Origin: Phytoseiulus persimilis
Lineage: Eukaryota; Arthropoda; Arachnida; Mesostigmata; Phytoseiidae
Assembly (NCBI GenBank): GCA_037576195.1
Contig: CM075104.1
Span: 17,066,211 to 17,130,210, forward strand
Length of the DNA stretch: 64,000 nucleotides
Direction: 5' to 3'
Shown here: piece after piece, positions 1 to 64,000 of the stretch
Layout of the letters: every line of letters starts with the position of its first letter
How positions within the stretch are numbered: the stretch's first letter is position 1
Notes under the pieces: generated by a model
Database searches by the model: none
The model's input: only the letters and a program-made list of their open reading frames with translations
Told to the model about the DNA's origin: nothing
Translations under genes and position numbers: made by a program

Positions 1-3000
1 GAACTCTATCGAGATGAATTGTGCGACGACGACGCACCATGAAAGCCGCGTCAGATTCATTCTGGGCAGTGAAAACGCGCGGAATAAAACCGACAATAAG
101 TTCGAGGCTCGTATTCGGCGCTTCTTTCGAGGTTGCGCTGCCGTTTTATTGCCTCAACCAGACAATGACGACACTCGACTTCAACGCAGGGCGTCCCCGG
201 AGTTCGGGGCGGGCGAGGACTGATGAGCGACGAAAATGACCGGAAGGTGACCACGCGAGAACCGACATAGAAATGGGGCGCAAGATACAGGACTCACATC
301 TTGCGATTCGGTCGACAGCGCCAGGGGTGTGAAAGCGTTCAGAGCGCTCTTGATCCGCTGAGGTGATAACAAACTGTTTCGACGATCGTGTCAGGACTGC
401 CGGGAATGTGTGTCGACGGGAGCTCCCACGACCCGCTCTACGATTCGAATCGCGGGAATACGGAACTCGTGCCACCCACGGATCACTCGCTCATCCCACC
501 GCCCACAAACCCACTCACTTGAAAGCTTGGATTTTCGCGGGGACAGCGACAACACAGGTTTGACGGAATTCAGGACAGGTGTTCTGCCTTGCTGGGCCTG
601 CATCACTGCTCGAGTTCAATGCGGCCAGACGATGCGAGTCATAGCCGTAGTGGAATCAGAGGTTGGTTTCGTTTTTGCCTGCGTGAACTACTGCCAACGG
701 AGGAGAACGCGCTACCACTGAGGCCGCGGATCGAAACACTCGCGGGCAGAGTCGGATCGATGCGGCCCAAGATCTCAGATCTGCTTGAATACCGAACACG
801 AGGAAGCCCACAGAACGAGGAGCTCCGCGGCGAATCGAACCAGGACAGATGAGCTGGCCATTTAGCATCTGCCGCGGACTCCCGCGTGAAATAATAATAA
901 TGCACACAGTGGTCTGAAGTGGCGGTGGCAGTTCTGACGACACCCAACTTTCCGACCGAGGTCTTCAATTACTCGTCTCTCGGCGTGCGGCACCGAGTGC
1001 ATCGGATGTGAGCCTATATTGGCGTCGTTCTCCTGACTGCTCTTTTCCTCGGGAACGGTAGCTTTCATCCATTAATTCTGTTCGATTTCTGGAATTCAAA
1101 AACCATGGCGTGGTTGAGCTGGAACATCGGAGTCTCGACTCAGCCGAAGCCAAGCATTGGAACCACGAATCGAAACAAAATGAAGTGAAACGCTCCTCTG
1201 ATAGACGCTTTCGACACCAGAGCCGAGAGGAAAAGACTCGGAACTCCTGAATCCCAGGAGTCGTATGAGCGCGGACTCCGAGGGGATATTTTGCTGGAAG
1301 CGCTCAGCGATCCCGTTACGTTTTGGCGCCGACAGTGGGTCATCCAAGTCACGGATTTGCGTGAAGATACATCCGTTCGATCCGGCAGAAACTATCTATC
1401 ACCACGATTCAGGACTGTCATCAGGTTCGTCGCGGAACTCATTCCTCTGAGGTTCCTCCGATACACGACTCCGATGACGTATCAGAAACGGAATTCAGAG
1501 CGGGAATCACCACAACTCGTCCGAGACGAATGAGGGGACTCCTTCAAGGAGTGCCAGAAGCAGTTCAAGCCATTTCTTCCCGCAATCAGACAGTCAGAGC
1601 GATGCCGGGAGAACAATATCATTCTCAGGTTAGAGTATCGATTCCCAGCCGAGACGCTCCAGACGTTTCCAGGTTCGTGGGAAACGAAGAAATCGGCGAC
1701 AATATCGAGCGGAAGCGCTGGAAATCATTCACGACGCCGGACAGTTTCCGTGTCAAGACGCTCCTGACCAGTTTTTCGCGTGATTCTCAACTTACCGGAA
1801 GTCAGAGAAGTTCCCGCGCAGCACAGTCCCAAGCCCGGCATAGAACTTATATTCCAGGGTCGATTTCCGCGATGTATTTTTCCAGCAGCGACTCTGCTTT
1901 CTACGAAATGAGATGCACCGAAGGTTACGTCAAAAACTGCTTTCCGAGATCGCTGACACCGAATTCAGGCGGACGGTTCGCTTCCGGGCACACGGTCGGA
2001 GGACCGTCGGACTCCACAGTTGGTGCTAAAGTACATGCCTCCGTACAGTGGGGGGAAGAGTAAGGGGCTCGAGGGTTTATTTAAAAGATAGAGGCTCCCT
2101 CTGGCGTTTGCTGCGACAAACTCCTCTACCTGCCCCGTCTGCATTGCTGAACAGACAGACAGGCAAGCGGGCGGGCGGGCCGACGGACGGACGCACGGCT
2201 GCCTGGCCGTGCAGGAGAACGACTCACCGCGGTTCCGACGAGTAGGAAGAGAGAAAAACTGGATCGTTGATGTGGAAACGGCGGTGCCGATATAGCTACA
2301 GCTTCACAAAGCTCCGACAGCCGAGGGAATTTCCGACAAATCTCGATAGATTCGGTCCCCTTCGCTCGACGATGCCGTCGGCGGCTGGTTGATCTGATCT
2401 GATAACTCACGAGAGAAAGCGAAACTACGTAGTATAGGGACCGAGGGAGCATTCTGAAGCCGCCTGCAAAACCTCGCGACCGCTTGTGTTCCGGGGTTGG
2501 CGGAAGACAGTGCATTTGACACGAACCCTGCGTTCTCGTCAAATGCTTGTGAACGTGGTAGCTCTTGCAAGATGGTCGTTATCCCAGTCGCCGCCTCAAA
2601 ACCGAGCTCCCGTTGGAAATAGCGTCCAGCTGACAATGACGTGACGCATGCTGGCGGGAATGTATCGATTATCTCACTTTCGCTTCTCTTTCATTTCGAG
2701 GCCGTAAAAGAATGAGAATGTGAGTTAAAGCGGAGCTGAGTGATGGGATGATGATGATGATTATGATGACTTTACGAATCTCATCTCCATTTTTTGAGGC
2801 CCTAGGGCCTCCATGTATCATCAAAATCGGCGTGGGACAGCTAGTTCACAGTCCCTGTGAGCTTCAAAACCCGGCTCGAGACCACTGGGACTTTTTCCCG
2901 TCATTCAAGAACGGCGAGGTCGGGAATAATCCAATAGTTCCGTTGCACGAGTTTCCCGAAACTGCTGTCCAGCTATTCTCGAGCACTTGTTGAATTCGGC

Positions 3001-4862
3001 GGTGATATCCGACCGCAGGTACCATCGGGCTGCCCTACGCTGTCAGCAGGACTGGCTAAAATGGAAGAGCTAGTGGATGTAAAACACTATCACGTAACGG
3101 ACGCTTGCAAACGCTCGCTGGTATAATCATGCACGAAGCAGGAACACCTTTAATCGAGGAACGTGAGCTTCAACGAACATCATGGAAGCTGTCAGACTGA
3201 ACGAATGTTCGAGAGCCTTGTTCATAGTCCCGACTCCGGCCAAGCATGACCGAAAAGCGGAGCTCGAATTCCACGGTTTCGGAAGCTGTCGACTCACGGC
3301 AGCTTCGGTCCCATCGAAAACCAGACTTCCGCATTTCATTCCGTTCGACTCACTGCTGAGCTCCCAGAAGCTTTCGGAAACTGACGGGAGTTGATAAGCC
3401 TAGCGTCGCCGGAAGAATATGATACTCCCTTGGAGACCAACGGAACTTTATTGAACGAAATCTCCTCGCTCTCGCGTTGACGGCTCGATATACGGACGAC
3501 GATGGGAGCCAACGAAGCAGTTTCAAATGGCTCGTTGAAAGCAGGTTGCTGTCGTCCTAGATTCTTTCATATTCGGAGCCCGGGATTTTTCTCCTGGAGC
3601 AACTTCAGTACAGCCTTGATCACATCGACCTCGAACCACGTGATGAGATTGGGGCAGCGAGATCCAACATTATCAGCGTGCAATCGGACAATAAAATAGT
3701 TTTCCATGGTTTTCTCAATTTCGGGAGTTGATGTATTGGTGCTCGCAGAACTTCTGAGCGCTAAACTTCGACAGCCCATAACTCCGCTTCCAGGAGGCGC
3801 GGAAAAATATGAGACAGTCAAAATGTGCAAAATTTCCGAACTTGTTCGTTTGGTGGGGGGGGGGGGGATCGAACATTTTTTTGGAACGACCATATTTTTC
3901 CATTCACTCGACCTAGTGGTCAAGATGACTCAAAATCGAACCGATATCTGCGGTTTACTGCAGCCGATCCCCTCAATTTCTCAACTCGAATCAAATAATA
4001 TAATCGGAGTGCTTCGTTTCCGACGAGCTTTAGCATCCTGAAAAAACAACACGGAGTCATAATCTTAGTTTTGCCGGAATCGCGAAATCGCGATTTTCGG
4101 ACCATTTCAGTGAGACTGCCGGTCTTGGCGGGCCGTTCGCTGGATCAAACTAGTCGCATGTGAAAGCTGACCAAGTTCTGCGCATTTTGAGTGTCTCATC
4201 ATCTTTCTGCGCCTCCTCGAAGCGGAACTATGAGCTGTCGAAGTTTGACGCTCAGAATTTCTGCGGGCACCTCATACTTGAGAATGTCTCATGCACGGTT
4301 TTGCGCCCATCGATTTCTCGCGTCCTTCTCGGAAACTTTGCGCTGTGAACGAGACGTTCAGCCGAATGAACATTTTGACATTTCGGCTCTCCATCGGATG
4401 AGCGTATCACGCACACACAGCAAAGATGGCGCCTTGAAAACCTCTCTGATCATCGGAGCTCATTTAGGAAGGAAATAGAAAGTGTCGATGAATCCCATGG
4501 GTTCAGCGAGCGAGAGCACGTGACAACAATGTGCAGGATCTTGATTCTCTGGCTCGAACATCTCGTGAACTTCTTGAATTTGTTCTTATCCAACCGAGGA
4601 ATCCACGATCTTCCAACCCATAATGTTTTCAGGAGTTTCCCCGTGGGGAGGAACGAGAGAACGATTCCGAATCCGGCTCTCATCATGAGTTTTGAAAGCG
4701 CCTGTCATCCTGATTGGATGTGAAATTGAACGCTCAGTTTCGACGGAGAGCGGAGTAACGAACCATTCGGTCACCGCTCCGTAGGATCTAAACGCGGAAT
4801 CCTATAGGAGGACAAACGAGGGTCGGAACCAGATTCCATGTTTCCCGATTTCACATTATCCC
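1..4862. other. No recognised gene; unresolved sequence with low-complexity patches
   Basis: Many short open frames occur on both strands. None has a recognisable domain, and none chains into a phase-consistent splice model that I trust. The longest is a 177-codon plus frame at 1530-2063, without family resemblance. Visible sequence features are a GC-rich patch of GGGC/GACG units around 2156-2212, a (GAT)n microsatellite at about 2747-2769, and a run of 14 G at about 3855-3868. Old transposon debris or intergenic DNA are both possible. Confidence 0.5.
2747..2769 (+). repeat. (GAT)n microsatellite
   Basis: Five clean GAT/ATG units are followed by a slightly interrupted tail. This is simple sequence with no obvious coding context. 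Confidence 0.8.
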
Positions 4863-5666
4863 TTGGTGGAATCGGGGACGACTGCGCCTGTTTTCACCAG
4901 TCCGCCACTTGGGACACAGTTCTCTGGGCTCATGCTATTCGGCGGCGATACTGATCCATCGATACGTCCTGTGAGTGGAGCTGCTTACTCCGCGTATACG
5001 AAGCGATCCGGCTCGTGTCCAAATACAGGGATCTGGATTCGGTTGACAGCCGAGACTGTCACAGTGTCGAATTACTCAACACCATCCCCGAAAAACTCGC
5101 ATTCCAGCAAAAAGTTTGAGCTCGTTCACACATTCTCTTGGACTACCGTCCGCGAGCGAAAGATACTACGCACGACTGACGGAGTATCTTCAACAGACCA
5201 GCTCACCAGACCAGCCCGACTCTTAGCTCAACACAAACGTGGATCTCAGAACATGAATAAGTTCACTCATCCTCTCCGGGATCGAGAAAGACGGAGGCCT
5301 CGGATGGATTCCGGCAGTTATCGCGATTCGGAAAGGAAAGTTCACTCTTCGAGAATGCGGTGGGCAGTGAATAATTTTACGAGACCTTGGCAAGATATAT
5401 CCTCGGCATCGGTAACTCCTGAGTCAGTCTCACGTCTGGTGGGCCTGGGAACAGCCGGTGGAAGCTTTGATACAGCCCATACTACTGGAAGACCAAGCGG
5501 TCTATCCCTGAATAGAACGGATGGAACCATAAAGCTGAATTATTTCGGTTGCGTCTCTTCACCTGTTCCCAACCTTCGCACCGCTTTCCATAGGGATTTG
5601 TTCACTGAACACCGTTTGTTAAATAATTCAAACGCTCGGAATAGTTGCAGCGATTACCATCGCTGA
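4863..5666 (+). other. Longest uninterrupted frame of the window (267 codons), unrecognised
   Basis: This frame runs from an ATG to a TGA without an intron. Its product is rich in Ser, Thr and Arg, has no membrane segment, and matches no family I know. The other two plus frames in the same stretch also contain protein-like pieces broken by stops (for example a piece ending IPEKLAFQQKV). That pattern would fit a decayed mobile-element coding region, but no reverse transcriptase, integrase or protease motif can be pointed to. A chance open frame in roughly 50% GC DNA is an equally good explanation. I do not assign a function. Confidence 0.2.
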
Positions 5667-5672
5667 GCTCCA

Positions 5673-5915
5673 TCATTCTTTCACTACTTCTGCGGGCTCG
5701 GCTGTTTCTACCGGGTTCTGGAAAGCATCGGAAGAAGTTACCATTCTTTCGATGCGTTTGCCTCTGAATTGTGGTGCAGTCACGTACGTGAGAGCATTGT
5801 CGTTTACCATTCGAGGGCCGATAACTGCCATCCCGAGCAGAACCAGCGAGATGCCCGATTGAAAAGTACTCTCCCGAGCTGGTGGGTTGAAACTGATGGG
5901 CCAGTCAACGTCCTT
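5673..5915 (-). CDS. Candidate terminal exon of an unrecognised minus-strand gene
   Basis: Reading the minus strand from about 5915 to the stop at 5673 gives roughly 80 residues starting near DVDWPISFNPPAR and ending AEPAEVVKE. The composition is protein-like, with a hydrophobic stretch (ISLVLLGMAVIG) that could be one membrane segment. An acceptor-like AG precedes the block, at TTTCCAAG or GTAG near 5912-5920, but its pyrimidine tract is weak. I could not find an upstream exon that joins in phase. The opposite strand is also open here, so the strand is uncertain. Confidence 0.28.
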   Translation of the reverse strand, partial: KDVDWPISFNPPARESTFQSGISLVLLGMAVIGPRMVNDNALTYVTAPQFRGKRIERMVTSSDAFQNPVETAEPAEVVKE

Positions 5916-6156
5916 GGAAACTACGTGCATTCTTGGAACTCTTTTGCTCCTATGCTAGCTCGTCACTTCAGCCTTGGTCGATGCTCAGAGCTTATTGCGT
6001 TATTCAACTGGGCTGACATCTTATTCTTCAATGCTGTGACGGGTGAAGAGCTCGACGCACTCGAGACTGTGCTGCGGACGAGCAAGAAGAGCAGAGAAAC
6101 GACTGCGTCGGTCAAGGGGCTTCGCGCAACTTGCTGAGGAACTTCGTTGACTGCAG

Positions 6157-6290
6157 GTGGTCAATATATTCCATATCTGGACGAGATCATACAAGACTTC
6201 GGGGAGCGACCAACCGTGAGCAAGTCCGAGTCATCAACCAAGAGTGGTCTGCGTGGCATGGGGGTCGATGCAACTGTCTCGTCACCATAG
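6157..6290 (+). CDS. Candidate terminal exon, unrecognised
   Basis: A block follows the acceptor-like CTGCAG at 6151-6156 and reads GGQYIPYLDEIIQDFGERP onward to a TAG at 6288-6290. It gives about 44 residues with strong codon-like character and a Ser-rich tail. A plausible upstream coding stretch on the same strand (about 5930-6136, containing SELIALFNWADILFF) ends in its own stop. I could not confirm a donor linking the two in phase. No family is recognised. It would be supported by a spliced read joining the two. Confidence 0.28.
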
Positions 6291-8163
6291 AGACTAACCT
6301 CAGAGTTTGGCCCGACACCCGGGAGTGGAGAGCACGAAGGGTTCTCCGTGACGAATTGGAGGGTTTCGAACATCGGATGCTTCCGGATGGTAAGGGATCG
6401 CGCGGTACGAATGTGGGATCTTATCGAGCTCCGTGAGGACACGTTCACGCTCCCGCTGGGTTCGTTTTGAAGAGGTATTGAATATATGTTTGTCAGATTT
6501 GTTCCTGGGAGGCTCGAGCAGCCTGTGTCTGGAAACCTATCCGATATGGCGTTGAATCTGCATCAGCTCAAGGACCCACCTCCAGTGAGACCTTCCACCG
6601 AGAAAGTGAACTCCGACGGAGATTCGACCCAATGAATCGACAATGGCGCGATCGACGCGAGGCGCAGCAGATCCGAACGGGCGAGATCACAAAAATTCTC
6701 AAGATTCTGTGGGAGTCCCATGAAGTTCCATCAGAATAAGAGTGCAGTGATGAGCCACACACTGCCTTCGTTCCGGAGGACAGGGCTTTGTTCATTCTTT
6801 TTGGAGTGATTGGCTCATTTCTGGACCGGAAGAAGATGTCGTTGGGCTTTCTTGAAAACTCTTCCCAGGCGTTTTCCTTATTTGGTCCTGTGGTCAGAAT
6901 GGCTCGTTTCCGCCGGAGTCCAACCGGAGTCCGCCTCATTATTTCTTCCTGCACCCAAGTGATGAGAAAGGCTCGTCTTCGCGAATTCGATGCGAGCAGG
7001 GTTTTCCTCGAGATTGGTGCGAACATCCCATTCCTCGGGTCTGAACGTGCAGTAACAAAACTGGCTGAGCTCAATCTGAAGGAACTGTCCTTTTTAATGG
7101 CGACTTCGTGGTGAAGACATTGCGGAATAGGAGCGAAATTTCGGAGCAATATGTCACATGAGAAGAGATGACACCTCGTTGTCGCCCTCTGCACTGCAAC
7201 CCGCGCTCACAATCAGCAACTCCCGACGGAAATACAGGCCTCGCTCCAGGAAGGCTTATGACGTATCTTCGAAGCGACACCCGAGGTCACATTGGGCCCC
7301 AAGAAAGACCGAGCAGAAACGATATCGTGCTAAGGTTTTAGCTTGAGTTGAGGTTCATCGAGACGAGTGTCACATTCACAATCTGAGAACCACGGACCCC
7401 TGATGAGTGAATTTTCCGATTTCCAGGACGCTCCGCATCTTTTTTTTCCTTCCATTCCCAGAAGAGCAGTTCTGGGTGGGTGTACTATGCTGGGGCTTCT
7501 CGACGATTCGAGCGACAGCATACCCGCCTGCCTCATTGAGGGAGGGCGGAACGATGAGATTTTTTTCCGCTATCTTCCGTGAGGCATTATTGAGCCTAAG
7601 TGGGCAGGTGCACGTTCCATACGTTTTCGAGACTCCCCGTGAAAGTTCTGGCCCACCGTCGTTAATCACATGTCTAATGATCAATATCGTTCACGCAGAG
7701 GGCCAGAAAGCATTTGCTACATCAGACGAGCTCAACGAAGAACAGGATACTTGAGGATCTCTGGAAACAAGGAGGGGGCCTTCGTTTGATCTGTACAGAA
7801 CGCTAGCTCAACTAAAATCCCAGATGTGGTCATCTCCGGGACGCACCAACCCTGTGCAACTTCCTCTTTTTCTACGACAATATGAGTCCTCCGAATGGCA
7901 CGGCCTGTTCAATTCCTTTCGTCCATTCTGTCTAGTACTCCGCTGCGGGGCTTTTCATTGTTGGAGTCCCGAATTACCATGACAGTCAAATCTTACCGCA
8001 AACGCTAGGCTTAGAGCCGAATTGAGCGAACGGAGTCGCTAAATAGGCGCTCTAATTTCAGTTTTCGGACAGAGGAGAAGTTTCTCGGAGTCGCTTCGCA
8101 ATAGGCGAAGGTACAGCTGCCGAAACTTGGCAGATAATAAGTATGACCAGTCCGCTTAGCCGG
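6291..8163. other. Unresolved stretch with overlapping open frames on both strands
   Basis: A 208-codon minus frame (7194-6568) and a 108-codon plus frame (6788-7114) cover the same bases. Both look moderately protein-like and neither has a recognisable domain. Antisense open frames of this kind are common at this base composition. I see no repeat or RNA gene here. Confidence 0.4.
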
Positions 8164-8353
8164 ATAGTTGGGATTAATTGAAGAATTCAAGAGCTTCTCA
8201 CTCTTGAGATCTCCCTCGAATTCGGCATCTACGAAAAGATACGGGGGAACGCATCGAGGACGACATTTTATCAAGAGACCTGCGATTTTCCGGCTGATAC
8301 GATCGCTTGCCCCTCTGCGAGATTCGGAGCGATTCTCGCGTTGGCAACGGCAA
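8164..8353 (+). CDS. Candidate internal exon, unrecognised
   Basis: The plus strand reads LEISLEFGIYEKIRG followed by about 35 more residues and stops at a good donor, A|GTGAGT (donor G at 8354). The composition is coding-like, and an in-frame TGA lies just before the block, so an acceptor near 8164-8176 would be required. A 201-codon minus frame (8616-8011) overlaps it. I did not find a partner exon that joins in phase. Family unknown. Confidence 0.22.
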
Positions 8354-8616
8354 GTGAGTGGGATCCCTCTCCTTACTGAATCATATTGGTACGAACCCGA
8401 TCCGTCGACTTTCGACGTTTCCCGACTGGGCAAGTGACACGTTTCAAGAGGAGAAGGGGTGATTATTGCCGCTCCAAGGAACGCAACCCTCCGCCCATCT
8501 GCGCGAAAAAACAAAACACGCGCTATATTCCAAGCTGTCGATCGCGAATCCGACCACTTCCTACATGTTAATGAGCAGAAGTAAGAACTGCCAAAGCAAT
8601 CTCGACCTTTGACCAT

Positions 8617-11600
8617 CCTGTACTTGATACGATGGAACGAGAGCTCGGGTGCAGGCGAGAAACTACGACGCCCAGCAATTAGCTCAATTAGCCGTTGTCA
8701 AACTACATCGCGGAATGGGGAAGATCCAGTGCTGGAGATCCGTGGGGAGATTGAGTTGAAACGTGCTGTCTGCTGGCAGACCTATTAAAATTCGTGGATC
8801 AGGAGCAACGTTCACTAACCTTCAAGCCGGAGTCTCGGAGGGTGCTGTAGAGATTGTTTTCCATGAATGCGCAGAAGTTGTATTGTTCATACTGAGCATC
8901 AGATCTAAAAATTTTGTCATTCAGACCTCTCATACTCCTAACGCAATCTTCTTTGCAAACAGGGCCTGAGCAGAATCCTAACGTTTACGAATCAGCGAGT
9001 ACAGTCTCGAATGAACTCCCTACTTTTTACGCGATTCGCTTCGAATATCCTCCATTCGTTGTGTGTGTGAGTTTGTGCGGGAATCGGTGCTGATAATTCG
9101 TCCCAACGAAAAGAAGGAGCCGGCAACTGCTTCGATGTTATGAGTTTTTACTGGAGTCGTTCTGAATCATCAGTCGGAAACCGGTGTTCCATTATTTCAC
9201 GGCCACCACGGGAAGAGGCTCACGCGTCCTGTGAATTCACGGCAGCAAGGGGAATTCGATAATCCGACTACATATCCCCATTATGTCCCCACGAAAGAAC
9301 TTGAATGGAGAACCACATTGCGGCTCTTCGTGGTGGGGCCTATCGATCCCGGGGATTCCGTGGGAAACCAACAAATCGAAGTGCTCGGTGGAACGGTACC
9401 ACACGGGCGCAAGGAGTCTCCCGGCTCCGCACGGGAGCGAAGCAGGAGAAATGGACGACGCATCACCGAGGCCGTTTCCAATGCCACGAAAAGTTGTGGA
9501 TCCGACGTGAAGTTTCTCCCGAAGTTAGCCGAAGTACCGATTGGCGGTCTTCACATCGCACCAAGCGACCGCTGAAGACAGACCAAGCCTCCCGTGTCAG
9601 TACTATGCATTGAACTCACGGGCTCGATTTGGTCTGACATCGAATAAACCGGGACTCGAAAAAGTAATCGTTGAGATCAGATTTTCGGATCGGATTCCTA
9701 ACAGCAGAATGTCACGACCTCATGGCGGGATGCGAGTTCGAGACACATGTAGGCGGACACTCCCCTATCGTCTACTTACGGAAGCCATGGGAAAGCTGTC
9801 AGTTACTGACATGGGATGAACAGATACTGACTGTGTTCATCCATCGGAGCTTAGTGTTTCGAAGCGCGCTGGCAATCGACGAGAAAACAGCTAGCCAATG
9901 AATTGAGAGCGGTCCGAGGTTGACTGAAGCTAAATCCTGGATTCCTCTGTCGAGCTGAATATGGAACCGGAGCGGTGCTAGCGGGTATTAAGTATTCCGA
10001 ATGCATTTGAAGTTCCCTCTCACTATACAAGTGACCCTCCGTGACCTGCAGGATGTGCTCAGAGCACAGTCGAGCCAGGACACTATTCCTACAAATATTC
10101 TCGCCCCTCTGTCTCAAGTGCTTAGCCATGAAATAAAACAGAGTTCTCGATGCTTCTTGTTTGCATGATTACTAGGAGAATCCGGACACGATTTTCGACG
10201 CCCGTAACTCGGATGTTACTCTTCCTAACACGGTTAACTCGAATTGGACCCCCTGGAGGCGAACGTATTCCACGATCCACGGACCTCACTCTAAATTGAA
10301 GTCAGCACCGTTTTTTTTTCTGAAGAAAAACGGACCTCGGAGAGCGACCCAACATCGTTCTCAGGACGTGGTTATAGCTAGACCGGGATGTAAGGAGAAG
10401 GTGGGCTGAGGCGGAGCCTGATATAACAATGAAACATGCGAGAGAGAGCAGGAGAATAGGAGTTTATAGAGATGAATGAGTACAGAGCGCCAAGAACCCG
10501 AGCGCCTGAGACGATGAAGACAAAAGGTGATAGAGTTGAGTTTCCTTCGAAGCGCTACGGGACGAGAGATTCACGCAAGATCTGAGTTGAGCGCAAGTTC
10601 TCATATCTTGGAGCGGAACAGGGACACCGGCTCAGGAAACGACATGATCGAAAGCGGGGAAACATGAGATATACCTCAACCCAGAGTTTCTCGAATAGGG
10701 ACTACAGAGATTGAGCTCCACAAATTGGGCTGGTATCCAGCCTGAGTTACTGTTTCGGTATCCGACCACCTGTTACATCACAAAAACCCTCCACTTTTCG
10801 CTTCTGGTGAATTGAAAGTTGCCGTGGAAAGCGGCGGAATCTTCCGTTCTATCACCAGGTCTGCAACTGTCAAACCGGATTTTTTTCATGAGGGACCGGT
10901 TCCTCGAGCTCCAGGTTCTTTTCCAGCTCGGGAGCAGATTTGAGAAAAGGAATAATCCGTCAGTGGTGACATAACGAGGCTTCGGGCTTCAATTTCGATG
11001 TTGTTCTGAGCTTCGGGCCAGCTACATATTCTAATGATTATTGGAGTACCTTATCCGAATCCCTTCCAGCATTGAGCTCTTTTGCACGATGAATGGTGCA
11101 GAATTTCTCGAAACACTCGACGTATGACGGCAAGAATTCCGGTGGGAATGATGATCCCAAGCAAACGAAGCATGATTGAACCAGGCTCCTCCGCGAGACT
11201 TCGGAGTTTTCGAATGAAAATAAAATAAGTTCGATTCGGATCGACCGGATGGTTTTCGCTATTATCGACGTGATCTGCCCAGGAGAACACGCAGCTTCCC
11301 GAGCAAGACGAAGCTTTGGTAACGGTCCGGTGATGGTTCGGACTGCGATCTTCGCTGAAGGTAACTATGGAGTCGCATTCCTAGCTGGTGGTCAGGTCTC
11401 AGAAACATACGCTCAATCGTTGAAGGATTACCCGTTGCAATTCGCGGGCAAATTCCATGGTTTAGAAAACATTTTCATGCAGCATAGCGCCGCGATTCAT
11501 GGCTAGGCCTTCCAAACATCCGCAAATTTTGTGATACGCGGATCTCTGCAGAACGGACCCGCAAAGTTTCGCAGTCGACTCAAACTGTTCCCAGCTCATT

Positions 11601-12889
11601 GCTACCAAATAGACTCTTAACACGCTGTCCTCGAGGCGTGATTCAGTGCATCTTCTTTCCCTAATTTGATATGGGGGAGCAGTGAGAGAAGAAAAACCAA
11701 GTACATACTTAATGAGCTCTTGCATTCATGTGGCAACTCGCGAAATGAACGCATTGTTTAACTTACTGTAAAATAACAAGCATACAATGAACAATGTACA
11801 TCACAAAGCGAGTTAGGGAACTCTTGAGAAGGCTGTATCCTATCATCACGAATTTCGAATGCTCGGATCATCGGTGGATTTTGATGGCTTCCTTCTTGCC
11901 GGTTCAAAGGCTCTTCGGAGCATAGAAATATCGTTCAAACTTTCTAGTTTCAGGCTCACGCGGTTTTCGCCGAGGATCATTCGCAAGATGCTGGAGTCCT
12001 GTTCGGGCTGAACGGAGGTCATATTCTGACCCCAGTACAATATGCCGGGTGCGATACTGATGGGATGTCATCTCGGAAGAGCCCTCGACCGAGCAAAGCC
12101 AGCTTACACTCAGCTGTTGAAGCATTGACAGCTGCCTCTGGGCTACTGTTGCGCGATACAAACACACAAAACAGAATCGGGCTCGAAAATTCCCGACTTA
12201 AAAATACCTTGTACGGCTTACACCAGCGGGCTACGGAACCACGGACGATAACCACAACAAAAGACAGGTAATTCGTGTTCGCCCTACGGCCATTTCCTCA
12301 TGGAATTTCACGATTAAATGTGCGCTGGTCTTGCGGATCCGGATCCGCGGATATCTCATGGATCCTGCGGATCCGCTGGAAGGCCTATTCATGGCCCAAA
12401 TATGATTCTAGAGAGAATAACCGGCCCATACCTCACTGAGCCCGGACCTGATCCCTGGGAAGTGTTGGGGCGTGCACGCACGCCTAGCTCGTGCCGATGG
12501 CAATCATAATGGCACAGCTCGACAGCTCAAGGAATCCATAGGAGGGAATTGGGGTAAATTCAACTTCTCTGCATTGAGAAGCTCATTGACTCGAAGCCGA
12601 GCCGCATGAGAGACGCTCTCTCGAACTGAGGATTGATGACAGAGTGTTGATGTAGAGATCTTGTCAATTCATTGTCAGCGTAGAGTGGATAAAACTCGGC
12701 GGCCTCATCCGAATTTCTTGCCCAGGAACACACTTTCCCTCTTTGAATCAATCAAAATCGTCGCTGGTGGCCGGATTCCTTCCGAGATGATCGCTAAGGA
12801 AGGAGAGAAAGAGAAATGACCCACATTCGATCACCCATCACGCGACCGGTTAGGGTCCAACAAGCCGGAAATTCTAACCCGAAACGCAT
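8617..12889. other. No recognised gene; AT-rich spacer-like sequence
   Basis: Only short frames are found. The most protein-like is a plus frame at 11249-11506 (MVFAIIDVICPGEH start, 85 codons), overlapped by a minus frame at 11725-11462 containing YLVAMSWEQFESTAK. Neither belongs to a family I recognise, and neither could be spliced into a longer model. A T-run lies at about 10310-10319. A cluster of GGATCC palindromes at 12333-12382 is listed separately. Confidence 0.45.
12333..12382. repeat. Cluster of GGATCC palindromes
   Basis: Four GGATCC sites lie within about 45 bases. One is part of a perfect 16-base palindrome (GCGGATCC joined to its own complement). This may be a decayed short tandem repeat of a GCGGATCC unit. 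No function is visible. Confidence 0.6.
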
Positions 12890-12954
12890 GAAGCCGAAAA
12901 ATCGAGCCCGAAAAGCATGAAGCCGAAAAATCGAGCCCGAAAAGCATGAAGCCG
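12890..12954 (+). repeat. 29-bp tandem repeat, 2.2 copies
   Basis: Two identical 29-base units starting GAAGCCGAAAAATCGAGCCC (12890-12918 and 12919-12947) are followed by the start of a third. The third runs directly into the dispersed repeat copy listed next, so the array looks like a local expansion of the left end of that element. Confidence 0.85.
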
Positions 12955-12996
12955 GATACCTCCTCTCCCAACAGCGAAGTGGTCGGGACTGGTTTG
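12920..12996 (+). repeat. Dispersed repeat, copy 1
   Basis: About 77 bases containing CGAGCCCGAAAAGCATGAAG and CCTCCTCTCCCAACAGCG recur in the opposite orientation at about 13783-13866, with roughly 85% identity by eye. It is probably a small interspersed element fragment. Confidence 0.75.
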
Positions 12997-13678
12997 GCGG
13001 GATGGAATTTTGGTGTCGTTTCGTCGATCTGTCCCTTTGTGAGACTCCATTGGATGACACGCACCTGCTGCGAAGAACCAGTGAGCTCGACTCGCCGCTC
13101 GGTGCCGATGAGAGTCCCGTGCAGGCTACAGGCTCATTGAGGTTTTTCGGGAGCACCGATAAGTGATATCACCGAACCGTCTGGATCACTGAATCACTTG
13201 TTGACCACGGAGTACACCGGCCGTCGGTGGCTTCGACGATTCAGTTCCAGACAGCGGAGCAATCGCTGATCGACTCCGGTTTTCCCTTTCTGTAACAGCG
13301 TATTCTGCGAACAGTACTAGAGCTGGAGTTCAAGGTTCCTCTTCAGTTCTAGCAAGTTGACCTCGGAAACTTCAAGATTCGCGTTCAGCAGATTGCTTCC
13401 TGTAGCAGCTACTTCTTTGCTCAGTTCAAACAGACGACCGTAGATGCGGAGCATCGAGGACGTGAGCGAGGCAGAAGAAGTAGGTAGGCTTTTGTTTTCC
13501 GGCTGAACCTCTCAGCCAGCCCTCAGAAGTGTCCCGGAATCACCTTTCGGTATTGCTTCAGTAACACTCCCTATCGCCTCGCAAATCCCATTGCGGGCGG
13601 TGGGCTTGGGTCTCAAGATGGTTCAGATTTAATTCTGATATGAATTGAATCCTCTTTTGACCACATAAGAAATTTGTT

Positions 13679-13725
13679 GTCCCGGCGGGGGATCGAACCC
13701 GCGATTGCTAGCTTAGCGTGGCACC
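13679..13725 (-). pseudogene. tRNA-like relic (T-arm / B-box), possibly SINE-derived
   Basis: On the minus strand the sequence reads GCGGGTTCGATCCCCCGC followed by CGGGA. This is a good polymerase III B-box and TPsiC arm followed by acceptor-like bases. The 5' half of a tRNA (acceptor strand, D-arm) is not found upstream, and the T-stem carries one extra C, so this is not an intact tRNA gene. The inverted copy of the dispersed repeat lies about 60 bases upstream on the same strand. The pair could therefore be pieces of one tRNA-derived SINE. Confidence 0.45.
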
Positions 13726-13782
13726 CAAGGAAAAAACCAAGGAAAGGAAGTAGGTAGGCTGAGCGTAAAGAAGCTGCGATTC

Positions 13783-13866
13783 CTCTCCGCTGAACCAGTG
13801 CCGACCGTTCCGCTGTTGGGAGAGGAGGTTTTCGGCTTCATGCATTTCGGGCTCGACTTTTCGGGA
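13783..13866 (-). repeat. Dispersed repeat, copy 2 (inverted relative to copy 1)
   Basis: The minus strand carries CGAGCCCGAAATGCATGAAG followed by CCTCCTCTCCCAACAGCG, matching copy 1 at 12920-12996. It falls inside a 185-codon minus open frame (14270-13713), so part of that frame is repeat sequence and should not be read as a gene without further evidence. Confidence 0.75.
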
Positions 13867-15146
13867 CCCAGGGTATACACCACGCGACCTACCACCTCGT
13901 ATGCAAGGCGAGGGTAACCACAAACAGACGGTGCGGTATAATTGGTGAGCGAAAGCGCAATGCTCGGTGCAAATAATGAGCTCAACTGCACTGAGAACTC
14001 CGTCTTCTCGGTCTCGGAGTGAAATCGTCCAGTATTCCAACCTAATACTTCAGGCTGATTAGGCTCGATCAATGATCCCCGGATTCGAGGAGTTGGTAAC
14101 AGGTCTTCCGGACCGAGATCATGAGATTTGAGGAAGAATCTCCAGAGTCTGCAGGTTGACGCGTTCGGTACCAGGTCTGTCATGGCGATTCCCGGGCTAC
14201 GGAGGCGGTCATCCTCAGCGCTTCTCTCGTTCTCCCTTGGACGCGTCGTCACCGTGTACTCCTTGAACATCGGAAGAGCGACAACTCCTGCACATGAGAA
14301 GTTTTTTCCAAGCTCAATGAATCAGGTAACATTGAGCTACACAGCAGGTGCGAATTGACATGACTTACCGTACTCAAGGAAGGGGACTAGGGAGGCCCCT
14401 AACAGATAGGAGCTGCAAGGAAGAAAACGAGACCTACACCAAGGAGAAAATTCCTTGGCCCAGACTCGATGATCTCGTCCCGTGAATCCACCAACCCATC
14501 GATCGAGGGTCATCCTTTTGATCTAGAGCACAAAAACCGGAACAACCACTTTTTGATGTAGTGAATCGAAAACGGATGCTAGAAGTTGCGGAAATGCCGC
14601 TGCCAATTCTTCAGTTCCGTCGGACGTTATTGGTGTCAGATTGACATACATGATTCTGACTCATTCATGGATCAATCATTCATTCATGATTGATTCTTCC
14701 AATCAGATCGTCCAGCTCGCAAGCGTCTCCAGAGGAGTCTAGAGAACGGCCAATCCGAAGGAATCCTTCTTTTTCACTTCGACGTGGAGCCACCCGCTGC
14801 CCTTGATTACAACTCGCGATGGCCAGTATCTGGTTGATGCGTGAATCGAAAACACCAGTCCCACACACTCAACACCACACAGCAGCTCCGCTCCTGATGT
14901 TTGACATGGAGGATGGGGTTGAAAGCTATCTCTAAGTGCTTGATCATGTCAACTTCAGAGGAATCTCATGTCAAAAGTTGCGTAACGTAAGACGCAACTT
15001 CGGAGTCGGTGAGCTGTTTGGGGTGGAGAGCGGCCTTCCAACATTCAAAATACTCTAAGAAGATTCTGGATATCAGATTCGCGTCACGGGAAACTTCAAT
15101 GCAGCCAGACCAATGTCGAAAGACAGACTCGGTTCCAGAAGGAAAC
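13867..15146. other. No recognised gene
   Basis: The 5' part of a 185-codon minus frame (MFKEYTVTTRPREN start, 14270) lies here. It has no domain that I recognise, and its 3' part is repeat. At about 14671-14696 there is a short AT-rich hairpin (TCAATCAT, 6-base loop, ATGATTGA). Nothing else stands out. Confidence 0.4.
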
Positions 15147-15152
15147 TTTATT
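15147..15152 (-). promoter_or_regulatory. Poly(A) signal AATAAA overlapping the SRP19 stop codon
   Basis: The minus strand reads AAAATAAAG, and the TAA stop of SRP19 (15150-15148) lies inside the AATAAA hexamer. If the hexamer is used, the 3' UTR would be only some tens of bases long. Confidence 0.6.
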
Positions 15153-16153
15153 TTCTACCCTTCTTCCCTTTCTTTTTGTTGTTGTTTGGGGCTTTCGATG
15201 AGGCTGCACTGGTGCCCGGCCCCTGAACTTGCGATTTCTCGAGACGCTCAAGAAACTTTTGCTGCTGTAGGACCTGCGGGGCTACTTGTGCTTGGAGGGC
15301 TCGTTGGTGCTGTTTGAATGTTTCAGGATCTTGTCTGTAGTCTAGACCACCGATGAACTCGCAGATCATCTTGAAGAGCTTGCGTTCTGGAAGATTTTCC
15401 AGCTCCAAGTTTAGTATATTCAGAGCCAGATCAACGATCGGATCCAACCGTGAGACGAGGCGCTCGGATTGGAGAATACGGGCTGTTACACTTACTATTG
15501 GGGAATTCCGGATTGATTGGCTTCCCGTTATCATCCTTGAAATGTACTCGGACCCGAGATCTCATAAGAACGTTTTCTTTATCGACCTCTCGAGGGTGTA
15601 CTTTGTGACCTTCGACGAAAAGATCGAAGCCTTTCTGTTGCAGAGCGATCACGATTTCCCGCGTGATTGGATCTTCGACAGCCTGGGGTGACAATAACGG
15701 GTGAATTTCCCGAGAGGTTCTCGTAGCAAGCGCTAGAGTTTGAGGAACCTGACTTTTCATTGCATACGGACCATCTAAGAGAACCATGAAGACTCACCAG
15801 CTCTTTGGGAACTCTCCGGCCTTCAGCAACAGTTTTATTTTTGTTCAGATAGATCGGGAACACGTGGATCCATCTGAAATGGAAGCGATCGCTCGTTCAG
15901 CATGGAAAGTCTTGGATCCTAGAACTTGAAACCTCATTTATCCGAGGCTCGTCCAAGGGATTCGAAGAGCGAGTTCCCTTCGATGAGTGGAACGTCAAGT
16001 CACTACGGCCACTGAAGTGACAAACGAAATCGTTCTAGTGGACGACCATTCGCAACCTCTAGCGACTCACCTTTCGTGCTCGCTGTGTTTCCTCTGAGTG
16101 GTAAAGGGACCCAGTTGGATGACATTCATCGGGCTCGCTTGTTGGCCGGCCAT
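15148..16153 (-). CDS. SRP19: Signal recognition particle 19 kDa protein (SRP19), 4 exons
   Basis: SRP19 binds helices 6 and 8 of SRP RNA and primes loading of SRP54 during assembly of the particle that targets secretory proteins to the ER. Exons on the minus strand: 16153-16071, 15873-15798, 15682-15496 and 15386-15148, all with GT..AG introns (197, 115, 109 bp) and matching phases. The product is 194 aa. Residues 29-53 carry the family hallmark WIHVFPIYLNKNKTVAEGRR (compare the W/F-I-x-x-YPxYxNxxKTxxEGRR core). Residues 54-115 hold AVEDPITREI and the RVRVHFKDDNGKPINPEFP strand region. The Lys-rich C-terminus ends KKKGKKGRK. Family members are usually about 145-160 aa, and the extra length lies in the N-terminal 28 residues and a Gln-rich C-terminal spacer. 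Start chosen at ATG 16153 (MAGQQASP); a second ATG eight codons in is possible. Confidence 0.93.
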
Positions 16154-16436
16154 ATGGACACACGATGGATTTCTCCAAAGTTTCAAGGAATCAATGGGAC
16201 GAGTGTGATTCTTGATTGTTTACATCGGTGATGTGGTTGTCGTCTGCTGCTGATTACTCCAAGCCCACTCCTCGCTGCGCGGTGAGTGCGCCACGGGTTC
16301 TACGTAACTAAGAAAGACCCGGAAATCTCGCTACACGGCTTGTTGCGCGTCGGTCAAACGGGCACGAAGTAAGCAACATCGGTCAACCGCCTCATTGTCG
16401 TCTCGGAGTCTGCTTGTATGTTCATGGTATGTTGCG

Positions 16437-16491
16437 GTGGATTTCCAGGAGCCGTGGATTTCCAGGAGCGGTGGATTTCCAGGAGCCGTGG
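16437..16491 (+). repeat. 17-bp minisatellite, 3.2 copies
   Basis: Three near-identical 17-base units GTGGATTTCCAGGAGCC (one with CG at its end) are followed by a GTGG remnant. It lies in the SRP19-Piwi intergenic region. The period is not a multiple of three, so it is unlikely to be coding. Confidence 0.9.
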
Positions 16492-16501
16492 ACAAGATGC
16501 G

Positions 16502-16704
16502 TTCCAATGAAATCCCGTTCCGGGGCTGGGGATATTGCCTTGGGTTACTCGAATTCTTCCTTGGTATTGGTCATCACGCTGCCGAATGGTTTCCGCAACT
16601 TTCGTAGAAGACAGTTCTGTGAGCAGTTATATCTGTCTATCCTCAAACGCGGTGTTGCCTTTCAATTCTGCGTCATCGGACGAGGATGATGAATTTTCAT
16701 CCAT
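16502..16704 (-). pseudogene. Acidic-serine open frame interrupted by an in-frame TAA
   Basis: From an ATG at 16704 the minus strand reads MDENSSSSSDDAELKG and ten further residues, then a TAA at about 16629-16627. The same frame continues open for about 40 codons (containing KVAETIRQRDDQYQGRIRV). The composition on both sides of the stop is protein-like, as in an acidic-start nuclear protein. No GT..AG pair of normal length removes the stop. It could be a broken gene, a first exon with an unseen donor, or chance. Confidence 0.25.
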
Positions 16705-17653
16705 CGTCGTACCCGTTATTCTGATAGCCGCGGAAGCCCCGTAGCACGGCAAAGTATGTGAAAGTCCCGTGATCGGAATACTGAGATTAAGCCGGCCAGT
16801 ATGGCACGAGCAGTAAATTGGGAGCAACATTCGCACCAATATGATCCTTGCGTTGAATCATTGAGTCGGCGGGAATTACTTCTAATTGAATGTTCGCGTA
16901 TGAGCACTTCCCAGAGTCCCCCAGGAGCTGCGTCGCTATCGGATCGCCTTGGAAGTTCGGCCTGCGTGCGTGGGCAACAACTTCCGCTCGGCTCACCCTG
17001 CTGCTCAATTTTGGTCATGACACTTTTTCGTCTCTGTCCCACCGTTGTGGTTCAAACTTGGGAAACTCCTGTAAACGTTCTAGTCCGATTTCTCCACTCG
17101 GGATTTCAAGCTGGAATCGGTGCTTGTGGCAACGACTTTCTCGAGAAATGGTTGAAGATAAAGGGGAGGGAGTTGTGACCGAATGTCTCCATCACGGTAA
17201 GCTGAGCCGAAAGGATCTTCATCGTGTCCTCGGATCTAGCACCATCACGAAAAAAGATGTGGTAACGGGAAAAAACTAAACAACGAGGCAATATTTCGAA
17301 GCTCGTCGTGGTGAACATGCAGTTCCATTCGTGCGGTATCGATAATGTGCAAGTGGTGTTGTGACGGCAGTGTCTCGGAGAGCAGTCCGCCCCCGATATG
17401 TGTAACAGACGTTACAGGCTCAGTATCAGGCTTCGCGGAAGGCCTTATTCAACTCGGCAATACTGAATACAATCACAGACTTCATTCGTCGATTCCAATT
17501 AGTGCATGAATCTCCTCAGACCCGCTTCGAGCATGTCTGGGAGAAATCCCATGCACGAGAGCATCATCGTTGATCATTATCACTGGCGTGGGAAATGTTC
17601 TCGGTTTCGCTAATATCTTCGCTGCTCTTCAGGCCTGTACTCCGGGAACCGCA

Positions 17654-20600
17654 ATGAGAGGCGACGACGTCTCATCTAAGGTAGGTGGCCTTTTGAGCTT
17701 TTTTTGGGCTTGATGGCGTCCCTCGTCAGTAACCTCCGAACTCTTTTCTTCCGAATCACCCTTTGTTTATACAAAAGAAATGTTCCAGAGCTCGGATTAT
17801 TCGGCCGAAACTCGGAGCTCATCGGCCACCATCATCAGGCGAGGCCTGGGGCGCGGTCGATCGACAGCAGTGCCCAGCGTCTCTGACTCTGGCCTGGGCA
17901 TAAGTGAGTTTTGCGACTCTTCTTCCCGATTTTGTGAGATCGTCATCATTCAGTTTACTCTCCGCACGTCGGACTTTCTCACAAATCGATAATAAGGTTT
18001 TCGTTTCAGGCGGCTCCTCCCATGAGCCGTCAATCGGCGATTCGCAATCGGTCAGTTCCCGAGGTGAGTGCCTCGCTTCATACCGTCGGAAAGACCGATA
18101 CCGTGCCGGAAGTCGATATATTTGAGTCGAATGGAATCAGAGCTCGAAATTTCTTCACAGTTGAGAAAGCCTCCATCTCAGAAGCGTTCACAGACGCCGA
18201 AGAGTTCCTGACCTGTACCGAGGATGAGCAAGCGGAGGGGGAGCTGTGAGTATCTCAGCCTGGGGTCAACATCGACTTTGCCCAGACCACCGGGGGAAGC
18301 TCTGAGCGACGATATGAAGCTCAGTGATGGATGTTGAATTTCAGCCGTTTCTCAAACATAAACTGCCTATTCTTCGGCGAGCTGCAGAAAGAATCTTTCC
18401 GAGTGTATGAGTATGAAGCGGTGTTTCCTCGAGATCTCTCGCACAAGGGCAGGAAGCTGTTGTTATTGAAAGAAGTCGTCGTGGCACAGCTTGGTGTCAC
18501 CCTCCTGAGTCCGCCGAACGTTCTCTACTCGTCGAAGCCGATTCCTCCCGATAAACTGGTCAGGAGATGAAGTTCACGTTTTCTTTGCTGCTGCCCCCTT
18601 CCCTGTGTACTGTTTACATGTATATCCTATATCCTGTTGCTGTTCCCGAGTGCACCGAGATCTCGTTCCTAAAAAGACGACGCATTCCAGATTCTGAAGA
18701 CCACCCTGCACAATGCTGACGTCACGGTGCACTTCACACCTTCCGAAAGTCCTCTGAAACTCGTTGAGTTCTTCACGTGTCTCCTGAAAAGGGTAAACTG
18801 ACAAAATGTGGCAGCCGGATAAAGCATTCGTACCTTCTTAGATCGTTCTGAATGATAATTTTCCCGCAGATGTCGCTATACCTGACCCAGCCGCAGGCCT
18901 TCATGGCACTGAAGGTGATGTCTCACCAGAACCGCTTCGAAGTGTATCCGGGCGATGTCCTCGATGTCGCTGAGCGCGAATGCATCGTCCGGTGTGCCTC
19001 GACGTTCAACCTGAATCTCGGGAAGGTATCGGATATCATGTAAGTTACGTACCATGCAACGTACGAGGTATCTGTAGCGCAGTGCGGAGGTGGAAGCGTG
19101 CGAAACTTGAAGCTCCACTCTATCCTTCCCCCAGCGAAGAATGCTTCGTTTATTCGGCAATCTGGAGAGTTGATGAAGCGATGCACCAGGAAATAGTGGA
19201 GCGAAACCTCCATGAGCTCATCGTACTAAATGAAACAGATAAGAAGACCTACGTCGTTGAGAGGATTCTTTGGGACGAGAACTCCCGAACCAAGATGCCT
19301 CTGCTGGTAAGTTGAGAGCTCGTAACAGCCAGACGTTTTCTTCGGTTCGATGCCCACATCGAGGTCTCACCCCCACTCCTTCTCCAGCGCTGCAGACGAC
19401 TGAAGTCAGTCACTACGGCTCGACTCTCCCCCACCGTTCTGTTGGTCACAGGATCCCGTCGGACGTCGGGTTCTGTGACTGACCGGGGCCACAGCGGAGG
19501 GGACAAAACCGCGTCCTTCGTGGGAGAGCCTGCTACTGGTCAGCAGCGACAATTGGCCTTGGTGCGCTACAAGGAGATCATGGATCAAGAAATGCCGCAG
19601 AAGTACCTGCATGAGTGGGGTTTAACGTTAGGGGACACAGCAGTCGTCTCAAACCGCGTGGTTCTGCAAACTGAGATGTTGAAAATGCAGGACAACATGT
19701 CAAACCTTGCCACCAGCCGTGGATGGATTGATCGCCTCTCAAACCTCAGAGTCCTCGTCCCGGTAAAATTTCACGTCGCTTGTATAAAACTCATGATCAC
19801 CAACCAACCAGGGTTCCTGACTTCTCTGTCAGAGCTATTGGAGCTCTATTCTGATCGACTCTCGTTTTCTGTTCGAAGGTTCGCATAAAAAACTGGTACG
19901 TGATCTACGAGAAAGGTGACGAGCGACTGATCGAGGACATGGTCGAAATTTTGAAGAGCGACGCGCCGAGGATCGGCATAGAGATGAAGGAGCCCCGGAA
20001 ACGCGCCATCGTAGACATCTCAGCCAAGACCTATGAAGCCACGCTGAGTTCGTGTTTGAAGCTACAAGTGGGTTGCGTCCTGGGATTCTTCCGTCGATTG
20101 GATCCGACGATTGCTGGAATCTCTTGGCACGGCGAGTCAAGAACCCTTAGATCGCAAGGTTCGGTACTGAAATCAAACTTATCATTTAGCCCAACATCGA
20201 GCTATTCATGGTCGTTGTACGCTCGAATCGCACGGACATCTACAACATGGTGAAGAAATGGAGTCTTTGTCAGAAGAGGCCCATCGTCACTCAAGTCGTC
20301 ATGCGGGAAACGGCCAAACAGATCTGCAACTTGTTAGAATACAGTTTCTCGGTCATTACCCAGATAAACTGCAAGCTCGGTGGTGCTTTGTGGGCTCTTG
20401 ACAGAACCGTTGACAATACTTTGGTGATCGGTGAGTAGGATGTCTAGTTCGTTCGGCGATCTGAGCTGTCAAAAGAGGAGAACGCTGCTTCCCGAGCTGG
20501 CACCCGAAGCACGACCCCAGATCGGAACTACCACCAATATTTTGTTTGTTTGGCTGTTGCAGGGCTTTCAATGTACACGTCCAGTGATGGGAACGACGTT

Positions 20601-21417
20601 TTGGGCTTTGTTTCATCGAGGAACAAGCTTTTCACGCAATGGTATTCCTACGCTATCATGGATCGTGAAGCCGAATTGAAGGAACAATTGGCAATCGCCA
20701 TCGAAAAATATTCACGAGTAAGCTGAAGAGTTCCGTCCATGGGTCTAACCGCTCGAGAGAAACGATTTGACGATTAGGATCTTTATTTCGGGTGCGGTCT
20801 GGAAATGGACAACGTCCAAGTGTTGACGCTGATTCATGTTTTAGGAAAATGCTATGGCTGTTCCCGACCGGATCATCGTGCTCTCAAATCAAATCGATGA
20901 TGACGACCTTCCGGCCGACATTGAACGCTGCGTTCGAGCAGTATTCAAGGGCAAGCTGACGCTCGTTCATGTGGAGGATGTTGCGAGGTAAACAAGCACG
21001 GGCCCGTAAACAGTGACTCTGCTCATTGAATGATTCTTGACGTGATTGATTTTAAGAGAATCTTCACCGCCTCAACGAAGTACATTTTTCAGGTACAACA
21101 AGACCGTGTACAATCTTGCAAAAGACACTCGTGTGGAGGAACTGAAAAGAATGCAGAAGAAGTACCTTTTTGTGCCACAAAGAGCCGGGAGAGAGCTCGA
21201 TATGATCTGTTGCCGATTGGACTTCAACGATCCCGGCCTAACGCCGAAGGAGATCGCCGGTGTCATCAGGCAGTTGAAGCATGTTTACTACAACGTCGCC
21301 GGTGAAGTGAACCTACCGGCGCCGGTGCTTTACGCCGAACGCTGCGCGGAATTCGTGTCGGACGTCCTGGAAGGCCGGCAGAACGAAGAGATTCGCGACA
21401 AACTGTACTATTTATAA
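17654..21417 (+). CDS. piwi: Piwi-clade Argonaute protein with degenerate slicer site, 14 exons
   Basis: Piwi proteins bind piRNAs and silence transposons. Exons: 17654-17680, 17789-17903, 18010-18063, 18143-18245, 18345-18558, 18691-18792, 18870-19039, 19135-19306, 19388-19762, 19879-20067, 20190-20430, 20563-20717, 20845-20987, 21093-21417; phases match throughout (2385 nt, 794 aa). Order: short RG tail (RRGLGRGR, 26-33), N domain (about 100-205), PAZ (about 228-350), MID, PIWI ending LPAPVLYAE and the family terminus DKLYYL. MID keeps the 5'-phosphate pocket (Y525, K529, Q542, K569 in NCKLGG). The PIWI tetrad is degraded: GID is GLS (Ser590), YRDG is LSNQ (Asn654), and the histidine position is Met724; only the glutamate finger (Glu625) remains. 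It is therefore predicted to be unable to cut, which is inference. The joins of exons 2-4 are the least certain; a start at ATG 18022 reading through to 18245 is an alternative. Confidence 0.95.
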
Positions 21418-21457
21418 CGAAAATTTTATTCCACACATACGTGCTCCCTGTAATCAT

Positions 21458-21463
21458 AATAAA
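21458..21463 (+). promoter_or_regulatory. Poly(A) signal AATAAA of the Piwi gene
   Basis: AATAAA lies 40 bases after the Piwi stop codon, a normal spacing for the 3' end of this transcript. Confidence 0.75.
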
Positions 21464-21752
21464 CCTATCTAAAGAGGGGACGTGATTGTCACACATTCGG
21501 TATGCTGCCTGGTGTAGTGGTTGTTTGCGGAGCTGGCTCGAATATGCGAGAGAGGGCTCGACCATTCTCTACTGAATCCCTTTATGGAGCTGAATCGAGC
21601 TCATGGCGGCACTTTCAATGACTCGAGAACGAGCGACTGTCAGATTCAGCGCTCGTCAGAATCACCGCTTTGCCCTCCCACTTGGACCGCGACGAGAGTT
21701 GTCGCTAGCAGTTGGTAAACATCCTCCGAATTCGTCTGCTCATCCGAGTAAA

Positions 21753-21881
21753 GGGTATAGGAACTTTGCCCGCAGTGTTTACTATATGAACGCATTTTCA
21801 GAGAGAGCGGCCTCCGCCAGCTTGACGGTCTGCTACTGGCACGGTGAGAGCTGTTGCTGGGAGACCGCGACGACAGCGGGG
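21753..21881 (+). repeat. Left arm of a 129-bp inverted repeat
   Basis: Bases 21753-21881 match the reverse complement of 22459-22587 over the full 129 bases with no gap and about six mismatches (about 95%). The arm starts GGGTATAGGAACTTTGCCCG and ends GACAGCGGGG. A transcript through both arms would fold into a long hairpin with a loop of about 577 nt. It lies 0.3 kb downstream of the Piwi poly(A) signal. It could be the terminal repeats of a foldback/MITE element or a local inverted duplication. Confidence 0.9.
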
Positions 21882-22458
21882 CGAAACACAATTGAGAATC
21901 CGTGTACTTTCACAAGGGATGAGGGTTGGTAATGAGGAGGTTCGGCTCTAGGTTTCAGAGGGAGAAGATGATTAGGGGTCGGTAGGCAGTGTATGACACG
22001 CATTTTCGAATTCCGGGAGAGTTCATCCAAGACACTTTCCGTCCAGGAAGCGAACGTTTCCGAGGGAGACGCGAAAAACCGACTGAGTCACTACTCTGCA
22101 CATGGCGGATCCGCTTCAGTGCCGAGGAGGCCTCACGGCCACGGAGTTCTTCGGTCTTCAACCGCCGAAGACCAGAGGTTCCGTGGAGTTTCATCCCACT
22201 GTGTCCTGTCCGAGATGAGAATCACTCAATGCGTCTCGCTGTTCTCGACTTCTTCTCCTTGTATTGAGCCTGACCCAATGTTCTGCTGTTCACCTTGCGT
22301 ATCGACTCCTCGCCATCTGAACTGACATTGTTGACGAAGGATCATGTGTGAACCATGGAATCTTTGGAAATTTCATCATTCCCCGGCGAACCATCCCAGC
22401 TCTCCTCGCTGTTCCGCGCCTGGATCTTGCTTGAAATGCTCGGTGGCCCCGCTAGACT
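21882..22458. other. Spacer between the inverted-repeat arms
   Basis: About 577 bases of unique-looking sequence. Short frames occur on the plus strand (21989-22267, 21993-22325) without recognisable domains and without transposase motifs. Confidence 0.5.
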
Positions 22459-22587
22459 CCCCGCTGTCGTCGCGGTGTCCCAGCAACAGCTCTCGGCGTT
22501 CCCGTAGCAGACCGCCAAGCTGGCGGAGGCCGCTCTCTCTGAAAATGCGTTCATATAGTAAACACTGCGGGCAAAGTTCCTATACCC
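22459..22587 (-). repeat. Right arm of the 129-bp inverted repeat
   Basis: Reverse complement of 21753-21881 with about six substitutions and no indels. The last base of the arm is 78 bases before the start codon chosen for KXD1, so the arm may lie within the KXD1 promoter or 5' UTR. Confidence 0.9.
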
Positions 22588-22664
22588 CCGAGTAAACAGG
22601 TGGATGTCATGATGATGAGAGCAGTTGGAAGTGCCGATCAGCTGAGGACTTCCAGGATGGTTTC

Positions 22665-23366
22665 ATGATGCATTCAGGTAGCCCCGAGCGTTGTACTAGG
22701 GATGGTCATCAGCCTATGAATACCTCGAGCATGGATTTGGACTTCGGAGAACAGCTATCCGCGAGCCAAATTCTCAGCAGGGATTTGGCTGCAATGCTGA
22801 ATGTTGATGACATTGAAAGAGTTAAAGAAACACAGAAAGTGAGTCAACCATACAGAATATAGTCCCGGTAGACTGGTCTCCGTCAGCATATATATTCGGT
22901 TCGAGATTCGGAGAATCTACACACCGGTTCCTCGGTTCACCTTGAAATTTTACGAGCGGGCTCCGGTCGATCTCACTTCGGAGAGTTCCAGTCGCTGTCA
23001 ACCTGGAAACGCGTCGTTTCAGGTAATGTTGGAACGCTTCGAAAAATCGAACTGCATGCTGGCCACTTGTAACGGACTTTCACAGAGCCGTCTCGCGGTG
23101 GCATCGAAAGAGCTTTCTCAAGTGAGTTTGCCGAGCTCTCCTGAGGTATCATGTACATCTGAAGCGGGAAGATAAGGTCGAACTTGACCGGCATTTTTTG
23201 TCCACCGCAGCACGTCTCACTTCTGCAGGAGCTTAAGAAGGATCTCGACAACGTTTTTGGGCGGATACGGTTTTTGAAGTCAACTTTGGCGAAACAATAC
23301 CCCGAGGCATTCACGAATTCGAAACTGCCGGAGCTCAATGAAGAGGAAGAAAACAAAGACGAGTGA
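22665..23366 (+). CDS. KXD1: KxDL motif-containing protein (KXD1), 3 exons
   Basis: KXD1 is a small coiled-coil subunit of the BLOC-1-related complex BORC, which couples lysosomes to kinesin through ARL8. Exons 22665-22838, 23023-23121 and 23211-23366 join in phase 0 and give 142 aa. The family core is clear: MLERFEKSNCML (exon 2), then LKKDLDNVFGRIRFLK and LAKQYPEAF (exon 3). The last two match the conserved KxDLxxIFxRIRxLKxxLxxQxPEAF block, with the KxDL motif itself at residues 100-103 (KKDL). The C-terminus is acidic (NEEEENKDE). The N-terminal residues before MNTSSMDLDF (ATG 22716) are weakly supported, so that ATG is an alternative start. Length is close to other invertebrate members. 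It lies directly downstream of the inverted repeat. Confidence 0.93.
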
Positions 23367-23513
23367 AGCTCAATCGCGATACCGCAAGGCTGTCACTCAT
23401 GGTAATCGACGAACGCTGTTCAGTTCGAACAGGACGATTTCCTGCGGACTCGGGAGGCCTCGTTCACATGTTCCGTAATCGATCGGGAGCATCTCTGTAT
23501 CAAATAACGATGG

Positions 23514-23519
23514 AATAAA
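23514..23519 (+). promoter_or_regulatory. Poly(A) signal AATAAA of KXD1
   Basis: AATAAA lies 148 bases after the KXD1 stop codon in the sense orientation. Confidence 0.65.
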
Positions 23520-25046
23520 GCCGCTCGAGACAGTTCCTCGTATCTTCACTGCAGGATTTACTGCCCCCCATCATTCAAGGTCACCCTTGACATTACATTT
23601 CGTTCCTTTCGCCATGCTTGAGTGATGGGCCAAGAACTTTTCTTCAATTCATCGAGCGGTCCCGTAGCCAAAGAGACGCATAAGGAGACCCTGAATCTCG
23701 AGGGAAAGTGGCCGCCCCCCTGCGAATGGAAGGGAACAGGTCATTCATCGTAATACGAGTTAATCCTCAACATACAGTAATGCTGATAACAAATCATAAA
23801 CGCCAGGGCATCGAATTCGATCGATCCAACACTGACACCATCGGCTTTCTCACGTTAAGTCTACACCTCTGATCTCTACTCATGGTCACAACAAGCCTCC
23901 CTGGCCTTAGTGGAGTCCTTGAACGCATGACATCCGTCATGAGATTGAGGTTCTTGACCGGTCCCTGGATCCAGGATTTTCTTCGGAAGGCAACCGGCTC
24001 CCAGAGCCGACAACGCTGCGGTGGGAGCACCCTCCCGGAGAGCCCAGCCGTGACCTGGGGAGCGGCTTGACCACGCTTGGCAAAGCCGCAACACCCGAGT
24101 ATGGTCCTCGCCGCTTCAAAAATCAGGAACGAATATTTCCTCGATTCCGGACGAGGGTCTTGGGGAAGCTGCCATCGATGTTACGGGTACATGGAAATGC
24201 GCCGTGCAGGACCTGACACCCACGGGATTATACAGCTCCTCGGAAACTCCCGGTTCTTGGAAACCAGGGAATATTTCGAAAATGGGAGCGCGTCAGCTGG
24301 GCCGCGGCGTCAACTGGGCCCCGGCGTCTACTGGGCCTCGCCGTCAACTTCCGAGCGGACCGGCTGGGGAGTTGACGGAACCCAGTAGCGTAACCAGGGG
24401 TAAACTCTTCGGTCATACCGGGAAGGGTGGTTTCCATTCTGCTTCTATTGATGAAAGTATCCCGAAAGATTCAGTCTGATCAGTAACATGCTCGCAGGTT
24501 CGAAAACTACATTGATTTCGTCATGAAAAGCTCGCTACGCTTATCAACAAAAATGGTCCTCAGCGCATCCGTCGTGATTATGATCATAATCAACATCACA
24601 TCCCTTAACCCTTCTCCAAATGAAGGGCTGTGTACGCCGCTGGGGGAAGCAGACTGCTCGAATGAGATCTCAGATTCAGACAACATACATCACAAGTCAC
24701 CGCTTCCGCCGCCACGGTTTGCAAACTTAGCCTAAGGTGCTTTTGGGCTCCCTCTCTGGCACGAGACTTCGGCCTTCTTGAATCCGTTCGGGACAACTTT
24801 GTTAAACGCGTTGCCAAACGGTGTGGTTCCTCTCCGGACTCCATTGACCTCCGTCGAATTGTAAATCTTCATGAAAACGCCGACATCAACATGCTCAGGA
24901 AAATCATCCGCACCGATAAACTTCATCAGTATTTTGACGTTACGTCAAACAACAGGAGATCGGGAATACACCTGAAGTCATAGTGGATCGCACGCTCCGA
25001 TAGAGTCAACGACCTCTGCTCCTGCCCTGTTCTAAGAAAGCCAGAG
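23520..25046. other. Unresolved region with a 17-bp minisatellite and two weak frames
   Basis: A plus frame at 24523-24735 begins MKSSLRLSTKMVLSASVVIM, which resembles a signal peptide, but no further exon was found. A minus frame from about 24947 to 24732 reads KILMKFIGADDFPEHVDVGV onward to a stop and looks protein-like. An in-frame TGA lies upstream of it and no acceptor was confirmed. The rest is without signal. Confidence 0.35.
24291..24358 (+). repeat. 17-bp degenerate minisatellite, 4 copies
   Basis: Four consecutive 17-base units start CGTCAGCTGGGCC, CGTCAACTGGGCC, CGTCTACTGGGCC and CGTCAACTTCCGA. The period equals that of the minisatellite at 16437, but the unit sequence is unrelated. 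Confidence 0.8.
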
Positions 25047-25052
25047 TTTATT
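25047..25052 (-). promoter_or_regulatory. Distal AATAAA of the 25.1-25.6 kb minus-strand gene
   Basis: AATAAA on the minus strand lies within a duplicated block (TTTATTCATGTATAA on the plus strand occurs twice, about 23 bases apart). Confidence 0.5.
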
Positions 25053-25069
25053 CATGTATAATATCCACT

Positions 25070-25075
25070 TTTATT
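25070..25075 (-). promoter_or_regulatory. Proximal AATAAA overlapping the stop codon of the 25.1-25.6 kb gene
   Basis: The TAA stop at 25073-25071 is embedded in AATAAA, the same arrangement as in SRP19. Confidence 0.5.
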
Positions 25076-25608
25076 CATGTATAAAGATATCTAAAACTGA
25101 GGGCAAAGGCGCGTGATGCATACAGAGTTTGTTCTTGAGCTCGGCTTGATTCGAAATCCCGCACGGCCGCTGACACTTGACATGTTCTGTGGCAGTGGAT
25201 CTGAATAATCTTCTTTCGGGGAAATTAGGCTCAGCGACGGCTGCTCTCACGAGCTGCGAGGGAGTGATTCTAGAAACATGCATGCAGTGCAACAAGATCC
25301 GCAGAACTTTCTCAACCCCGTCTTACGGAGGTCGGAGTGTGGTATTGGACGGCTTTGAACACTTTAACGTCGAACGTAGACAGTGTGACTCGACCGGGGC
25401 CGGTCGAAACGTTCATGAAACCGCCGAAAACTTCTACCCTCGCAAGAAAAAAGTAGGCGGTTGCCGCTTTGAGAGGATCCATGTCTGGAGTTGCCTGGGT
25501 GAAATACGCAGACAGGTCCCCGTCATGCAGGCTTTGGTAAGAAATAAGAAACTCGCCCAACTGCCCATTAGCGTTGCGTAAGAGAGCCGCCCCCACGAAG
25601 TACCACAT
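25071..25608 (-). CDS. Candidate two-exon gene, 154 aa, unrecognised
   Basis: The model runs from ATG 25608 (MWYFVGAALLRNANG) to a donor GTAAGA (exon 25608-25327), then from acceptor CTCGCAG (exon 25253-25071) to a TAA. The 73-bp intron is phase 0 on both sides, and two AATAAA signals follow. Exon 1 reads like a genuine protein (SLHDGDLSAYFTQATPDMD; RVTLSTFDVKVFKAV). Exon 2 contains three cysteines. I see no convincing signal peptide, domain or family. The gene could have upstream exons, since a protein-like minus block reading KIPIACPRKLFQIKEFINPG lies at 25743-25950. The support is structure only (start, splice phase, stop, poly(A)), without homology. Confidence 0.42.
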
Positions 25609-25742
25609 CCGGGCTCCGTTGTGTCACAGGAGTAGTCCAACAGCATCGATCACAGAACCAATTTGAATTCCGAATCAATCATCGATGAGTTGACCTCTCA
25701 GTACACTGCTTCTCTACCCTACGCCTGTCGAGAATAATCGAT

Positions 25743-25950
25743 CACGCCTTCTGGAAAATTTCATTGATTTTATTGAATTGCGAAGGTTCCGACAAGGACG
25801 ATTGGAACTCAATGATACCTGGATTGATGAATTCTTTGATTTGAAAGAGTTTCCGAGGGCATGCGATGGGTATTTTGTCGGCGTATTTTGAGATTGAGGA
25901 AGCAATGGGTGAATAATCTGTCTTTCGTACCGATTCATCACAGCTGTCAG
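25743..25950 (-). CDS. Candidate exon, unrecognised
   Basis: The minus strand reads about 68 residues containing IASSISKYADKIPIACPRKL and ending SQFNKINEIFQKA at a TGA. A possible acceptor (GGTCTGACAG) precedes it. A donor inside the block (NPG at GTATCA) could instead splice it to the gene at 25.1-25.6 kb, but the reading phase was not resolved. Family unknown. Confidence 0.25.
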
Positions 25951-26685
25951 ACCATCATTGAGATATCTTCACCGTTACATTCTGCCTGGCCGCTCACTCC
26001 GCAACAGCAATTTAGCCATCCCAACCCCACCGCGACCCGCGACTCAGAGAGATTCCGATGGTTTTGATTTCTGAGTATCTAATAACCAAGATGGTTCGCA
26101 ATTCGCAAGTTGTTCTCGAGATTCTCCATCGACCACAACTCCGTTCTTCCGCAGAGCCGAATTTCGTACTACTTTCGAGGAGAATCAGGTGACGATGAGG
26201 AGCGCTCGAAAGTTTGGGGCTTGGTCCTTCTATAACCTTCATTCGTCCCTATAGGTAGAAGGGTAAATGAGTAGTTGATCGGTGAATTCCTCAGTTCTCT
26301 TGGCTGCAAGGCGTTATCCAACGGCCATGCATGCTACCAGCCAAATATCAATGGGTTGAGGGAAATTGATTGGTTATCAACAAGAAGCCCTTAGGAGGAG
26401 CAGAACCTTCTGCGGGTTTCCCCCATTTTTTCGATGGCTTCTGGTCGATATCAGCAACCGGTGATGAGACATCGACTCTTGAGCATCGAAGCCACCTTGC
26501 TTCCTCCCGGGCGGGTCAGCTCAGCCTCTACGTTGGGAGTTGACAGGAGTTGAGAACTGTCATCGGCAATCAGTCTTGCAGGAAATAGCTTGATCCGCCG
26601 CTCTCGTGTTCCAGATTTACCATTTTGAGCTCCGTATTGGAGGCTACTACACATACTCTTTTGGAACGCTCGCAGCTTCTCATGA

Positions 26686-27010
26686 ATGAGGCTCTGGAAA
26701 TCTTTCTTCGACGAAGGCGACTTCCTCGAAACGTTCCTGGGTACAAACTTTCGAGCCAGAGGAACTGCCATCATAGATGCGACGGATCAAGCCTTCGACA
26801 AGTGTACACCAATGGTATGTCCCATGTGGTACTCATCGACCCGAATAGGATCTCGACCGACCCCGCTGTGAGCTGAGACATCTTGAGGGAGTGTTTCCTC
26901 AAGAATTCCTGGGTCGTACATCCCTGAAAGAGGTTCTCGCCAAACACGAGGGCCGCCGATCATCGAGCAGTATGGATCGTATGCCTAAATATCTGATCCC
27001 AATATGAGTA
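26686..27010 (+). CDS. Candidate small gene, unrecognised
   Basis: Frame from ATG 26686 (MRLWKSFFDEGDFLETFLGT) to a good donor ATG|GTATGT (exon end 26814). The continuation in the same phase reads GVFPQEFLGRTSLKEVLAKH and ends KYLIPI at a TGA near 27004-27010. The acceptor is either at 26848 (34-bp intron, shorter than any other seen here) or CTTGAG at about 26893 (intron about 79 bp, normal). Both keep phase 0. Composition on both sides is protein-like, with an acidic, Phe-rich first part. An in-frame TGA directly precedes the ATG, which fits either a true start or an upstream acceptor. No domain is recognised. Confidence 0.33.
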
Positions 27011-30000
27011 CAGCTCATTATCGAACCACTAGAGCTCAGGCGTTTTCATCCTGTCCAATGAGTCATTAGGGACATATTCAATTAATGCGGCTATATCAAA
27101 CAAGATTTTTCATTTTTCCACACGACTGAGGTATAGCCATCTGAAGTTCGAGAAGTCAGGCACGCTCATTAGGCTATTTAGAAAATCCGACTTTCGATTC
27201 CGAGTATTCCTCAACTTCTATGGTCATCATTCGAACAAGTCAATCACAGTTGGAGCTGACATTTAGGATTTCCTTGTGTAGACGATAACTTCGACCATGC
27301 CTTCAGACAATTCCGGATTCCTCGGAAACACCCGAGATACGTAATTTCCTGCATTCAGATCGCAATGAGCTAGTCTCATCGACCTCTAATCTCATCTATT
27401 CAACGTTGTTCGCGACGTTATTGAGAAACTTCCGAATTTTCGATGCCCTGACAGATCCCATCTCCCACACACGGGTGGCATGAGCGACTGATGCGCAGGG
27501 AGCAGATCACTAGTCACGAGAAGTACAGCCTCGGTCTCAATCGCGATGCCGAGGAGGTCTGGATCGATGAGTGATCTACATCGACGACGATCAGCGACTT
27601 CTCGCAATTCGACTGTGGAACGTCCAGGTGAGCTCGATTGATAGAGAGACTCGAGCAGTCGGCTTCGAATTTGTTGGATGAAAGCACCACTTCGCAACGA
27701 TGAAGCACACTTCAGCCACTCATGATCGGAACGTTGGAGACCAAGGTGGCAAAGCTTTCCCCCAGCGAAAATACATGGTTCCGGAAGTGAAACGAGTGAA
27801 TCGGCTCCTGAACGAACCATCTCCATTTTATTGGTTTTTCGGAAACCATGAGTCGGATGTCGTATCTGTATGAGGCTCCATTGTCTTCAAGGCGACATGG
27901 GGATCATGGCTCACAGGAAGACAGAGGTCGATACCCTCGCGTTTCAGAACAACGAATGCCATTCAAATACAAGTGAAAACACTGCCTCTGCTTTCACTGT
28001 GACCACCTCGTGTAGCTCCTCAATCTCTCCAATGATGGAATTATTGATTGCCTTATTGGTTCGACGATCCCGTTCGCTGAAAATTCCTCAAAGACTGACT
28101 TCCGTATTGACCTCTGGTGCTCGATGTCTGCATCGGAGACGGGGTCCTCGAGTGCAGATTCGGCACCGTCCCACATGCAGAGGGAACGGGTGAATTTCTT
28201 CCTGCCCCGTCGGTTCCCTTGTTACGCCGACGGCTGATTAACAGTCGGGAACAGTCTACCGTAGCGAGAGCAAATCGATGTATATTACCGCGTCCGGCGT
28301 ATGATCTGCAAGGAAACCACCGAGCTGCTTCTCACGCCTGCTCGTAGAGTTCGCCGATTCGCACTGCTCTGCCGGTTAACCGCTGCCCCGACCGCATCGA
28401 ACCGCGCGCGCGACGTATCTGCCGAGCCGGGACCCAGACTGTAACAGAATTCTGCTTGCCCTCACCGTAAAGCCTCTCTCTTCCAGTTTACAAAACAAAC
28501 AACGGCGCCCTCTAGCGTTCAAGGCGCACCGGCGCGAAGGGTCCCCTTGCTCACTAGCTAAGGCAGAGCAGTACTAGCCCGAAAGCCGTAGAGTCCGTAG
28601 CGAACTCGAACGTGTTTGTCATCGACGCATGAGGCGACATCATCTGTGACTTTAGTTTTGCGGTGCGAACGAAGAGTCTTTCTCAGTGACATTAACCTTA
28701 CCTTGAAGAAAGCGACAGTGACTCAAGTGGAGAAATCTTTGGATAAGCAACAATCAGTGACTACCGTGCCTTCAGGAGGATACCGCTAGGATCGGAGAGG
28801 ACTGCGGAGGGAGTTCATTGACCCCCGGCGCTCGGTAAGCATTGCACGAGCTCCTATAAGAGTGAAGTGGTGCATTATACTGGACTGACAACCGCCTCCG
28901 CGGGCGACTCAGAGAGAAAGCACTCCGCGACGAAAACTGACAGGCTTGAAATACAAGTGTCACTTGCCGGTGATCCATTCGCGCACTAGGAGAGTGAACC
29001 GGATCGCGCGCGCTCTTTTCGATTGACTGCCGGCTCCTGTCCTGCAACGCTCCGAGGTATCCCTGTTAGCTATATCTACTTGGGAATTGATGAGGGAAAT
29101 CTCAACGAACACTCTCGTGACCAGGAATAAGTATCGTGCATCTCGGATGCGGGATGCATCTGAACTGGGGGATTGCGAACTTGGGGAGTTTTGCGTGAAA
29201 CGGAAGTGCGGGGGCAAGACGCCTCATTGCCTGGAGTGGGGATCCTTTCTTTTCCCTCTGAATGTAGGGTGTTCGATTGAGTGTTGGATGGATTTGTTGT
29301 GGATGCGTTGGGTAGTGCTCGGAACTTCCATTGAGGTATCACGTCGAACTTGAGATGGATAACTTGACCGACACCGTGAAATACGCTCGAGCTCCATGCG
29401 CATTTCCTTGAGAAATGAGCTGCCCAGTCAGTTCTGACCGGTCACGTTCTCTGCCAACAGCGTGTCGCAGTTTCCGTAGTGGCGTGCCGCTGCAGAATCA
29501 AAGGTTCGGTCAATGACCTGGCGGTCTCCGACTCTCTCGACGGAGCGCCTCGTTGACTGCCCCGCGGGACGGCCGGTTTCTCGGCTGACAGGGCAGGCTT
29601 ACCACTATTTTCGGAGCGTTTGTAAGAGCATGGACATCGACTCTTTGATATTCACGTTCTGCGGTTGAAACGAAAAGAAGACACGATTCCCTCCAGGAGC
29701 TCGAGAACATTTGAACGATTTCATTTGGACTTAATTCCTGCGGGCGGGTAGTGACGGGTGAATCTTGACAACGGAGACCAAACGGTTCCTAGTTCGGTTT
29801 TGCGGTGATAAAGGTCCTCGAGATTTATTGTGAGCTTGGAGTCCTTGGACGTCGGCGAGCGCCAATTGTCCCGTGTTTTTGGATGAAATCGCGGAACGTA
29901 TCGTCGATGGCAAATGTAATCTCTGAAGATTTGCAGACCGTCGACCTGGAGTTAAGGAATTCCAAGCACTGGGAGATGCAGCAGGAGCACTGAAGAAATC

Positions 30001-33000
30001 GAGCGTGCGCGACAGCATCGCGTGGCACTGTGTACGGTTTCTAACGTTTCGCTGACCTTGGGCTCCGCGCCGCTGTCATCACAGAATTCCGAACGTCGCC
30101 CCCGGGTTGCCGTATCCAGAGGCATCGGCGAGTTTCGCCGATTCGGATTCAAGAAGTCTCGCCGGAAAGCGTTTGCGACAATTTTATCTCCATCCGGAAT
30201 CGATTGGAAGTTGCAGACGGAGGACAAAACTACCGGCAGCCTTCCCGGCTTCGGGAAGCGGCTGAAAACGAGTCCACGGATCGAGTCGCGAGTGAATCAG
30301 TAATTGTGGATTCTTTCCTCAATCCGTGCGTCTGAACCAGTTCAGTTTGGCATCGCGCCTCGAAGGATCCCCTATTGAATTCCATTCCTCCGAGTATCAA
30401 GGCCGTCGAAGGAGTACCGTCATGACGCCCCGTTACTACAAACCGCTCCGTACTAGATTCATTGTATAGGTAATTGATGAAATCGGATGTCACGTAGCTT
30501 CCCGGTCGAGGCGCGTTTATGCTCTAATGCCGTGGATTCTCGAACCGAATGAAGGACTAGATTACTGATGAGCGTCTCCTTCCGTTCACGGAAAAATCCG
30601 GATCTGAGCGCGTTTCCGCCGGAGAATACCAACTTCCACTGATTTGAAGAAAAAAGAAACAACCGACTAGTGCAACCTTCCAACTGAAACTCGTCCAAGT
30701 TTTGGTTCCAGTCGATACACAGGAGAGAGCTTATCGCGCCTCGAAGGTTCGTCGAATCAAAACCGCAGCCAGCGAGCGACGTAGCCGGGCGAGCGGTCGC
30801 TCAGTCGGTCGAGAACTGACGCTGAAAGACGAACTCAGATCTCCAGTTGCATAACCACGAGAGCGATTCTGAAAAGGGGCACGGGCACAAACTCGAACCC
30901 TGACGCGGAGGAAAGCCTTCTCGGAAATCTAATGAACCCCGCACTCTCATCAATTCAAGAAGAAAAGCGTCGGATTGGCGTAAGATGACAATCAAATGGA
31001 TGAGTTGATGCTTGATACACCCATCGAGAGACTCCGTTAAACTACACGCTCAGTCGGATCAGCGGAATGTCTCCACCTGATCACAGCAAAGCGGTCGAAA
31101 GGAGAACTCGAAGGTTTTCAGGCCAACTTGCGAGCCTACGAAGGAGATGAAGACTGCTGAAGATGACAGAATTCGGGGGTGTAATAACGACTCCGCTGTG
31201 ACGCGGCTTGGTCGAATCACGGTCAGCGGCAGACAGTTGGCGAATTCTGGCTTGCACGGAGTGTGCCAGAGCGAAAGTTGGCACCACTGACCGACATTGG
31301 CGGAGGAACTTGTGCCAGAAATCTTACTTTTGATGGAATCGATACGAGTACCTTGATCTGGAGCAGAAAGTCTGAATCCGTCAGTTTGAGGTGTGTATCT
31401 CTGCTGCGGAGAGTATCGCTGGAACTACAAAGTCGAGGTCACTCTAGAACCGATAGCGTTGCGATCAAAAAGCTCCAAAATTTTCGTTTCCGAAATTCTA
31501 CTGGAATCGGAGAAGACAATCCGACATCGAGCGGACGACCGCTATGAAAGCAGAAAACGCTCAGTGCGTTTTATCTCTCAAAGAAGCCTCAAATCAGGTC
31601 CCACCTGTCGTCAAGCAACGGACTGTGTCGAATCATTTCTTAGGCATCAAGCCATGTCTAGCGGAGTATTTCCGCTATCCGCCACTCTTTGTGCAAAATA
31701 ACGGTAGCGTTAACGTCAGTTCTCGACCGAATGGTTTTTCGCTTTTCAGCATATTTCAGCCGGGGGGCTTTTTCCTTCGGTTTCACCCTTTGGCCACCGG
31801 CATGCGGCCTTGCTCTTGAATGGCTGTTGTTGTGAAGGTTGGACAGCCACTCACACTCACTCGCTCGCTCACTCGTTCGCCAATTTCTAGGCCAGCGGTC
31901 CACAAGCGCGAGCGGGCTTATTCATCGGCGTGCATGTACCGCATGGAGACACGAATCGCTCTCTGGGATCGAAGACAGAATAGCATTGACTGCTCGTAAA
32001 TCCGTTGCCAGCTTCGGTGACACCGAAAAAACCGAAATGTTACCGAAACCTCCACGTTTCAGTTTGTATCGGAAGAGCGTCCGGATTTGCTTGCCATGTT
32101 TCTGTGCCGGCCGACGCGCTGAGAATGAACGGCCCTGGTTGAAAGAGTTATGCCTCGATCGCTGCAAGTTTCCGAAGGAGCTCTCTTCTCCTATTTCCGA
32201 CATTATCGAACGTACAATCTCTGAATTGTCTCACAGTCATCCGATCTTGTTGAAAACAATGTTCGCGAGACCCCATTCAAGATTCTGGCAAAACAGGGAG
32301 AAGAAAACATCCCGGATTCGACCGTTCGAATTCAATTATTTATCGCCTCTTACATGAATGCATAAGTTTTCGAATCTGCGCGGCAGCAGAAAAGGCAGCC
32401 GCGTCGCAATATTTTCAAGAGAATTAATGCTCCTGACCCGAGCACTATTGGCAGCAAGCGTAGCCGTTACCGCAACATCGACGGATGCAAATGACTATGA
32501 CCACTCCGGAATCAATGCGACATGATTTCCTTTCAATTTCCGAGTTCATCCGTCCTCTGGCCCGTCCCAAGCTAAGCAGTCCGCCGATCGCTGCCGAAGA
32601 ACATTATGCCGGAGACTGAATCAATCAAGATGTCAGAGTTGAACGGACCGTCTGTCAAGCCTCGGATGAAGTCACGGTGACACTCCAGCGTCCCCATTAA
32701 GTTCTGACAGCTCATTTTTCGCTCAGCGGGCTCGATCTCTGCTGCTTGGGATCTCGTCTTCTGGAGAGCGGCTGTTCGCACGAAGAGAGGATCCGAGAGA
32801 TCTTCTCAGAAGATCAGAAGGCGGAGTTACATCAGAGTCTTCCGCATTCTTGTAGCTTCTTGCGCCTTTTGATACTGCGCTGGCTCGGTCAGTCGACCCG
32901 TCGCTGGCGTTGACGAACCAACGGTCGAACTATCTTCTTCTAATTGCGTCAGACCGGCTCCTCCAAAACGAAAGTCTTGCTCGAGAAAAACCACAAAGTC

Positions 33001-33634
33001 GCTCGATACATCTCAGAAGCTAGGTCTCGCTTCGAGCTCTCTTTTACAGTCGGTTTCTTCGATTCTCACTTTGACGTTCCTGTCATCGACTGCCTCACGA
33101 AAAACCGAATATCGTTTACGGCATGGTAGTCGTTCCGAAGTTCAACCTTCGGGTGTCCTTGGACAAACGATGCACCGTTAGCGGCACCGTCGCTCTCAAC
33201 GGCTACCGAAGAAGCCGCTCCGGGAAACGGTGGGATTCGATCGGTGATGCGAAAGTTCTTGCATAGAATCACGATTTTCACTTCCGAGAGGATGCTCGGG
33301 CATGGAGAGGTGTCCGCAAAGTGCAAAAAATAGTGTGCTGCGGTGGTCAGAACGTAGCGGCGTGCGGTATGTTGTCACGGGAGCCTCGGCAGAATAAACT
33401 TGTTTATTGAACGTCTGAATGTGTTTCGGAAAGAATCCGAGCGCACACTTAGATACGAGAATAGACCAGAATACACTTCTGTGTTTCCTCGCCTCTCCGT
33501 GAACTTGGCATTGAGGGAACGAACCGATGAGCGAGGAGGGAGAAAGAGGGCTTCGGTAAAAAAGTGCCAGCACACAAAGACAAGGTCGCCAGGGGTAGAG
33601 GCACAGCCTGTGCTCACCGCAACGGGATACTCAC
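27011..33634. other. No recognised gene; composition becomes CpG-richer to the right
   Basis: Protein-like minus frames occur at 27826-27392 (144 codons, no family) and 28176-27994 (MWDGAESALEDPVSDADIEH start, 61 codons). Neither could be extended by splicing. At 30770-30812 and 31850-31885 there are GAGC/GCTC period-4 low-complexity stretches. I saw no RNA gene or mobile-element domain. Confidence 0.4.
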
Positions 33635-33912
33635 CGACGATAATAAAGTTGGTTCGTTGCTGCCGGAACGAGGAACCAAATGCATTGGTCAAAGCGGGCA
33701 GCGTCTGTGGGACTTCACTCCAAGCTAATGTGACATCATTCTGATGCAAAGAGTTTTTTTCTGGATCAATAGCTTCTCCTTGTATCAGTTTGATCCGCAG
33801 CTCCCGGTGACGGGTTATTTGTTCTGTTTTAACAATTATTTCGGTCAAAATGAAAATATAGGAAGTGAGCAATACCCGATCAGGTGAGAATTCCACAACA
33901 AAACCAAGAAAC
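33635..33912 (-). CDS. Candidate exon of a possible membrane protein
   Basis: The minus strand from a possible acceptor at 33913 (GAGATCAG) to a strong donor G|GTGAGT (exon end 33635) reads FLGFVVEFSPDRVLLTSYIF onward for about 92 residues, including VTLAWSEVPQTLPALTNAFG. There is one hydrophobic segment near the start. The spacing of W, N and FG loosely recalls arthropod gustatory-receptor exons, but the diagnostic C-terminal motif of that family was not found nearby. I treat it as unidentified. Confidence 0.25.
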
Positions 33913-34457
33913 CTGATCTCAGCTGCTGTCACCACATTAGCGAGCAGCTAATTCCTCGCCGAGAGGAGCGACCGAGGCGGCTTGTTTTGCAGGACAGGTT
34001 ACGTATGGTATGGCCGATGCTCGTGCGGAGTTGAGTTTCAAGAACTCCGCGTCCACGGGCCGCAAGTGAAGTGAACGCTTACAAGTCCCGACTCGTCGTT
34101 TATTAAGAGCGAAGCGAGTAACGGTTATGGATAGGAAAACGAGCGTCTTGTGTAACGCCGGAGATTCCTCTGGAAAAGGATGAATGCCTCCACCGTTGTC
34201 AAGGCTTGCCCTCGAGCTGGAGGCTGGTCAGCAGCGAGCCAGATCGTCTTGACTTGACGTCATATGATCTGAACGCCTTCAATCCAAGTCACTTGTTGTG
34301 AGACCACGTCGTCTCGGGTATTCACTTCCATGGCAAAGCTGGAGAGACAAACGGTGTATGTATCTCACAGAATGCGTAAAATTCCTTCAAGATTGGATTC
34401 GAAGTGCCTACGGTACATCCGGAATGCCTTGCTTCAACTAAATATGCCTTCGAATGA

Positions 34458-34676
34458 TCAGTAGGAGCGTAGAGGGTAGCGCTGAGAGTGGATCGAGTCG
34501 ATATGTTTCACCACTTCCCAGACTTTTGAAGGTCTCCACCTCAACCGAAACTCTTCGAGATACGCCTTATCCAATGATTCAGCTTCCCCCCGCGCCACTT
34601 CTGACAGTTCGATCTCGGGTTCTGACTCCAGCATTCGAATGCGCAATATCTGAGAAAATCGAGGTTGTAAATCCAT
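34458..34676 (-). CDS. Candidate short open frame or exon, unrecognised
   Basis: The minus strand from ATG 34676 reads MDLQPRFSQILRIRMLESEP and continues as a charged, helix-like sequence (ESLDKAYLEEFRLRWRPSK) to a stop at 34458. The composition is convincingly protein-like, but the plus strand is also open. No splice partner was found and no domain is recognised. Confidence 0.22.
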   Translation of the reverse strand: MDLQPRFSQILRIRMLESEPEIELSEVARGEAESLDKAYLEEFRLRWRPSKVWEVVKHIDSIHSQRYPLRSY

Positions 34677-35403
34677 TGCGGTCAGAGGCAGGTTTGGGTG
34701 CTGCTCAAAACCCCGCGGAGGCGAATACCGCTACTTCCAGCTCTCGTTCGGGCACAGGTCGTCTCTATTGTTCCTCGTTTCTCAATGGCGGCTCACCGCT
34801 TCTCGCGAGACACTGAGAAGCTGCGCGAAACTGACGGACTCACAACTGCCCGCCCGCCTGACTGGCCAGTTCAGAGACCGAGTGTCTGTAGACAAACTGA
34901 GGAGACACACAAGGCGGAGATTCGTTATGGGAGGAATGCAGCAACGGATGCGAAGATCTTCTGCCGCAAGAGCTGCCATAGTTCCTGTCGGATGAGCGAC
35001 CGTGAGCGCTCCGCATCAAGGCCCTTACTTTCACTCCCAAATAGATTCCAGAAAGTATCGTCGGCAGCTTCAGCTCATGCGTGAAATCAGATGAATATTC
35101 TTTCCTCGCGGTACTTTTTCTAAATGATTTTCGCTTGGCTTCCAGATATGCTCAGAATTTATCCTGGGGTCTTCCGTTCGAAGCCTCCGAGAACTTCAAG
35201 TTGAGTCGCGATGATAGTCGTCCGCGAGAGTCGATTTATCGACCGTTTCATCCTTGTCATATCCAGTTGATGGCGGCTACCTTCGAGTCCCATGGGAGCG
35301 CTGGGCATCGAACCTCAGTTGAATTTCAAGCACTTCCTGTTGCTGTTCCATAATACCGATGCTGGCCCTCCCACGAGTGTGTTGTGTTCTCGTCCCGACG
35401 TTC

Positions 35404-35733
35404 TCATTCAAGCGTTACCCAGAACCTGAAGAGTTCAAAGCCGCCCCGAAAAACACCATAATTTGTCCGGGGTTGTCTTCGATCATCGGAGTGACCCAGC
35501 TCTACCATCTTAGAAATGACCTGGAGCAGCAGATGTATTCCTCCGACTGTTGCAAACCCAGAGTAGGACATGAAAGTTTCATCGATTTTTTCTGAAGAAA
35601 GATTTGGGAAGAAACTCATCACACGTTCGCGGTTCCCAAGAGGAGTATCGCCGAACACATATGTATGTTGGCAGTTCGGAATCACTCCGGGTTTTCCACC
35701 GATTTGAACGAGCGCGCGGTGATTCATCGCCAA
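35404..35733 (-). CDS. Candidate exon or ORF, unrecognised
   Basis: A 109-codon minus frame contains VIPNCQHTYVFGDTPLGNRE and a mildly hydrophobic stretch (ATVGGIHLLLQVISKMV). A donor GTAACG lies just before its stop. It may belong with the other minus-strand candidates at 33.6-34.7 kb, but I could not prove phase-consistent joins. A plus frame (35604-35930) overlaps part of it. Confidence 0.25.
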   Translation of the reverse strand: MAMNHRALVQIGGKPGVIPNCQHTYVFGDTPLGNRERVMSFFPNLSSEKIDETFMSYSGFATVGGIHLLLQVISKMVELGHSDDRRQPRTNYGVFRGGFELFRFWVTLE

Positions 35734-35930
35734 CTCCAGATGCCGGGCACAAGTCTCTGGCTGGAGGTCCGTTCAGTGTGAGCGAACATCGGTCAGGCTC
35801 GTTCTTTACGAATGAAAACCTTACTCGATTTCTTTTCAATATTCTATCTAGTTTTTTTTTCCGATTTCATAAGCATAAACATCTTTTTTACCATCGGTTG
35901 CGCACGCTCCGACAAACGCGCGTGAATTAA

Positions 35931-38900
35931 CTGCAGTTCGTAACCTTTTTGTGCAGCATAGCCGGCAAACGTAGACGAGAATCTCCGGGACTCCGAGTCG
36001 CTGAGTGCGTTGGAGTTCAATGTCCTCTGTCAGCTGATCACCTCGGATAGGGTGGCGCTACATTGCCGTCGGGATCCGTCCTCCTGTCTGTGTCGGTCGT
36101 CGCTAAGTGCCAAAAGAGTAAATAGCGTCCGAATTGAACGGGCTGTGCGGCACGGAACGAGAGCGGTTATTCATCCCGAGAGCGGAACGTGCCGAGACCG
36201 TAGACAATCGGAAATGAAGCTGGACAGCGCCGTCTTTTTAAGCGGTCAACGCACGGGATGAACGTCGAGAGCGGCAAGAATGTTTGCGAACTTTGCGACA
36301 AGCTAGCGCTTATGCTCCATGAGTCAAACATTCAGAACGCCGAAAGAGAGGCAGGCAAGCGGGCGGGCTTGCTGCAGCCAACAACCGAGAGAGGCCCCAG
36401 GAGGGCCCTGGAAGGTCAATGCCCTCGACGTGACTGGTCCTGCGACTTGGCGTGAGCGTGTTGTGGCATGTGATTCGATCACTTTCTCATCGATTACATA
36501 ACCGAACGGAGCAGAGAAAGCCAATGACACACGACACCAGTTCCCGGCTGACTGGAGGAACGTAGTTTCGACGTGTCCGCACAAATCGGCGCAAGCTTTC
36601 TATCTGTTCCCCTTCTTTGTTCACTTGCTCCTCGAGTTGAGAGATAAACTGTTCGCGTCCTCTCTGCTCCGTCGTCGTTTCGCCAAGCGATCTGTCTCTC
36701 CAGGGCTCTCTCTCATGCGTTTGCCTCTTCACAGCCCTGGTCAGTCCCTAGGGCTTCGCGTAGGGTGTCCACCTAAAATAGATGCAGGATCGATCGCCTA
36801 CCTATCGGGTCGTTGAACTCTTGCATGACGCGAGCCAACGGCGAACGAGCCGGTACAACACTGTGAGGGCTTCAAAGCGGTTCCCGAGTCCGCAGAATCT
36901 ATCAAGCGCTAGTTCGCACTCTACTGACGCCAAGAGTTCCGTGTGCATAATGGATATTTTATTCATCTCTATTTAAGGCTGTTAGCCCGCGTGACTTTAT
37001 GGGCCACCAGCACCCGATTCGAGACTGCGAAAGGAATCCCGCTACGGAAGAAGGTAGCTCCTGAGCGGTTTTCTCGCTCCTGTGAGGATGACGTGCATCT
37101 GAACAGTTCGTTGAAAACCCGTGTCGTTGGCCGACAGTACCTCCCGCGATTGAGGTATTTAAGGCCGGGGGCTAGTCGCTGCCGCGGCAGATATTTCTAA
37201 TTGTTTGCCGCGGAAACCAGACTCTCGCTTTCTCGCGAGAACGACGGGCTGTGGCGCGTGCACTTGATGATGTCCTTCAAAGGGAGTCCTTCAGGCCGTG
37301 CGCCCTTCCCTCCGAGGACGGAGAGGGAGGGAAAGCAAGGTCATTGCCCGCAAGGCCGTTCACCCCTACGGAGTGTAAATACACGGCAACGAGACGGGAG
37401 AACTCAGCTTCTGGGGGAATTCGGAATAGTGACAACGAGGACACACTTCCAAAATCTCGGGGTATGGCTCCCTTCGCACGTCGAACTTGTGCCGTTATCC
37501 TCGCATCCGAGAGAAACAGTCGTTCACCTATGTGATCAGCCGAGACTGAGATCGATAGGGAATATCTTCCAATAATTGCAGTTGGGTAACTCCATAGATG
37601 CGCTGAACGCGAGTTTTTAGTGGACTGATCTGATTTTCGGTGTATTCGGAAAATCATGGTGATCGTGGCACCTATAGCCGAGAATCAGCGAATCAGAGAC
37701 CGATTAACTTTCGGAATAATCTCGAAGTCAAACGCAGGTCGACCAACGGGCTCGTCCGTGAGAGATATTTTTAGGAACTCTCGATCACATAACAGATGTG
37801 ACGTTGACGCCGAGGTTTCTGCTCCGGGGAATATCGAGCAGAAGTGGTTGACCTCTACTCTGTAGACTCAGCAGTCCGTAGTGAGGGCTCTCTTTCGACA
37901 GGTCGTCGACACAATTTCCTCCGTTTCGCTGACAACGTCCTCGGTTCGAGCAAAAATATTACGTCAGGGCTCGTTTTCGATTGAGTCAACTATGGGTATT
38001 TCGAGTAAATGGACACATTTCTGGATGCTTGACCATGGGGGAAATCAGGAAACTAGGCACTCGAGAAACGGTGACCTCATAGGGTCTCGCCCGAAAGGGG
38101 GAGAATCTCTGAAATGTCATTCACTGGAAATCGTCGTTCGTGCCGAAACCGAGTGTCCACGTTTGGACGCTGCGACCTCCGAGCGGCGTTGGCCTCCGCT
38201 GAGACAGTAGAAAAGCTCAGTGATAGCGAAAGCTGCTGTACGACGGTCTCAAACACGGTACCAAACCTGGCTGAATCAGCGACTCCGGGATGCCATCGGA
38301 CTGATCAGGTCAGCGCGAGATCGGCATTCTTTGATGCTTCTTCCCACTTTCGAAGGAAACTTGTCGAGGCAGTGTTGAATTTTCGTTTAGAGTCGCATTC
38401 GTTTCGAGAGTTAACCGTCTATCTTCAGGGCCTCTGAACGCTGTTCTCGGTGGAGGAAAAGAAGATACGGCGAACAGTGGAAGCGCTATTCCCTACGTGG
38501 TCTCTGGTTGTCTGGTGCCGAATTATTATCATTGTTGACAATGTGGTCGTTGACCCCGACCACCGATAGCCTTTCCCTCGCTTTCTCGAGAGAGCCCAAA
38601 AGCTGCGGAGGAGAAAAAAAAACAGTTTCATCCCTCGTTGAATATGGCTCCCTTATCGCCGAGCTCTAATCAACTCAAAAAGTGTAAACAGTTCCCGGAG
38701 ATCGACCGGCGAGAAACCGCTTCGAGTTTCTATTGCCGAATAGGTCGTTTGCTCAATGATTCCGTTTCATTCCGCTGCTGTCCCAGCCGATTCCTCACAC
38801 CCTTCCTCCCGAAGAAGGTCTCGAGCCTCCGACGGAGCGGGCGACTCGACGTCATACAGAGTACATGTACTCCCGACTCGAGTCTGGAAGCGGCGCGGGG

Positions 38901-40891
38901 AAAGGCCCGCGTCATTGGAAACGAGCTTGCCAAACGTAATTGGACGCTCTGTCTTGCAACAGATCACAGCTCAGTCAGACGCTAAATATGAGTTGGACTC
39001 GGGCCGTTCAGGACATGCGAATGGGGAGTCTTATTGTGTCTGGGAGCGAATCGGAGCATCAAGTCGTCACCCCCTGACCTAGATCGCGCGGTGAAGGACC
39101 GAGCTTGGAATCCAGAGAGGGAGGGCACGATGAGGGCGAAGAAATTTTAACGTCATTTGTCATGCGGCGCGACCGTTACATGGCCCCTCAGACGACCGCC
39201 GCGACGTTGCATAAGCACACAGATTCGATCTCAAGGGAAACGGTATATGTCGCTGTCGGAACCCCTTGGCGCGGCTCCTGAACCCCCGAGAGCCTTGATG
39301 GATCTGACTTATATCGTCGAGACGGTGCAGAGAGCTATCCGAAAATACGACGACCAGTTAGGAATCGTTCGAGCTGTATCCCGTTGCCTGTTAACATCAA
39401 TCTGAGTGGAATAGGTTATCGGGCTCCGTCGGACTAGAGTCTCGCTGGCTTCTGTAGCTGTGCTCCTACTCGGCCTTGGGGAGGTCGACCAACCCGGAAG
39501 AACGAGGCCAGAGAGGGATTCGGGAGCGACGCCCAGGATAAAGGATGCCTTGCCATCGAAGTCGCGAGGCGAAATGGGCCTTGTTCAAACCAACATACAG
39601 CCCGTCTGCGAGCCTGAGCGGCCACTCGTCCCCGTGAGCGAAGGCTGTTGAAGCCTCGCGAGATGAGCGGAAACCCGGCAGACTAGTTTCGTTCCGATTT
39701 TCAATCTCTCAACATGTGACAGCATTGACCAGCAACAATCGAGAAAAGTTTCCCGCGACCTGCCCGAGAGCGCAATCATGCTGTCTGAGAGTCAGTTAGT
39801 CAGTCGCTGCGTTCAACGGACCGTTCGAGTTTTCAGCACATGTGTTTCCCCTTGGAAACAGTGCACTTTCTGTCGTCCCTACTCAGACCTGCTGTTCTTG
39901 TTCGATGCAGCCGCTATCGTTGCCGGAATTCCAGCTCCATGGGATGAAAGTCTCGAGCGGCTCGTTTGTTCCATCGGGAGGAAAGTAACGATGTCCATGA
40001 ACGTTGTTTCGTGAGCGCCTCATATTATCAGCCTCATCTCCACTTTCTCCTCGAGAGGAAAGGAAAAACTCTCACTTGCGTTTGTCTTTATGGGTCATTG
40101 AAGTTGCTGCGTCCGCCGCCAGATGGCGTTCAGGTGCTCTCTTCTGTATTTGTGCGTAGGCGCCGTCTGTCCAGAACTTGAAACGGTTTTCTGGATCGGA
40201 CGAACGACGATCTTGATTAGTCGAAGTTCACCCATTGAAACGAGCCGCATTCTTCCAGCTGAGTTTTGTCCAGAGTCACGTTGCAGGCTCTTTATAGAAA
40301 GGACTTGGGATATTTCGTGTCCGAAAGGGAATCTCATGGCAAACACGAAATTCTCGGTTTTGGGTCGGCTTGAGACCTGGAAAAAACAGGCGAGGACTTC
40401 GTAGTAAGAGGATCGTTTCCTGATCTTGGAATCCGAGTCGACATTAAACAAGCTGGTTCTTTTGACCCGGGCAGAATTCCATGAAAGGCGCTCGAATCGA
40501 GTGCGCTGACGTCTAGCTCTGTCCGTTTCTACGGCATCTGAGCGATGAGAGACGAGCAAAGCACATGTGGCGAGGAACGGGTGGCCCCACCACGGTCGAG
40601 GCTAGACGGACGTCCTGGACCTGGAACGGGAACTCCACGCAGCGCGACGAGAAACCCAGCTTTCATTTCCTCGTTTTGGTTAGCAAGTTTAATGGACGGA
40701 ATTCGGTCGGGGGACACATGGGATTCGACCACCTGCTCGGAGAGAAGTGTTCAATGTGTTGACCTACAAGCGAGATCTATTCAGTTCCAGCAATCAAACT
40801 AGGATTTACATTCCAACGCCGAGCGTACACATGGACAGAACGGGGAAGTGCTTCAGCTCCAGAAGAAACCCGTGCGCGCTCCGGGCCTCAC
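35931..40891. other. No recognised gene
   Basis: Short frames occur on both strands without recognisable domains. The most protein-like are a plus frame at 39778-40014 and a minus frame at 40559-40095. GC-rich GGGC stretches lie near 36350-36370. Nothing chains into a splice model. Confidence 0.4.
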
Positions 40892-41025
40892 CAGGAATCG
40901 CAAAAAAAATAAGGAACAGGAATAAATTCATAATTGAGGCCATCATCAATGCAAATGAGAACAACAACAACATGATGCCTATCAAGACCGTTTGTGCCGA
41001 ACGCTTCCGACGCGACAAGGCGAAC
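40892..41025 (-). CDS. Candidate exon with two hydrophobic segments
   Basis: Between acceptor CTCTACAAG (exon start 41025) and donor G|GTGAGG (exon end 40892) the minus strand reads two consecutive hydrophobic segments (VLIGIMLLLFSFALMM and IMNLFLFLIFF) after a basic stretch SRRKRS. This is what a transmembrane hairpin of a multi-pass membrane protein looks like. An in-frame TGA just upstream is removed by the proposed acceptor. Neighbouring exons were not identified, and no family is recognised. Confidence 0.28.
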
Positions 41026-42075
41026 CTTGTAGAGGTGAATCATGGCAAATATAGTCGATCCGCTCTCCCGCTTCCTTCATGGCTCTCGTTGATCAGAGGC
41101 GACCTCGGCGTTCGCCACCCTGGATACTTCTCACGGATGGCACCGGTAGCGCTCAAGCAGTACCTCCATTCAGTGGTCAGCTTCCTGACCTCGACGAGCT
41201 CGTTCGACGTAATTAACGCATCTCTGCGGACTGAGATATCGACGGGAATTCCGATTTTTCTGGCGGTCTGCCATCTGGGAAGCGTTGACTATCGAGGGAT
41301 CGCCATAGTTCCAGAGCCGATAGTCGTCATCGAGACAGAGTGGCGGGCAGCAGATAGCCACGGCGAGCTGTGATTCGCCCTAGTTCCGTCCATCTGCCTA
41401 GTGAGGATGCGGCTCCTGCTTTTTCTGTACTTTTCATTCAAATTTTACTTTCGATAAATCAAATCTGGCAAACGACGCCATCTGGCGCCGAGATGGAACG
41501 GTCGTGGAGTCAGCCATTATTCTGTTGCAGCGGAGTCCCAGCCGCCAGTTGCTCATTCCGGCGGAGTTCCAGCCACGCAAGTAGCGAGCGAGCGGGCGAG
41601 TGAGAGAAAGAAATGTGGATCAGTAGGTTGTGGTGGTCTTCGCTTCGTCGTGGCTTGTTCTTCTACGCTAGACGAAGAGGCTCGGACGGACGACCGAGCG
41701 GCCGAATGTCGAAGAAGCGAGCGAACACCGCACAGATAGTTGGAGTAACAGACAGACACTCTTACTTGCCGAAGCGGAGCCGCTTCTGGGGCGGCCGTTC
41801 GGTCGCTCGTTCGCTCGGCTGCTTGCCTTCTTGCCTTGCATCGTTCGTTTCTATGTTGGTCGACTCGCTGTCTGGCCGGGGCAAGACAACTAGGAAGCCA
41901 ACAAACGCTTACCAACTGGTTAAGCTGTGTTACAGCGCCATGAAGTCGGTCCGGGGGCTTGTCGCATGAGGTGGGGACACCATCTAACGCGCGATCGCAT
42001 TAAGAGAGGGCATTCCAAGACTATGAGGTTTCCAGAAGACCCGGGGTTTGCTTCGGAGCAAGAGTTGTCCCGACC
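41026..42075. other. CpG-rich stretch with period-4 low-complexity sequence
   Basis: Stretches of GAGC/GCTC repeats occur at 41584-41606 and 41800-41822 in opposite strand sense. A 118-codon plus frame (41613-41969) and a 120-codon minus frame (41915-41553) overlap. The stretch lies just upstream of the candidate gene starting at 42076 and could hold its promoter and 5' UTR. Confidence 0.35.
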
Positions 42076-43595
42076 ATGGCGAACTCGGCCTCCTCGTTCC
42101 CTGTTCCGAGTCAGAATCGAACATCTCCCCTCACCAGTAGTAAATCTCACAGGCTACAACAAGAAGAAACCGATCCGAACCGAGAGCCGCAGGGATCGAG
42201 CCAACACTCTGACATCCCGTTCGGAACAGTGGCGCCTTACACAAATCGTGGACGCACAGAGCCCAAACCATCTCGGCGTTCGAACCGCGAACGGAACGGT
42301 GAACTTGGACATTTGTTCTCTCCGTTGTTCGTTTCGAGCAACCTGATATAAGGGGGGGAAACTAAAATTATTGCCCATCTCTGATTACAGTTGTCATTGA
42401 GCAGGAAATCTGTCAAAACAACGGTGAGTACTGTTCATTCTGGAACGTATGCAGTACACCCCTGTCAAGTTTCCTCAGAACTTCGGGATACGAGTGAGGG
42501 AAGCGAGCCCAACCCGCTGGAGATTGCGTTGAGTCCGGTGATGATGAGCCAGCTAGCGATGATTCTGGAAACACTCCGTACGGGGGGAGGGGGGGGGGGG
42601 GGGGGGTGATGGTGGCTAGCTTGCTCCTAGACACAGGAATTCGAGCAGTTGTTCGGATACAGTTTCAGGGGGGTCGGGTCCCCACTGGTATGGTGGAAGT
42701 TGCAACACCGATTGGAATGACTGGACGTAGAGGAGGAGGAGAATCGTAAGTCGGCTTTAATTGCAGATTCCCAGCATCGTTGTGCTGACTGACCTCGTTG
42801 TCTGCTCCGTGCGTGAGTCCGAGCGAGTGACCATTGTGATGAAAGCGAAGGGGCGCTTCGTCTTCCAGGTCATCTCAAACATGTCTGGGTTTGCCTCATG
42901 GCATTTCTAGCCGAGGAGTGTGTCGCATCTTGGACTCTTGTGTGTAGGATGATTGCTCACTAGCCCGATCGGCGGTGACCGAGTGAGCCCCTACAGTACC
43001 AGCTCATCTCGGTGGGGTTCCAGATTCTCGATTCGGGATCCTGGATCCGTTCCCTGTGCGAGGTGACATGAGATTTACATGGCACTGAAACGCAGTTTCT
43101 GGGCCCAGAAGTGAAATTCCGACGATCTGGAGGTTCAGGACCTCACTCAGTCCCACTCTCTCCTGCTGGGTGACAGTATCTCCCAGCTGCGCTGTTGACT
43201 GCGCCACCGCTTTTGGGGCGCCGTGCCTTCCAAAGCGCCGGAGAAAGAGTGAGCCAGCCGGCACGCCGCGAAGAAGAGCGAGAAACACAAATGGCCTCAA
43301 TTTCACTTTTAACCGACGAAGCAGAAGAGCGAAGCGGGGGAAACACGACTGGTGGAATAACGACTCTATGGAACAGACCGGGCCACAGGCTAAGTTTCCC
43401 GGAGCGACGAGTTCTGCGATCGGTTACCATCGAGGGATCGCGGATAGTATCGACACACCGATGTTTTCCAAACACCTCGTTCTCGGCGAGCCCAACGGAG
43501 CCGTCGTCGACCCACGGGGCTTTCCTCCTCGCCCCGAGGGTCAGAACCGATTCGGTGCGGGAACATTGGGACAAAGGATAGGAATTCGGTTCTAG
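42076..43595 (+). CDS. Candidate multi-exon gene, unrecognised
   Basis: ATG 42076 has good context (CCGACCATGG) and opens a hydrophilic, Ser/Pro/Arg-rich N-terminus (MANSASSFPVPSQNRTSPLT). Exon 1 ends at 42298 (donor GTGAAC). A 33-bp microexon 42391-42423 (VVIEQEICQNN) and exon 3 from 42479 (LRDTSEGSEPNPLEIALSPV, then MMSQLAMILETLRT) follow. All three joins are phase 1 with normal GT..AG introns of 92 and 55 bp, which is hard to get by chance. Exon 3 then runs into a G tract (42582-42606) that hides its donor. Two later blocks with matching phase, 42669-42745 (GMVEVATPIGMTGRRGGGES, donor GTAAGT) and 43139-43595 (ending GTLGQRIGIRF, TAG), are likely but less certain. Function unknown; no domain or membrane segment. 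Confidence 0.42.
42582..42606 (+). repeat. Poly(G) tract with one A
   Basis: About 24 G interrupted by a single A, sitting at or just past the 3' end of a candidate exon. Such runs are prone to length error in assemblies and can form G-quadruplex. If the exon ran through it, it would encode poly-glycine before a TGA. Confidence 0.9.
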
Positions 43596-44623
43596 CGAAC
43601 GACTCTCATTCGGATCATCAGAAAACGAGCGTAGAAAAATGCTCAACACGCCAGTACGCTCATCCTCCGGATATCGGGAAGTTCTGCTGGAGACATTTGC
43701 CGGCGGGATGAATAGGTGGCTGGAGATTTCCGTCGCTGATTTTCGCTTTGACCCGTGGAACGAGACGAATGTTAGACAAAGGTTACAGCTTTCCGGATCG
43801 CAAAGCGCTTCACTTGAAATTCAGAGCCATGTATGATGCAGCGATAGTTGCGCGGCGATCCCTTGCTTTGTCCTTGGTCAGGGGCAAGTCAAGGCAGTGC
43901 TCAGCGCGGCAGCCAGCCTCGTGGCCATCAAAACACCAATGGAATCGATATCGTCGTGTATCGCTCAAGCGATCAGCTCCATCACTCAATCAGACCCGGT
44001 TGATGGAGCTCGTTAAACGAATTCAAGCTGAATCCAGGCGATATTGAGGTGGCGGGAGAGCTCTCCCGGAATGGTGAGTAGCCATCAGGTCGTACATATG
44101 AGTCGATCTCGAGTCAAGAGCTCTTCGTTGGCGATGCAGTTTCAAGCGCACTCGACAAGACGAGTTGAACACACAGCCAACTAATCCCAGCACTGATTTC
44201 TGTTGTCAATGGGGCCTCGTCGAATCTGGTGTGGGATTCTCTGGTCCCTCGTAACTCCTCTGGGCTCGGCTAAGCGGTCTCGTGTGGTGGACGGAAGGCG
44301 GGCCAACCGGGGAGCAAGTGAGCTCACACGAACGAACGAACGGACGAGCGTGCTTCAGTGCGCTGCCACCGAGATCAACACTCAGGGCCGTTGACCCCGC
44401 TTTCTATTTCAACAACCACCACAAGAAGCAAAACGACGACGAGGGAGAAACCGAGAGGGAACGCCAGTGCAAGCAACTCCGGCAGGAACCCGTCGGATCA
44501 TCGATCTGACCGACGGAAATCCGGGCCAGACTCAAGGAATCGACGATCCCACCGAGTGTCCCGGTGCACAATCTCTCGGCGTCTGTTTGCCGTTCTCCAG
44601 CCGGCTGGCTAGGCAAGCGGCCA

Positions 44624-44665
44624 GTTTGCTGGCCGGTCGACCTGTCGGCCAGCTGCTCGGCAAAC
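44624..44665. repeat. Imperfect GC-rich inverted repeat
   Basis: GTTTGCTGGCCG at the left pairs with CGGCCA...GCAAAC at the right, with an 8-base bulge on the right arm. It is a candidate cruciform or hairpin. Confidence 0.55.
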
Positions 44666-45961
44666 GGTCCCGCTTCGTGGCATGCGGGTTGACCCTTTAC
44701 TCCCAGTAAAGTCGACGACACAGATTCTCGCCCTGCTCGTCTCTTGCGACTACCTAAGAGGAGACGGACGGTCGCTCGGTTCATTTAAGGCGAACTGACG
44801 AACGGACTGAGCAACGAGCGGACACCATCTCCGGGGAGCGTTTCGCTTTGGTGGCACAGGTTCGCCCGTGCGTCGTCTATCTTCTCTCGCTGCAGTACCT
44901 ATATGTTTGAACATTATCGCTGCTGATTGCGGACGAAAGTGACAGAAGATAAAACATGACGACTTTCGATGGATAACAGAAAGCGTTGGATTTTTGCCGT
45001 CGGTGACATACAATGCTCATTTCCACCGTTCTCACGCGCGGGTGCAAGGTTCTAGCGGGATCTACTCGACGTCCGTATGAAGAAACTGGAAAGCTCGCGT
45101 AATTATCCACCGCGATCCCAGCCATGCGGAGCTCTCTTCGCAGCCCGGCGGCCGGTGTTTCGGTTTTTTTCTGGCGACTTCTGTCCGCTGCCTAGATAGG
45201 AGGAGATAAGATTAGACTTGCACCGAGATCCGAGCGACGATCACAGATCTGATCGTCGACCTCGATGGGCAAAAGACAACTCGACGGAGTCAGAGATCGG
45301 AGTCACATCGAAGACCGCGCTGTGGTCCTCGTCGGTCTGGGCCTCGCAACCCTCACTCAACCGAGAAGTTCTCAGTGGTTGGTGCGCCGGGACACATCGA
45401 CATTTTTGCGCTGACTCGACTCAGTTGTTGTTGCCGCCGCCGCCGCCGAAGTCGCTCTTGCCACGATGCTGGCGATGGCTGTTCCAGGATTTTTTCCCCT
45501 CCGGGTCCGTCTTCCGACCCTGTTTCCATGCAAGAACGGACTTGCATGAGCACATACTTCCATGGAGGCGAGAATGATATGAATCGAAAGCGTCACAGAA
45601 AGAGAGCCTGGGCCGACGTCCAGGAGACTCCACTCGTTAGAGGAGATGACGACATCGGCCCGATCGGGATCTCGGGCAGAACTGTCGAGTCGCTGAAACG
45701 GTTAGATGACGACGTGCCCTTCCTACTCGCGCCGCATTTTAGACGATACTTCTAGGTTGACCAGCCGTCTCGGTTTCTGGATCGTCTCGTGGAGAAGTAT
45801 CCGAATGCACCCTCAATCTGCGCTCGCCTCCGGGCTGGTGGAATCTGAAGACTGACACTTCTAGTCGAAGCATTCGAGAAGAGCGTTCGCAGCCCCGGAG
45901 GCCAGAGAGCTTGGTCAGCGTTTCGAACATAGGGAGACGACGCGACGCAGACGGACCTGTG

Positions 45962-46003
45962 GGGCGGACTAGCTGGCCGGCCGTGCGGCAGGCCGGCCGG
46001 TCC
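45962..46003. repeat. GC-rich palindromic cluster
   Basis: GCGGAC at the left end and GTCCGC at the right end flank two copies of GGCCGGCC. The whole block can fold as a stem with an internal loop around TGCGGCA. Confidence 0.6.
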
Positions 46004-49000
46004 GCCGGCCGCTTGCTCACGTGCTGCCTGCCGTCTAAGAAAAGGTATATTTGGGACACACGTTGCAGGATGGGTTACCAAAAGCTCGGGCGATCGCGTT
46101 CGGTTTGCCTGTGGTGGTTACGATTGTAGTAGAGGCCCGCTTTACTAGATGGACTAGATTAGATGATTGTTGCCGCAGCTACCGCTGTTGCTAGCCTCTT
46201 CTTTTTGGTTGACAGTTCGATTGTATTCGAGTCTAACCGGGTTAAGCGCGTACCAGCTCCGCGGAGATCCTCGTCGACCGCGGAGTCCGTTCCAGACCAG
46301 GGGAAAAAAATGCACTGCATCGATCGGCTGAGTGAGCGGAGTCGCTCGAGACTCGCCGCGCTTCGACGACGCAGCGAGGTAATTTCTAATCGAACGCGGA
46401 AGTGTTGCCGCGACGTTGGCGATGATTCGTCTGCGGCGGCCGGCAGTGCCATCAGCACCGCAGGACGCCTCGGCACTTTTTTCCAGCGAAGCCTGTCGTT
46501 AACTTAAACGGTATTTCAGAAGGAGGAGAAGAAGAAGAAACGAGGGAAGGCGACTCGCCGCCACACTTTCGGCGGCTGCGTTTCGCACCCAATTACTTTT
46601 TTTGCTCCTTTTTTGTTGTAACACATTTTGGATCCCACTCAAAACTTCTGTTATCGCTCTTGTATCTTGGTCGCTGCGAACGGCTCCGAACGGTCGTCGG
46701 AGCGTTCGCGGCGACAGACAAAATGGAAAGAGGATCCGAACGGGGGGAAGCTCCCCTCCGAGGAATGAGCTCCCATAGACCATATTGAGAAATGTAAAAT
46801 TCGCGAAACCATTGCCGTCATCCCCGTTTTTGAAGTCTTCGTTGAGGAGGGACAGAGGGGACGTAGTGAGGCGGGAGCGGCGATTTTCACACCAGACGTA
46901 AAGCTGGATGAGGAATGGACAAATGTATTCGTTCATTCGATGCAGTTGATACCGAACGAAGTGTGTGACGGCCGCTGCGAGCGGTATGCAACGTCCAAGA
47001 GTTGGTCAGCGGGACCATTGGGTATATTCGTACCCGATGCAACACATGGCGGAGTGGCTGCGTCCCCATCGGCGTTTTCCACTTGAGGAAATGAATGTGA
47101 TCGCGAAGTGGAAAAAAGAGCGAGCAAATTGTCACAAACACAGAATCATCGGATAGGACTACTTCTCCGATGGCACCATATCCCGTTAATGCCGGCTGAT
47201 GGTCGGGGCCGGATCCACCTCGCGGCTCCACACTCGCTCCCGGTTCGGATACCTGTCCGATTCGCTGGATATTCCAGCCGACTGGTTGAACGTCTCGTGC
47301 TTCCCCCAACGGCACCAGCAGCCACACAGATGTAAATCACGACCTGAACCCATATTCGATTTATGCTCATTTGGGAACTCTGCCATTAAGCAGCGTCCAT
47401 CGACGATGACGAAAGCATTTTTCTGGTTCATAGATCTTCGAGCGATATCATTTGCGCCTCTTCGATATTTTCCCTCGCGGATTCGATATTCAGCGGGTTA
47501 CAGTAGCCTCCGTATTGGTCCGTTGGCGTAATTTTTCTTCCCGCCGAGTTGAATTATGCATATGTTCAATAATCAGGCCATACACTGAATGTCACCGTCT
47601 GTTTCTGATTCCTCAAGTCGGCTGTGGGTCGTTCGCTAATTTCTTCTCTTCTGGCATGAGAAGAGGGACGCCAGACATGTTTGAACGTTCAGCGAGTACC
47701 CGTAGAGTTGAGCATTCACGACTTTGATTGAGCTGAGTTCTGCTTCGGTTGCGTGGCTTGTGCGATTGATTGATTGATTGATGGATGTATGTATGCGTCG
47801 CTCAATGGACCACCGAATTTTCTCTGAGTCTGCATCGGACCCACGAGGAGGAAGAGCAGTCAAGAACGGCTGTTTCGTGATCGTGATGAACTTTTGTTCT
47901 ACCGGCAGAAGTCGTTCCGCGGCCGCAAGTCTGATCGCTTTCACTGTCAAGGCATCTGGTGCTGTGGCGGTGACGGCCCTCCGCTCTGCCGTAGAAGAAA
48001 ACGCGGAAGTCCAGAAGGTTGCCATATCTTGGAAAAACAAACAAATGTTGCGGCTTATGCGGTAGATACAGCGGAATAACGAAAAACAACGTCATGGCAA
48101 GAAACTTGTAGCGAAGAACCCGCGCAAACCTGCTACACGGCGACCTGAGTTTCAAGTAGCAATCAACTCTCATAGCTTGGTTGAGGTGGTTAACAATCTA
48201 TTCTCAATGGTGCCACTTGAGGAAGTCGTTTGTTTTCGATCCCAGCTGGAAAGTGTCCTCGCCGTTCCGTCCTTTCTTCGATGCCGAAACCGCTCCTTGG
48301 CGATTGGTTGTGAACTTGATTGAGGAAATACGATGACTGCTGAAGAATACTCTCGGATATTCGGGACACGCGCTTCGGATTGACTTCGTCTGGTTGGGCG
48401 GAGTCGTTCTCAGATTCCACCTAAAACTATTCAGCGCGAAATATCGCTTACTCGTGATAGATGTGATTCTCTATTTCCGAGATTCACAGTTTGCACATGA
48501 CTCTGAAATCTGAAGAGAAGAAACAGAGCCGCCATTTGGACCCTCGAACTCTCGTATATCAAAACTTCGTATATTGAACGCTCCACTGAACGCCGCACGC
48601 GATTCTGAGGTGAACTGTTTCACTAATGTGAAATCTCTAGAAGCTGCAGACTCGAATCCGGACCACTCGTTAGCGAGCCTCTTCAGCAGCCTTGAAATGG
48701 ACAGAAGCGATCTCGTTTGTCATTTGCAAATTTTTATTCCGATCGATCCATCACGAGGAAAACTTTCGGCTGCCATAGTAGTGGTAGTACCGAAACACCG
48801 CCGACGACGACAACGACCACCGCCAGCACCGCCATCACCATCGTTGCAGTAGGATCCATCCGGGTCGGAACTGTGTCACGCTGCGGTGCGCCAGCCCTCG
48901 GCACAGAATTTCACTGTTTCAAACAGAAGTAGCAGCGGTCGTTGCAGAAGAAGAATTCAATTGAGCGTGCTGCAGAACGAGGCCCGAACGCTTTCACTCA

Positions 49001-52000
49001 CTCAGTCAGATGAAGTTATGCATACATATCTTTCGACTGCCAGAATCACTGGGATCGTTGACCGGGCCAAATCGAATGCCGTTCGTTGATACGGATTCGG
49101 ATGCCCCGTGAACTTGAGAGCTCTCCCAGCTCGGCATGGAGGTTTCAAATCGCCGTCAAGCCTCCCTGCGGAATAGGTAACCGAAACGAAGGGTGTGCGT
49201 GAATAGGTTACCAGAGAAAGATCAGATGCTTCAGAGGAAGACATGGAGCGTAGCATCACGATTCTCCACAGAATCGGTGCAAGGGTGGGGAGATCAACGA
49301 GGGATCTGGACGTGTGATTTCAGCGCAGAGATACAGTTCTGAATTCAGTTTAATCAGCTCTGAGAGAATAATCTTCTGAATCATAACGATTGAGAATACG
49401 TATAGTGGAGCTCGAGGAGTCAGCCACAGGGCAGTTGGTATTGTTTCAAAATAAGTTCCGCTTATCTGAGAATTCTTCTCTGAAAGCATCTCCGTTCGAC
49501 CGCGAAGCTTCGGTCCTTATCTGTTCACAGCGTAAAATTTGAGTCACTGTGTCAGTGATAAACACGCGCTCCACTAAACACGGGTTTGCCACAATCTTCC
49601 AACGTTCTCTTCGATCATAATTCCTTACCCCGATCGGGACTCATCTCGGGAGAACATTCCCAGGGCTCCAAGCTGTATGGCTGGATGACGAGCTTCCGAC
49701 ACGAGGTCCCTCTTAAAACAACAGAGAGATCACTGATCGAGCCCCGAAGGAATTAGCGGTCGGCGTTCCCGACGGTCGCCTGGAACTGCTCCGAAATTCC
49801 AGGACTTGCCCTGCAACGTCTTCCATGAGACAAAGGGAAGTATCAAAGCCAGAGCACCACTCTTCGTTTTCTGGCGTTTGGGCCACATCCAGACAGAACA
49901 TCGACAACGCCCTCGCAGCGAAATTGTACGCTTGATATACGTCGAGCAGGAGATCGCCATCCCGACGTAGTTCGATAATTTTGATATTCGAGACGGACGT
50001 CGTCAGAGACGAAGAGGCTATCGCAAGCCGCGTCAAACGTGGAACAATTCCACGCAATGATAAAGACGCCAACCCGATAACGGTCTATCGTCGACAACTT
50101 CGGCGGCCGTACCGGTCACTGTTTAGGCAGATCTCTCCTGATCTAACTTGATTCCTCTCTTTCCCCTCCCCGCCAATGTTCGATTAGAACCATGCACTCG
50201 ACGTCACGGGAGAAAAGAGAAAGCGGACAGAGAGGACAGTAGGCCAGACGTAGGAACATATGATTAAGGGCAGCTTAGAATGCTCCACAAGAGAAAGTCC
50301 AAGCCGTTCCAAAGGTTGATCTGTTTCGCCGAGGTCTGGCTACACAGAAGCCGCTTAATTTATAGTGCTTTCAGAGCAGTGGCCGTTGGTCTGGCACGAG
50401 GGTAGACTATCTAGTAGTGTCTGAAATCTTCGCAGAACTTCCTCGTTCGAGTGAAAGCTTTTTGGCCTAGTTTTCCAGACCCCTACGGAGCCCGCTTTCG
50501 GGAGCCGGACCACCAGAACCGTGCCTTTTCTCTACGGGGAGCTTGCGAGTATGCACGACAACATGTAGCGGCCGCATGCAACAAGGTTGAATCGTCCACT
50601 TGGGCTCGATCGTTTCGGTCGTCGTTCCGTGACCCCTTGAACTTTCGGAGCCCAGGGAGCATGGAGTTTTCAGATCCTTCGACATTTGCACTAAACCCTC
50701 AGCTCCGTGACGTTGAAGGGGGAAAATAGAAATCGCCAACAGCTCCGTTTTCTCCTTGACAGCTTTCCAGAGGATGTCTCACCCCACTGAAATCTACTGT
50801 TCCGACTACTCAGTGTTGTGCCTTATTGCTCAAATCACACCATTCAACTAGCGATTCCGCAAATTCGAAACGGGATGATCTTGCTCTCGCCTAATAAGTA
50901 CGGACAGACTTCTCAAGCCCTCCACGTAGAGCTTCAATCTGACCGAGAACGAACCTGGGACGGACTCGGCTCCAGTTGGGAGCGACGACCTTCTGAGAAT
51001 GATCGGCGAGGAAGGGAACGGGAAAGTCGTCGTCCTGAAAAAAGGAGGAGGGCTGGGAGAATGTAAACATTGTTCCTAGGACACTGGCCTAGTTCCGAGT
51101 CGGAGGCCAGGGGTCATCGTCTCCGAGGGGCTCGGGTGGAAAACCCCTCCCGTACAACAAGTTCCTCACCGTCAGGATGCAATCCTGGGTTCATGACCGA
51201 CTCCACGAATAAATCAAATAGGTCTCGCTGTGAGATGCTGTTCCCGATCGAGAGTCCCTCGGAGAACGCGCAACTCAGAACGACTGAACCGCAGAGCAAA
51301 CGTCCCTCAAAGAGATGCTCCGTCGGAAAACACGACGATGCAGAGGAGGAAAAAGTTTGCAACGAGCTCCGGTTACGTGTGGCTCGAGACGCCCAATTTC
51401 AAGAGCGAGTCCTTGTGGCTCGACACCGAAAAGACAAAAAGTATTGCACGAACCGAAGCGACCGTCGAGAACCGAACGGAGAACAAACTAACGAACGGAC
51501 AACCGAGCACCCGAGCGGCGACTAATGACGCATTGACAATTCCGGCATCGAGCCAGATTTTTCTCCGCATTGTTGCGGTCGAAAACTTGGACAGAATAGT
51601 TAGCGCCCAGTCGAGCGAGGATCGATAAATGATCAAAGAGAACGCCGACCTCGGGACGGGGACTTCGGTCTAGAGGTGGCTCTAGAACCGAGATCAGGGG
51701 CGGGGCTCAGAGCGGCACCGAATGTACTGTTGGCCCACGTGAGTTTTCCATTCGGTCGCTTCAGCGGCCTGCCGCCGAGATAGCGACAAGGTCGACGAAG
51801 TTGCTCCGAAAGGACCCCATTGAGGGCATCGGAGTCGTTAGAGCCCGAGTTTTCTGTGCGCACATCTCACGTTTTCCCGCAATCTGGTGCTTCTGCTGCA
51901 CGACGACGACGACGACAACAACATCGGCAGCAGCGAATTTCGACGCCGCTGGTGCTGCCGCGGACTTCAGTGGGTCAGTTGGCCCTTCTGGGTCCCCTTT

Positions 52001-54176
52001 CCCTTCTGGTGGCGCTGGCGCGCTTGCCGGCGAGCCGCAGTTTGGTGCGAAGCGGCGACGGTGTTGTGCTTGCAAGAACGGCCTTTGTGCTGAATTCGTT
52101 GTGACTCCGCGAAGCTCAGTTGAAGTTGCTCGGGTGCAACCTCGATTGGATTACGAGACGTTGTCTCCGACAGACTCGGCTCAGGCCGTTGAACCGTTTG
52201 TTTCCCCTCCTGTTAACTATTTCGCTCGACATCGACCCAACTGCCGTTATCGCTAGTTGTTGATCCCGACTCGGAGTGTGTGGGTGGAAGTGCGTCAGTG
52301 TTGGTTCGAAGAGGTACTCTCTGGATTACAAAGACATTACAAGAACCTCAACGGATATATCCGCCCGCTCCTAACGGACTTGACCAGGTGAGCAGACGTC
52401 TCTGGCGGTGGCGGCGGACTTGCGAGGCACGGCTTCGCAAAGAGCGACTTCGCGCTCATGACCGACTTCGAAGTGTGCGGTCCACTTTCGGTTTTCGGCA
52501 CAGCTCCGTTCCGGGCGCCGAGCATCCAGTCGGGGACTTTCTTTGTTGTTCTCGTCGGGTGGGCCCCCGCACCCCCTGGGGGAGCGCGGGGCCCACAGCG
52601 GTCTGTTCAGAGAGCGCTCGAGCTGGAAAAGCGATCGTTGTACCGAGCGTTGAGCGACTCGACGTTCAGCTCCGCTGCCGGCAGTGGCATTGCTCGCTGC
52701 GGCTGGCACAGCAGTAACCTCGGTGAAGTTCAAGCGGAGTCCTTGGTCTTGGGCCGCCGATGACGCCGCGTAGCGCTACCCCTTCAATGACGAATGCCGC
52801 GGCCGTCGCCGACCGAGCGAGCGACTGAGTGAATGTCTCTTTGACGGGCTCGCTGATGTTTCCATTCCGCCCAAGCTGACTCTAGCTATCGTGGAAGTTA
52901 CGAATGATTTGTGCTTTAACTACGCGCGGCTCGTATGACATCAAGCGTTGCTCTGTCGGCGCACATCGGTGATAGTCAACTTCTAACGGAGAATAAATCT
53001 GTCCGGAAACGTTCGCCGAACGGGGCTGGCGGCGGCGATGGAATGAAGGTCGCAGGTTGATTCTGACTACTGCAGTTGCGCTTCCCAAACGGAACGCTAA
53101 TGAGACAACGGCGCAGCGCGATTGATAGCTTAGAATTTTACTCAAGAATATATGTTCTGATCATAGATTTATCGGTGGGCGCAATAATCACCTGGCCGGC
53201 GGACTGGCTGAACGGCGGCGAATGAGCTGGCCCCTCCGGATCCGTGTCAGTGGGTCTGCGAATTAACGGCAAAGTGTCACCTCTTCGCCGGTTAATGTAG
53301 GTTGCCATTGTCTTCGGCAGACCCCGATGTTCATGCCGGAACCGGGACTAACGGAGCGCTTATTTCTCAGTCTCGATGTATCTAAATGAATTGGTTTCTT
53401 TCTCCGATCGATCCGACGCGCCTTTCGAACCCGACAACTTCTGTTCTCAGGATTCCCGCCATCGGGTACGACGCAAAGCTTTTTCCCCGCTCTTCATCTG
53501 CAGCGGAACCGGATCGTTTATTGGCTAATTGATTTACAATCACAGTCTCTGAGGACGGCGGCAACGTTCATTGAGCAGACGGACGCGAGGGCGAACTCCT
53601 CGAGGGAGACGCGGGCGGCCGGGCGGGCAAGACAACCTCGGCTGACTTCTGATTAGAGATTCCCGGCTCGGGGAGATGCTTGCAGCAGTGTCAAGAAAGC
53701 CGAGTGACCGTGAGCTTGTTGGGGTCACACGCGTATGGGGCGTGGAGTTCGTTGAACAGACAGAGAACGAGACAAAGCTGATGCTGTAGAACCTTCCTCC
53801 GCCGTGATTTATCTACTCTAGCTACTTAAGAATTGTTGCCGCTGTCGTCCGGTTGCTGGCGACCTGGCTATCGCTTGTTACTCTCTTCCTACGAGCTCTA
53901 TGAGCTAGCGGCTTGGGTGTCAGTTTGCAATGTCTGATATATAGGGACTGTGAACTCTCTGTTGGCTGTCTCGGCCAAGCATGCTTTTGACACCTGACGA
54001 CCTCAGAAACGAAGCTCGGTCCTCCCTGTTTGGCCCCGAAGCCTGACGCCTGGAACCCATAGGGCGCCGAACGTCACTCGCGCCGGGAAATACCAAAGCA
54101 CGGATGGAAGCTCGAACCGGCGTCCGGTCCCGAGGGAGCGGGGACGAAACTCAACGAACATCTCGGATTCCCCACT

Positions 54177-57114
54177 TCACATATCGGCGAAAGCGATCAT
54201 GACTACCTGCTCACCCCGAACGAACAGTTGCGGAATGAATCTCTGTGTTAACGAGGGAGGGGATTTCTGCACGCGTCCCCTGATTTTCTTCCCAGATCTG
54301 TTCCTGTTTGCGCACTTGACCGTTTCCCCGGTCCGTATTTCTGCGGATTCACCGACGACCGACGACCGGGTCTCCGCCGGTAGCTTTTCGCAGAGTTTTT
54401 TTCTCCGCTGCTGTTCTTCAGAATCCTTCTGCTCTGTCTCCTTGATCGGGTCGCTTCCGGCTCGTGCTGCCGTCTTCGCATTCGACAGCTCTTTACCCGC
54501 CGTTTGAATTCTTTCTGCTGCTGATGTCGCGACGTCAGTTTCGCTCAGCGAATGCTCGCGGCTAACGTCATTGTTGTTATAGATATCTTCTGAGTCATTA
54601 GTGTTTTTTTCGGCTGCCAGTTCAGCATCGGTTCCATCGTTTTCGTTGTGCTCGTCTTCCTCCGCGCATTCGTCGCCGACTTCGAGGTCCGCATTTGCGA
54701 TCGACAAATACTCTTGCTCGTTGTGAACTGGCCGTAGATCTCTGAGATCTTGCTCAGGAGTCAGAGTGGTCGACTTGATGTTATCCTTACGCAGACAGAT
54801 GGCCTCGTCAACATCGACAAGTGCCAGGTTCAGGTGCTTATCGAACGCCGCAACGAAGCCCGTCAGTATGCTTCGTACAGTGGAGTGGTTTCGCACCCAG
54901 ACCTGAAACCTCAACAGGGTCAGCTGTTGCATCTAAAACACGGTCTCGAACGTAATGGCCACCGAGAGACTGCCGCCGAGCGACTTGTTGCCAGTGAGGC
55001 ACGCTGTGCTCGGTCGACCCCGGGTCGGTCAGCCATGATAGCGCACTCTATAGAACGCCCGACACTTTGTTGCTTTCAATTCGGGATATTTCAAAGGTCG
55101 AACAGCGAGCAGACTGCCCGAGAACCCATTCTCAGCTCGTCGCGTCGGTTCAACAACAAGGTTCCCGGAGTAAGAGGTCGAGATTATCAATTTGGAAAAA
55201 ATCCAATTAATACTCGCTCTCCCAGCGACTCTTCATGCGATCAAGCCAGCCATCAGAGCGCTAATTACGGGCTGACAAACTCGATACATCACACAGTAAA
55301 ATATCACCTTGACTCTCAGTTTGTTGGTTAGAGCCTTGTGCAGTATCGAAATAGGTCCGCGGGTCCATTGATCGTTTATTTTGCTCAGTACCGTGTGTTG
55401 CTTTCTGCGCACGTTGACGGGTCCCTCTTCATTCTTGTTCCCCTGAAATTCACACGGGAAGAAAAACTTGATACTATGGCCACAAACAAAGAAGTGAATG
55501 GTATCCGCTCCTCCAGAAGCACGCTTCTGGATTCGGAATTGAGGTCCCCTCTCTATCTGGAGGAGAAACTCCCCCGGGAAGAACACGAGTTTGTCTGTCT
55601 CCATCCCACCCTTGACGGGATTTCTCATGGCACGAACAGATCTTTTGTTTCCTCGAATTCTCGAAGAGAGAAAGTTCCGAGCCTGAGAATGGGATTTCCC
55701 GCTTCAGGGCTTCTCGAACCCTGGTGTTGAAGGTCTAAATATCTGATAACGATGAATAGACGTTTTAATTATTGCTGCCGTGATCCTGACCGCCAAATCG
55801 GAAAGTAAAGCACCTCGTCACTTCGCGTATCCGTTCATTAGGACCCGAGTGATTCAAATGAGCTTGAACGCTCTTGCGAATACGAAGTCATTGTATGAGC
55901 GAATCTGCCCGCCAGACCCGCCCACAAAAGCGAAACCTTCTCCGGGTGCAAGCCGGCGGCGAACACTGAACTTGGCCTCCTTCGAACAAGGGCGGCGGCG
56001 GCAGCCACACTGTCTGCGAGGTCACTCCGGCGACAGCGTCAGTTGCTCCCCCTTCCCCACCCTCCCCCTCAAAGAGGTGTCTGATCCGTTCTTCTGTCCT
56101 TATGGAGTTCGTGAACCTAAGTGATGGAGCCAGGAATGACAAACGACGGAAATTGGAGTTTCCAATCAATTGACTCGCATGGCGTGCTAGACGGCAGGCT
56201 TCCAAGGATCCGACCACGGAGCGTATGATGCTCGTGAGTGAGTTTGGATTGCGTCCCAAACTTTTGCAGAGGTTGACTCAGTACACAGCAAAGTGCCTAC
56301 GAATACCTCGTCGCATATTCTTCTTCGAGACGCGACGTACAACCGCCGTCGCTCTGTTGTACAGGTTCAGACGCACGCCACGAGCACAATGCGTCTTGGC
56401 GCGATCGTTTCTTCTGACGGCAATTGCAGCCTCCTTGCCAAACGTGTCTCCGGCGGCGTTGACTATCGTTTAACTAAAGACCGAGACAATTTGAGCACTC
56501 TTCGCCGTAATGGGGGGAGCGCGTGCGAGAGACTCTGGGACCAGATGAGCACCAGTTCGAGACTTTTGGGAGCAATCTATATCTGTGGGTGCATTCCTTT
56601 GGCGCAACTCGGAGTCTCCATTGTATCCGCAGCCGCACGGTGTTCGCGACACATGGAATAATCTCACCGTCCGATCCGCTCATACATCAGAGAATTAACT
56701 TCCGCCGCTCGGGGGAAAAGGAAATTCGACCTCCAAAGCGAGTCGTTCATAAGTCATCTGGCACGAGCTGGCGCAGAGGTGTCGTATAAAGAAGGCTGCA
56801 CAAGTTCAATCTTCCAGAATCAAATCGTTCCAAGAGCCGCACTTCTCTTTGTGCACTCGACGTGTGCCAGAAACTTTCTTAACTAAACATACCTCCTGGT
56901 AGGCTTCAAGCAAACGCTGTTGGGAAATTTTTTGCTGGTCGCGTTGATGGAGTTTCGCGAAGACGTCCACCGTACAGGCACTGTCGAAATCTTTGAGGCT
57001 ATCAAGGGGTGCAATATCCGACGAACGCTCAGGCAGAGAAGCGCTACCTTCTGTGATCAGCAGAATCGGGTCAATTATCGGTTTTGTGAGATCCTGTGAT
57101 TCACTCATCTTCAC
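54177..57114 (-). CDS. LSM11: U7 snRNA-associated Sm-like protein LSm11, 3 exons
   Basis: LSm11 replaces SmD2 in the Sm ring of the U7 snRNP and recruits the machinery that cleaves replication-dependent histone pre-mRNAs. Minus-strand exons 57114-56893, 55442-55308 and 54902-54177 join in phase 0 (donors GTATGT, GTGATA; acceptors TTTCAG, TTTCAG). The product is 360 aa, the same length as human LSm11. The Sm1 motif spans exons 2-3: ILHKALTNKLRVK then VWVRNHSTVRSILTGF and FDKHLNLALVDVDEA. The Sm2 motif is at the C-terminus (LFVRGEQVVMIAFADM, compare the family IFIRGENVLLV). Between them lies the long charged insert typical of LSm11, here acidic (about residues 185-245), then Lys/Arg-rich. Exon 1 (MSESQDLTKPIIDP, DSLKDFDSA) is assigned by phase and weak similarity to the N-terminal family segment, so it is the least certain part. 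ATG 57108 is an alternative start. Confidence 0.87.
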
Positions 57115-57325
57115 GGAGTTCGAATCTAATCCACTGAAACAGCTGATCCAGCCGCCATCTTTGTTGTGCTCAGAGCGCGCTCCTCGCGAGTGCTGCCCTC
57201 TAGGAACGAGTAGAAGAATCCAGCAATGTGCTTATTTGAACCGCAGCTCTGGGTGCATTATTCGGCTCGCTCTCAGGAATCCGATCTGTTGATCCAGGCT
57301 AGCAGTTATTCTCGACACAAATAAG

Positions 57326-57652
57326 AGCCGTCGATCAAGAGAGTAGAATTATTCTTCCCGAGCGATATCCCACCCCCCAAAATTGTGGAGCAGAAACTGT
57401 TCGGGTTTCTTCGAGCTGTTCGAAATTTCCGCTCTGAAGCTATCGGGTGGAAAAAACTGGCCGTGGATTTTATAGTTGAATACATTAGCATCGTTGTGAG
57501 CACGGCGCAGCAGAAAAGTCAGCGCTGCAAGAAGTGCTTCGCGTTCTAACAATTTTCTGTCACATTTTCAGGTAAGAAAGGACCTTGACCATGATAAAGC
57601 AGCTGCGGCAGAAACAGCAGACGCAGAAGCAGATAGCGCGTCAAACGACTGA
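57326..57652 (+). CDS. Last two exons of an unrecognised plus-strand gene
   Basis: An exon from about 57326 to 57495 reads PSIKRVELFFPSDIPPPK then LFGFLRAVRNFRSEAIGWKK and LAVDFIVEYISIV. It ends at donor GTGAGC, and a 76-bp intron with a pyrimidine-rich acceptor (CACATTTTCAG) follows. The last exon, 57572-57652, continues in phase 0 as VRKDLDHDKAAAAETADAEA and ends SND at a TGA. The product is helical with an acidic Ala-rich tail; the family is not recognised. An in-frame TAA at 57322-57324 means an upstream exon must exist, and it would lie within or across the LSM11 5' end. The opposite strand is also open over 57349-57552, but without a matching splice structure. Confidence 0.42.
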
Positions 57653-60600
57653 GCTTTCAAGAGACCAGCCGGGAGAGCCACTACCGTAGAAGTGTCCACA
57701 AAGAAACGTCAGCGAGAAGGAGTTCGCTCTCCCTAGAAGAAAGTGGTGCAACGAATCCTTCGTCGTATTTTTGGGTCGTACGAAACGAACCCTCGCTGAG
57801 AGCTAAGAGTAGAAGCAGAAGAACAACGAGAAAAGATCGGGATCTTTGGCAGCGGTTTGACCAGAGTGGTGAAAACCGAAACGGGGTACGTGTAAAACGA
57901 AAAAGAAAAAAACTCAGGGGACTCGGAGACGGCAGCCAAGTCGGGGAAAGCGTCGTTCTTCACTGATTGGCACCAAGTCCAACATTTATTGAGTTCATCG
58001 GGAAACCGAGAGAGCGACGGGATCCTCATGGCGCATTTACCCGAGCGCTGGTTAGTCTGATTTCGTGTTCGACCGATTCGGAGGTTCCTGTTCCAAATTC
58101 ACTCGTGAGACGTGAGCTTTGTCTTGACCGCTCTCTGATCTCGGGGCATGAATCGCCGGAGACTGAACTCCCTCGAATTCGTCGCGACGTGATGCAACCT
58201 TTCGATATGGAATGCTTCCAATAATCATGTCAAGTAGTTGCATCACCCGTGATTCATGGCACCTTCTGCGCGATCTTCCCGGAAAGGTCCAGAGCTGCTC
58301 TCTTTGCGTTCTTGGGGCTCGCCGAACACGACGGCAAGTGGCCTATCGCTATTAGATTTGCGATCACTGCTCTTGGTTGTGATCATATGACGACGAGTCG
58401 CATTGCTCGGGGCACACTTGCAGAAGCACCCGCCGCAACAGCCGCGGAGATGACATTGAGCTCACGGATTTGAATATACGTTCGGCGCTGCTTCGGGTCT
58501 ACAGCTTTCGCCGTTCTTGTCGTCACCGCTGTTGGTGCAGGGGCATTTTCCGGAGTCGGGATCGATCCGTACGCTATTAGAACCTCGATCGTTGTTGCCC
58601 ACGCTGTCACCGCGTTAACCGTTGTTTCTGATCGCTGTTTTCTGTTCGAGATGCTTTTTGGCGGCTCTGATTCGTCACGATTGTTGAGCGGACGGACAGC
58701 CGACTAAATTGCCATTACGACCACCATCGCCAGCCATTGAGAGTGAGTTTGTTGGTTGGTGGTCGCGTCGCCGGTCTGTTTGTATGTAGTTAGAGAGTCA
58801 GATCTCTTCACTCGGTTCCCCGCTTCCGAACAAATGATGTTTACAACTCACCTGCAGCCCTGGGAGGGGCTGCTGCCTCCCTCGGAGCGCTCTCTCCCAC
58901 TGGTGTCTTCGGGGCGAATTCCGGAACCCTTGAGGGAATCTATGACCGCGTTGTTCGATTTTTCTGCCCGATTGAGGCGTCGAGGACGCGTGCCGTCTCC
59001 TCTGAGGGATGAGAGTCTCCACCGAGCTCGTTCCCGAAGACCTGTCGGGACGAAACGGAGAAAGTGGCGCCGAAGGCTTCTTGAACCGGAGAGGCAGCAT
59101 ATGTCCTGTTGGGGACGCGGGGAGCGAATCTCTTCGGTCGGGAGTGAGGCCCTGGCGGAGGAAAACCGGAGATGCGGCCACCCACTCTGGTCCAGATCGT
59201 CTGATTGAAGACAAGTGCAGCTGAGAGTTGGTGCGACAAGCGAAAAGCGACGGACGAGCTGAGCCTCAGCGACAATCTCAGTGAGCGGTGTAATTCCGCG
59301 CCGTTTCGTGGGCGTGTTCCTCGTTCTTACTACTTTTCGAGCCCAGATGAATATGGGCGGAATGTCAGGGCTATGAGGATGGCTCGGTCCAGCCGGCATC
59401 ACTATCTGTTCTAAAGTACAACTCGGTAGTGGAAGCTAGCTAACCAGTAAGATGAACTCGATCTTTGGTAGCAGCCTTGCAGGTCGGCGACAACGGGGCG
59501 TGGGTCTCTAGGGCTGGCGTCCCTCACGCGATGATCAAGATGCAGTCGGCCGCTCGCAGTGATCTGCTTCGAATCTCTCCGATTCGATATGTGCTGTCGA
59601 ATTCAGCTTCATGCTGGACCTCTGTCTGACATCGAGCGAGCTCGACCAGCTGCATGTCTTGAACTGCATTGATTTGTCTCCTTCGACAACTCACTGTCTT
59701 TTGCTCGAGCGCTCATCCGGCACGTCGCTGAGGGGCGGATCAACGGGGTCCAGATCAGCCGGAGTCGTTCGAAGCATCTCGCTGTATTTTGCGTGAGCTC
59801 ACAAAGGGCCGACGGATGAGACGCGGATCCGGGGAGCGGTGAAGTTCGAGAACTTCGCACTTGCACAGAATTTTCATGATTCATGGCAATTATGAGCGCG
59901 GCCCGACGTGACTGATGGCAGAGTGATGAGGGCCTGGGCATTGTTTGCGTACAAGGGAGGGGATTCCTTTCGAATCGAGGTCGAATTCTATGAATAGTCC
60001 CAGGATCAGACTCGGCCTTAGATTTGTCGATTCTGGCTGGCGAATTGTCAGCGCTCTCGGCGAGAATGGAGAGAATAGATGGTATGTATGTAGTTTTGTT
60101 CGCTTGCCCTGCTCAGCGAGGAAACGGCTCGGTCTGATGGAGGTCACCGCGTTGCTGCCCTCACGAAAGAGTCCCGATGTCGAAGCGAGTCGTGTCGATT
60201 CCGATCGAGAATCCTCGCGCGTCGAATGGCTGAGCCAAAGCCACTCGAAGCTTTGACCCGTCTACGAACACCCCCGCGAAATAGCCGGCACCTCCGCCGG
60301 ACAAAATATCCGCACACTCCGACTCCCGACAGCCCTGGAATGAAGCCGGGGAGCTCTGGCGGAACAGTTGGGCGACAACGGGAGAGTTGAGCCTCATTGG
60401 CTCCGATCCGTTTAAGAATATCCTTGATCCGTTCTCCTTGGAAGTGTGTGTTCTGCAGCACACTGATCGACCAGCGAGCTAATCATAACCGCTCCAGAGA
60501 CCAAGCGCCAGAACCTCGCTCGCAGCAACAACCAGCTGCAGTGACCGATGCCGAATTCCAGAGCGGTTTGTAGGATACTTTTTTTTTCAAGTGCTCAGCC

Positions 60601-63600
60601 GAGCCCGGCGCTCGCCATATATTTGGCGAGTTGACTAACTGGCACTCAGGTCGACTTACGGCCGGCTGCGTCCAGTAGTGGGGAACAAGGGGCGCTCTTG
60701 CGAGAAAGTTCCTCAAATGATACCGGCAGCGGCTCGTCTCTACCAGCAGAAGAGCAAGCCAGCTGGCTGACTTTAGTGAGAGTCGTTGCAGATGCGGCCC
60801 GCGCCGATCGCAACGCTAACCCACAAATTTCTGGGTTAACCGTTCCCCTGCAGCGGGCTGACCCGAATCCCGCGGCCGGTTCTGGCTCCAGCAGCCGCTG
60901 CGTCGAACACACACACAGACAGCGCCGCAGACACAGATAGGCAGACCCGTCGAGCCAAGACGGCGCAAGCGAAGTCCGACCGAAAGGCGATGCACAACCG
61001 GGAAGTGCTGCTTCGTCTGGCCGTTTGTTTACTAAAAGAATGGCTCAAGACATTGGCGGAACATCTCTTGCCGAAGATTCTTTAATGACGGCAGATGGAC
61101 GAATCGCTGAGAACTAGATGCTAATGAGATAATGAACGAAGCCGAAGAGCTGTGAGCATCGGCATTAGCAAAGACTACCGACCTACTGCAACAACACTTC
61201 CGGGTAGATTCGATCCAGCGTTCAATCTTCGGCAAATCAGAGGGTGTGTTGTCGTTGCAAACTTGTCTCCATCCACCCGAAGCTATCACGACTCCAACGA
61301 CGGCGACGACGACCACCTCCAACGCCACAGTCATCGACGCGGTGCGGCGCCGTTGATGAATCTAGTTAGCGTTGGACCTTGTGATATGGCAGCTCACAGA
61401 AACCTTCTGCAGCATTGTCTCTTGAGTTCTGGACGAAGACAACGGTGCGAGAACGAGCTCCCAAGACCGCGCAAGCTGAAGACACTACAGAAAACTCAAG
61501 CAGAAGACGTCTAATGAGAGTCGAATTGAAGACTCAACTCCTTGAAGCCCTGCTCCCTCGGCCGCTAACTATCAGAGCGGCGAATCGCCCTACCAGATGC
61601 GGTCGGCGGCTGCGAAAGTGCCACTCTCCGGCGAACGTGGTCAGGGAGAATCTCTCACGCCCTTCCGGTGGCTTGTATGCACCATCAAGCTCACCGCTTT
61701 GAGTACGCGCTGTCTGTCCCTGGGTTTTAGTGGCTGAAGAGCCCACGCTAGCCTGCTCGCACAACAAATGATATCAGCGAGAATTCTGGCCATGTTAATG
61801 ACAGCCGCGAGCCTACAGCGGTAGGCGGGAGGATTGACAGAAAGCTGTCGGCCGGGAGCGCGAGTCAGTCAGCGAGAGAGCGTGTTCGCGTTAGCCGGGA
61901 GTGAGCTAATTGTCAAACCACTATTTCGTTCACTCCCTTCGCGGCAAAAACCGTTGCTTGCCCTTTGGCTGTTGACACCCAACTTGCGCCGACTTCCTGC
62001 CGAAGTCCGTGGCCATCACCTTGGACTCAATGCCACTGAAGTCAACCTCGTTCACTCGATTGACTTCGACGGCGGACGGCGCATCAACTTCGTTTGATGC
62101 TCCTTGGCTAGATCATGGGGCTCGCGGTCCGACCCCTTATGCATGGGAGGCGCGATCCTTGGACGTTCTCAGACATGTCTGAAATTCGAAAAGCCATATT
62201 CCGATATCCGACGTTGATTGCGCCGACAGTACCGGCGTTGCCGGCGGCCGCGGCGACTGCCGTATTTGAATAGCGTTCTTCTGGATTGTCAATGTTACCA
62301 GCCGACTCGCTGGCACCATGGCCTCGGGATGCTATTTTTGTTTGGTGTCGTTATGCAGAAGTCGTTATTGGGCTTCATTAAATCCCCTGCTAACGAAAAA
62401 TTTCGTCTCGTATAATTGTTCCCAGGTATGATGGACAGACACAGCAAGTGACCAACCACACCTTGGCAGAATCTTTTCCACATTCGGTCCGCACGCGATT
62501 CCGTTGGAAGTTCTCCCATATATTGGCGTTTGCTCGCGTCGAGCGTGAGAAGAGCCTTGAGTCGCTGTCCTCAATGCATGGGATGGATCCGTAGTTCGGT
62601 TCCATGCGACACGGTAGTGGGTTCTTGGTCGGTCTGTACGATGCTCGCTTGATGGTTAGTCGCGCGCTTCCGTGTCCACAGAACACTATGGTAAACATGA
62701 AGATTTCCAGGACAGCTTTCGGTGCTCGAGCCAGGGACGAGTGGTATCTTCTTCCTATGGAAGTAGATTTGACCTCAGCGCCTCTTGTGTCTATGCGCAG
62801 AAATCCACGCACTTTCTCCATCGGCGTCTCGGCCCGTCTGCTGCCACCGCTGATGATTCTGCCTTGGCTGCAAATCTAACGGTTCTGGTTGTAGCCGTCG
62901 CTGCGCGTCTAGTATGCGATAGAAGGGAGCTTTCATTCGGCGACTGGAGCGGCAAACGCTTCAGCGTCGGCGACCCAGTTGAAGCCGCTCGTTGAAGAAG
63001 CGAAAGTGGGACACATGTGCCCGACGCGCTGCCGAAGACGGATTGTCTGCAGATGAGACTTCCCTCTTTCCCGAGTACCATCGAAAGCGGCCGCCGAAAG
63101 ACTCGACGGCGACGACAAACTAACGGGAAAAGGAACGAGCCGCCGGGGGGCCGACCAAGATGGCTCAGTGGCACAGCTTTCACTTACACAGTACCTGGCC
63201 GCTGGAAATCGGGGAAAGGTCAATACATGAACAGAGAGCTGGCGAGCAAGCGCTCCGCGAGGAAGATTCGATATCGTCTTATTTAGCGGCCGCTACAATG
63301 TAGCGCGTCCCGATGAAGTCGATCGCCTTGCGAGCTAAGCGAACACTGACACGCTTCGTGCCCACGATCGGCTCGCTAACGGCTTGTATATATCTATGAG
63401 TGACAAGCTGACAGATTCTAGATTGCGACTCTCTTCCTCTTCAACAGTAATCTTCGGAGGAAAATGTCCGCGACCGAGTACTACCGGCGACCAACGGCGT
63501 TCCGCAGACAGTGTGTCGACGGAATGTGCTTCAAATATTCTGCATTTCACGCTGATGCTGATGATGACGTCAGTCTACGAAAACAAAACCAAACAAAACA

Positions 63601-64000
63601 GGAAGCGCCTTGAATAAGTAATGGAGGTGTTGGTCGTCATACCGCTGCCGCCAACGTTGCTGCCGTGATTCCGCTGCAATACGCGTCGCTCCAACATATC
63701 TACCGGAGCAAGGTCTGACCAACGCCTCCCGCGTTCTCAGCTACCTGAATTCAATGCAGGGGTGTCAGGCCGTGAACGGGTGACGTTGTCGCGCACTCCA
63801 ATTTATAACACGAGGGAACGTTCAGAGAACGCATGCGCTACCTCCACGAGGGCCGACAACCTCCGGATTGAGTCATGACCTCAGCGAGGGTCCATGACCT
63901 TCACTTCCGCTGACTGTATAGGCTACACTTTACCGGACTACAGTTTGATTGAACCACCGCCCGTGACACCCTCCTCGTGCGCATGAAACCCCAACGAACT
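57653..64000. other. Unresolved, CpG-rich region without a recognised gene
   Basis: Overlapping open frames on both strands occur at 58756-59402 (150 codons plus, 184 and 138 codons minus), 60144-60463 and 62390-63223. None shows a domain I can name. A minus block at 60463-60161 containing GVFVDGSKLRVALAQPFD and a plus block at 57722-57964 with a Lys/Arg-rich tail (VKRKRKKLRG) look protein-like but lack confirmed exon partners. A T-run lies at 60581-60588, and a (CA)n-like stretch at 60908-60918. No RNA gene or mobile-element domain was seen. Confidence 0.4.

Follow-up and report, generated by a model that had tools for sequence, protein, structure and literature searches.

Slicing by Argonaute proteins needs a DEDH catalytic tetrad, and a pocket in the MID domain holds the 5' phosphate of the guide RNA. 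According to the available sections of PMC5805368, ping-pong amplification in well-studied animals is driven by Piwi slicing, which also initiates much of their piRNA production, and dust mites have no Piwi, Zucchini or Armitage. Among Argonautes in general, the sections available of PMC10101689 assign the tetrad to relatively few and describe many that act via recruited proteins; the WAGOs are described there as more divergent in the 5' pocket, with a preference for triphosphate RNAs. In four mesostigmatan mites (Metaseiulus occidentalis, Tropilaelaps mercedesae, Varroa destructor and V. jacobsoni), a Piwi-family protein named 'Ago3' has a PIWI domain but no PAZ domain and no DDH residues, as described in the available part of Nganso et al. 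2020 (PMC7659050). That part counts 1, 1, 1 and 2 such proteins (the two in V. jacobsoni) and no Aubergine/Piwi in any of the four species. It gives substitutions pooled over species, such as Ser-Arg-Gly and Ser-Asn-Ser, leaves the activity of the mesostigmatan Ago3 open, and finds DDH in only four of the six Piwi-family proteins of T. urticae. The words Maelstrom, zucchini and ping-pong are absent from the text of PMC7659050. For Dermanyssus gallinae, which like M. occidentalis belongs to the Mesostigmata, the available sections of PMC7813172 report that reciprocal best hits with the proteins of T. urticae yielded no Piwi orthologue, and that any sequence without PAZ or Piwi domains was dropped before the tree was built. 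With reciprocal best hits and a domain filter of this kind, a protein as divergent as the one described here could have been missed. Among open-licence papers we found none on the small RNAs of a phytoseiid Piwi, and the words piwi and piRNA are absent from the available sections of a Varroa virus small-RNA paper (PMC10746231).

We analyzed a 64,000-nucleotide stretch of the Phytoseiulus persimilis genome (contig CM075104.1, positions 17,066,211 to 17,130,210; hereafter the window, with positions counted from its first letter). An initial annotation had described positions 20430..21417 as a Piwi protein that lost three of four slicer residues and kept its guide-RNA pocket. This stretch covers only the PIWI region; the gene itself is larger, and its exon-intron model was drawn up by eye from reading frames and splice sites:

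17654..21417, + strand: divergent Piwi gene, 14 exons, 788 amino acids, start codon presumed
17654-17680, 17789-17903, 18010-18063, 18161-18245, 18345-18558, 18691-18792, 18870-19039, + strand: exons 1-7
19135-19306, 19388-19762, 19879-20067, 20190-20430, 20563-20717, 20845-20987, 21093-21417, + strand: exons 8-14

The spliced coding sequence (2367 nt with the stop) is a single open frame of 788 amino acids that ends in LYYL, and each of the 13 introns is of the GT-AG type, with lengths of 77-132 nt. No stop was observed in the 788 codons, whereas neutral change of one substitution per site predicts about 106. Neither the frame nor a splice site is broken, so that the gene was rightly called intron-rich, with an intact reading frame. 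That it is not a pseudogene is supported for the copy in the window, which is free of stops despite a very long branch in the tree given below. The description as full-length calls for reservations: the second half of PAZ is unrecognisable and the PIWI core is shorter by about 20 columns. Residue numbers in the initial annotation are six higher than those of the model used here.

We then asked to which clade the protein belongs. In a phmmer search of the PDB, 13 distinct sequences matched at E<=0.01, all of them Piwi chains (named Piwi, Piwi-A, PIWIL1, PIWIL2, Siwi and Drosophila Piwi) or the Asgard HrAgo1, and no eukaryotic Ago was among the matches at this threshold. The Pfam Piwi score was 77 bits. 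A 14-row tree was built from the protein, three canonical Piwis as the sole Piwis from outside (PIWIL1, EfPiwi and PIWIL2) and ten Agos from the same genome, with the second genomic copy of the gene, on contig C3, left out. Open pieces, linked without modelling of introns, made up the Ago rows; the row C3:19.9 lacked its last matched piece, and the row C2:51.28 had its C-terminus trimmed. The protein grouped with the three Piwis at 100/100, apart from the ten Agos, on an extremely long branch of 4.58 changes per column. The tree output warned that a row with such a long branch is placed with uncertainty, and we therefore count the PDB result as a second line of evidence; both group the protein with Piwi rather than with Ago. 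Since the published mesostigmatan members likewise have no detected PAZ (PMC7659050, available part), the assignment to the Piwi clade is made by tree and MID domain and not by domain order.

The four catalytic columns were located by a MAFFT alignment of the protein with PIWIL1, EfPiwi, PIWIL2 and the ten Agos of the same genome, and by pairwise phmmer runs with the three Piwis:

20568..20570, + strand: Ser584, column of the first catalytic Asp
20673..20675, + strand: Glu619 (Glu625 in the initial annotation), possibly the catalytic Glu, on which the alignments conflict
20887..20889, + strand: Asn648, column of the second catalytic Asp
21208..21210, + strand: Cys720, the preferred reading for the column of the catalytic His

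In MAFFT the D-E-D-H columns of PIWIL1 fell on Ser584, a gap, Asn648 and Cys720. Ser584 and Asn648 stood at the Asp columns in all three phmmer runs as well, which bears out the replacement of both Asp residues first reported as Ser590 and Asn654. The Glu that had been called kept is less certain: Glu619 lay opposite the catalytic Glu in the three phmmer runs (posterior marks *, 5 and 5) and in the Piwi profile (posterior about 0.6), whereas MAFFT put a deletion at that column. When the protein itself was the query, PIWIL1 and PIWIL2 again put Glu619 at the Glu, and EfPiwi showed a deletion there. The catalytic Glu may thus be retained as Glu619. At the His column, Cys720 was aligned in the phmmer run with PIWIL1 at a weak posterior (mark 6, lower in the run with the protein as query), and the runs with EfPiwi and PIWIL2 left the position unaligned. 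Weak as this alignment is, Cys720 fits the column better than the residue first proposed, Met724, which lies two residues upstream. There is no His near Cys720 in the protein; Asp717 lies three residues upstream and, with both catalytic Asp gone, would not form an active site. In place of a DEDH or DEDD tetrad the protein therefore reads Ser584, an uncertain Glu619, Asn648 and Cys720, and the claim that three of four slicer residues are lost stands, the third most likely as Cys720 on a weak alignment. Because both Asp are lost with or without the Glu, the reading of Glu619 does not affect how probable it is that the protein is slicer-dead. We also ran the check proposed with the initial annotation, a search for an Asp or His restored through another exon junction. 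Three motif patterns and the Piwi profile revealed no substitute tetrad residue in introns or across other junctions in the three + frames of 17501-21700.

The region upstream of the tetrad contains the MID pocket:

20190..20430, + strand: MID pocket exon, matching the Piwi columns in MAFFT
20241-20243, 20253-20255 and 20292-20294, + strand: Tyr519, Lys523 and Gln536 of the MID pocket
20361-20363 and 20373-20375, + strand: Gln559 and Lys563 of the MID pocket

All five scored positions of the 5'-phosphate pocket (Y-K-Q-Q-K) are identical to those of canonical Piwi; the conserved pocket residues given for AGO2 in the available sections of PMC10101689 are Y529, K533, Q545, K570 and C546. The four residues listed as an intact pocket (Tyr525, Lys529, Gln542 and Lys569) correspond to Tyr519, Lys523, Gln536 and Lys563, and Gln559 is kept in addition. 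Forty-eight columns are invariant in the three canonical Piwis and common to at least seven of the ten Agos, and the protein keeps 24 of them: nine of ten up to residue 566, six of 27 at residues 582-733 and nine of 11 beyond (Fisher p=0.0003 for 9/10 versus 6/27, with region boundaries picked after viewing the data). These last columns are those of the C-terminus. Among columns selected only as invariant in the three Piwis, the protein keeps 10/23 in L2/MID, 15/32 in the MID core, 15/31 at residues 580-650, 3/24 at 651-721 and 15/36 in the C-terminus. Loss is concentrated in residues 651-721, and MID is kept no better than the start or the end of PIWI. Identity to the three Piwis is 13-18% at residues 651-721, with 18-21 gapped columns, 27-33% in the MID core and 17-33% across L2/MID and MID core; the canonical Piwis among themselves share 40-47% in the 651-721 region and 49-64% in the MID core.

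The N-terminal half contains a remnant of PAZ and a short motif:

19181..19303, + strand: PAZ remnant, residues 272-312, Pfam PAZ positions 15-56 of 123
17837..17860, + strand: RRGLGRGR, residues 26-33, RG motif near the N-terminus, from the translation

The Pfam PAZ match of the remnant scored 12.5 bits, below the cut-off of 28.8. A search of the own genome with PF02170 found 15 places, at the ten Ago loci and at C4:24014853 (a Dicer, at a guess), and gave no match at the Piwi gene (17654-21417). RRGLGRGR is a possible site of arginine methylation and Tudor binding.

Next, we asked whether the genome encodes a second Piwi. The assembly searched is 181.0 Mb, of which 173.7 Mb is in four contigs, and match counts are lower bounds. 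PF02171 gave at least 22 matches, at ten Ago loci, the Piwi gene of the window and one copy of it. A PIWIL1 query (429 aa) found all ten Ago loci, the gene and the copy; an EfPiwi query (a 270-aa fragment) recovered the gene and its copy, five of the ten Ago loci and, with E values no better than 0.85, three further places. Within these lower-bound counts, none of the three queries revealed a second, canonical Piwi, and the gene in the window is very probably the only intact Piwi of the genome. DEDH is kept in eight of the ten Agos; in the Ago at C3:19.9 Mb His replaces the first Asp, and in that at C1:17.3 Mb the catalytic His segment is absent. Three related Agos (L023, L024 and L025) read His-Lys-Lys-Gly-Lys at the MID pocket columns, versus Tyr-Lys-Gln-Lys-Lys, and two of them have N-terminal frames rich in glycine and arginine. 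Together with the several genomic RdRPs, these three might bind 5'-triphosphate RNAs, by analogy with nematode WAGOs.

The one copy found lies on another contig:

20214..21684, + strand: duplicated stretch, 95.5% identical to contig C3 near 9737000 (- strand)

The C3 copy starts within exon 11, and so is 5'-truncated. In it a stop stands in place of Tyr786 and Glu in place of Lys523, and 3 nt are deleted; it looks like a recent dead fragment. Differences between the gene and this copy (pN 19/650, pS 8/184, two gapped codons excluded) give no sign of purifying selection and have no power to reveal it. Window positions 22605-23538 are also about 95% identical to C3 and adjoin there the match to 20214-21684. 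The intervening 21685-22604 is missing from the C3 duplicate and holds 129-nt inverted arms (21753-21881 and 22459-22587) that are 95% complementary; it is probably a TIR element inserted after the duplication. Downstream, a KxDL-domain gene lies at 22605-23366 (PF10241, 80.6 bits, exons joined by hand), in a stretch also present in the C3 duplicate. Near the duplicate is a long tandem repeat (L028 reverse complement, 111-1034) that encodes units resembling LWRGDSETNLSITSQ.

Searches of the same genome for other piRNA-pathway genes found three Maelstrom-domain places above the cut-off (L044, L045 and L046), whereas model animals have one copy. Tudor gave 31 matches at E<=0.1, and RdRP gave 32, over three contigs. 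No Zucchini-type gene was seen with one Pfam model, PF13091; its two matches lie in the same gene, a 258-aa piece of which has PLD3 as its best PDB match. No GTSF1-type finger was seen with PF05253, a 25-position model of low power in a six-frame search.

The PDB search, the tree and the alignments together uphold the description of a Piwi-clade protein in which slicer residues are lost and the 5'-phosphate pocket is kept. Judged from its sequence, the protein is almost certainly both Piwi-clade and slicer-dead, the latter since other residues occupy both catalytic Asp columns and most likely the His column. To explain these data, we suggest a maintained, fast-evolving protein that is unable to slice. 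Its intact MID pocket would most likely still hold the 5' end of a small RNA, and PAZ would anchor the 3' end of the guides weakly or not at all. Silencing would be exerted by recruited partners such as Maelstrom and Tudor proteins, without cutting. We consider this explanation as a whole evenly poised, and the same even weight is given to guide binding taken by itself; a role in transcriptional silencing is possible but somewhat doubtful. The nuclear silencing suggested in the initial annotation is likewise hypothetical. Ping-pong by this Piwi alone looks impossible. Extended to mesostigmatan mites at large, the explanation would have Piwi-guided silencing carried out by a slicer-dead, 3'-unanchored Piwi alone, without ping-pong, with guides from, for example, RdRP or Dicer products and by pure recruitment, a proposal that we hold to be rather unlikely.

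An unlikely alternative is that the piRNA pathway has been lost, that siRNAs and RdRP control transposons, and that the last Piwi is drifting under relaxed constraint towards loss. The very long branch (4.58) is also compatible with relaxed constraint and half of PAZ is gone, but the 788 codons are open, the 13 introns are intact, and the shared MID and C-terminal columns are retained. No Zucchini or GTSF1 candidate was seen beside the 32 RdRP matches over three contigs, yet Maelstrom and Tudor genes are present. Dust mites have no Piwi, Zucchini or Armitage (PMC5805368) and D. gallinae has no reported Piwi orthologue (PMC7813172), as far as the available sections go; the method used for D. 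gallinae, however, could have missed so divergent a protein, and similar proteins are retained in four mesostigmatan mites (PMC7659050, available part). Similarly unlikely is a Piwi derivative that works without a guide, as a scaffold acting via its fold and the N-terminal RG motif. The loss of slicer residues, of half of PAZ and of about 20 PIWI-core columns would agree with such a protein, as would RRGLGRGR, but the 5/5 canonical pocket positions would then have no obvious reason. Finally, it is highly improbable that catalytic residues sit on other exons or that a canonical Piwi is absent from the assembly: exon boundaries were assigned by eye from splice sites and reading frames, and genome match counts are lower bounds, but nothing better was found in the + frames of 17501-21700 with three motif patterns and the Piwi profile, the three substituted codons lie inside exons, the introns are just 77-132 nt, and the same state is reported from other genomes of the order (PMC7659050, available part).

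Returning to the proposed non-slicing Piwi, we compared it with known systems. Drosophila Piwi (PDB 6kr6) belongs to the same Piwi clade, as judged from the PDB match, silences without a need for slicing and has a full PAZ; its tetrad is presumably kept, as the initial annotation stated, unlike that of the present protein. The parallel is weakened because the second half of PAZ is missing here and no Zucchini- or GTSF1-type gene was seen with one Pfam model each. PIWIL1, PIWIL2 and EfPiwi share the MID pocket columns and the C-terminus with the protein, but their PIWI core is complete; PIWIL1 and PIWIL2 read DEDH, and in the printed sequence of the sponge Piwi (EfPiwi; PDB chains 7yfq and 7kx7) the catalytic His column is occupied by Tyr. 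The WAGOs of C. elegans may resemble the protein in tetrad loss and in the recruitment proposed for it, two traits given for Argonautes in general, but have a more divergent 5' pocket (PMC10101689, available sections) whereas its pocket is canonical; the MID pocket is unaltered, and the tree held no WAGO sequence.

Beyond the initial annotation, we add that this state was already published for Mesostigmata in the available part of PMC7659050, and that the searches of the assembly turned up no canonical Piwi. A genome in which the one intact Piwi cannot slice offers a natural experiment on Piwi function without cutting, and since the loss is reported there from four mesostigmatan mites, it may be old and stable. 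Compared by description, the protein is like the mesostigmatan 'Ago3' in each respect: it is Piwi-family, has no detected PAZ and no DDH, and has no Aubergine/Piwi beside it. At the DDH columns it reads Ser-Asn-Cys, against Ser-Arg-Gly and Ser-Asn-Ser among the published Ago3 (PMC7659050, available part). We therefore regard the protein as a putative further example of this kind, the state of which was already known and with which orthology is only presumed.
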